From the NCBI GenBank assembly GCA_023247895.1, contig JAHFFP010000002.1:1-39594 (forward strand): a stretch of 39,594 nt of DNA. Direction: 5' to 3'. This stretch comes from Candidatus Omnitrophota bacterium (GTDB lineage Bacteria > Omnitrophota > Gorgyraeia > Gygaellales > UBA12090). This document shows positions 1 to 39,594 of the stretch, piece after piece. The first letter of the stretch is position 1. Every line of letters begins with the position of its first letter. The notes beneath the pieces are model-generated. The model was given only the letters and a program-made list of their open reading frames with translations. It had not been told where the DNA came from and made no database searches. The position numbers and the translations under genes were made by a program.

Positions 1-505
1 CCTGTATTATTTTTTCTAACGGCCTGCTACGGGATGCCCCGCGCAGCTTAGGGATGATGCAATAAGAACAGCCGTTATTACAACCGTCCTGAATTTTCAA
101 AAATGCCCTCGTATGCCTCTTAAACGAACTAATCTCCAGCGTCTCCTCTTTGGGCAAAGAACCATTTTCTCTTTCAAATAAAATAAAGTTTGGTAAGTTT
201 TCTTTCAGGGCATTTCCTAAAACGCAGGCAACGCCTTTTAATGGCTTTAATTTCTCAGGGCTGTTTTGCGCCAAACAACCGGTCACAAAGATTTGCGCGT
301 GGGGATTGTGAGCGTTTAACTTACGAATTACATCAAAAGAGTCTTTATCTGCCTTTTGCGTCACTGAACAGGTATTCACCACATATACGTCAGCAGGGTC
401 ACCCGTTGATTCCCTAAGCCCTAAACGCACAAGTCTTTCCCGCAGTGCCTGGCTTTCATATTGGTTCACTTTACACCCCAGAGTCTTAAATTCAAATGTC
501 TTCAC
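1..505 (-). CDS. mtaB: MtaB/MiaB-family tRNA methylthiotransferase (radical SAM), 3' end cut by window edge
   Basis: Hand translation of the minus strand from a GTG at 503-505: VKTFEFKTLGCKVNQYESQALRERL...ADVYVVNTCSVTQKADKDSFDVIRKL...VTGCLAQ...AFLKIQDGCNNGCSYCIIPKLRGASRSRP; has the UPF0004 cysteines and the radical SAM CxxxCxxC motif. Absent from the ORF track. Confidence 0.87.
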   Translation of the reverse strand, partial: MKTFEFKTLGCKVNQYESQALRERLVRLGLRESTGDPADVYVVNTCSVTQKADKDSFDVIRKLNAHNPHAQIFVTGCLAQNSPEKLKPLKGVACVLGNALKENLPNFILFERENGSLPKEETLEISSFKRHTRAFLKIQDGCNNGCSYCIIPKLRGASRSRPLEKIIQ

Positions 506-523
506 GATTATCTACACTCTTGC

Positions 524-1252
524 CTAACCATAGAAAAATCTCAAAAAAGCAGCCACCGCGATTGCCGCGGTATCCACCTTAAGCGTCAATGCGCCGAGGG
601 AAACACCCTGGCAGCCGTTTTCCTTTGCCTGCCTTATTTCTGCTTCGCTAAAATCTCCTTCCGGGCCTATAAAAACTATAACTGACTTTGGGCTGTTTTT
701 AAGAACTATATCTTTCAAATACACATTTTTTATTCCCAAGTGAGGGATGAGCGCCATATCATACTCTTTTGCCCTCATAACAATATCTTTAAATTCCGTA
801 ACCGCCTCAATTTTAGGCAACTCTATCCTGGCGCATTGTTTTGAAGTTTCCTTGGCGATAGCCTGCCAACGCCTAAGCCTATTGCGCGCCCTCTCACCCT
901 CAAGATCAACAATAGTCCTGTGCGTATGTAAAGGGATTATAGTATGCACCCCCAGTTCGGTAACCTTTTCAACAATAAAATCCATTTTTGCTTTTTTGGG
1001 GATGGCGCAGGCTAAGGTAATTCTTACTTCTTCTAAAAATTGAGCTCTTTTTGTTTTAAATATCTCTAATTCTGCTTTTTTCTCAGAGAGCGCTATAATT
1101 TTACATTCATATTCCTTAGACTCTCCATCAAAGGCTGTAAGCCTATCTCCTTTTTTAAGGCGTAACACGCAAGACATATGATGGATTTGTCCCTTATCAG
1201 AAACAAGTATCTTTTTCTTGAATATTGAATCCGGATGGCAATATATACGCAT
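524..1252 (-). CDS. rsmE: 16S rRNA (uracil1498-N3)-methyltransferase
   Basis: 242 aa; HHMSCVLRLKKGD, IVEKVTELGV, SKQCAR, VIVFIGPEGDFSEAEI, SLGALTLKVDTAAIAV are typical RsmE motifs. Confidence 0.92.
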   Translation of the reverse strand: MRIYCHPDSIFKKKILVSDKGQIHHMSCVLRLKKGDRLTAFDGESKEYECKIIALSEKKAELEIFKTKRAQFLEEVRITLACAIPKKAKMDFIVEKVTELGVHTIIPLHTHRTIVDLEGERARNRLRRWQAIAKETSKQCARIELPKIEAVTEFKDIVMRAKEYDMALIPHLGIKNVYLKDIVLKNSPKSVIVFIGPEGDFSEAEIRQAKENGCQGVSLGALTLKVDTAAIAVAAFLRFFYG

Positions 1253-1542
1253 TTATAATGGCTTTCTACAGCCTTTTTGGCTATAATATGTAGTTGAGGG
1301 GTAAATATAATTCATTCTTGTCTATCGTTTCACGGTTAGGGTAACGAGGCCCGCTTCTAAAATCCGCCTATCGTCTACGGTTTAAAAAGTTTTTATCTAA
1401 TAACCCTTGCTGATTGACGATACGGGCATTTTCACCTTAACCGGACATCGTAACCTAGATTTATGCACACTATTTATATAACTATAACTTAAAGAAACCG
1501 CTTTGTCAATCATGCCACCGATTTTCGCGCTCGAATAATACA

Positions 1543-3678
1543 ATGGCCATTACCCTCATCATCTTAGGATTTTGCTCCCTTATTTGGCAATTCGCATCCT
1601 TAAGAGAATTACAAACCACCTTTTCCGGCAACGAACTATCTTTAAGCATAATATTATTCTGCTGGCTGGCAGGTTCAGCCATTGGCGCTTTTGTAAGCAG
1701 GTATCTCCTTTGGCAGCGAAATGCCCTTAAAAATACACCGCAAAAGCTTTCTCGGCTGCTTGGCGCTATCTTATTCTTAAACTCATTCTTATGCTTTTTG
1801 AGTATATTTTTGATCCGGAGCCTGAAATTATTCTTAGGGATAAGCCCCTTTGAAATACTCCAGCCTCTACAAATGCTCCTTATCTCAAGCCTCGCGACTA
1901 TCCCTCAAACAATCTGTATCGGCATATCATTCATCCTTATATGCGCACTCATCCAAAATCCCTTAAAAGCCTACTGTAGGGAAGCATTCGGGGCATTCCT
2001 TGCAGGGCTCTTAAGCCTTATCTTACTAAAATATTTTAATAGTTGGGAAATTATCTGGCTTTGCTCAAGCCTGTTCCTTTTGGCTATTGTGTGTATCAAA
2101 CCCTGTTCTCGCTTCTTTCGGGCTATAGCGATACTTACCTTCATTGCCTTAACCCTCTTGCCACCTCTGGGCATTCTTACACAATTAGAAAACTACACCA
2201 ACAGTTTACGCTTTAAGCCAGAGCACGTAATTGCGTCTCTTAACTCTATGTATGCCAATATCGCCCTTACCCGCAGCAACCAGCATTACAGCCTTTACGA
2301 AAATGGAAAACTCTCCTTCACCACAGAAGATACAGAGGCCTTAGAAGAGTTTGCCCATATGATTTTACTACATCATCCCCAGCCAAAGAAAATATTGCTT
2401 ATCGGCGGAGGAACTTCAGGGCTGCTTGCTGAAATCCTGAAGCATCCGGTTGAGTCAATTGAATATCTTGAGCCGGATGAAAAACTTATATATACAAGCC
2501 TGCGCTATATACCTCAGGCTAGAGGCTATGGATTAACCGACAAAAGAGTTACCCTCTACCACAGAGATGCCCGGTCATTTATCAAAACAGCCCATACAAA
2601 ATACGATTGCGTTATCCTTAATATGGCAGACCCTTCAAGCTTACAGCAAAACCGTTTCTTTACCGTCGAATTCTTTCAAGAGATAAAGCGTATTTTAAAT
2701 CCCGATGGGACATTTAGCTTAGCCTTGAGCTCAAAAGAAGACATTTTAAGCGGCCAAATCCTCGCCTACAACACAAGCCTGTATAAAACGGCAAAATCAG
2801 TATTTAAAAATATTACCATCCTGCCTGGAGAACGCCTCATTCTTATTTGTTCGCTTAAGGTTATGCCACAGGCTCCCCCCGAAGAACTCATTCAAAGATT
2901 TCGAGAAAGAAATATCACTACCGTCTATTTTACCCCTGAATACCTTCACGCAAAGTTATTCAGGCAAGGCTATATTCAGGAAAGACTTAATGCCTTTCAA
3001 AGCCGTACCGCTCTTAATCAAGATTACTTTCCTCACGGATTTTTCTATTATCTATGCGTCTGGGATAAACAAAGCTGGCTTAGTTTTAACCGTCTATGGC
3101 AGGCAACGGGACGCATAAATTTCTTATATTGGGGTGCGCTCATTCTGCTTTTATACTTTATCTTTCGTAGGAATACCGCTAAGGCGGTAATACTTACCAG
3201 CGGCTTTACAGGAATAGCCTTAGAAATCATTATAAGCTTTATCTTCCAAATTAATTTTGGCTTTTTATATTATCGCCTGGGTGTAATAGTGGCGAGTTTT
3301 ATGTTAGGACTGTCTTTGGGAAGCATTTGTTCGATATATGCGCTTAAAAGAAGTATCCCCTGGAAAACAATAGCATGTTCCCTGGAAATTTCTCTTGGAA
3401 TCATAGCGATTGCATTATTCTTCTTGTTACGGCAAGATCAGCTTGTGTACTTTGCGGCTACTTTGCTGATAGGCTTCTTGACGGGGGTTGAATTTGGGCT
3501 ATTTTACAACCAGTTTAGCGCACATACGGTATATATACTTGATTTGACAGGAGCCTGCATAGGCAGCCTCCTCACAGGCCTCGTTATCATCCCTATGTTA
3601 GGAATATACAAAGCCTGCATCGCAATAGCCTTAACTAAGTTTATTGCACTTGTTTTTCTGAGAACACAAGCGCGCTAA
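1543..3678 (+). CDS. Polytopic membrane protein with embedded spermidine synthase-like (aminopropyltransferase) domain
   Basis: 711 aa; N- and C-terminal hydrophobic blocks flank a soluble domain with YENGKLSF, KKILLIGGGTSGLLAEILKHPVESIEYLEPDEKL, YDCVILNMADPSSLQQNRFFTVEFFQEIKRILNPDGTF. Confidence 0.82.
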   Translation: MAITLIILGFCSLIWQFASLRELQTTFSGNELSLSIILFCWLAGSAIGAFVSRYLLWQRNALKNTPQKLSRLLGAILFLNSFLCFLSIFLIRSLKLFLGISPFEILQPLQMLLISSLATIPQTICIGISFILICALIQNPLKAYCREAFGAFLAGLLSLILLKYFNSWEIIWLCSSLFLLAIVCIKPCSRFFRAIAILTFIALTLLPPLGILTQLENYTNSLRFKPEHVIASLNSMYANIALTRSNQHYSLYENGKLSFTTEDTEALEEFAHMILLHHPQPKKILLIGGGTSGLLAEILKHPVESIEYLEPDEKLIYTSLRYIPQARGYGLTDKRVTLYHRDARSFIKTAHTKYDCVILNMADPSSLQQNRFFTVEFFQEIKRILNPDGTFSLALSSKEDILSGQILAYNTSLYKTAKSVFKNITILPGERLILICSLKVMPQAPPEELIQRFRERNITTVYFTPEYLHAKLFRQGYIQERLNAFQSRTALNQDYFPHGFFYYLCVWDKQSWLSFNRLWQATGRINFLYWGALILLLYFIFRRNTAKAVILTSGFTGIALEIIISFIFQINFGFLYYRLGVIVASFMLGLSLGSICSIYALKRSIPWKTIACSLEISLGIIAIALFFLLRQDQLVYFAATLLIGFLTGVEFGLFYNQFSAHTVYILDLTGACIGSLLTGLVIIPMLGIYKACIAIALTKFIALVFLRTQAR

Positions 3679-5236
3679 AAACAAATATTTCAGTGTTATT
3701 CTCTTTCCATGCGTCAGAAGGAAGCCCTGCTTTATGCAGGCATAAATTAGATAAGAATTCTTCCTTTGACCAACCGGTCTCAATAGCTACCTGAGGTAAA
3801 AATACACCTTGATTCCACCCTTGGCGCACCAATACCCCATGAGTACCCAAGATAAACTCATCAATAGCACGGATCTTCTTTAGCGGCGATAATACTGACA
3901 CCTCAATCTCTATATCTTTAAGCTCATCCTTAGCAACGGGCGCAAATCGAGGATCCCCGGTTGCAGATTCTATAGCCATATCTCTGACTGTTTCAAAAAG
4001 GGGTTTCTGCCCCACAATGTTGCCAATACAACCTCTTAATTCACCATGGGCATGCAATGTGACAAACGCGCCGTTTATCTCTTTGAGCCTAGGGTCATCT
4101 TCAACAAAGTGTAAGCGCCTGCCGCTTGAAATATATTCTTCTATGGCCTTACGGGCGATTTCCAAAAGCCTTTTTTCCTGCGGTATAGTGAGCATGCTTT
4201 CCTCGCTTTTTTCTTCCTTTCTAACCTCGGTACTTGTTTCTTGACCACTAATTATAGCCGATGCATAACCAACGGTCCAGACCCCTTTTTCCCTGTTTCC
4301 GGTAACTATTGCTGAATTGGTGTAGTGTAAAAGGCTATAGTGAGTATAGCCTAATCTTTGTGCGGCAATAACCGCGGTAACTATCGGCAATCCTCCGCAC
4401 ATTTGAATTGTCCCTGCCCTTAAGCAATCGTAAATATCTTGTGCAGACAGAGCCTCAAGATGCGACAAGGTAAGCCTATCGACTGCCTCTGTCTCCTTAT
4501 AATCATAGCTATGCATAAGGTCTGTTGAAGCCACTACCAACACATCACGCCGAGCGCCAATTGCTTTTACAATATTATTTGCCAAATTATCTAAGGCCTC
4601 AAAAGCACAGTCGCCAATAACAATCGGAACAATCTTAAAGCCTGTGAGCGCCCTTTGCAAAAAAGGCAATTGAACCTCAAGGGAATGTTCCTTGGCAAAG
4701 GCTTGAGGGATAAATTCTATAGATTGAGAAGGATTGGTTATCTTCTGCGTAAAGCTTGAGTCTATTTCTATATCGCCTAAAGGAGTACGGAATTTTCCCT
4801 CCTTATACACCGAGATTTTATTAAACGCATAGTAATGGCTTGGCGCTAAGATAATTACCGTCGTATAGGGTTTATCCTTGATTGCCTTATATCCAAAAGC
4901 AGCGGTGCCCCCGGAAAACGCATAGCCGGCATGAGGGGAAATCAGGCAAAAAATATCGCCTTTTATCTCTGGAAGTGAAACCTTAGCGATAAGATTATCT
5001 ATCAAAGATGAGAGGGCGTTTCTATTTTGGGGATAGAACTGCCCGGCAACATTGGGCCCTTTTATATCTTGGGTAAAAGCGTTTAGAGGATGGAGGATAG
5101 CGGATAGAAGATAGAAAAGAAATAAAAAGAGCCTTGCCAACCCTCTCCCTGCCTGTCCGGCAGGCAGGCGCTCTACGCTATGCGCTCGCCCAAACGCCTT
5201 CAATCTTTTCATTGCAGAATTTACACCTGCCATCAA
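3641..5236 (-). CDS. AmmeMemoRadiSam system fused B (Memo) + A (AMMECR1) protein with N-terminal signal peptide-like segment
   Basis: Memo half: GQFYPQNRNAL, CLISPHAGYAFSGGTAAFGYKAI, IILAPSHYY, EHSLEVQLPFLQ, VVASTDLMHSYDYKETEAVD. AMMECR1 half: GAFVTLHAHGELRGCIGNI, ATGDPRFAPV, EIEVSVLSPL, GVFLPQVAIETGW. Track start 5236 overlaps the radical SAM gene by 59 bp; a TTG at 5138-5140 (MARLFLFLFYLLSAILHPLNAF) would start directly at the signal peptide. Confidence 0.88.
   Translation of the reverse strand: MMAGVNSAMKRLKAFGRAHSVERLPAGQAGRGLARLFLFLFYLLSAILHPLNAFTQDIKGPNVAGQFYPQNRNALSSLIDNLIAKVSLPEIKGDIFCLISPHAGYAFSGGTAAFGYKAIKDKPYTTVIILAPSHYYAFNKISVYKEGKFRTPLGDIEIDSSFTQKITNPSQSIEFIPQAFAKEHSLEVQLPFLQRALTGFKIVPIVIGDCAFEALDNLANNIVKAIGARRDVLVVASTDLMHSYDYKETEAVDRLTLSHLEALSAQDIYDCLRAGTIQMCGGLPIVTAVIAAQRLGYTHYSLLHYTNSAIVTGNREKGVWTVGYASAIISGQETSTEVRKEEKSEESMLTIPQEKRLLEIARKAIEEYISSGRRLHFVEDDPRLKEINGAFVTLHAHGELRGCIGNIVGQKPLFETVRDMAIESATGDPRFAPVAKDELKDIEIEVSVLSPLKKIRAIDEFILGTHGVLVRQGWNQGVFLPQVAIETGWSKEEFLSNLCLHKAGLPSDAWKENNTEIFVFSALVFSEKQVQ
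5085..5119. repeat. Heptanucleotide tandem repeat encoding the signal peptide core of the Memo-AMMECR1 protein
   Basis: agaggat|ggaggat|agcggat|agaagat|agaaaag; minus-strand translation LFYLLSAILHPL. Confidence 0.72.
5148..5168. repeat. GC-rich palindromic element copy at the radical SAM / Memo gene junction
   Basis: cctgcctgtccggcaggcagg; encodes LPAGQAG if the upstream start of the Memo gene is used. Confidence 0.75.
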
Positions 5237-6293
5237 GAATATCGTATGCCTTTAGGGCATACCCTATACGTACGACTAAAGGCTTAGCGCATTTGGGACA
5301 AAAAGTAGTCTCTCCCTGATGTCCCGGGACGTTACCGATATACACATACCTTAAGCCTATATCCTTTGCGAAGACTTGCGCCTTTTCTAAAGTAGCAACC
5401 GGCGTGGGAGACAAATTGCTCAGTTTATACATCGGCCAGAAGCGTGAAAAATGAAGCGGGGTATCAACGCCCAAGTTTTCTTTTATCCACAGGCACATCT
5501 TTCGGATCTGCTCTGGAGAATCATTCAAATTCGGCAACACCAAATTGGTAATCTCCAAATGAACTCCTTCTTCTTTGATTATCTTTAGTGTACGTAAGAT
5601 ATCATCAAGATTGCCTGAGCAAATATCGCTGTAATATCCTTGGGTAAAGGCCTTTAAATCGATATTAGCCGCGTCAAGATATTTACAAAGATTGCGCAGA
5701 GGCTCTTCATTGATAAATCCTGCTGAATGCATCACATTCTTAAGCCCAGATTCTTTAGCGAGTTTTATGGTATCTAGCATATACTCATAGAATACCGTTG
5801 GTTCAGTATAGGTATAGGCAACTGTTTTTGAACCTGCCTTTTTTGCCTGCGCTACAATACTTTCAGGGCTGATATGGGTGGGTTGTACTTCTTCGGGCTT
5901 ACTCTGGGAAATTTCCCAGTTCTGGCAAAACTTACATCTAAGGTTACATCCGGCAGTAGCTATAGAAAAGGCACTAGTCCCAGGAAGGAAGTGGAATAAG
6001 GGCTTTTTTTCAATCGGGTCGATATGGATTGCAGCGGCACTGGCGTAGACCAAAGTATATAAAGAGCCTTCATTATTTTCCCGGACACCGCAAAACCCTC
6101 TTTTTTTATCAGGAATAGGGCATTTCCTTGGGCAAAGCTGACACTGTAGCAGCTTATTTTCTAAAGGCATCCAGTACAATGCAGTATGCCTTTCTATTCC
6201 AGATGCCGCATGGGCGATCCTTGCGACATCAAGCTCTAAAAGGCTTGCTCCGGCAAGCACGCATAGTTGTTTCAGGAAATCTTTGCGGGTCAC
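5178..6293 (-). CDS. AmmeMemoRadiSam system radical SAM enzyme (PflA-like), Tat-like signal at N-terminus
   Basis: LLQCQLCPRKCPI, GFCGVREN, AGCNLRCKFCQNWEIS (CxxxCxxC), YTYTEPTVFYEYMLDTIKLAKESGLKNVMHSAGFI, C-terminal CxxC pairs. Track ORF (to 6371) reads through the tRNA; start trimmed to GTG at 6291-6293 (VTRKDFLKQLCVLAG...). Confidence 0.88.
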   Translation of the reverse strand: MTRKDFLKQLCVLAGASLLELDVARIAHAASGIERHTALYWMPLENKLLQCQLCPRKCPIPDKKRGFCGVRENNEGSLYTLVYASAAAIHIDPIEKKPLFHFLPGTSAFSIATAGCNLRCKFCQNWEISQSKPEEVQPTHISPESIVAQAKKAGSKTVAYTYTEPTVFYEYMLDTIKLAKESGLKNVMHSAGFINEEPLRNLCKYLDAANIDLKAFTQGYYSDICSGNLDDILRTLKIIKEEGVHLEITNLVLPNLNDSPEQIRKMCLWIKENLGVDTPLHFSRFWPMYKLSNLSPTPVATLEKAQVFAKDIGLRYVYIGNVPGHQGETTFCPKCAKPLVVRIGYALKAYDILDGRCKFCNEKIEGVWASA

Positions 6294-6310
6294 GTGTAAA
6301 AATCCTGGTT

Positions 6311-6386
6311 TGGTGGAGCAGATGGGAGTTGAACCCACGGCCTTCGCGATGCGAACGCGACGCTCTCCCAACTGAGCTACTGCCCC
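6311..6386 (-). tRNA. tRNA-Ala (anticodon CGC), CCA encoded
   Basis: Minus strand GGGGCAG TA GCTC AGTTGGGA GAGC G TCGCG TTCGCAT CGCGA AGGCC GTGGG TTCAACT CCCAT CTGCTCC ACCA folds as a full cloverleaf; anticodon loop TTCGCAT gives CGC. Confidence 0.96.
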
Positions 6387-6527
6387 AGAAATACAGGTTT
6401 AAGAATTAAGAACTAAGATTTAAGAAAAATAGCGGAAATGCAAACGCTGCTTTCGTTTACCTCTAATTTTCTATTATAAATGTAGCATAAAAAGGCGGGA
6501 TTTTCAAGAATCCAGGCTCACTACGCT

Positions 6528-7148
6528 TTAACGGATTGACTGTGAGCGCAAGGCAACGGTAGTGTTTAAATTTATCGATGGATTAGTAGCGTTCATAGGC
6601 TGCGTTGCATCACGCATAGCGGTAACGTTTATAGTAATCCAAAGATTATTATTTAACGCTATATTGTTGGCAACAGTAAAATTACAACTCGAAATATTTT
6701 TAGCAATCACCTCCTCAAAACCAGGGCCTGAACGCCACGAAAGGCACCGATAAGGAGGAGTCGCATCTATCGCGGTACAATTGCCTACACCTTGTGCTAT
6801 AATACTCTTAGCACTGTTATTAAATGCATACGCAATCCAATCATCATCCGTTAAATCTTCATAGGTAGCCGTAGTATTATTAAAGCGTCTTATTTCTAAA
6901 CGATTATTACTTGGCACATATACACCTGGACCCATATTATTACCATAACCCTTAGAAACTTGTTTTGCGATCATCTCAAGCACCGGACTGACTTCATTTT
7001 GCACCCTGCTTTCATAATCAGACATACTGAAGAATTTGCGTGAAGCAATATCTACTGCCACAATACAGACAAGTATCATGCTTATAAGGGTAACCGCAAT
7101 CAACAGCTCCATCAGAGTAAACCCCGCAAGAGACCTTATCCTTTTCAC
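6528..7148 (-). CDS. Prepilin-type N-terminal cleavage/methylation protein (PilW/GspJ-like minor pilin)
   Basis: GFTLMELLIAVTLISMILVCIVAV type III signal near the N-terminus. Confidence 0.85.
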   Translation of the reverse strand: MKRIRSLAGFTLMELLIAVTLISMILVCIVAVDIASRKFFSMSDYESRVQNEVSPVLEMIAKQVSKGYGNNMGPGVYVPSNNRLEIRRFNNTTATYEDLTDDDWIAYAFNNSAKSIIAQGVGNCTAIDATPPYRCLSWRSGPGFEEVIAKNISSCNFTVANNIALNNNLWITINVTAMRDATQPMNATNPSINLNTTVALRSQSIR

Positions 7149-7282
7149 AGGTTATCTATAGCCTTTCATGGGGTAAATCCTCTAAAAGAAGCCTTTATCT
7201 GCTTTATCATATCCTTTCCCTTTCTGACTATCTCTTTATATCCTGACATACCATAACTTACTAAAATATAACGTCGTTATGC

Positions 7283-7684
7283 TTAGTCCGGCTCAGTCCA
7301 TGTAACATTTACTGTTACTGTCCGATTAGTGGTAGTATCAGTACTGGCAACATTATAACTGACATTCGCCAACCAGCCATTACTAAGGTCAACACTCACT
7401 GGAGGGTAAATCTGAGGACTTCCAGTATTGGGAGCATAAAGGAGATTAACGCCCGCGGTATTATTATTCCACGTATCCTGCCTTACATACGGCCTGAGCT
7501 CTTCAAATTGCTTACGGGCAAAATTAACCGCAGCAATTCTATGCTTGGCGCTTATAGTATAGCGCTGGGCCGCGACAAAACTAGCGTATACTCCGGCAAC
7601 CGTAACCAAAAGGATCATAAGAGATACTATGATTTCAACAAGGGTAAAACCCGCTTGAGAATTTAGTCTTGTCACTTTATGCAT
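7283..7684 (-). CDS. Prepilin-type protein (PilV/GspI-like)
   Basis: AGFTLVEIIVSLMILLVTVAGVYASF. Confidence 0.85.
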   Translation of the reverse strand: MHKVTRLNSQAGFTLVEIIVSLMILLVTVAGVYASFVAAQRYTISAKHRIAAVNFARKQFEELRPYVRQDTWNNNTAGVNLLYAPNTGSPQIYPPVSVDLSNGWLANVSYNVASTDTTTNRTVTVNVTWTEPD

Positions 7685-7696
7685 ACGCGTAAAGTC

Positions 7697-8218
7697 CTAA
7701 GGACAACTGTTAATGCCACCATCCGTGTCAGTACATCCGGGATCAGTAGCCGCAGTTATGGTCCAATTTCTCCCCCATCCATTAGGAAGAGGATTAATCC
7801 TTGTCGCATTAGCGGTAAAGGTTGTTATGCCTGCTGCGCTAATTCCATATAGCCAAGATTGAGAAGTTAAATCTAATGTTAAATTTGTATTTATATCGGC
7901 CTGAGTTGCGCTTCCGCCATTCGGATAATAAGTATTTACTTTTACCCGATAGATTTTTTCTGCCGCCTGAATCAGCCTTAAGGATGTCTGGGCCTCCTTA
8001 TCAAGAGCCCTTTCTCTGGTCTTAGTAAAGTTGGGCATAGCCAACGCTACCAAGACACCTATAATTATTAATACCACTAAAAGCTCATTTAAAGTAAAAC
8101 CCGTTACAAACCTCGTTCTCTTTACCGGCTGCCCTGCAGTTTGTAATGAGCCTATCCCATCGTTATCATTTTCTTTTAGCATACAAATAATAGTAAACCT
8201 CATATTCTCTGGAAGCAT
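7697..8218 (-). CDS. Prepilin-type protein (pseudopilin-like)
   Basis: TGFTLNELLVVLIIIGVLVALAMPNF; leader of about 40 aa if the annotated start is right. Confidence 0.85.
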   Translation of the reverse strand: MLPENMRFTIICMLKENDNDGIGSLQTAGQPVKRTRFVTGFTLNELLVVLIIIGVLVALAMPNFTKTRERALDKEAQTSLRLIQAAEKIYRVKVNTYYPNGGSATQADINTNLTLDLTSQSWLYGISAAGITTFTANATRINPLPNGWGRNWTITAATDPGCTDTDGGINSCP

Positions 8219-8222
8219 ATTT

Positions 8223-8696
8223 TTAAGGATCAGGAGGCCTCCTGCACGGGGAAGCTTGCGGCGCCAGTGTCAGGTTGCTTATGTTAGATATATTTATGGT
8301 ATAAGCGCAATAACCCGGATTTACCGCACCACTGGTAATCCTACGGGTAGCAGTCGCCACCGCAGTACCAACAGTGCCCACAGTATAAGTAAAGAATCTC
8401 GCGTTGGTTGAAGGATCCTCTGCATCCAGGTCATTAAAAGTATTGGTATAAACACCCCCTTTTTCTAAGGCGTAACGCTCCTGCGCGCCCCTCAGGAGTC
8501 CTAAATTAACCACTGCCTCTCTCTGGCGGGAACGCTCCAGCACCCCCCAATACGAAGGAACCGCGAGGGCAACCAGAATCCCGATGATTGCCACGGTAAT
8601 CATTATTTCTAATAAGGTAAACCCCGAAAGAAACATCTTTCTTTTTACAGATTGCTCTTTAGTTTCTAACGGAATAAATGCCTTGTTTATTCTCAT
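8223..8696 (-). CDS. Prepilin-type protein
   Basis: SGFTLLEIMITVAIIGILVALAVPSYWGVLERSR. Confidence 0.87.
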   Translation of the reverse strand: MRINKAFIPLETKEQSVKRKMFLSGFTLLEIMITVAIIGILVALAVPSYWGVLERSRQREAVVNLGLLRGAQERYALEKGGVYTNTFNDLDAEDPSTNARFFTYTVGTVGTAVATATRRITSGAVNPGYCAYTINISNISNLTLAPQASPCRRPPDP

Positions 8697-8721
8697 ATAA
8701 TTCCTTTTATTAAAACACTTA

Positions 8722-8765
8722 AGGTTTGCCTGCGAATAAAACTTACTTCATCCGCAGGCAAACCT
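8722..8765. promoter_or_regulatory. 13-bp perfect hairpin between the first-transcribed pilin and the next pilin gene (attenuator/stabiliser candidate)
   Basis: aggtttgcctgcg (8722-8734) / cgcaggcaaacct (8753-8765), 18-nt loop. Confidence 0.7.
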
Positions 8766-8846
8766 ATACAACTTAATCCTTAAGAATTAACCGCGTATGC
8801 CGAATCTGTTTCAAAATGCATATGCGTAATTATATAATCTTGCCGC

Positions 8847-9320
8847 TTATTGGTAATTTACGCTTTGGTTCCATATATCAGGCGTTTGACCACTCATGTC
8901 CGTAACAAGGCTAACAAAATAAGTAGTAGCTGCAGGAGCATTTGGGCCTTTACCGCCGCTAAGGCAACGTGTAGCATTAATTGTAGCTACGCCAGCAGCA
9001 GTAACGGTAGTTATACCATAATCAAAGAAGTAGTTTACATCGCTGCAGGCAGAAGAAGCAGCAGTATTTGTGGGTATCCCCGTCTGGTTCGTTATCACGG
9101 CAGGATACGCAGCAACAGTTGTATTGCCATAAGCCTGATAGTAGGTTAATGCCGCCTTGCGCATATGCCCAATACTCTCCTTAGCCTCAGCGCTTCTTGC
9201 TTTCTCCATAACCCTGGCGTATTGCGGCAAAGCCAAGGCCGCCAATATGGCGATAATGACTACTACGGTAATAAGTTCAATCAAGGTAAAACCTTTTTCA
9301 TTTCCCATTTTACATCTCAT
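8847..9320 (-). CDS. Prepilin-type protein, major pilin/GspG-like candidate
   Basis: KGFTLIELITVVVIIAILAALALPQYARVMEKARSAEA; first pilin gene of the transcriptional order. Confidence 0.88.
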   Translation of the reverse strand: MRCKMGNEKGFTLIELITVVVIIAILAALALPQYARVMEKARSAEAKESIGHMRKAALTYYQAYGNTTVAAYPAVITNQTGIPTNTAASSACSDVNYFFDYGITTVTAAGVATINATRCLSGGKGPNAPAATTYFVSLVTDMSGQTPDIWNQSVNYQ

Positions 9321-9533
9321 CAGAAGACTCCTTTCTTTTCTTTATCTATCTGCTATTTAGCCAATAATGACTTGTATCCATCAACCCTTTTCACCTCACC
9401 TCCTCCTCAAAGTTAACTTTCTTTTTTATTCCCCATATGATATGTTTCCTATACAAAATATACCATCTATTCCCCTCTATTTCAAGACTATTCCTCTATG
9501 TCAAAGAAAGCGTTTTCATAACAGAGAATATAC

Positions 9534-10775
9534 TTACCGCCCTCCTCCCACGTTTGCAATCTGGAAGATAGGTAAAAACATGGAAATTACCATCCCCCCT
9601 ACCACCAATCCCATTACCAGAATCATTATAGGCTCAAACATCGAGCTAAAACGGGTAACTTGTGTCTCAAGGATTTCCGAATAAAAAGAGGCAATTTTCT
9701 TAAACATTCTGTCCAGTTCGCCGATTTCCTCGCCAATATTCACCATCTGGGTAACCATAGGCGGGAAGAAACCGCTTTCCTCCATAGGGATAATCAAAGG
9801 TTTTCCTTCGCGAACGCTCTGTTTAACCATTCGAAACACACCCTTGGCGGTATAATTGTCAGATGACCTTTCCACGATTTCGAGGGCGTAGAGAATAGGA
9901 ACTCCTGCCTCCAAAAGCGTAGTCATACTTGAACAAAATTTCTCTATTTCCCTCAAACGCAGGAATTCCCCTACTAAAGGAACCCTCAATATAAAATCAT
10001 CGAAAAACTTCTTTCCTTCTTTTGTCTTCAATGCTTGCTTAATGAGGGTAATTATAGCACCTATCCCCAATAGAATAAATAAAAAGTTCTGTTTAAGCAT
10101 CCGGCTAAGAAATACCAGGATTTTGGTTGCCTTAGGCAACTCCACATTAAAACTCTTGAAGATCTCGGTAAACCTCGGAACAATAAATACAAGGAAAAAT
10201 ATAACTGCCAAAGAAGCTACCGCGAAAAGTATTACCGGATACACAAGCGCTGAAACTATTTTTCTCTTAAAGGCTGCCCTGCTTTCAAGATAATATGCCA
10301 ACTTATCTAGCACTAAGGGCAAATTTCCCGAGGCCTCCCCGGTCTCTACCATGCTTATCCAAAGATTAGAGAATACTTTTTGATTTTTTGCCAAGGCATC
10401 GCGAAAACTAAAACCCGATTCAACATCAAGCTTGATGTTGTTGACTACTCCATAGAATTTCTTTGAACTCACCTGCTGCGCAATCACATCCATACTTTTA
10501 AGCAGGGGAACTCCTGAGCCAATAGCTGTGGCTAATTGCCGCCCAAACATTATCAAATCATCCTCTTTAATGCCATAATGGTTAAACTTGGCCTTTCTCA
10601 CCAGCGTAGAATGCGGCTTAACAACAGACTTCGCCTCTGCTTCTATCTTTATATTAGTAACTAATAAGCCTCTCAGCTGCAGGCGATTAACTACCACATC
10701 GGCATTTTCTGCTTCTTCGGTTCCTGAGGTAAGTTTACCTTGCTGGTCACGAGCAGTAAAAACGAATTTTTTCAC
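9534..10775 (-). CDS. pilC: Type IV pilus / type II secretion inner-membrane platform protein (PilC/GspF)
   Basis: FVFTARDQQGKLTSGTEEAENADVVVNRLQLRGL...FGRQLATAIGSGVPLLKSMDVIAQQ...FCSSMTTLLEAGVPILYALEIVERSS...MVNIGEEIGELDRMF. Confidence 0.94.
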   Translation of the reverse strand: MKKFVFTARDQQGKLTSGTEEAENADVVVNRLQLRGLLVTNIKIEAEAKSVVKPHSTLVRKAKFNHYGIKEDDLIMFGRQLATAIGSGVPLLKSMDVIAQQVSSKKFYGVVNNIKLDVESGFSFRDALAKNQKVFSNLWISMVETGEASGNLPLVLDKLAYYLESRAAFKRKIVSALVYPVILFAVASLAVIFFLVFIVPRFTEIFKSFNVELPKATKILVFLSRMLKQNFLFILLGIGAIITLIKQALKTKEGKKFFDDFILRVPLVGEFLRLREIEKFCSSMTTLLEAGVPILYALEIVERSSDNYTAKGVFRMVKQSVREGKPLIIPMEESGFFPPMVTQMVNIGEEIGELDRMFKKIASFYSEILETQVTRFSSMFEPIMILVMGLVVGGMVISMFLPIFQIANVGGGR

Positions 10776-10816
10776 GTCTTTGCTCCTTTAGGCTTAAGCT
10801 CCCGCAACATAATGCC

Positions 10817-12535
10817 TTATTGCTCTATCCCTGCGGTGACAGATAACACTTCTTCTAAAGAAGTTAATCCTTTCTCCACTTTTCTAAATCCATTTTGGAG
10901 GAGCGTTTCCATGCCCGCGTCTACCGCTGCTTTGCGTATTTCTTGAAATGAGGCTCTCTTTCCAATCATTGCCCTGATCTTAGCATCCACCTTCATCATT
11001 TCAATAATGGGCATACGGCCTTTATAGCCGGTATGGTTGCATCGAACACAACCTTTAGGCCTGTACACCAAATCGGCATGTATATTCATCTCCCGCGCCT
11101 CTTCTTCTGATAATTCATACGCTTCCTTACATTCCAGGCATAGTTTTCTGACTAAACGCTGCGCAACCACCAATAGCAGCGACGGCATAAGCAGGTACGG
11201 CTCTATTCCAATATCTATAAGCCTTGTAACCGCTGAAGGGGCATCATTGGTGTGCAGCGTAGACAACACCAAATGTCCCGTCAATGCTGAACGCACGCAT
11301 ATTTCTGCAGTCTCCGCATCGCGAATCTCGCCTACAAGGATAACATCAGGGTCCTGCCTTAAAAAAGAACGCAAGGCGGAAGCAAACGTAAGCCCTATAT
11401 CGGCCTTGGCCTGCACCTGATTAATGCCATCTAAATGGTATTCAACAGGATCCTCGATAGTAATGATATTTTTAGTAGAGTCCTTTACCTCATTAAGCGC
11501 TGCATATAATGTCGTGGTTTTCCCCGAGCCGGTAGGCCCCGTCAACAACACTAAACCAAAAGGAGCGGTAACTGCTTCCCTGAATTGCTCTGACTGCTTT
11601 GATTCGAACCCTACTGATGAAAAATCCAAAGGCACCTGCGAACGATCCAATATCCTCATAACTACTTTCTCACCGTAAACAGTAGGGATAATAGACACGC
11701 GTAAATCAGTAAGCCTATCTTCAAGCCGCACTGCAAAGGCGCCATCCTGGGGAAGGCGCTTTTCGGCAATATCAAGCTTGGCAAGAATTTTTATTCTCGA
11801 AATAATTGCCAAATGCATATGCTTGGCAGGGGGGGGAATATCGTAGAGTTTGCCGTCAACCCTGTAGCGCAGACGGATTTTATTCCTAAAAGGCTCAATA
11901 TGAATATCTGATGCCTTCTCGTCAATAGCCTGGCGGATAATCAGTTCGACAAGTTTAATAACCGGGGCTTCCTCCGCTATTGCGGTAATCCTGTCAAGGC
12001 TCAGCGAAGTATCTATTTTCTGTTCGGCCTCAACCGCCATATCCATTAGGCCGTAACTTTCTGCCACCGCGCTCTTTAACAAATTCGATTTTCCATAAAA
12101 GCTTTCCGTAACCCGCAAAATATCAGATTTTGTGGCAATTACCGGCACGATTTCACAGTTAGTCATCTTCCTTAAGTTATCCATAAGAGTAAGATCTAAG
12201 GGGTCAAAAATTGCGCAGGTAAAAGTATTGCCGTTTCTGGAAAGAGGCAAGATAATATTCTTTAAGGCAAATTCTTTTGGGATAAGATTTTCAAGCTTTT
12301 GATCATACACGGGCCTAAGCAAGTTGCTTTTTGCTGAGGCATAAGGAATATTCAACTGTTTACCCAATGCATACGCCAAATCATCCTCTTTCACATATTC
12401 GAGCTTTATAAGGAGTTCTCCAATCCTTCCACCTTCCCTTTTTTGCGCAAGGATAGCCTTATCCAGCTGGTCCTGAGTAAGTAACCCCTCTTTTATGAGC
12501 ATTTCGCCAAGTTTATAATATACAGATTGCGGCAT
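10817..12535 (-). CDS. pilB: Type IV pilus assembly ATPase (PilB/GspE)
   Basis: N-terminal MshEN-like domain; LLTGPTGSGKTTTLYAALNEV (Walker A), RSFLRQDPDVILVGEIRDAETAEI (Walker B), GHLVLSTLHTNDAPSAVTRL, CxxC zinc-binding segment. Confidence 0.95.
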   Translation of the reverse strand: MPQSVYYKLGEMLIKEGLLTQDQLDKAILAQKREGGRIGELLIKLEYVKEDDLAYALGKQLNIPYASAKSNLLRPVYDQKLENLIPKEFALKNIILPLSRNGNTFTCAIFDPLDLTLMDNLRKMTNCEIVPVIATKSDILRVTESFYGKSNLLKSAVAESYGLMDMAVEAEQKIDTSLSLDRITAIAEEAPVIKLVELIIRQAIDEKASDIHIEPFRNKIRLRYRVDGKLYDIPPPAKHMHLAIISRIKILAKLDIAEKRLPQDGAFAVRLEDRLTDLRVSIIPTVYGEKVVMRILDRSQVPLDFSSVGFESKQSEQFREAVTAPFGLVLLTGPTGSGKTTTLYAALNEVKDSTKNIITIEDPVEYHLDGINQVQAKADIGLTFASALRSFLRQDPDVILVGEIRDAETAEICVRSALTGHLVLSTLHTNDAPSAVTRLIDIGIEPYLLMPSLLLVVAQRLVRKLCLECKEAYELSEEEAREMNIHADLVYRPKGCVRCNHTGYKGRMPIIEMMKVDAKIRAMIGKRASFQEIRKAAVDAGMETLLQNGFRKVEKGLTSLEEVLSVTAGIEQ

Positions 12536-12617
12536 AGCGTTATTTTCCCGTCCATGTGGCCATGGCTAATCATCGCGGAGGCTTGTACTTCTTATTGCTC
12601 TTTTTTAAAGGAAACTG

Positions 12618-14168
12618 TTAGTTTGCCAGGTTCTTTGCTGCTTCGTATGTACCCAGAGACTGCGCAATAATTTCTTTGCGCTCAGCGCTGATAAAACTAT
12701 CCTGCTGGCGTTCGCCTAATATCTTGCGGGTTGAAGGGTTAGCCGTAAACATTTGGGCCTGACTTTTTACAATCTTTGGAGTGATAAACACAATAATCTC
12801 CCGATCCTTAGTTCCCGTAGTATCTTTGTGGCGGAAAAATATTCCTACGATTGGAATATCTGCGAAAAATGGGAATTTAGTGATTGTCAGAGGATTTTTC
12901 TTGCGAATCAAACCTCCCAGCATAACTGTTTCTCCGTCTTTCACCCGTATCGTTGAGGTAACACTGCGCTCTTCTACATCCTTTGTTTGTTGGCTTCCGA
13001 TAGTGAGCCCGTTCACCGCTTCCTTTATTTTCGGCTGCAACACCATAGTTATTTCTCCCGTAGCCATACTTACTTGCGGAGTTACTAAAAATGTAACCCC
13101 TGTTTCTGCCCTTTCCGCGGCGGTACTGGTTGTGGAAGCAGCACCCTGGCCCTGAGTCGTAGTAGTGGAACCTATTGCCTCGTTTGAGCTAAGTTTCAGC
13201 TCCGCAGTTTCATTATTCAACACAAAGAGCCTGGGGCGGGCGAGGAATTTTGTAGAGGAACGCGTGGACAGGAAGTCCGCGATAAACCCAAATCCTTGCA
13301 TTGTCCAACTCCCCGGAGTAGGAGCAGTCTTTGCCCCTGCTTTCCTAAAAGTATCGCTTACAAAAGGAAAGTAGGTGCCCCCTAAGTTTGGCCCGGTATA
13401 GGAAAATATGCCCTGTGTCGAACTAGAACTAAATTTAATCCCCAACCTATCCACATCGGATTTATCCACATCCAGAATCTCAACCTCAATCATTACTTGC
13501 GGAATAGGAACATCCAGTTTCGCGATAATCTGCTCAATAATCTTAAATTTGTTCGGCATATCGGTAATCACTATGCTGTTAGTGGCGGGATCTTCAATAA
13601 TCTTGCCATCTTTACTAATTATCGCAGATAAAGAATCCTTAAGCCCATTAGAGCCTGAACCCGAAGAACTACCGCCGCTACTACTGCTGCTGCCACCGCC
13701 ACTGCTGCTGCCGCCACTACTGCTACTGACTCCCTCATTAAGGCGGGAATTACCTACCCTAATATATTTTAGGAAATATATCCTCGTATCCAACTCTATC
13801 TCCGGCTTCCCCCAATCTTTTACTATAAATATCCTATTTTCTTCATCAAGATCATAGCTTAGATTATTGGCCTTAAATATCTTATCCATCGCATCCTTAA
13901 GTTCTACATTATCTAAATAAAGTGTTAATTCTCTCTCAGCAACAGCCTCTGAGGCGATAAAATTGAGCCCTGACTGCACAGAAAGCATCTTTAACACATC
14001 CTTCAATTGTGCATTCTGCAGATCCATTGTTATCTTCACATTCTCTTTGTCTACTAATAAGTCATCAACAGCGGTTTCAGCAAAAAGATAGCATGTAGTA
14101 TAATAAAATCCGGTTCCCAAAATAAAAAAGATAAAAGCAAATAATTTCGCATAGGCCTTATTTATCAT
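12618..14168 (-). CDS. pilQ: Secretin (PilQ/GspD family)
   Basis: QLKDVLKMLSVQSGLNFI (secretin N-domain), VPIPQVMIEVEILDVD, VTFLVTPQVS, KDGETVMLGGLIRKK, PIVGIFFRHKD, REIIVFITPKIV. Start trimmed to MINKAYAK (ATG at 14166-14168, preceded by AAGGAGGCAACG). Confidence 0.93.
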   Translation of the reverse strand: MINKAYAKLFAFIFFILGTGFYYTTCYLFAETAVDDLLVDKENVKITMDLQNAQLKDVLKMLSVQSGLNFIASEAVAERELTLYLDNVELKDAMDKIFKANNLSYDLDEENRIFIVKDWGKPEIELDTRIYFLKYIRVGNSRLNEGVSSSSGGSSSGGGSSSSSGGSSSGSGSNGLKDSLSAIISKDGKIIEDPATNSIVITDMPNKFKIIEQIIAKLDVPIPQVMIEVEILDVDKSDVDRLGIKFSSSSTQGIFSYTGPNLGGTYFPFVSDTFRKAGAKTAPTPGSWTMQGFGFIADFLSTRSSTKFLARPRLFVLNNETAELKLSSNEAIGSTTTTQGQGAASTTSTAAERAETGVTFLVTPQVSMATGEITMVLQPKIKEAVNGLTIGSQQTKDVEERSVTSTIRVKDGETVMLGGLIRKKNPLTITKFPFFADIPIVGIFFRHKDTTGTKDREIIVFITPKIVKSQAQMFTANPSTRKILGERQQDSFISAERKEIIAQSLGTYEAAKNLAN

Positions 14169-14568
14169 CGTTGCCTCCTTTAGTATTTCTAAAAAGTTTT
14201 GACGGGGCAGGATAGAAAAATGTTTTTTCATGATAAGATATCTGCACCCCATCCTTGGTGATACTAATAATTTTCGCTTCTTCTACTTCATCGCCAACCC
14301 GAAGGATATTCCCTTTAATAATCGCCTGAGGTATTGGCCCTCCCGCAACCAGGCTTTCTACTTTCAACTCTGGGGGCTTTACCTCTTCAGGCGGCTTCAC
14401 TTCTTGAGGCACTTCTCTAATTACCTGCTCTTTGGGAAGCTGATTTTCAAATGGGTCGCGCATATCGGATGCGGTATACTCTACTTGCGAAAACGCCAGA
14501 GTATCTATAACACATGCGCAGCAAATACTTACGCCTATAAGAAAAACCTTTGTAGAATGTTTTCTCAT
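14158..14568 (-). CDS. PilP-like pilus assembly lipoprotein/periplasmic protein
   Basis: N-terminal signal, MRDPFENQLP (RDPF motif), small C-terminal domain KGNILRVGDEVEEAKIISITKDGVQISYHEKTFFY; lies between the PilO and PilQ genes. Confidence 0.75.
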   Translation of the reverse strand: MRKHSTKVFLIGVSICCACVIDTLAFSQVEYTASDMRDPFENQLPKEQVIREVPQEVKPPEEVKPPELKVESLVAGGPIPQAIIKGNILRVGDEVEEAKIISITKDGVQISYHEKTFFYPAPSKLFRNTKGGNDDK

Positions 14569-15129
14569 TTACTTTTTTACAAATGTTTGGCTTATTCCCA
14601 TATCTACCTTAAGCATATTTAATCCTTCGCGCATACTCGTATCACGAAAGGGCATATCCTCTCTATGCACTGAGAGTTCTTCTATTTTTACAACTCCTCC
14701 GTTTGACTCTATCATACTTACAAACTTACCCAACGCATGATAAGACGCTTTTGCACTCACCTTAAATGAAGAAACCATACAAAACCCCGCGTCGCGTTCG
14801 GGCTCAGGAGTAACCAGAATAATACTCACCTTAGACAAAGCCGCGAGCTCTTCTAGTTTCTCACTACTGAGAGGGCTATCGCTTTTATAATAAGGGCCGC
14901 TGGCTTGCGCCATTTTGTTATTGAGCGCAATTACCTCCTGAGTCAAGTTAATTTTCTCTTTTTCTAATGCCACGCTATTTTCTTTTTGAGCAGTTTTTCG
15001 TTTCTGCTCTTGGAATAAATTTTTAGCCAGCAACATACTTAACAAAACAATGACTATAGATATTACTATCTCTTTTCTTTTCAAAAGGAGCATTACCTTA
15101 TTCTTTATCTCCGGCAAAGAACGATTCAT
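14569..15129 (-). CDS. PilO-like type IV pilus inner-membrane protein
   Basis: Single TM plus coiled-coil, then ferredoxin-like domain; located directly after PilM-PilN. Confidence 0.75.
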   Translation of the reverse strand: MNRSLPEIKNKVMLLLKRKEIVISIVIVLLSMLLAKNLFQEQKRKTAQKENSVALEKEKINLTQEVIALNNKMAQASGPYYKSDSPLSSEKLEELAALSKVSIILVTPEPERDAGFCMVSSFKVSAKASYHALGKFVSMIESNGGVVKIEELSVHREDMPFRDTSMREGLNMLKVDMGISQTFVKK

Positions 15130-15131
15130 AC

Positions 15132-16682
15132 CTAATCTCCAGTAATTTCAAAGATTGCCACTGTATACCTGCCTTTTTGTGCCTGGCTTACTGATATCAA
15201 CTTTAAACTTTCCAACCCAGAGTTGCTTTTGAGCTTCTTATAAAAGCTTTTTACTATTTCCGGGGTAGCCTGTTCATCTTCTGCATAGACGGCGCCTTTT
15301 ATGCGTATTGAGCTGCGGTTATTTACCTCGACCATATCTATACTCTCCAGCCATACCCCTTGAGAAATTGCCCTAGGGAGCGCATTCAATAAAGGAGTCA
15401 TAACGCTTCTGGCTTTAACCACCTTATCCAAGGCAACAAGATTATTAGAATAATTTATCTTCTCCTGCTTAAGTGTTTCTATCGTAGGATTTGCTAAATA
15501 GGAAGGAATACTGCCTTTCAACTGAGCTTGAAGCTGCGTTAATGTTTCACTGACTTTATTATATTCAATTTGAGGAAAGAGATACGCAAAACCTATTATT
15601 AACAAAGCCGCCGCAATAGGAAGTTTAAGCGCATTCACATTAAAAGCAATTGCCTTTGCCTCGGGAGAAAAACCCTCTGCGACAATCGCCTTCGCGTGCC
15701 TTATTGTAGTTAAATTTATTCTTACATTTATCTTAACGGTATCCTTTAAAGCAAGCGCATACGCTTTGAGCATATTCAGGTCTTGCACACTATTCGCTTC
15801 TGGATCCCTTGATAATTCTACCGACTCAACTGCAAGGCCTAAATCTGCGCTTAAACCAGAAATCAAGGTTTCCTGATGAGCTAAGTTTTTAGACAAAAAG
15901 AATACCTTATCTATCTGCGCACCTGCAAATTGACGCCGATAGTAATCTATAGAAACCCGCATCTCATTTGTTAAGCGCATTCTAAAAGAAGCCTCATCAG
16001 CATCAGAAGCTAGAGCCAATTTTAGTTCACGGCTAAAACAGGGGAATCCTTTATCTATAATAGTAAACTCTGCCTCTTGGCCATGGACCTCCACTAACGC
16101 AAAAGAAATATTGATATTTAATTGTTTGGTTAACGATAAGATTCTTAAGAGCGAAAGGCCTGCGGGTTCAACTGCCGAGACAGTTAAGCCTATTTCGTTT
16201 AAAGAAGCAAAATAGTTATCTAGATTATTTCTTGTAGTAGCCACAAAGAGGACATCCATCTTTCCTGTTTTTTTATTTATACGATATTGATAATCAAACG
16301 CTAAATCCTCTGTTCTAAAAGGAATATATTTTTTAACCTCAAACTGGATTCCTAAATTTATTTCGGATGCGCTTAACATAAGCATTTGAAAGCTACGAAT
16401 AAACTGGTCATACGCCGGTAATCCTAAACACAGATGCTTAGCCTTAATTTTATTACTCCTTAAAGCCTCTTCAATTGCCTCTGTATTTTGAATTCCTCCA
16501 GAAAAGGTCGCTGTCGCCGATGGTTGCCCTTTAGCAATGCTCTCTGCATTGATAAGAGGAACTCGGGCCTGGGAAACAATCCGCCTGTCATCAACCTCTA
16601 CGATGCTAATACTATCCCTGGCAACATATATTCCTAACTTCCGCGCACCAAATTTAAGCATTTTTCTCAAAAAATTATCCAT
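15132..16682 (-). CDS. Fused PilM-PilN type IV pilus assembly protein
   Basis: PilM half: LGIYVARDSISIVEVDD, CLGLPAYDQFIRSFQML, FRTEDLAFDYQYRI, VEPAGLSLLRIL, MRVSIDYYRRQFAGAQIDKVF. PilN half: LKLPIAAALLIIGFAYLFP TM then LNALPRAISQGVWLESIDMVEVNNRSSIRIKGAVYAEDE. Confidence 0.85.
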   Translation of the reverse strand: MDNFLRKMLKFGARKLGIYVARDSISIVEVDDRRIVSQARVPLINAESIAKGQPSATATFSGGIQNTEAIEEALRSNKIKAKHLCLGLPAYDQFIRSFQMLMLSASEINLGIQFEVKKYIPFRTEDLAFDYQYRINKKTGKMDVLFVATTRNNLDNYFASLNEIGLTVSAVEPAGLSLLRILSLTKQLNINISFALVEVHGQEAEFTIIDKGFPCFSRELKLALASDADEASFRMRLTNEMRVSIDYYRRQFAGAQIDKVFFLSKNLAHQETLISGLSADLGLAVESVELSRDPEANSVQDLNMLKAYALALKDTVKINVRINLTTIRHAKAIVAEGFSPEAKAIAFNVNALKLPIAAALLIIGFAYLFPQIEYNKVSETLTQLQAQLKGSIPSYLANPTIETLKQEKINYSNNLVALDKVVKARSVMTPLLNALPRAISQGVWLESIDMVEVNNRSSIRIKGAVYAEDEQATPEIVKSFYKKLKSNSGLESLKLISVSQAQKGRYTVAIFEITGD

Positions 16683-16712
16683 AATATCCTATAGTGTAGT
16701 GTAGAGCAAAAA

Positions 16713-16892
16713 TTAGCTTAAAGATTTCTGCTGTTTGCTCTTTAACCAATTATCCACTTCACGCCGGTCAAAACGCCAAACTCCACCTACTTTAATTCCC
16801 GATATCTTTTTATCATGCAACCAATTGTAAATTGTTTGCCTTTGCAGCTTCAAGTATCGGGCGAGCTCATCAACATCCATTAATTTTGCCAT
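16713..16892 (-). CDS. Small helix-turn-helix DNA-binding protein (excisionase/MerR-like, HTH_17 type)
   Basis: Hand translation, 59 aa (below the ORF track cutoff): MAKLMDVDELARYLKLQRQTIYNWLHDKKISGIKVGGVWRFDRREVDNWLKSKQQKSLS*. Confidence 0.9.
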   Translation of the reverse strand: MAKLMDVDELARYLKLQRQTIYNWLHDKKISGIKVGGVWRFDRREVDNWLKSKQQKSLS

Positions 16893-17170
16893 TACAATTG
16901 TTCCCCGGATAATTAAAACTTGGAATAATCTAATAAAGTTAAATTACTTTTTATCATAATATGTTTACTTTGTCAATAATTATTTAAAAATTATAGTTTT
17001 ACACCTTAAATTATATATTTGTTATAATGAAGTTACTTATACATAATTTAACCGAAGATTTACGTTCAATATTAAATTAATTTACAAATTCGTTACAAAA
17101 GAAATACAGATATTATTTTGAGAGTTCTGACGTACGAAATTTTAGTTGTTACTCTTACACAGTATAATCC

Positions 17171-17348
17171 CAGAATTTGCAATAGGATTTCGGCAAAATG
17201 TCTCTAAATCCTTGCCAATACTCCCGTTATGCTCACAAAAGTGTCCTCGGCGTATCGCACTGGATACGCCTGCGGTACTTTTGCTCTCCATGCCTTGTCT
17301 TGTCAAGGATTTAGGCCATTTTTCTCGAAACCTATTGCAAGATCTGGA
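17171..17348. repeat. Long nested inverted repeat (fold-back element; MITE-like or structured RNA candidate)
   Basis: Collinear perfect stems: ttgcaatagg 17177-17186 / cctattgcaa 17331-17340; ctaaatccttg 17204-17214 / caaggatttag 17304-17314; caaaagt 17236-17242 / acttttg 17277-17283; ggcgtatc 17249-17256 / gatacgcc 17263-17270. Confidence 0.85.
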
Positions 17349-17417
17349 ATAATAAGAATGAAAATTATTGGATATAAAATGCTTTGATTGCAAAAAGATG
17401 GGAAAGAGATAAACTAC

Positions 17418-17756
17418 TTAATAATCAACGGTTACGTTCAAGGGACGCGTATTATTTGGGCCTGTAGCAGCACCTAAAGTTACTGTTGTCTCAAAACCGT
17501 TAATTATGGGGATAGAGGGGGTAGTAGTGGCGTTCCATCGACTTCCGGTTGCAACAGGGAAGCTTCCTGTTCTAAATCCCTGAAGGACATACGTCATTGC
17601 GGCTTCTGCAGTATAATATACCTTGATACGTTTAATTTGATATTCGGCAAGCCTTGCCTGATTAGTCATGAGGACAATCACCACTCCAGAGATGATTGCC
17701 AATATAACAATAAAAATAAGGGTTATAGTAAGAATTACTCCTTTTCGGTTGGACAT
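17418..17756 (-). CDS. PilX-like pilus assembly protein (short)
   Basis: NRKGVILTITLIFIVILAIISGVVIVLMTNQARLAEYQIKRIKVYYTAEAAM resembles the PilX N-terminal region. Confidence 0.7.
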   Translation of the reverse strand: MSNRKGVILTITLIFIVILAIISGVVIVLMTNQARLAEYQIKRIKVYYTAEAAMTYVLQGFRTGSFPVATGSRWNATTTPSIPIINGFETTVTLGAATGPNNTRPLNVTVDY

Positions 17757-17763
17757 AACGCAA

Positions 17764-17964
17764 TTACCTCCTCAAAGAAATCTTATAATTATCGCCTTCT
17801 TTGTTCAATATTATATGCCCTTCTCTGGCAAGCCAGCCTAAGCTCATAAAAAGAAACTCCTTAGGCCTATCTATGCCAGATGCTAACTGAGCAAAACTGA
17901 CTTCTCCGTGCTGATCCAAATAATGCCAAATATCTCCCGCGGTAATACCTATTTCTGTAATCAT
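17764..17964 (-). CDS. Winged helix-turn-helix protein (DUF2582-like)
   Basis: MITEIGITAGDIWHYLDQHGEVSFAQLASGIDRPKEFLFMSLGWLAREGHIILNKEGDNYKISL. Confidence 0.75.
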   Translation of the reverse strand: MITEIGITAGDIWHYLDQHGEVSFAQLASGIDRPKEFLFMSLGWLAREGHIILNKEGDNYKISLRR

Positions 17965-18053
17965 CGCGCCTCCTTTTGTTTTTTCCTCACTTAAATAAGA
18001 TATACCATATTTTAAGATTATTGCAAGGTAAAAACGTTAATTACCACAAAAAC

Positions 18054-20426
18054 TTATTGGCCTTTTTTGTTTCTTGAGAAGTATTTCTCCTTAATTATTT
18101 CTATCCTTTCCCGGGCAAATTTTGATTCTTCCATTTCAAGAGAAGATATCCTTTCATAGACGCCAATTGCTGCCTGCCAATTTTCCTGATTTTCATATAT
18201 TTTACCGCAGCGCAATAGCCCTTTCACCATTAAAACCTTATCCTCACCGATATCCAAATATCCTTGCGCCGCCTCACGCAGCCTTCCGGATCCTTCTAAG
18301 CACTCGGCAATTCTAAATTTTAGCTGAGGGATATCCACACCTTCTTCGCGTAAACTTTCACGATAATATACCAGCGCTTCCTCAAATTTACCTACATCCC
18401 GATAGGAATCTCCAATCTTAGGATAGTAACGGCCTTTATCCCCTGATATCTTTTTAAATGCATCCTTTGCTTCTATGTATTTTTCTTCCTTCACAAAGCA
18501 TATCCCCAACATATAGTATGCATCGAAAAGTAAAGGCGCGTTCGGTTTACTGTTTACCAGTTCAGATAAATACCGCCGGCTCAAAGACAGCTTATGCTCT
18601 TCAAAATAATGTTCTGCAAGCCTGAATAAAATTATACCGGTAATTTCCGCATCAGAATATTTAGAACGCAAAAGCTCTAATTTTTTCAAGGCATCGTCTT
18701 TATGCTGTAAATAATACAAGCAATCGGCCATTTCAAATTCTGCATGGGCCAAAGTACGCGCCTGGGCTCCAGAAGTAAGTACCGCCTTAAAAATATCATA
18801 GGCATCCTGAAATCTTCCCAAAGACTTAAGGCTTAACCCTTCCCAAAGCAATGCCTGCATCCTTAATGCACCTTGAGGGTATTTACTCGCAAACTCTTTA
18901 AAATGAAGGTAGCTGCCGGTAAAATCACCCTCCTCATAATATGTCTTTCCTAAATAAAAATATGCCTCTTCACTTACCTCTGAGTGCGGATATCGAGTAA
19001 GCAATGACTTAAATACATCTTCGGACTCCTGGTAACGTTTCAAATTTAAAAAGGATACGCCTAAACTTTGCTTAAAGAACACGCACCTCTGACAATCGGG
19101 ATATTTTCTTAATAGCTCTTGATATATACTTGCTGCCTTCTGCGCATTGCCTGATTTTTCATATACCTCGGCTACTTTGGCTAAGCTTGAGATCTTTAGG
19201 TTTTCATCGGTTACGCCCTCTGCCAAGGAAGAAAATTCAAGAGCTGCTTCTTCTAATCTGTTATCCATATAATAGCTTAATCCCAAGCCATAATGCAGCC
19301 GGGACATCTGAGAACTATTACTTTCACCGACAGCATACTGTGCGGCTTCTTTATATTCAGCGGCTGCTTGCGAATAATTGCCCAAGGCATAGAGCGCTTC
19401 GGCTTTCCCCACATAGGCGTCAAAACGCACCTGCGGGCTTTTGGCTCGCGTTAACAGATTCTTATAGGCATCGAGTGATTGGATAAATTCTGAGTTCATC
19501 TGAAAAAGCAGGGCTTCACCAAGAAGCGCATACTCTAGAGTTTTCTCATCGCTTTGGCTAACCTTTAAGGCATCAAAGCTTGCCTTTGCTTTTATAAGCT
19601 CATTAGATTTTAAATAACTCCAGCCTAACCCCACATAAATCAAATTCGTAAAACTGCTGTCGACGGACTCCTCAAGTGCCTGAGTATAGTTATCTATAGC
19701 GCAAGGATACTCCCCAAGATAGAAACAACTCTCCGCTAAATAAAATTTCAAGAAAGAGGCCTTTTTTTTATCATTGGTAAAATTTCTTGGCGCATCTGGA
19801 GCCATCTGCTGTTCTATATATTCTTTCAGCTTTGCATAAGACTTCAGGTTATAAAAACATTCTATAATCTTTACCTCGGCATTCTCTCTTAATGCATCCA
19901 TAGGGTATTTGCTCTTAAACTCCCTAAACCTCTCCTCTGATTCTAAATACTTGCCCTGCTCAAATAGGCACCACGCCAAAGAATATAACGCTGAAAGCGC
20001 ATAAGAAGATTGGGGATATTGCGAAAGCAGCTTATCATAAAAATCATACGCGCGGGCAAAATCGTTAGTTTTAAAATAGGCCTCAGCTATCCAGAAAAAT
20101 AACGCATCCTGAATACTTTTGGCACCTTGTAACGGCAAAAGTGTAGTGAAATGAGCAATTGCCTTAGGGTATTCTTTACGGTAAAAATAGCATTGCCCGA
20201 TATGCAGATTTGCTTCAGCCGCCAAAGGGCTCAGAGGGAATTTTCCCACGAAGCCATTAAAAAGCTTGAGGCTGGTATCGTAAAAACCCTCCTCAAAAGC
20301 GTCTTTGGCAACAAACAATTCATCCTTTTCCTCTTTTGACGCTTCTTGGGCAAAACATACTACAGAAAACAGAAGATAGAAAATGGAAAGCAGAAGATAG
20401 ATTCTGTGATTTATCGCTCGGCACAT
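18054..20426 (-). CDS. Large exported tetratricopeptide-repeat protein
   Basis: Signal peptide (IYLLLSIFYLLFSVVCFAQE) then many TPR units such as AEANLHIGQCYFYRKEYPKAIAHF, AEAYFKTNDFARAYDFYDKLLSQYP, YLGKTYYEEGDFTGSYLHFKEFASKYP. Confidence 0.9.
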   Translation of the reverse strand: MCRAINHRIYLLLSIFYLLFSVVCFAQEASKEEKDELFVAKDAFEEGFYDTSLKLFNGFVGKFPLSPLAAEANLHIGQCYFYRKEYPKAIAHFTTLLPLQGAKSIQDALFFWIAEAYFKTNDFARAYDFYDKLLSQYPQSSYALSALYSLAWCLFEQGKYLESEERFREFKSKYPMDALRENAEVKIIECFYNLKSYAKLKEYIEQQMAPDAPRNFTNDKKKASFLKFYLAESCFYLGEYPCAIDNYTQALEESVDSSFTNLIYVGLGWSYLKSNELIKAKASFDALKVSQSDEKTLEYALLGEALLFQMNSEFIQSLDAYKNLLTRAKSPQVRFDAYVGKAEALYALGNYSQAAAEYKEAAQYAVGESNSSQMSRLHYGLGLSYYMDNRLEEAALEFSSLAEGVTDENLKISSLAKVAEVYEKSGNAQKAASIYQELLRKYPDCQRCVFFKQSLGVSFLNLKRYQESEDVFKSLLTRYPHSEVSEEAYFYLGKTYYEEGDFTGSYLHFKEFASKYPQGALRMQALLWEGLSLKSLGRFQDAYDIFKAVLTSGAQARTLAHAEFEMADCLYYLQHKDDALKKLELLRSKYSDAEITGIILFRLAEHYFEEHKLSLSRRYLSELVNSKPNAPLLFDAYYMLGICFVKEEKYIEAKDAFKKISGDKGRYYPKIGDSYRDVGKFEEALVYYRESLREEGVDIPQLKFRIAECLEGSGRLREAAQGYLDIGEDKVLMVKGLLRCGKIYENQENWQAAIGVYERISSLEMEESKFARERIEIIKEKYFSRNKKGQ
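20362..20403. repeat. Degenerate heptanucleotide tandem repeat (6 units) encoding the signal peptide core of the TPR protein
   Basis: acagaaa|acagaag|atagaaa|atggaaa|gcagaag|atagatt. Confidence 0.75.
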
Positions 20427-20446
20427 AAGGAGTTTAATATTTTTTA

Positions 20447-23233
20447 TTATTCGGATAATATCTTCTTTAAATAACTTCCGGTATAGGATTCTTTAGAGCG
20501 CGCCACCTCCAAAGGGCTTCCGCAGGCAACCACAGTGCCTCCCCGCTCTCCTCCCTCGGGGCCCAAATCAATAATATAATCCGAACATTTTATTACGTCT
20601 AAATTGTGTTCGATGACAATCACCGTGTTGCCCTTTTCAACTAAACGGTGCAGCACAAATAATAGTTTATCCACATCGGCAAAATGCAAACCCGTGGTCG
20701 GCTCATCTAAGATATAAAGCGTATTTCCCGTCGAGCGCTTGCTTAATTCCGATGAAAGTTTGACCCGCTGCGCTTCACCGCCGGAAAGCGTAGTTGCAGA
20801 TTGGCCAAGCTGAATATACCCCAGGCCCACGTCATAAAGAGTATCAAGGATGTTTTTTATCTTGGGGATATTCACAAAAAGGCTCACCGCATCTTCAACA
20901 GTCATATCCAACACTTGAGTAATAGAATTACCCTTATATTTCACCTCTAGTGTCTGCTCATTAAAACGCTTCCCTTGGCATATATCGCAGCGCACATAGA
21001 CATCCGGCAAGAAATGCATCTCTATTTTCTTGATCCCATCCCCTGCGCAGGCCTCACAGCGGCCGCCCTTTACGTTAAAAGAAAATCTGCCCGGTGTATA
21101 CCCCCGTACCTTAGCCTCTGGTAATTGGGCAAAGATATCGCGGATATAACTGTAGACACCGGTATAGGTAGCCGGGTTAGAGCGCGGAGTCCTGCCAATG
21201 GGAGACTGATCTACCACAATAACTTTATCTATTAACTGATACCCTTCTATTCCCTTATAGCTGCCTGCCTTTATTTTGCTCTTATAGAGCTTCTGCATAA
21301 GCGCAGGATACAAAATGTCGTAAATTAAAGTTGATTTTCCCGAACCGGAAACACCAGTCACACATACAAATAAACCCAGAGGAATCTCTATATCTATGTT
21401 TTTCAGGTTGTGCTCACGCGCACCGAATAACTTAAGCCGCGAACTGCCTTTGTCTTCCCTAGGGGTTTGCGAAGGGCATATTTGTAATTCTTTATTTAAG
21501 TATTTGGCAGTCAAAGATTGAGGGCACTTTAAAAGCTCTTTTATCGGGCCGTTAAAGATTACCTTTCCCCCATGCCGCCCTGCGCCGGGGCCTAAGTCTA
21601 CCACCCAATCAGCAAGGCGAATGGTCTCTTCGTCATGTTCAACGACAATCAAGGTATTACCCAAATCTCTCAATGCCTTAAGGGTAAAAAGAAGTTTATC
21701 ATTATCCCGATGATGCAGTCCTATACTTGGCTCATCCAATATATACAGCACACCCACCAATCCTGAGCCAACCTGAGTAGCTAAGCGTATACGCTGGGCC
21801 TCTCCTCCGGAAAGCGTGGAGCTAAGCCTGTCTAGCGTTAAGTAACTTAACCCGACATCCGCGCAAAATTTTAATTTTAGCCGTATTTCTTTGAGCACTT
21901 GATGCGCAATCAGCCTCTCGTTGCCGCTTAATTTCAAGTGCTCAAAGAAATCAAGGGCTTTCTCAATAGACATCTTCACCACATTATCAATTGAAAACCC
22001 TTGGATTTTAACACTGAGACTTTCCTTTTTAAGCCGGCTGCCCTTACATTCCGGACAAGGCTGGTTAGACATAAAACGGGAAATCTCTTCCTTTAAATAA
22101 TCGGATTTGGTCTCCTTAAACAACCGTTCTAAATGCGGGATTATTCCTTCGTATTTGCGCCAGCCAATCATCTGGGGGCTGCCATAAAGGATAATCTTCT
22201 GTTTATCTTTTGGGATTTTGTTAAACGGAGTTTCTTGGTCTATACGTAAGAACTCACATAATCCTCTTAAGAGGCTGCGGTAATACATAAGGTAGCCTCT
22301 GCCTCCTCTTTTCCAGGGAATAATTGCATCCATAATTGGTTTCTCTTTATCCGGGATAATAAAATCCAAATCAAACTCAAATTTCACCCCTAAACCATTA
22401 CAGGATTGACAAGCCCCGTACGGTGAGTTAAAAGAGAATATTCGCGGCTGGACCTCAGCATAACTTATGCCGCAGCTGGCACAGGCATATTCCTGGCTGT
22501 ACAAATAATCTTTTCCTTCACAAGAAATACTCACAATTCCTTTCCCTATTTTTAACGCAGTTTCAAGTGAATCCGTTAAACGCTTTTTATCTTCAAGCTT
22601 GACGATCGCTCTATCGACGACTACTTCAATATGATGGATTTTATATTTATCAAGTTTCGGAAAATTATCCAGTTCATACACCTTTCCATCTACCCTTAGC
22701 CGGGTGAAACCTGCCTTTTGCACTTGAGAAGGCATATCGCGGTATTCCCCTTTCTTGCCGCTGATTAAGGGCGCGAGTAATTCAATCCTGGAACCCTGCA
22801 ATGTGGAGAAAATCTCATGAATAATTTCATCCGAGCTCTGGCGGCTAATAGGCTGGCCGCAATTATAACAATGCACCTTGCCTATACGCGCAAACAAAAG
22901 ACGCAAGTAATCATAGATTTCCGTATGGGTGGCTACGGTCGAACGCGGGCTTCCGCCGGCAGTCCTCTGTTCTATGGAAATAGCCGGCGATAAGCCTTCT
23001 ATAGATTCCACATCCGGCTTCTGCAGCTGCTCTAAGAATTGGCGGGCGTAGCTAGAGAGGCTTTCCACATAGCGGCGCTGGCCTTCGGCATAAATGGTAT
23101 CAAAGGCAAGAGAGCTCTTGCCTGAGCCGGATAATCCGGTAACCACAATAAGCTTATTGCGGGGAAGGCTCAAGTCTATATTCTTTAAATTATGTACCTT
23201 AGCCCCGCGGATAATGATTTCGTTGCTTTGCAT
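20447..23233 (-). CDS. uvrA: Excinuclease ABC subunit A
   Basis: [38 protein letters not shown], two ABC signatures ([24 protein letters not shown]), zinc-finger CxxC pairs. Confidence 0.98.
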
Positions 23234-23243
23234 TAAATTAATT

Positions 23244-23297
23244 AGGGACAGACACTATTTTCTAAGAGCGCATCTAAAAAAAATAGTGTCTGTCCCT
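23244..23297. repeat. 18-bp perfect inverted repeat (REP/REPIN-like or terminator)
   Basis: agggacagacactatttt (23244-23261) / aaaatagtgtctgtccct (23280-23297), 18-nt loop; lies between the 81-aa gene and uvrA. Confidence 0.85.
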
Positions 23298-23312
23298 TTC
23301 CTCAACACACCG

Positions 23313-23558
23313 CTACTTCTTTTTCTTTTTCTTCTTTCCGCCTCTGACCATCTTGGCGCAGGAAACATCGCCCTGCTTATCCACAAAATAGAGGTAACCC
23401 GATTTCTTCTCAACACCTACCTTGGACACTTTCTCCGGCTTACCGCCTTTTTTGCCACCGCGTGCCATCTTGGCGCAGGAGACATCTCCGGCCTTGTCAA
23501 TAAAATAGAGATACCCCTCTTTTCTCTTGATTCCTACCTTGGCTACTTTTTGTGCCAT
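23313..23558 (-). CDS. Small basic protein made of two tandem 35-aa repeats plus Lys tail; unknown function
   Basis: QKVAKVGIKRKEGYLYFIDKAGDVSCAKMARGGKK / EKVSKVGVEKKSGYLYFVDKQGDVSCAKMVRGGKK; strong RBS (gaggaggtg) upstream. Confidence 0.85.
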   Translation of the reverse strand: MAQKVAKVGIKRKEGYLYFIDKAGDVSCAKMARGGKKGGKPEKVSKVGVEKKSGYLYFVDKQGDVSCAKMVRGGKKKKKKK

Positions 23559-23628
23559 AATTTATTTCACCTCCTCTCTTTACGCTAATTTTCGCGATTT
23601 TATTCACGTAAATTTACGAATTCGCGCT

Positions 23629-24444
23629 TTACGTGCCGATTTTCACCGGCTCAAAAATCTGCTTTAAAGTGGCAATTGCTGATAAAATTGCCAAATAACT
23701 TGTTTTGAGATTCTGTGCACTTGGTTTATTTTCACAACGGATAACCGTCCTCCCGGCATCAGATTCCACCTCTATTTCATGGATGTTTCCCGAATACGCA
23801 GGCGAAGTAACGATTTTCACTTTCGTTCTTTCTTTTCCAATTCCCGCCAGGCTTAGAGTAGCGGCAATATTGATATTTTGAGGAAAGTCTGCTACCGCTC
23901 TTTTTGCATTTGCCTCATATATCGTAGTTTCAGCCTTTATGGCGCCTAAATCTATTCTTTTTCTCACTATATAGGGTGAGCCTTGTAATGCAGAGAGAGG
24001 TTTTCTGGTAGTAAGCGTTACCCTCTTTATATGGGCTAACCTATGCGCCTTAAGGGCATCTATTCCTCCAATAGCGCCGGTAGGGATATAAAGACGGCAG
24101 CCTTTTTTCTTGGCCAAGTCAAATACCCTCGGCGTGCTTAACAAGCCGCCGACACTCATCACCATACAATCTCGCCTTGCCCCAAGTGCCTGCGTTGCTA
24201 TTTCTGCCGAAACCGTGGCACTCGCGGCTTCAATAACCAGGTCAGATTTTTTAATCAAATCTTTCAGGCTAAACGCAACTATGTTTCGTTTTCTCAAGCT
24301 CGCGGCTAACACATGAGCCTTATCTCTCTCAATATCATAGAGCGCGCTTAACGTCGCTGATTTAGTAAAATATTTTACTATTGCCTGCGCTATCTTTTTT
24401 CCCATTGCCCCGCAGCCGGCTATTCCAATTCTCTTACGCTTCAT
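23629..24444 (-). CDS. nadX: Aspartate dehydrogenase-like protein (NadX family)
   Basis: RIGIAGCGAMGKKIAQAIVK Rossmann motif; SVGGLLSTPRVFDLAKKKGCRLYIPTGAIGGIDALKAHRL; VTLTTRKPL; NINIAATLSLAGIG. Confidence 0.82.
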   Translation of the reverse strand: MKRKRIGIAGCGAMGKKIAQAIVKYFTKSATLSALYDIERDKAHVLAASLRKRNIVAFSLKDLIKKSDLVIEAASATVSAEIATQALGARRDCMVMSVGGLLSTPRVFDLAKKKGCRLYIPTGAIGGIDALKAHRLAHIKRVTLTTRKPLSALQGSPYIVRKRIDLGAIKAETTIYEANAKRAVADFPQNINIAATLSLAGIGKERTKVKIVTSPAYSGNIHEIEVESDAGRTVIRCENKPSAQNLKTSYLAILSAIATLKQIFEPVKIGT

Positions 24445-25721
24445 TATACCTCAATGATAATATTATCTATCAGCCTCGTTCTCCCAATCCAGACTGCCAA
24501 GGCAATCAAGGTTTTTTGTCTAAAAACCTCTCTATCCTCTAAGGTGCGGGCGTCGGCTACCGAAATATACTCAATCTTTGCCGTTTTCTTCTTAAGAATC
24601 GCTGTTTTGATTGCGGTTTTTATGATTCGCGCATCATGCTGGCCTTGCCTTACCATCTCCCTTGCCTTTTGCAAAGATTGATAAAGCACAACAGCATCAG
24701 CCCTTTCCTGAGTAGTAAGATAGGCATTACGCGAGCTCATTGCCAGGCCGTCACATTCCCTGACAATAGGCATAGTTTTAATGGTAATCGGCATATTCAA
24801 ATCCTCTACCATTTTCCTGATTACCAGCGCCTGTTGATAATCTTTTTGCCCAAAATAGGCAATATGTGGCTGGATGATGTTAAACAACTTCGTTACCACT
24901 GTTGCCACGCCTTTAAAATGCCCGGGCCTTGATGCGCCGCAAAGGTAATCAGTGATTTTTTCCACGTTAACATAGGTTAAATAATCAGGCGGATACATAT
25001 CCTTGGCATTAGGATAAAATACACAACTTGCGCCTGCTGATTTTGCTAAGATGCTGTCTTGCTCCAAATCTCTGGGGTATTTCTTGTAATCTTCTTGAGG
25101 GCCAAACTGGATAGGGTTGACAAAAATACTGACCACACAGGTATCGCAATCTTTTTTTGCCTGCCGGATCAAAGAAAGATGGCCTTCATGCAAGAAACCC
25201 ATGGTCGGAACAAAACCAATGGTCATGTTCTGCGCTTTTTCTTTTGCAATAAAGCCACGCATCCCTGATAAAGTAGAAATAATCTTGGTTTCTTTGGCTA
25301 AAGACCTGATAGTTTCCGGGGCAATTTCTTTTAACGGCTTCAGCACAAATGCTCTTTGCCTTAAACGCGGATGAGGGATTTTTAGAGAGGGGAGGCTTAT
25401 TTTCTGGTTATTATAAAAGAGGATATCCAAATCTATCGAGCGGGAAGAATTTCTTTTCCCAGGCCTTATCCTGCCTAATTGCTTTTCGATAGATTGCAGC
25501 TGCCTTAAAAGTTCTCTTGGGCTAAAGGCAGTCTTTATTTTAGCTGCCGCATTCAGGAAACGCCCGGCATTACCAGGGCAGCCTTGAGGCTGTGTTTCAT
25601 AAAAAGCTGATGCTTTTTCAACTTCTGTATTCAGACAACCATGTAAAAGAGTTAAGGCTTTTTTGATATTATTTTCCCTATCGCCGAGGTTTGAACCTAT
25701 GCCGATATAACAGGTAACCAT
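24444..25721 (-). CDS. Fused FolK (HPPK) - PanC (pantothenate synthetase)
   Basis: FolK half: YIGIGSNLGDRENNIKKAL, ASAFYETQPQGCPGNAGRFLNAAAKI, RPGKRNSSRSIDLDILFYN, IPHPRLRQRAFVLKPL. PanC half: IGFVPTMGFLHEGHLSLIRQAKKDCD, VSIFVNPIQFGPQEDYKKYPRD, HFKGVATVVTKLFNIIQPHIAYFGQKDYQQ, LAMSSRNAYL. Start trimmed to MVTCYIGIG (ATG at 25719-25721). Confidence 0.93.
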   Translation of the reverse strand: MVTCYIGIGSNLGDRENNIKKALTLLHGCLNTEVEKASAFYETQPQGCPGNAGRFLNAAAKIKTAFSPRELLRQLQSIEKQLGRIRPGKRNSSRSIDLDILFYNNQKISLPSLKIPHPRLRQRAFVLKPLKEIAPETIRSLAKETKIISTLSGMRGFIAKEKAQNMTIGFVPTMGFLHEGHLSLIRQAKKDCDTCVVSIFVNPIQFGPQEDYKKYPRDLEQDSILAKSAGASCVFYPNAKDMYPPDYLTYVNVEKITDYLCGASRPGHFKGVATVVTKLFNIIQPHIAYFGQKDYQQALVIRKMVEDLNMPITIKTMPIVRECDGLAMSSRNAYLTTQERADAVVLYQSLQKAREMVRQGQHDARIIKTAIKTAILKKKTAKIEYISVADARTLEDREVFRQKTLIALAVWIGRTRLIDNIIIEV

Positions 25722-25722
25722 T

Positions 25723-26889
25723 TTATAAGCGTTCTTTAATCCGTCGAAGCGCCTCATGAATGCGTTCTTTAGGGACAGTCAAAGCAAAACGAATATACCC
25801 TTCGCCTGAACTACCAAAACCTACTCCGGGAGTAGCCACAATATCGCATTTCTCAAGTAATAATGAGGAAAAGCTGCGAGAATCATATTTCTTAGGGACA
25901 TTCACCCAAACATAAAAAGTTGCCTTAGGAACAACGAAATCCGCGTTAATAGAGGCACGCAACCCTTGGCAAAGCGCATTTCTTCTTTCCTGATACATTG
26001 CACACATCTTTTGGATATGATCTTGCGGCCCGGTAAGCGCTTCGATACCCGCAATTTGGATAGCGCTAAAAATCCCAGAATCTATATTTGACTTTACCTT
26101 GGCAATACCGCTAATAATATCAGCATTACCGCATACCCAGCCAATCCGCCAGCCGGTCATATTATAGGCCTTGGATAAAGAATGAAATTCAACCCCAACC
26201 TCTTTTGCTCCTTCAACTTCCAAGAAACTCATCGGCTTATATCCGTCAAAGGACATTTCAGAATACGCGGCATCATGGGCAATAATGATATTATGTTTTG
26301 AGGCAAAATCTACTGCCTTTTGATAAAAAGACTCATCCGCGGTTGCGCCTGTAGGATTATTGGGATAATTTAAGAACATAAGCCTTGCTTTCTTTCTTAC
26401 CGGTAGCGGGATTTTGTTTAATTCAGGCAAGAAATCATTCTCTTCAAGCAAAGGCATATCATAGATCATACCGTCAGCAAGAATAGTTGAGCCGCGATAC
26501 GGCGGATATGAAGGATTAGGGGCTAACACATAATCGCCGGAGTTTACAAAAGCCAGAGGCATATGGGCAATGCCTTCTTTTGATCCAATCAAGGGAAGAA
26601 TTTCCGTCTCTGGATTTAAGTCAACATTAAAACGCTTTCTATACCAATCAGCAATTGCCTGGCGTAACGCAGGCATCCCCTGGTCCAAGGCATACTTATG
26701 ATTTTTAGGATCTTTTGCTGCCTCATGCAATTTTTCAATGATATGACGTGGAGTAGGGAGATCCGGATCACCTACTCCCAAATCAATTAAGTCTCTTCCT
26801 TCTTGCCGCGCCTTTCTTTTGGCTTTATCAATTTCAACGAATAAATACGGCGGCAAGTTCTCTAATCTCCTGGAAAATCTCACTTTCAT
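25723..26889 (-). CDS. dapL: LL-diaminopimelate aminotransferase
   Basis: DLGVGDPDLPTPRHIIEKLHEA, YALDQGMPALRQAIADWYRKRFNVDL, GSKEGIAHMPLAFVNSGD, NYPNNPTGATAD, EFHSLSKAYNMTGWRIGWVCG. Confidence 0.92.
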   Translation of the reverse strand: MKVRFSRRLENLPPYLFVEIDKAKRKARQEGRDLIDLGVGDPDLPTPRHIIEKLHEAAKDPKNHKYALDQGMPALRQAIADWYRKRFNVDLNPETEILPLIGSKEGIAHMPLAFVNSGDYVLAPNPSYPPYRGSTILADGMIYDMPLLEENDFLPELNKIPLPVRKKARLMFLNYPNNPTGATADESFYQKAVDFASKHNIIIAHDAAYSEMSFDGYKPMSFLEVEGAKEVGVEFHSLSKAYNMTGWRIGWVCGNADIISGIAKVKSNIDSGIFSAIQIAGIEALTGPQDHIQKMCAMYQERRNALCQGLRASINADFVVPKATFYVWVNVPKKYDSRSFSSLLLEKCDIVATPGVGFGSSGEGYIRFALTVPKERIHEALRRIKERL

Positions 26890-27002
26890 CTGTTAATCCT
26901 TTTTAAAATACCCTCAAAATCTTTTACAATATCTTTCTTGTTTTCAAAAGTTGCACATTGTTGAAGATTCCGCTTCAGATACACTACATCTATGTATAGA
27001 GT

Positions 27003-27719
27003 TTAAGGGCGAAGGAGAACATCCTGCATAGAATATAGCCCTGCGCCTTTTTTCACCACCCATTTTGCCGCTTTGAGCGCGCCTATGGCAAAGACATCGC
27101 GTGAATGAGCCTGATGCTTTATCTCAATACGCTCACCTCCTCCCACATAAAAAACAGTATGGTCTCCGACGATATCTCCCGCGCGGATGGCATGAATGGT
27201 AATGTTTCTGCCTGTGGCATTGGCAATTACCTGTCCAAGCCGCTGCGCCGTTCCCGAAGGGGCATCTTTCTTGGCTTTATGGTGGGCTTCTACAATTTCA
27301 ATATCATACGCAGGGCCTAATCTTTTAGCAATATCCCCTGCCACGTCAAAAAGAAGATTTACGCCAATAGACATATTGGGTGAAAAAACTATCGGAATAG
27401 TTTTCGCTGCTTCCTTGATTTTACTGATTTCCTCATCCTTAAACCCTGTGGTAGCTAACACTAAGGGTTTTTTATATTGCAACATATAGCCTAAATTTTC
27501 CATACTCGCTTCAGGAAGAGTAAAATCTATTACTACGTCAACCAAGAATATGCCGTCTGGATTGGTAGAAATCTTAACCTTATCAATATTTTTGCCGCTT
27601 AAAGTGCTCCCCTTTTTCTCTAAGGCAAGGGTTACCTCAAATTCCTTGTCTTTAAGGGCAAGTTCAATGATGCGCCTGCCCATCCTGCCGCCAGCACCTA
27701 AGACACCGAGTTTTATCAT
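27003..27719 (-). CDS. dapB: 4-hydroxy-tetrahydrodipicolinate reductase
   Basis: GVLGAGGRMGRRI, VDVVIDFTLPEAS, LATTGFKDEE, PIVFSPNMSIGVNLLF, EIVEAHHKAKKDAPSGTAQRL. Confidence 0.96.
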   Translation of the reverse strand: MIKLGVLGAGGRMGRRIIELALKDKEFEVTLALEKKGSTLSGKNIDKVKISTNPDGIFLVDVVIDFTLPEASMENLGYMLQYKKPLVLATTGFKDEEISKIKEAAKTIPIVFSPNMSIGVNLLFDVAGDIAKRLGPAYDIEIVEAHHKAKKDAPSGTAQRLGQVIANATGRNITIHAIRAGDIVGDHTVFYVGGGERIEIKHQAHSRDVFAIGALKAAKWVVKKGAGLYSMQDVLLRP

Positions 27720-27750
27720 TATCGCTCCTGATAAAAATCAATTACTTATT

Positions 27751-27826
27751 GGTCTATAGTCTATAGCCGATAGCCTGTGTTTTTTCTTTTATTGATTATT
27801 GACCCTTGGCTATTGACCCTTAGTTA
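27751..27826. repeat. Two adjacent heptanucleotide repeat tracts in the dapA-dapB intergenic region
   Basis: ggtctat|agtctat|agccgat|agcctgt (27751-27778) and ttgatta|ttgaccc|ttggcta|ttgaccc|ttagtta (27792-27826). Confidence 0.75.
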
Positions 27827-27829
27827 TAC

Positions 27830-28705
27830 TTATAATAATCCGTACTCCTTTAACGCCTTCTTCAGCTTCTCCGCATTATCTGCTGCCATCTCGCACATGG
27901 GAAGACGTAAAGATGGTTCACACAACTTAAGTAACCCCATTGCGGTCTTTACTGGTATAGGATTAGTCTCAATAAACATTGCCTTAATTAGGGGCAATAG
28001 CTTATAATGCAGGCTTTGAGCCTTTTTTAAATCTCCCTTTTCAAATGCCTCAATCATATTCGCGACATCTCTAGGCACAATATTAGCAACTACTGAAATT
28101 ACCCCTGTCCCGCCTATTGCTAAAACAGGCAAGGTAAGTGAGTCATCTCCAGAAATAAGGGCAAACTCAGGAGGACAAATTGCTTTTATCCGAGACATCT
28201 GCTCTAACGAGCCAGATGCCTCCTTGACCCCTACGATATTTTTGCAGTCACTTGCTAATTTCGCTATTGTTTCAGGCTCAATATTAACTCCCGTGCGCGA
28301 GGCAATATTATAAAGAATCACCGGTATCTCCGCGCACTCACTTACCGCCTTAAAATGCAGGTATAAGCCACGTTGAGTGGGCCGGTTATAATAAGGCGCG
28401 ACATGCAAGGAGGCATCGGCTCCGGACTTCGCAGCCTGTTTGGTTAACATAACCGCTTCTTCAGTTGAGTTTGAACCGGTTCCGGCAATCACCGGAATTC
28501 TTTTTTCAGCTGCTTCTATCACCACCTCGATTACCCGCTCATGCTCAGCCCAAGATAAGGTTGCCGACTCACCCGTTGTCCCGCAAGGTACAATTGCCGA
28601 AGTCTTGTTTTTGATATGGAACTCAACTAAGCTCCTTAACCTCTTTTCATCCACTTTACCATTTAGAAACGGCGTAACAATTGCCACCATTGAGCCTTTA
28701 AACAT
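27830..28705 (-). CDS. dapA: 4-hydroxy-tetrahydrodipicolinate synthase
   Basis: GSMVAIVTPFLNGKVDEKRLRSLVEFHI, PCGTTGESATLSWAEH, VIAGTGSNSTEEAVMLTKQA, PYYNRPTQRGLYLHF, VILYNIASRTGVNI, VGVKEASG. Confidence 0.97.
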   Translation of the reverse strand: MFKGSMVAIVTPFLNGKVDEKRLRSLVEFHIKNKTSAIVPCGTTGESATLSWAEHERVIEVVIEAAEKRIPVIAGTGSNSTEEAVMLTKQAAKSGADASLHVAPYYNRPTQRGLYLHFKAVSECAEIPVILYNIASRTGVNIEPETIAKLASDCKNIVGVKEASGSLEQMSRIKAICPPEFALISGDDSLTLPVLAIGGTGVISVVANIVPRDVANMIEAFEKGDLKKAQSLHYKLLPLIKAMFIETNPIPVKTAMGLLKLCEPSLRLPMCEMAADNAEKLKKALKEYGLL

Positions 28706-29573
28706 AGTACTCTCCCCCGTAGACTATTCTTGCCTTTCCCTCAAGCCATACATTACTTACTTCATTATTTTCTCTCTTAAAATAAACTTTTAGGGTTTCT
28801 CCCCCCCTGGTTATCACATTTATTTTCTGCCGTGGACTGTGGACTTGCGCCGTAGGCGCATCCCTGCCCGTCCGGCAGGCGGGCGCCTGCGCAGGAGTTG
28901 ACTGCTGACTATACGCTATGGCCGAAGCTGCCGCTCCTGTGCCGCAGGCAAGGGTTTCATCCTCAACCCCGCGCTCATAGGTACGCACCTTAATAGTATC
29001 ATTACTAATGATTTCAACAAAATCCACATTTGTTCCCGCAGGGGCAAAACCTTCGTAGTAGCGGATTTCCCTTCCTATGGATGAAACATCAATCTCTTCA
29101 ATTCCTTCCACAAAAATAACCGCATGAGGAACACCGGTATTTATAGAATGTATCTTCATTTCTCGATCGTTTATCTTTATCGGCACTCCCGCTTGATAAT
29201 CTCTTGGCTCAGTCAACTTAATCCGCACATTATTGCCTGCAACCCTTCCCTCAATTATCCCCGCCCCAGTCTCTAAACTTATCTTTGAGCGTCGAGCGTT
29301 GACCGTCGAGCGTCGGCTATAATACAACGCCAGACACCTTGCCCCATTGCCGCACATCTGGGCCTCAGAGCCATCGGCATTAAAAATACGCATCCTTATA
29401 TCGGCAATCTTAGATTTCTCTAGGAAAAGCAACCCATCCGCCCCGGCTCCGAATTTGCGGTCACATATCCTTTTAGCGAAATTCGGTAAACGGCAAGCGG
29501 TAAACGGTACACGGTTTATAATTATAAAGTCATTTCCAGAAGCTACTACTTTTGTAAATTCTATCTTTCTCAT
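28698..29573 (-). CDS. dapF: Diaminopimelate epimerase with repeat-derived loop insertions
   Basis: FTKVVASGNDFIII, FGAGADGLLFLE, MRIFNADGSEAQMCGNGARCLA, NTGVPHAVIFVE, GTNVDFVEI, VRTYERGVEDETLACGTGAAASAIA. Start trimmed to MRKIEF (ATG at 29571-29573). Confidence 0.94.
   Translation of the reverse strand: MRKIEFTKVVASGNDFIIINRVPFTACRLPNFAKRICDRKFGAGADGLLFLEKSKIADIRMRIFNADGSEAQMCGNGARCLALYYSRRSTVNARRSKISLETGAGIIEGRVAGNNVRIKLTEPRDYQAGVPIKINDREMKIHSINTGVPHAVIFVEGIEEIDVSSIGREIRYYEGFAPAGTNVDFVEIISNDTIKVRTYERGVEDETLACGTGAAASAIAYSQQSTPAQAPACRTGRDAPTAQVHSPRQKINVITRGGETLKVYFKRENNEVSNVWLEGKARIVYGGEYYV
28863..28883. repeat. Short GC-rich palindromic element copy, in frame in dapF
   Basis: cctgcccgtccggcaggcggg, imperfect palindrome; translated as CRTGR in the dapF frame. 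Confidence 0.7.
29287..29321. repeat. Heptanucleotide tandem repeat in frame in dapF
   Basis: gagcgtc|gagcgtt|gaccgtc|gagcgtc|ggctata, translated as SRRSTVNARRS. Confidence 0.75.
29484..29518. repeat. Heptanucleotide tandem repeat in frame in dapF
   Basis: cggtaaa|cggcaag|cggtaaa|cggtaca|cggttta, translated as NRVPFTACRLP. Confidence 0.78.
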
Positions 29574-29771
29574 CTTATTACCCTTCCACACCTGTGCGGT
29601 GTGGAAATAACACCCCAGTGCTTGCGTTAACTTAATCCCTCATAGTCGCGGAAGTTAACTCCGCACTTCCCTGCAGGCGCGAGGGGGGGGGCAATCTCCC
29701 CCGCACCCCCTTACTGCACTATCTAACCTAATAAAACTTAATGTAACAGTGCACTAGGGGAGTAAAAAAGG

Positions 29772-31058
29772 TTATTTTAAAAACTCAAGGATTACGTCCT
29801 TACGCACCAAATCCACATAGCTATCGCGCTTACGCACAGTATAAAATTTATTCCCTTTAACCATAATCTCCATAGGCCTGAGACGGCAATTATAGTTTGA
29901 AGCCATAGAAAACCCGTATGCGCCAGCGCTCATTATCGCCAAGAACTCGCCTTCAATTACTTTAGGCAAAATCCTGTCTTTAGCGAAAAAGTCTCCGGAT
30001 TCGCATATTGGGCCGACAACGTCGTATTGCGCATTGCCTGCCTTGCCGGCAGGCAGGCGTTTTGCGTTTTGCGTTTTATACTCTAAAGGTAAAATTTCAT
30101 GATAAGCGCCATATAAGGATGGGCGAATCAAATCATTCATCCCGGCATCCACAATAACGAAATTCTTTAATGGGGTTTTCTTTACATAAAGTATCTTGGC
30201 AACTAATATACCGGCATTGCCCACAATAAACCTTCCGGGCTCTAAAATAACCTTCAAACCTGTATTTTTAAGAATCGGTAAAACTTTTTTAGCGAACTCA
30301 TCCGCAGTCTGAGGTTTTTCTTCGCTATAAATAATTCCCAAACCTCCGCCGATGTTAAGATATTCAATCCTGATTGCTTCTTTCCTTAATCTTTCGATAA
30401 ACCCCACTATTCTTCTCAACGCAAGGACATACGGCTGTGAATCAATGATCTGAGAGCCGATATGCATATGCAGCCCGTTGAATTGTACATGGCTTAACTT
30501 ACCTCTATTTTGAAGGATTCCGTACGCCGTATCAAAATCAATGCCGAATTTATTGGTAAGCTTTCCGGTCGTAATATAGCTATGTGTCTTAGGCTCCACA
30601 TCAGGATTTATCCTGAGAGCAACTGAGGCAATAACCCCTAAGTCACACGCTACCTTATTTATCAACTCAAGCTCAGGGAGTGACTCAACATTAAAAAATA
30701 GTATTTGTTTGGCAATTGCCTGACGGATTTCCTCTTCGGTCTTTCCCACTGAGGCGTAGACTATTTTCTTTGGATCACAGCCTACAAGAAGCGCCTTATA
30801 CAATTCTCCCCCTGAGACAATATCTAATCCTGAACCTGCCTTTACCAGGGTACGGCAGATACTAAGATTCGAATTTGCTTTCATTGAGTAGCAGATAAGC
30901 GGCTTTATCGGGCTAAAAGCCTTTTGCAATTTGCGAAAATGCCCTAAAAGCGTATTATAGCTATAAAGGTAAAAAGGCGTCGCCACCTTCTTAGCGATAT
31001 TAGAAATATTTACCGCTTCACAATAAAGCTGTTTATTTTTATATTTAAAGTCATGCAT
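29772..31058 (-). CDS. lysA: Diaminopimelate decarboxylase with in-frame palindrome/heptad insertion
   Basis: TPFYLYSYNTL, ICYSMKANSNLSICRTLVKAGSGLDIVSGGELYKAL, GLHMHIGSQI, YLNIGGGLGI, LEPGRFIVGNAG, VDAGMNDLIRPSLYGAYHEI, VVGPICESGDFFAKDR. Confidence 0.97.
   Translation of the reverse strand: MHDFKYKNKQLYCEAVNISNIAKKVATPFYLYSYNTLLGHFRKLQKAFSPIKPLICYSMKANSNLSICRTLVKAGSGLDIVSGGELYKALLVGCDPKKIVYASVGKTEEEIRQAIAKQILFFNVESLPELELINKVACDLGVIASVALRINPDVEPKTHSYITTGKLTNKFGIDFDTAYGILQNRGKLSHVQFNGLHMHIGSQIIDSQPYVLALRRIVGFIERLRKEAIRIEYLNIGGGLGIIYSEEKPQTADEFAKKVLPILKNTGLKVILEPGRFIVGNAGILVAKILYVKKTPLKNFVIVDAGMNDLIRPSLYGAYHEILPLEYKTQNAKRLPAGKAGNAQYDVVGPICESGDFFAKDRILPKVIEGEFLAIMSAGAYGFSMASNYNCRLRPMEIMVKGNKFYTVRKRDSYVDLVRKDVILEFLK
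30037..30077. repeat. GC-rich palindrome plus three perfect GCGTTTT heptads, in frame in lysA
   Basis: cctgccttgccggcaggcagg (30037-30057) directly followed by gcgtttt x3 (30057-30077); protein segment KTQNAKRLPAGKAGNAQ. Confidence 0.85.
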
Positions 31059-31059
31059 T

Positions 31060-32427
31060 TTATCTGGGAATTATCCTTTTCAATGTCTTTTTAGATTTAA
31101 CTGAATATTCCGCATTCATTACTTTTTGTATTATGGTTTTATTAAGAGCGTGATGATACTGTTTTAATTCTTCATCCTTCATTTCTTTTATCTTCTTATT
31201 TTTATCAAAAACGTCTCTTACTAATTTTCCAACGATGGTATGCGCCTCCTTAAACGGTACCCCTTGATAAACTAAGAATTCGGCCAAATCCGTTGCGTAG
31301 AGGGTTTCATCTTCTAAAGCCTTTTCAATTACTTCGGTATTTAACTTTATTCCTTTAATAAACTTAGACAGTACCTTTAACTCCAACCCAACCACTTCCA
31401 CAGAAGAAAATAGCGGCTCTTTATCCAACTGCATATCACGATTATATGTTAACGGCAAACCTTTCATCGTAGTTAAAAGGGACATTAAATTCCCGTACAC
31501 TTTACCAGTGTTACCTCTTACTAACTCCAGGAAATCCGGGTTTTTCTTATGCGGCATCAGGCTGCTTCCGGTGCAAAACTCTTCGGGTAAATCTATAAAG
31601 TTAAATTCCTTTGTTGAATAAAGAATAAAATCTTCCGCCAACCTCGATAAGTGCATCTGAATAATGGATAGAATACTTAAAAACTCAATGACAAAATCCC
31701 TATCACTTACATTATCAAGCGGATTTTCTGTTGGTTTTATCTTATTAATCTTATTGCTGTCTTTTAGATAAGATAATTCCTTTATTGCTTTATTATAATT
31801 CTCTCTTGACAAGGAAGTGCCCGTCAAGGCTCCAGCTCCAACGTAAATAGACAGACTGTCAATAAATCTCACGAGCCTATCTAAGTCTCTTCGAAACATA
31901 GCACTAAAAGCATGGATATAATAAACAAACTCTACCACCTGAGCTCTTTGAGTATGCGTATACCCTATAAATTTCTGCCCAATAAAAGGAACCGCAATAA
32001 ACGACAGTAAACTTTTGTTAAAAACATTTAGAGATAGTGCGATATCTAAAGCTTTTTCTACGCAATAAAATCGCCCATCAAAAACTATTTGGTCATTTCT
32101 CGACCTTAGCGTGTGAAGTTTTAAAGCAAGCGCACCAACTTTTTCTTCAATCCTATTTTGTATATCAGTATGAATATCCTCAGAGTGAAAATTGGGTTTA
32201 AATTCACCCTTTTTTATTTCCTTTAGAATTTCTTTTAGGGAAGAAGATAATTTCTTCTCTTCGCCATTCTTCAAAATTCCGGCATTTTTCAATGCCGCTA
32301 TATGAAGCAAGGAATGTATAATATCATACTCAGCTAGCTTATAATCGTAGTGGATAGACTTCTGGAATTCAAAGAAATCCTTATCAATTTCCTTTTTGAA
32401 CCTCCCACCCCAAAGTTTTTTCGTCAT
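31060..32427 (-). CDS. argH: Argininosuccinate lyase
   Basis: KKLWGGRFKKEIDKDFFEFQKSIHYDYKLAEYDI, HTLRSRNDQ, GYTHTQRAQ, GSSLMPHKKNPDFLELVRG. Confidence 0.97.
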   Translation of the reverse strand: MTKKLWGGRFKKEIDKDFFEFQKSIHYDYKLAEYDIIHSLLHIAALKNAGILKNGEEKKLSSSLKEILKEIKKGEFKPNFHSEDIHTDIQNRIEEKVGALALKLHTLRSRNDQIVFDGRFYCVEKALDIALSLNVFNKSLLSFIAVPFIGQKFIGYTHTQRAQVVEFVYYIHAFSAMFRRDLDRLVRFIDSLSIYVGAGALTGTSLSRENYNKAIKELSYLKDSNKINKIKPTENPLDNVSDRDFVIEFLSILSIIQMHLSRLAEDFILYSTKEFNFIDLPEEFCTGSSLMPHKKNPDFLELVRGNTGKVYGNLMSLLTTMKGLPLTYNRDMQLDKEPLFSSVEVVGLELKVLSKFIKGIKLNTEVIEKALEDETLYATDLAEFLVYQGVPFKEAHTIVGKLVRDVFDKNKKIKEMKDEELKQYHHALNKTIIQKVMNAEYSVKSKKTLKRIIPR

Positions 32428-32440
32428 TTTTTCCTTCTTA

Positions 32441-32475
32441 CTATAGCCTATTGACTATTGACTATTGACTATTTT
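32441..32475. repeat. Heptanucleotide tandem repeat, argG-argH intergenic
   Basis: ctatagc|ctattga|ctattga|ctattga|ctatttt. Confidence 0.85.
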
Positions 32476-32530
32476 TTCCCCACCCCGCACTCTAAAATAC
32501 CAGGGGGGGGGTCCCGCCCCAGAATTAGAA

Positions 32531-33703
32531 CTACGGGCGGGAAAACGGCATCCCAAATATCCGTATAAACCCTTCAGATAACTTCTGATCAAAGATATCG
32601 CCTTTGGAATAGGTGGCTAACTTTTCCTGATACAGAGAATATGGCGATTTTCTGCCTACCACGGTACAATTACCTTTATAAAGTTTAAGCCTCACAACGC
32701 CGCTTACGGTTTCTTGCGTCTTTTCAATAAATTTATCCAAGGCTCTCCGCAGCTTTGAATACCAAAGACCGTAGTAGATAAGCTCAGCATACTTAAGCGA
32801 TATCCCTGCTTTATAATGCGCTAATTCCCTATCCAATACCAATGCCTCTAACTCTTTATGAGCGGTATAGAGGATAGTTCCGGCAGGGGCTTCGTAAATC
32901 TCCCTCGACTTAATACCCACCAACCTATTCTCAATCATATCGCTTCTACCTATCCCGTGGATAGAGCCTAAATTACACAATTTGTCTATAAGCTCAAGGA
33001 CTCCATAGCTCTTGCCATTTATTTTCTTGGGGATTCCTTTTTCCAATTCTATTTCAAGGTACACCGGCTTACCAGGCGCTTCTTCAGGTGAATTAGTCCA
33101 TTGATAACAATCTTTCGGAGGCTCTGTCCAAGGATTCTCCAGGACCCCGGATTCGATAGAAACTCCCCATAAATTCTTATCTAAGCTATATGGCTTTTTC
33201 TTGGTAACATCGATAGGGATTTTTTTCTTAAGGGCATATTCTATCTCTTCTTCCCTTGATTTAAACTCCCAAACTCTTACCGGCGCAATAATCTCTAATT
33301 TCGAATCAAGTATCTGCGCGGTAACCTCAAAGCGCACCTGGTCATTGCCTTTTCCGGTACAGCCATGAGCAATTGCAGAAGCCTTTTCCTTATGTGCTAC
33401 TTCTACCAAATACTTGGCAATCAAAGGCCTGCCTAGGGCGGTCGCCAAAAGATACTTCCCCTCATATATGGCATGTGCCTTGAGCGCAGGGAAAATAAAA
33501 TCATCCGCAAATTCCTTACGCAAGTCTTTAATATAAACTTTAGATGCCCCGCCTGACAGACCCCGTTTTTCTATTCGCTCAAAATCCTCACCCTGGCCTA
33601 AATCCGCAATAAAACAAATAACCTCATGCCCCTTATCCTTAAGCCACTGCACCGCGCAAGAAGTATCTAAACCACCGGAATATGCTAAAATAACTTTCTT
33701 CAT
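32531..33703 (-). CDS. argG: Argininosuccinate synthase
   Basis: VILAYSGGLDTSCAVQWL, AHGCTGKGNDQVRFE, APVRVWEFKSREEEIEYA, GRSDMIENRLVGIKSREIYEAPAGTIL. Confidence 0.97.
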   Translation of the reverse strand: MKKVILAYSGGLDTSCAVQWLKDKGHEVICFIADLGQGEDFERIEKRGLSGGASKVYIKDLRKEFADDFIFPALKAHAIYEGKYLLATALGRPLIAKYLVEVAHKEKASAIAHGCTGKGNDQVRFEVTAQILDSKLEIIAPVRVWEFKSREEEIEYALKKKIPIDVTKKKPYSLDKNLWGVSIESGVLENPWTEPPKDCYQWTNSPEEAPGKPVYLEIELEKGIPKKINGKSYGVLELIDKLCNLGSIHGIGRSDMIENRLVGIKSREIYEAPAGTILYTAHKELEALVLDRELAHYKAGISLKYAELIYYGLWYSKLRRALDKFIEKTQETVSGVVRLKLYKGNCTVVGRKSPYSLYQEKLATYSKGDIFDQKLSEGFIRIFGMPFSRP

Positions 33704-33722
33704 AAAATAATGCTCCTACATT

Positions 33723-33786
33723 TTACGTTTACCGCAAGACCGCCTACCGCAACGGGTAACGGCAGGCGGTCTTGCGGTAAACGTAA
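33723..33786. repeat. 23-bp perfect inverted repeat in the argF-argG intergenic region
   Basis: ttacgtttaccgcaagaccgcct (33723-33745) / aggcggtcttgcggtaaacgtaa (33764-33786), 18-nt loop. Confidence 0.92.
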
Positions 33787-33791
33787 CTTAT

Positions 33792-34706
33792 TTATTTTAA
33801 CAACTGAATGAGAATCGCCTTCTGCACATGCAGCCTGTTTTCTGCCTGGTCAAAAACGATAGAATTTCCTGAATCTACCACTTCATCGGTTATTTCTTCA
33901 CCCCGGTGCGCCGGCAAACAATGCATTATCAAACAACCATTTTTAGCTAATGATACCAGTTTTTTATTCACTTGAAAACTCTCAAATATTTTCTTACGCA
34001 CCATGGCTTCTTTTTCCTGGCCCATACTAGTCCACACATCCGTATAAATTATATCCGCATTTTTAGAGGCTTCAGCCGCGCTATAATACAAATTCATCTT
34101 GGCGCCGGAAATAGCGGCAAATTCCTTTGCTTTTTTAACCACATCTTTATTTGGCTCATATTTCTTAGGGGTAGCAACACTTATATTCACGCCAAGCTTA
34201 GATGCGCAATACAAAAGAGAATGGGTCACATTATTTCCATCTCCCACATACGCTAAAGTAACCCCTTTCAACCTGCCTAACTTTTCTTGTATCGTATATA
34301 AATCTGCTAACCCCTGGCAAGGATGTGAAAGGTCTGAAAGCCCGTTAATTACAGGAACATCCGCGTATTTTGCCAATTCAACGACATTTGTATGCTCAAA
34401 GGTACGCAGCACTATCCCATCGACATAACGAGAGAGGGTCTTTGCTACATCCTTAATTGCCTCCCGCACCCCTAAATTAATCTCATCAGGCGCCAAATAA
34501 ATACTCAAGCCTCCTAATTGAAACATTCCCACAGAAAAAGATACTCGCGTGCGGTTCGAGGGCTTCTGAAAAATAAGCGCTAATGTTTTCCCCTTAAGCG
34601 CCTGCGAATACTTAAGCTTATCTTTCTTTAAGGCATCGGTAAGCGTAAAAATATCCTCTATTTCTTTGACGCTTAAATCTTTGATTGAAATCAAATCCTT
34701 TTTCAT
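33792..34706 (-). CDS. argF: Ornithine carbamoyltransferase
   Basis: FQKPSNRTRVSFSVGMFQLGG, HPCQGLADLYTI, YVGDGNNVTHSLL, DVWTSMGQE, MHCLPAHRGEEI. Confidence 0.96.
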   Translation of the reverse strand: MKKDLISIKDLSVKEIEDIFTLTDALKKDKLKYSQALKGKTLALIFQKPSNRTRVSFSVGMFQLGGLSIYLAPDEINLGVREAIKDVAKTLSRYVDGIVLRTFEHTNVVELAKYADVPVINGLSDLSHPCQGLADLYTIQEKLGRLKGVTLAYVGDGNNVTHSLLYCASKLGVNISVATPKKYEPNKDVVKKAKEFAAISGAKMNLYYSAAEASKNADIIYTDVWTSMGQEKEAMVRKKIFESFQVNKKLVSLAKNGCLIMHCLPAHRGEEITDEVVDSGNSIVFDQAENRLHVQKAILIQLLK

Positions 34707-35890
34707 CCTCTGGCCACTTTATTTAATACCCTCTCTAATATTCCCACTGCCTTATCAACCTGCTTCCGAGTAACATTCAATGCCGGCATAAGGCGCAGGA
34801 CGTTCTCTTGGGTACAATTAATCAATAATCCCTCTTTTATACATTCCTCAATTATTGCCTTTCCCGGCATAATAAGTTCTATCCCAATCATTAAGCCCAA
34901 GCCTCTGGCCTCTTTTATTACTGCATATTTTTTGGCTAAGCCGGATAATTTCTCTTTTAAATATTCACCCATTTTTTGGGTATTGGCTAATAGTTTTTCT
35001 TTTTGAATTGCCCGAAATACCGCTAACGCCGTTTTAGAAACTAACGGGCTCCCCCCAAAAGTCGAGGCGTGTTTACCCGCAGTCAAAATATCTGCAACCT
35101 CTTGTCTTGCTACCATCGCGCCAATAGGCAAACCTCCACCTAGGCTCTTAGCCAACGTTATAATATCCGGGGTAATTCCATAGTGCTCATAAGCAAACAT
35201 CTTTCCGGTGCGGCCTATGCCGGTCTGCACCTCATCCGCAATCAAAAGCAGCTTCTTCTCATCACAGAGTACGCGCAGTGCTAACACAAAATCCTTATCG
35301 GCAACATTAATCCCGCCTTCACCTTGCACGAATTCGATAATTATTCCAACCGTTTTATCAGTTACAGCTTTTTTCACCGCCTCAAGGTCATTAAACGCAA
35401 CAGTCCTAAACCCCTCAGGCAAGGGCTTGAAATCTTCCTGATATTTCACCTGGCCGGTCATAGTCAAGGCAGCTAGCGTGCGTCCGTGGAAAGAATTGGT
35501 AAAAGAAATTATTTCGTATCTGCCCTTGCCATAGGCTCTGGCAAGCTTTACCGCGGCCTCGTTGGCCTCGGCTCCGGAATTGGCAAAGAAAACCTTGCCG
35601 TTCTTAAAAGACCAAAAAATTATCTCCTTAGCTAACTTTGCTTGTTGCGCTGATAAATAGTTATTCGGAAGATGAATAAGTTTATCTATCTGGTCCCGGG
35701 CTGCCGAGACGACATCGGGATGACAATGGCCAAGGGAACTCACTCCCCATCCCGGGAAAAAATCAAGATATTGTTTACCGTCAATATCAATAAGCTTCAT
35801 GCCTTTACCTTTGACAAAAATCAAAGGTTGCCGCGTATACGTCGGCATGATATAATCTTGATAGGCTTGGAATACTTCTGCTTTCTTCAT
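34703..35890 (-). CDS. argD: Acetylornithine aminotransferase
   Basis: YLDFFPGWGVSSLGHCHP, FFANSGAEANEAAVKLARAYG, FHGRTLAALTMTGQ, LIADEVQTGIGRTGKMFAYEHYGI, HASTFGGSPL. Confidence 0.95.
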   Translation of the reverse strand: MKKAEVFQAYQDYIMPTYTRQPLIFVKGKGMKLIDIDGKQYLDFFPGWGVSSLGHCHPDVVSAARDQIDKLIHLPNNYLSAQQAKLAKEIIFWSFKNGKVFFANSGAEANEAAVKLARAYGKGRYEIISFTNSFHGRTLAALTMTGQVKYQEDFKPLPEGFRTVAFNDLEAVKKAVTDKTVGIIIEFVQGEGGINVADKDFVLALRVLCDEKKLLLIADEVQTGIGRTGKMFAYEHYGITPDIITLAKSLGGGLPIGAMVARQEVADILTAGKHASTFGGSPLVSKTALAVFRAIQKEKLLANTQKMGEYLKEKLSGLAKKYAVIKEARGLGLMIGIELIMPGKAIIEECIKEGLLINCTQENVLRLMPALNVTRKQVDKAVGILERVLNKVARG

Positions 35891-35905
35891 AAGATACTCA
35901 TTCCC

Positions 35906-36763
35906 TTATTTCACGATTTCCGTCCCTACCCCTTCTTTGGTGAAAATCTCTAAAAGAAGCCCATGGGAAATACGGGCATCTATCATATGTGTTTTCCTCA
36001 CCCCACCCTCAAGCGCAGCAATGCACGCCTTTACCTTAGGGATCATCCCTTCCTGCACTACTGCCTCTTTAATTAAACCTCTTGCCTCATCGATGGTCAA
36101 TGTGGAAAGAAAAGATGATACATCTGCCATAGAACGCATTATTCCCTTAACATTTGTTAAGACTACCAGCTTTTCTGCTTGAAGGCTGGAAGCCACCCTT
36201 GCCGCAGCATCATCGGCATTAATATTATACGCTTTCGCGTCTTTTCCCCTTCCCATAGGGCAGATAACGCAAATCGTATAATCCCTTGTCTGGCTAAGTA
36301 TCGGCTTGGTTTCAATCTCCTCAACTTCACCCACAAGCCCCAAATCAAGGCTGCCTTCAAGCTTTTTATGGGCAAGAATAACGCTTTTATCTCTTCCCGA
36401 GAAGCCAACGGCCTTGCCGCCTAATTCCTGTATTTCAGAAACAATCATTTGGTTAAGGCTCACTAACTCTTCCTCAACAATTGCCAGCGTCTTTTCATCA
36501 GTCACCCGCATGCCATTGATAAACTCGGTCTTTAACCCTTCTGACTTCATCCGCTCAGAAATATTTGGGCCACCGCCATGCACCAATACCGGACAAAGTC
36601 CCATATAGCTTAAAAAGACAATATCCTCTAAAACTGCTTTTCTTATTTTATCATCCCCCAAGATACTTCCCCCGTATTTAATGACCATAATTTTACGGTG
36701 GAATTCTTTGATATAAGGCAATGCCTCAATCAACACCTCTGCTTTTCTAATCGCTTCTTCCAT
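35906..36763 (-). CDS. argB: Acetylglutamate kinase
   Basis: MVIKYGGSILGD, DIVFLSYMGLCPVLVHGGGPNIS, FINGMRVTDEKTL, YNINADDAAARVASSLQAEKLVVLTNVKGI. Confidence 0.96.
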   Translation of the reverse strand: MEEAIRKAEVLIEALPYIKEFHRKIMVIKYGGSILGDDKIRKAVLEDIVFLSYMGLCPVLVHGGGPNISERMKSEGLKTEFINGMRVTDEKTLAIVEEELVSLNQMIVSEIQELGGKAVGFSGRDKSVILAHKKLEGSLDLGLVGEVEEIETKPILSQTRDYTICVICPMGRGKDAKAYNINADDAAARVASSLQAEKLVVLTNVKGIMRSMADVSSFLSTLTIDEARGLIKEAVVQEGMIPKVKACIAALEGGVRKTHMIDARISHGLLLEIFTKEGVGTEIVK

Positions 36764-36779
36764 CTATCCTCGCTTCGCT

Positions 36780-36874
36780 CGGAGCATAACTAAGCGCGTA
36801 AGTGCCTGCCTGTCGGCAGACAGGTAAAGTTTTTAAGTGTCTCCTTACACACTTATACACTTAGTTGTACTCCG
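36780..36874. repeat. 25-bp imperfect inverted repeat spanning the argJ stop codon with a GC-rich palindrome copy inside
   Basis: cggagcataactaagcgcgtaagtg (36780-36804) vs cacttatacacttagttgtactccg (36850-36874), 20/25 complementary; inner copy cctgcctgtcggcagacagg (36805-36824). Confidence 0.75.
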
Positions 36875-37997
36875 CATTAATTCTGACGTATTCCGGTGTC
36901 AAATCTGACGTATAGACAGTAGCCTTACCGACACCGCATCCTAGATCCGCCTTCACCACTATGTTTTTTTTCTTAAAGGAACTATACTGTAGCTTAATGC
37001 GTTCTTTTGCCTTAACGCCTGAGGCGCCGATTGCAGCAATGATTCTACCCCAATTCTGCCCTTGGCCATACACCGCAGTTTTAAAAAGGTTGGAATTTGC
37101 TATTGCCAACGCTGCCTTCTTTGCTTCGGCATTATTACCAGCACCCGAAACCTCAATAGTAATAAATTTAGTTGCTCCTTCTGCATCCTGCACAATCATC
37201 TTAGCCAAGCTCAAACAAATTTCTTTTAAAGCAGTTTTAAATTTCAAGAACTGTGCGTCGGCTAGTCTTATAACGGTATTTTTTGCCATACCGTTAGCTA
37301 AAATAATTACGCTGTCATTGGTGCTCATACAACCATCGATAGTAATCATGTTAAAAGAAGTATCTACCGCATCCCGTAAGGCTTCTTTGAGGGCAGCGTA
37401 TTCTATAGCGGCATCGGTTGTGATAAAACATAACATAGTTGCCATATCAGGGGCAATCATCCCTGCGCCTTTTGCGACTGCACCAATAGTTACGCCGCTA
37501 TTACCTATCTTAATCTTCGCAACCGCCTCTTTAGGCTTTGTGTCAGTAGTCATAATTGCGCGCGCTACTTTCTGGCCACCATTCGTATTTAAAGACTTAA
37601 CTAAAAAGGGTACTGCGTGAGCAATCTTAGAAATATCCAATAACTTGCCGATAATGCCTGTCGATGAGACTAACACAGCGTTATTCTTAATTCCTAATAA
37701 TTCTGCGGCCACACGGGCTGTTTCCTTTGCCACTTTTAGCCCTGCCACACCTGTATAACAATTGGCATTGCCGCTATTTACCACTATCGCCTGCGACTGT
37801 TTTGCCTTTAAATGTTCCTTGCATATAATTACCGGTGCTGCAGCAAATCTGTTTTTAGTAAACATCCCACAGGAAACCGCAGGCACGTCTGTGTAAATAA
37901 GCGCGAGATCAAATTGGTTATTCTTTTTAAGCCCTGCCGCCATAGCCGCAGCCTCAAATCCTTTCGCCTGGCAAAGGGCATTCTTTATTCCTTTCAT
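36861..37997 (-). CDS. argJ: Glutamate N-acetyltransferase / amino-acid acetyltransferase
   Basis: LALIYTDVPAVSCGMFTKNRFAAAPVIICKEHL, IVVNSGNANCYTG, STGIIGKLLDI, GAVAKGAGMIAPDMATMLCFITTDA, DGCMSTNDSVIILANG. Confidence 0.96.
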   Translation of the reverse strand: MKGIKNALCQAKGFEAAAMAAGLKKNNQFDLALIYTDVPAVSCGMFTKNRFAAAPVIICKEHLKAKQSQAIVVNSGNANCYTGVAGLKVAKETARVAAELLGIKNNAVLVSSTGIIGKLLDISKIAHAVPFLVKSLNTNGGQKVARAIMTTDTKPKEAVAKIKIGNSGVTIGAVAKGAGMIAPDMATMLCFITTDAAIEYAALKEALRDAVDTSFNMITIDGCMSTNDSVIILANGMAKNTVIRLADAQFLKFKTALKEICLSLAKMIVQDAEGATKFITIEVSGAGNNAEAKKAALAIANSNLFKTAVYGQGQNWGRIIAAIGASGVKAKERIKLQYSSFKKKNIVVKADLGCGVGKATVYTSDLTPEYVRINAEYN

Positions 37998-39046
37998 AGC
38001 AGGCCTTCGGTTTCTTTAAAGCCATACATCAGATTCATATTCTGCACTGCCTGGCCTGAAGCGCCTTTGAGCAGATTGTCTATTGACGAGATAATGATAA
38101 TAAGCTTTTTATCCTCGCTTACCTTTACACCAATATCACAAAAGTTTGTATGCTGCACATTGCGTAACTGCGGAATCTCTCCTTCATTGCGTATCCGCAC
38201 AAAAGGCGCGTCTTTGTAGAATTTCTTATATATCTCTATTATCTGGTGAGAAGTTACTGCTTTTGGGTTCTTTTGTAATGGTATATATATCGTCTCAATA
38301 AGCCCCCTTTCAACAGGCAAGAGATGAGGCACAAAAGTAACATTGATTTTCTTCTTTGCAATCTTAGATAACTCCTGATTTATTTCCGGGGTATGCTGAT
38401 GGACATCCACCTTATAGGCTTTAAAATTATCTTTTATCTCCTGTATAAAAGAATCATCCGTTGATTTTCTCCCTGCGCCGCTATAGCCGCTTTTTGCATC
38501 AATAATAATCGTATCAAGATTACAAAAACGGGTGCGTACCAGCGGGGCTATTGAAAGAATTGCCGCGGTAGGATAACAACCGGGATTGGCAATAAAATCC
38601 GCCTTCTTAATTTTTGCCCTGTTAATTTCAGGCAAGCCATACACGGCACTTTTAATGTGTGCCCTATCGCTATGCGTAACCTTATACCATGCCTCATAGA
38701 TTTTATAATCTTCTATGCGATAATCAGCGCTCAAATCAATAACCTTTTTCCCTGCCTTAAGCAAGAAAGGCGCAACCTCCATTGACGTCGTATGCGGCAA
38801 AGCCAAGAATGCTACATCGCAGGACTTTACCGCTTTCGCAACATCAAAATTATCACAGCGCACATCAAGCCTATTTCTTACTTGAGGAAATATCTTTGAT
38901 ATAGGTGTCGGCGCATCAACCCTGGCGGTTAAATAGCTTATCTTTGCCTGAGAGTGCTTCAAAAAGATATTGATAAGTTCTTCGCCGGTATATCCTCGCG
39001 CGCCAACTATTCCTACTTTTACCATAATTTTATACTCTTGATTCAA
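37994..39046 (-). CDS. argC: N-acetyl-gamma-glutamyl-phosphate reductase
   Basis: VKVGIVGARGYTGEELINIFLKH, VAFLALPHTTSMEVAP, VIDLSADYRI, AVYGLPEINRAKIKKADFIANPGCYPTAAILSIAPL, KSGYSGAGR. True start may be MVKVGIV (39025). Confidence 0.96.
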   Translation of the reverse strand: MNQEYKIMVKVGIVGARGYTGEELINIFLKHSQAKISYLTARVDAPTPISKIFPQVRNRLDVRCDNFDVAKAVKSCDVAFLALPHTTSMEVAPFLLKAGKKVIDLSADYRIEDYKIYEAWYKVTHSDRAHIKSAVYGLPEINRAKIKKADFIANPGCYPTAAILSIAPLVRTRFCNLDTIIIDAKSGYSGAGRKSTDDSFIQEIKDNFKAYKVDVHQHTPEINQELSKIAKKKINVTFVPHLLPVERGLIETIYIPLQKNPKAVTSHQIIEIYKKFYKDAPFVRIRNEGEIPQLRNVQHTNFCDIGVKVSEDKKLIIIISSIDNLLKGASGQAVQNMNLMYGFKETEGLL

Positions 39047-39149
39047 CCCGAATTTTGGAATTATCTTGATTATCGTTAACGTTACTACTATATCATAATT
39101 TCTTATGAAAGCAATGATTTTTTCGTCGGAGAAAACGGAAATATAAATA

Positions 39150-39176
39150 AAAAGTCCCGCTTCATGCGGGACTTTT
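39150..39176 (-). terminator. Rho-independent terminator downstream of rpsI
   Basis: aaaagtcccgc-ttcat-gcgggactttt, followed on the minus strand by a T-rich tail. Confidence 0.82.
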
Positions 39177-39225
39177 GTGTCTAATCTATAATCAGAATTA
39201 TATATACTTTAAATATATTCTATTT

Positions 39226-39594
39226 TTACCTCTTTGTCCACTGGAAGCGTTTACGAGCCCCTTTCTGGCCGTATTTCTTACGTTCCTTCATCCTTGAATC
39301 ACGGGTGAGAAAATTCCCTTTTCTTAAGAGCTGTTTATAGGCGGGGTCTACCAATAAAAGAGCACGTGCAATTCCTAACCGTAACGCACCCGCCTGCCCA
39401 GAAAGCCCTCCTCCCCTGATATTAGCAAAACAATCAAACTTATTCACCGTATTAGTGGCATGAAAAGGCTGCCGTATAATAATCCTATCGGTTTCCCTTA
39501 TAAAATAGCTGTCCATGGGATGCTTGTTTATAAAAATCTCGCCCTTGCCCGGATGAAGCCTTACCCTTGCGGTCGCTTCTTTTCGTCTTCCTGT
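39226..39594 (-). CDS. rpsI: 30S ribosomal protein S9, 5' end cut by window edge
   Basis: TGRRKEATARVRLHPGKGEIFINKHPMDSYFIRE...GGGLSGQAGALRLGIARALL...LTRDSRMKERKKYGQKGARKRFQWTKR. Confidence 0.97.
   Translation of the reverse strand, partial: TGRRKEATARVRLHPGKGEIFINKHPMDSYFIRETDRIIIRQPFHATNTVNKFDCFANIRGGGLSGQAGALRLGIARALLLVDPAYKQLLRKGNFLTRDSRMKERKKYGQKGARKRFQWTKR

Follow-up and report, generated by a model that had tools for sequence, protein, structure and literature searches.

Seven-base-pair repeats in signal peptides and enzyme loops of Candidatus Omnitrophota

Rickettsia palindromic elements form families of fixed sequence that are read in frame within housekeeping genes. In Neisseria, CTCTT units in the leader peptide switch the opa gene (PMC3960869, PMC3899988). 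Heptanucleotides are the most abundant class of long repeats in most bacterial genomes, and a 7-nt polymerase contact has been suggested, according to the parts of two reports available to us (PMC4679880, PMC4692102). The same parts describe 7-bp arrays that are abundant across the genome and mostly intergenic, namely STRR in Nostoc and Calothrix, GGGAATC in Xanthomonas, and TAACTGA in Beggiatoaceae (PMC4692102, PMC4679880); in Beggiatoaceae, intragenic heptads lie mostly at protein ends (PMC4679880). A search of open-licence papers found none on Omnitrophota repeats or on the turnover of signal peptides by unrelated arrays.

Here we analyze a window, meaning the whole 39,594-nucleotide stretch of a Candidatus Omnitrophota genome (GCA_023247895.1, contig JAHFFP010000002.1, positions 1 to 39,594), in which a 7-bp array codes part of the putative signal peptide of a TPR protein. 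As in opa, the unit shifts the reading frame and the array lies in the 5' coding region (codons 9–22). A long, perfect tract able to slip is found in some orthologues (e.g. loci L079 and L023) but not in the window, whose array is degenerate.

The TPR gene of the window

The TPR protein matches TPR_2/TPR_6, tol-pal YbgF and BamD-type TPR models, and its N-terminus reads MCRAINHRIYLLLSIFYLLFSVVCFA followed by QEASKEE. By eye and by hydropathy, this N-terminus has the parts of a Sec signal, with a charged n-region, a hydrophobic h-region and an AXA-like site at its end. On the minus strand, the codons ATC TAT CTT CTG CTT TCC ATT TTC TAT CTT CTG TTT TCT spell IYLLLSIFYLLFS (codons 9–21 of the ORF), and the array overall spans codons 9–22, IYLLLSI-FYLLFSV, inside the putative signal peptide. 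Both the heptad reading and its use in the signal peptide had been put forward in the initial annotation, and both hold. The IYLLLSIFYLLFS codons form about six imperfect 7-bp units with the consensus TTCTATT / TTTCTGT.

TRF reported a period of 7 with 4.9 copies, 74% matches and a score of 33. Within the first 81 nt of the gene, the period-7 segment score was 11.0, and the other short, non-multiple periods tested scored 2–4. Synonymous recoding with the genome's own codons reached 11.0 in 295 of 20,000 draws (1.5%), so part of the score comes from the 7-aa repeat itself; when the residues of the same peptide were shuffled as well as recoded, 7 of 20,000 draws (0.035%) reached it. Taken alone, this statistic is moderate evidence that suggests a repeat origin. 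We accept the array as real because the genome has an excess of runs at lag 7 and because these codons are occupied by a near-perfect (CTATTTT)n in L019, a relative of the same genus.

Table 1. Repeat arrays of the window and the genes that bear or adjoin them
Feature	Position	Strand	Basis or context
TPR gene	18054..20426	-	790-aa putatively exported protein; profile matches, orthologue comparison
Putative signal peptide of TPR protein, MCRAINHRIYLLLSIFYLLFSVVCFA, cleaved before Q	20349..20426	-	by eye and hydropathy
Degenerate 7-bp tandem array coding h-region of TPR protein	20362..20403	-	codon reading, TRF, period scores
uvrA (UvrA equivalog)	20447..23233	-	upstream neighbour of TPR gene
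Second heptad signal peptide, (TTCTATC)n coding FYLLSAILHPL	5084..5115	-	AmmeMemoRadiSam B/A protein (3641-5236)
Heptad array in DapF loop 1	29484..29515	-	DapF = 28698-29591
Heptad array in DapF loop 2	29285..29315	-	DapF = 28698-29591
(AAAACGC)3 beside palindrome coding RLPAGKAGNA, LysA loop	30057..30077	-	LysA = 29772-31058
Intergenic (ACTATTG)4.9 array	32440..32473	.	repeat scan of window
Intergenic (TTAAGAA)4 array	6399..6426	.	repeat scan of window

Turnover of arrays among TPR orthologues

Almost every relative found by aligning proteins is labelled Candidatus Omnitrophota, and Omnitrophica WOR_2 bacterium GWF2_43_52 is the nearest. The TPR gene is present in 57 of 58 relatives and, wherever the junction was inspected, lies immediately downstream of uvrA; in most of 30 orthologues read as DNA, the C-terminal UvrA codons lie just upstream of it. 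We compared 89 distinct orthologue sequences, from one genome per species and mostly from MAGs, taking a 105-nt signal window from each and calling an array where a period-7 segment scored at least 10. Such arrays occurred in 19 of the 89 windows, compared with 0–1 at lags 4, 5, 8, 10, 11, 13, 16 and 17, and in mature-part windows of the same orthologues at about 1 per 1000. For the ten arrays with the highest scores, synonymous recoding did as well in 0–5 of 500 draws. Arrays covered 6–12% of the DNA between the uvrA end and the cleavage site and 0 of the 500 nt beyond; elsewhere in the intergenic DNA of these loci, coverage was 0.26%, far below that of the uvrA-TPR junction.

The units at this one site are diverse, comprising CTACGAA (L079), GCTTACA (L023), TTTCGAA (L094), CTATTTT (L019 and the window), TTATTGG-like (L101, L036), CTCTGTA (L145), TTCTGTC (L143), TTGCGYC (L020, L081), TTTGTGC (L138, L029), GTGAACT (L027) and GCTATCC (L041), and in several orthologues (L079, L023, L145 and L094) they form perfect arrays of 4–5 units. 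Comparison of the 89 orthologues, a check proposed with the initial annotation, found unrelated signals at the same place, many of them made from other heptads; the window's hydrophobic sequence was not found conserved with non-repetitive codons in distant orthologues. On a FastTree tree of the mature proteins, array presence or absence changes state about 13 times by parsimony (gains and losses pooled, no bootstrap).

Close pairs show this turnover directly. The mature parts of L079 and L096 are 90.7% identical and their signal peptides are unrelated, and L020 and L040, from the same genus, are 78% identical in their mature parts and have two different signal arrays. L075 and L079 (82% identical) align without gaps across the array, yet L079 there is a perfect (CTACGAA)n. 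In L025 and L138, which are 90.7% identical, the signal is conserved. The window (L001) and L019 are only 50% identical and share the array without gaps; the window's array is thus older than their split and has since decayed. Other repeat types were seen at two of these loci: a GGGGACGGGTTCA...TGAACCCGTCCCC palindrome at the uvrA-TPR junction of L019, and, at the N-terminus of L022, a repeat of CATTGCGAGG...GACGAAGCAATC type that has become part of the reading frame.

A hydrophobic N-terminal core is present in all 89 orthologues. Arrays have therefore rewritten an existing signal and not created export, contrary to the earlier suggestion that such tracts could supply export signals de novo. 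The idea that heptads are inherently suited to this role also failed: the units found did not exceed shuffled ones in hydrophobicity (23% compared with 30%), and signal-like ORFs were as common in random genomic DNA (3.6%) as in single arrays (3.5%). By a script's call, with L020 and L029 borderline, the array coincides with the hydrophobic core in 10 of the 19 orthologues, as had been proposed, and lies elsewhere in the other nine, past the core but ahead of the cleavage site in seven and in the n-region in two. In L027, the third GTGAACT unit reads GCGAACT, which removes an in-frame TGA and suggests selection on the frame.

Period 7 beyond the TPR gene

The assembly that contains the window is 721 kb in 28 contigs and 66% complete, and we analyzed about 580 kb of it in stretches. 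In these 580 kb there were 22 exact runs of 12 nt or longer at lag 7, compared with 0–3 at each lag not divisible by 7; no tandem period other than 7 is common in this genome. Tandem 7-bp units likewise exceeded other unit lengths in the orthologue windows and in a survey of 1474 genes from six genomes, for which genes and signal peptides were called by simple heuristics. In that survey, period-7 arrays occurred per 100 kb at a density of 44 in intergenic DNA, 27 in signal peptides, 8.5 in N-termini without a signal, 4.6 in C-termini and 3.7 in gene interiors, so that by these heuristic calls signal peptides are about sevenfold denser than interiors. The signal peptides held 7 arrays, the window's TPR gene supplying one, where 0.96 were expected at the interior rate (P = 7e-5). 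About 93 distinct 7-bp units were counted in the six genomes.

Other signal peptides carry arrays of their own. The LptE signal MKATLFLLSTFYFLLSTLFGC is coded by (TTTCTAC)n and the ApbE signal MKKSYQRKTILLVIGYWLLVIGLCGC by (TTATTGG)5; in orthologue sets, arrays were present in 4 of 30 LptE and 4 of 30 ApbE signals, some of them weak, with 0–2 at other lags. These two genes were chosen since one genome had an array, as were most of the other genes studied. BamA was chosen without such a prior sighting, and none of its 30 signal peptides had a period-7 array. In ten genomes each, the window's included, we found 6 period-7 arrays in AmmeMemoRadiSam B/A, 18 in DapF and 5 in LysA, compared with 0–2 at other lags. 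The n-region of the AmmeMemoRadiSam B/A protein contains an RLPAGQAGR palindrome, and relatives L308, L310 and L314 have other arrays there.

The DapF, LysA and AmmeMemoRadiSam arrays of the window lie in frame. The LysA loop is 48 nt long in five relatives, one of which has (GCGGAAA)5 and a second (ACGCAGG)n, the sequence in others being less repetitive, and DapF loop 3 follows the same pattern of differing arrays at constant length. The same sites in DapF and LysA are filled anew with different arrays, in some cases with the length unchanged, and the variability of the array-bearing segments suggests that they are surface loops. Loop 1 of DapF in L326 has an 8-bp array, (GCCGGTTT)n, in place of the heptad, so period 8 occurs too.

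Origin of the arrays and relation to described repeats

We think it probable that a process generating 7-bp repeats rewrites tolerant coding segments, with selection keeping frame, hydrophobicity and cleavage. Omnitrophota genomes of this order would keep producing 7-bp arrays of many unit sequences, most likely by frequent errors of DNA synthesis, through slippage or through repair synthesis that keeps a 7-nt register. Arrays would survive only where protein and regulation tolerate them and selection is weak, as between genes, in signal peptides and in a small number of surface loops, and purifying selection elsewhere would give them their distribution. At the TPR gene, they would arise at the uvrA-TPR junction and over the signal-peptide codons, and the survivors would be those that leave the frame open, the hydrophobic core in place, and the cleavage site and mature protein untouched. 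Because 7 and 3 have no common factor, an array codes for one and the same cyclic heptapeptide whichever of a strand's three frames is read, and a suitable array therefore works in any phase. In the window, a (TTCTATT)n array shared with the same-genus relative would have become the h-region and then decayed by point mutation. Against this account we count the higher array density at the uvrA-TPR junction than in other intergenic DNA, which it leaves unexplained, and the array-free BamA signals mean that tolerance alone fails to predict where arrays lie.

The periodicity might instead reflect no repeat process at all, if T-rich hydrophobic codons and convergent low-complexity signals mimicked period 7. 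The 1.5% of synonymous recodings that match the window's score are in keeping with such mimicry, which is possible for that single degenerate array; for the TPR family it is contradicted by the 0–1 of 89 windows with other periods, by the rarity with which recoding matches the ten strongest arrays, and by perfect arrays whose units are not strongly hydrophobic (L079, L023). Overall, we regard it as highly improbable. It is also quite unlikely that the site is a contingency locus at which slippage by one unit in the signal peptide toggles TPR export by frame shift. The opa leader pentamer does switch in this way (PMC3960869, PMC3899988), and the perfect arrays of L079, L023, L145 and L094 are of the slippage-prone kind. 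However, the window's array is too degenerate for frequent slippage, the TPR protein is near-universal in the order and no obvious surface antigen, and similar arrays sit in the housekeeping enzymes LysA and DapF, where switching off would be costly.

An unlikely alternative of another kind is that the arrays are hairpin elements of intergenic DNA (terminators, attenuators or selfish palindromes), one arm of which came to code the signal only as a by-product of insertion at the uvrA-TPR junction. A reverse-complement array lies within 100 bp (score at least 12) for 27% of 155 arrays, compared with 3% for shuffled units and 4.5% for partners in the same orientation; the loops are mostly shorter than 30 nt, RNA folding of four examples gave z of -6 to -8, and in L143 the two hairpin arms are the n-region and h-region codons. 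Three quarters of the arrays, however, have no partner above this threshold, the window's own included, and the DapF and LysA loops hold mostly single arrays.

Inverted heptad pairs that give strong hairpins were seen at L062:2087-2174, L062:16524-16599, L171:1294-1371, L172:6229-6302 and L143:2858-2946. We also considered whether an inverted pair is a ready-made signal, its A-rich arm coding a K-rich n-region and its T-rich arm an h-region. Single cases exist (L025, L029, L042), but the idea is not general, as signal-like ORFs occur in 15% of inverted pairs and in 13% of random genomic stretches.

Within the repeat-rewriting account, one feature differs from what simple slippage predicts, namely the replacement of arrays at equal length in the 48-nt LysA loop, in DapF loop 3 and between L075 and L079. 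A tentative extension, which we hold to be doubtful, is that new heptad arrays are written in place over tolerant coding segments by an active process linked to DNA synthesis in a 7-nt register, with length and frame kept. New protein sequence, in signals and enzyme loops alike, would then have a general source beyond slippage and drift.

The origin of new protein segments tends to be debated on the basis of old and rare events; in these genomes it can be watched, in mature parts 78–91% identical with unrelated repeat-made signals and in enzyme loops of the same length filled by different perfect arrays between species. Alignments of this kind suggest that simple repeats can replace signal peptides wholesale, export presumably being kept. 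More broadly, simple 7-bp repeats likely supply protein sequence wherever the protein tolerates them, with different repeats in each species. Signal and loop regions in such genomes are unusable for homology, and the bacterial bias towards 7 bp, which has been known for a long time, can now be tested at coding sites where frame and length are selected.

Compared with described systems, the Omnitrophota arrays resemble Neisseria opa in that a short, pyrimidine-rich repeat whose length is not a multiple of 3 codes part of a signal peptide. They differ in that opa keeps a single conserved unit, which serves to switch members of a family of surface antigens, whereas the units here are unrelated between orthologues, have often decayed, and occur both in enzymes and in a TPR protein that is near-universal. 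As with the heptads of Nostoc/Calothrix, Xanthomonas and Beggiatoaceae, 7-bp arrays are abundant across the genome and mostly intergenic; those genomes, in the parts of the reports available to us, have one or a few units each, compared with about 93 units in six genomes here, and the same parts report no counterpart to the turnover of signal peptides and enzyme loops. Like Rickettsia palindromic elements, the arrays are repeats that, translated in frame, add segments to the products of housekeeping genes. Unlike those elements, they are built from changing 7-bp units, sometimes beside a separate palindrome (RLPAGKAG).
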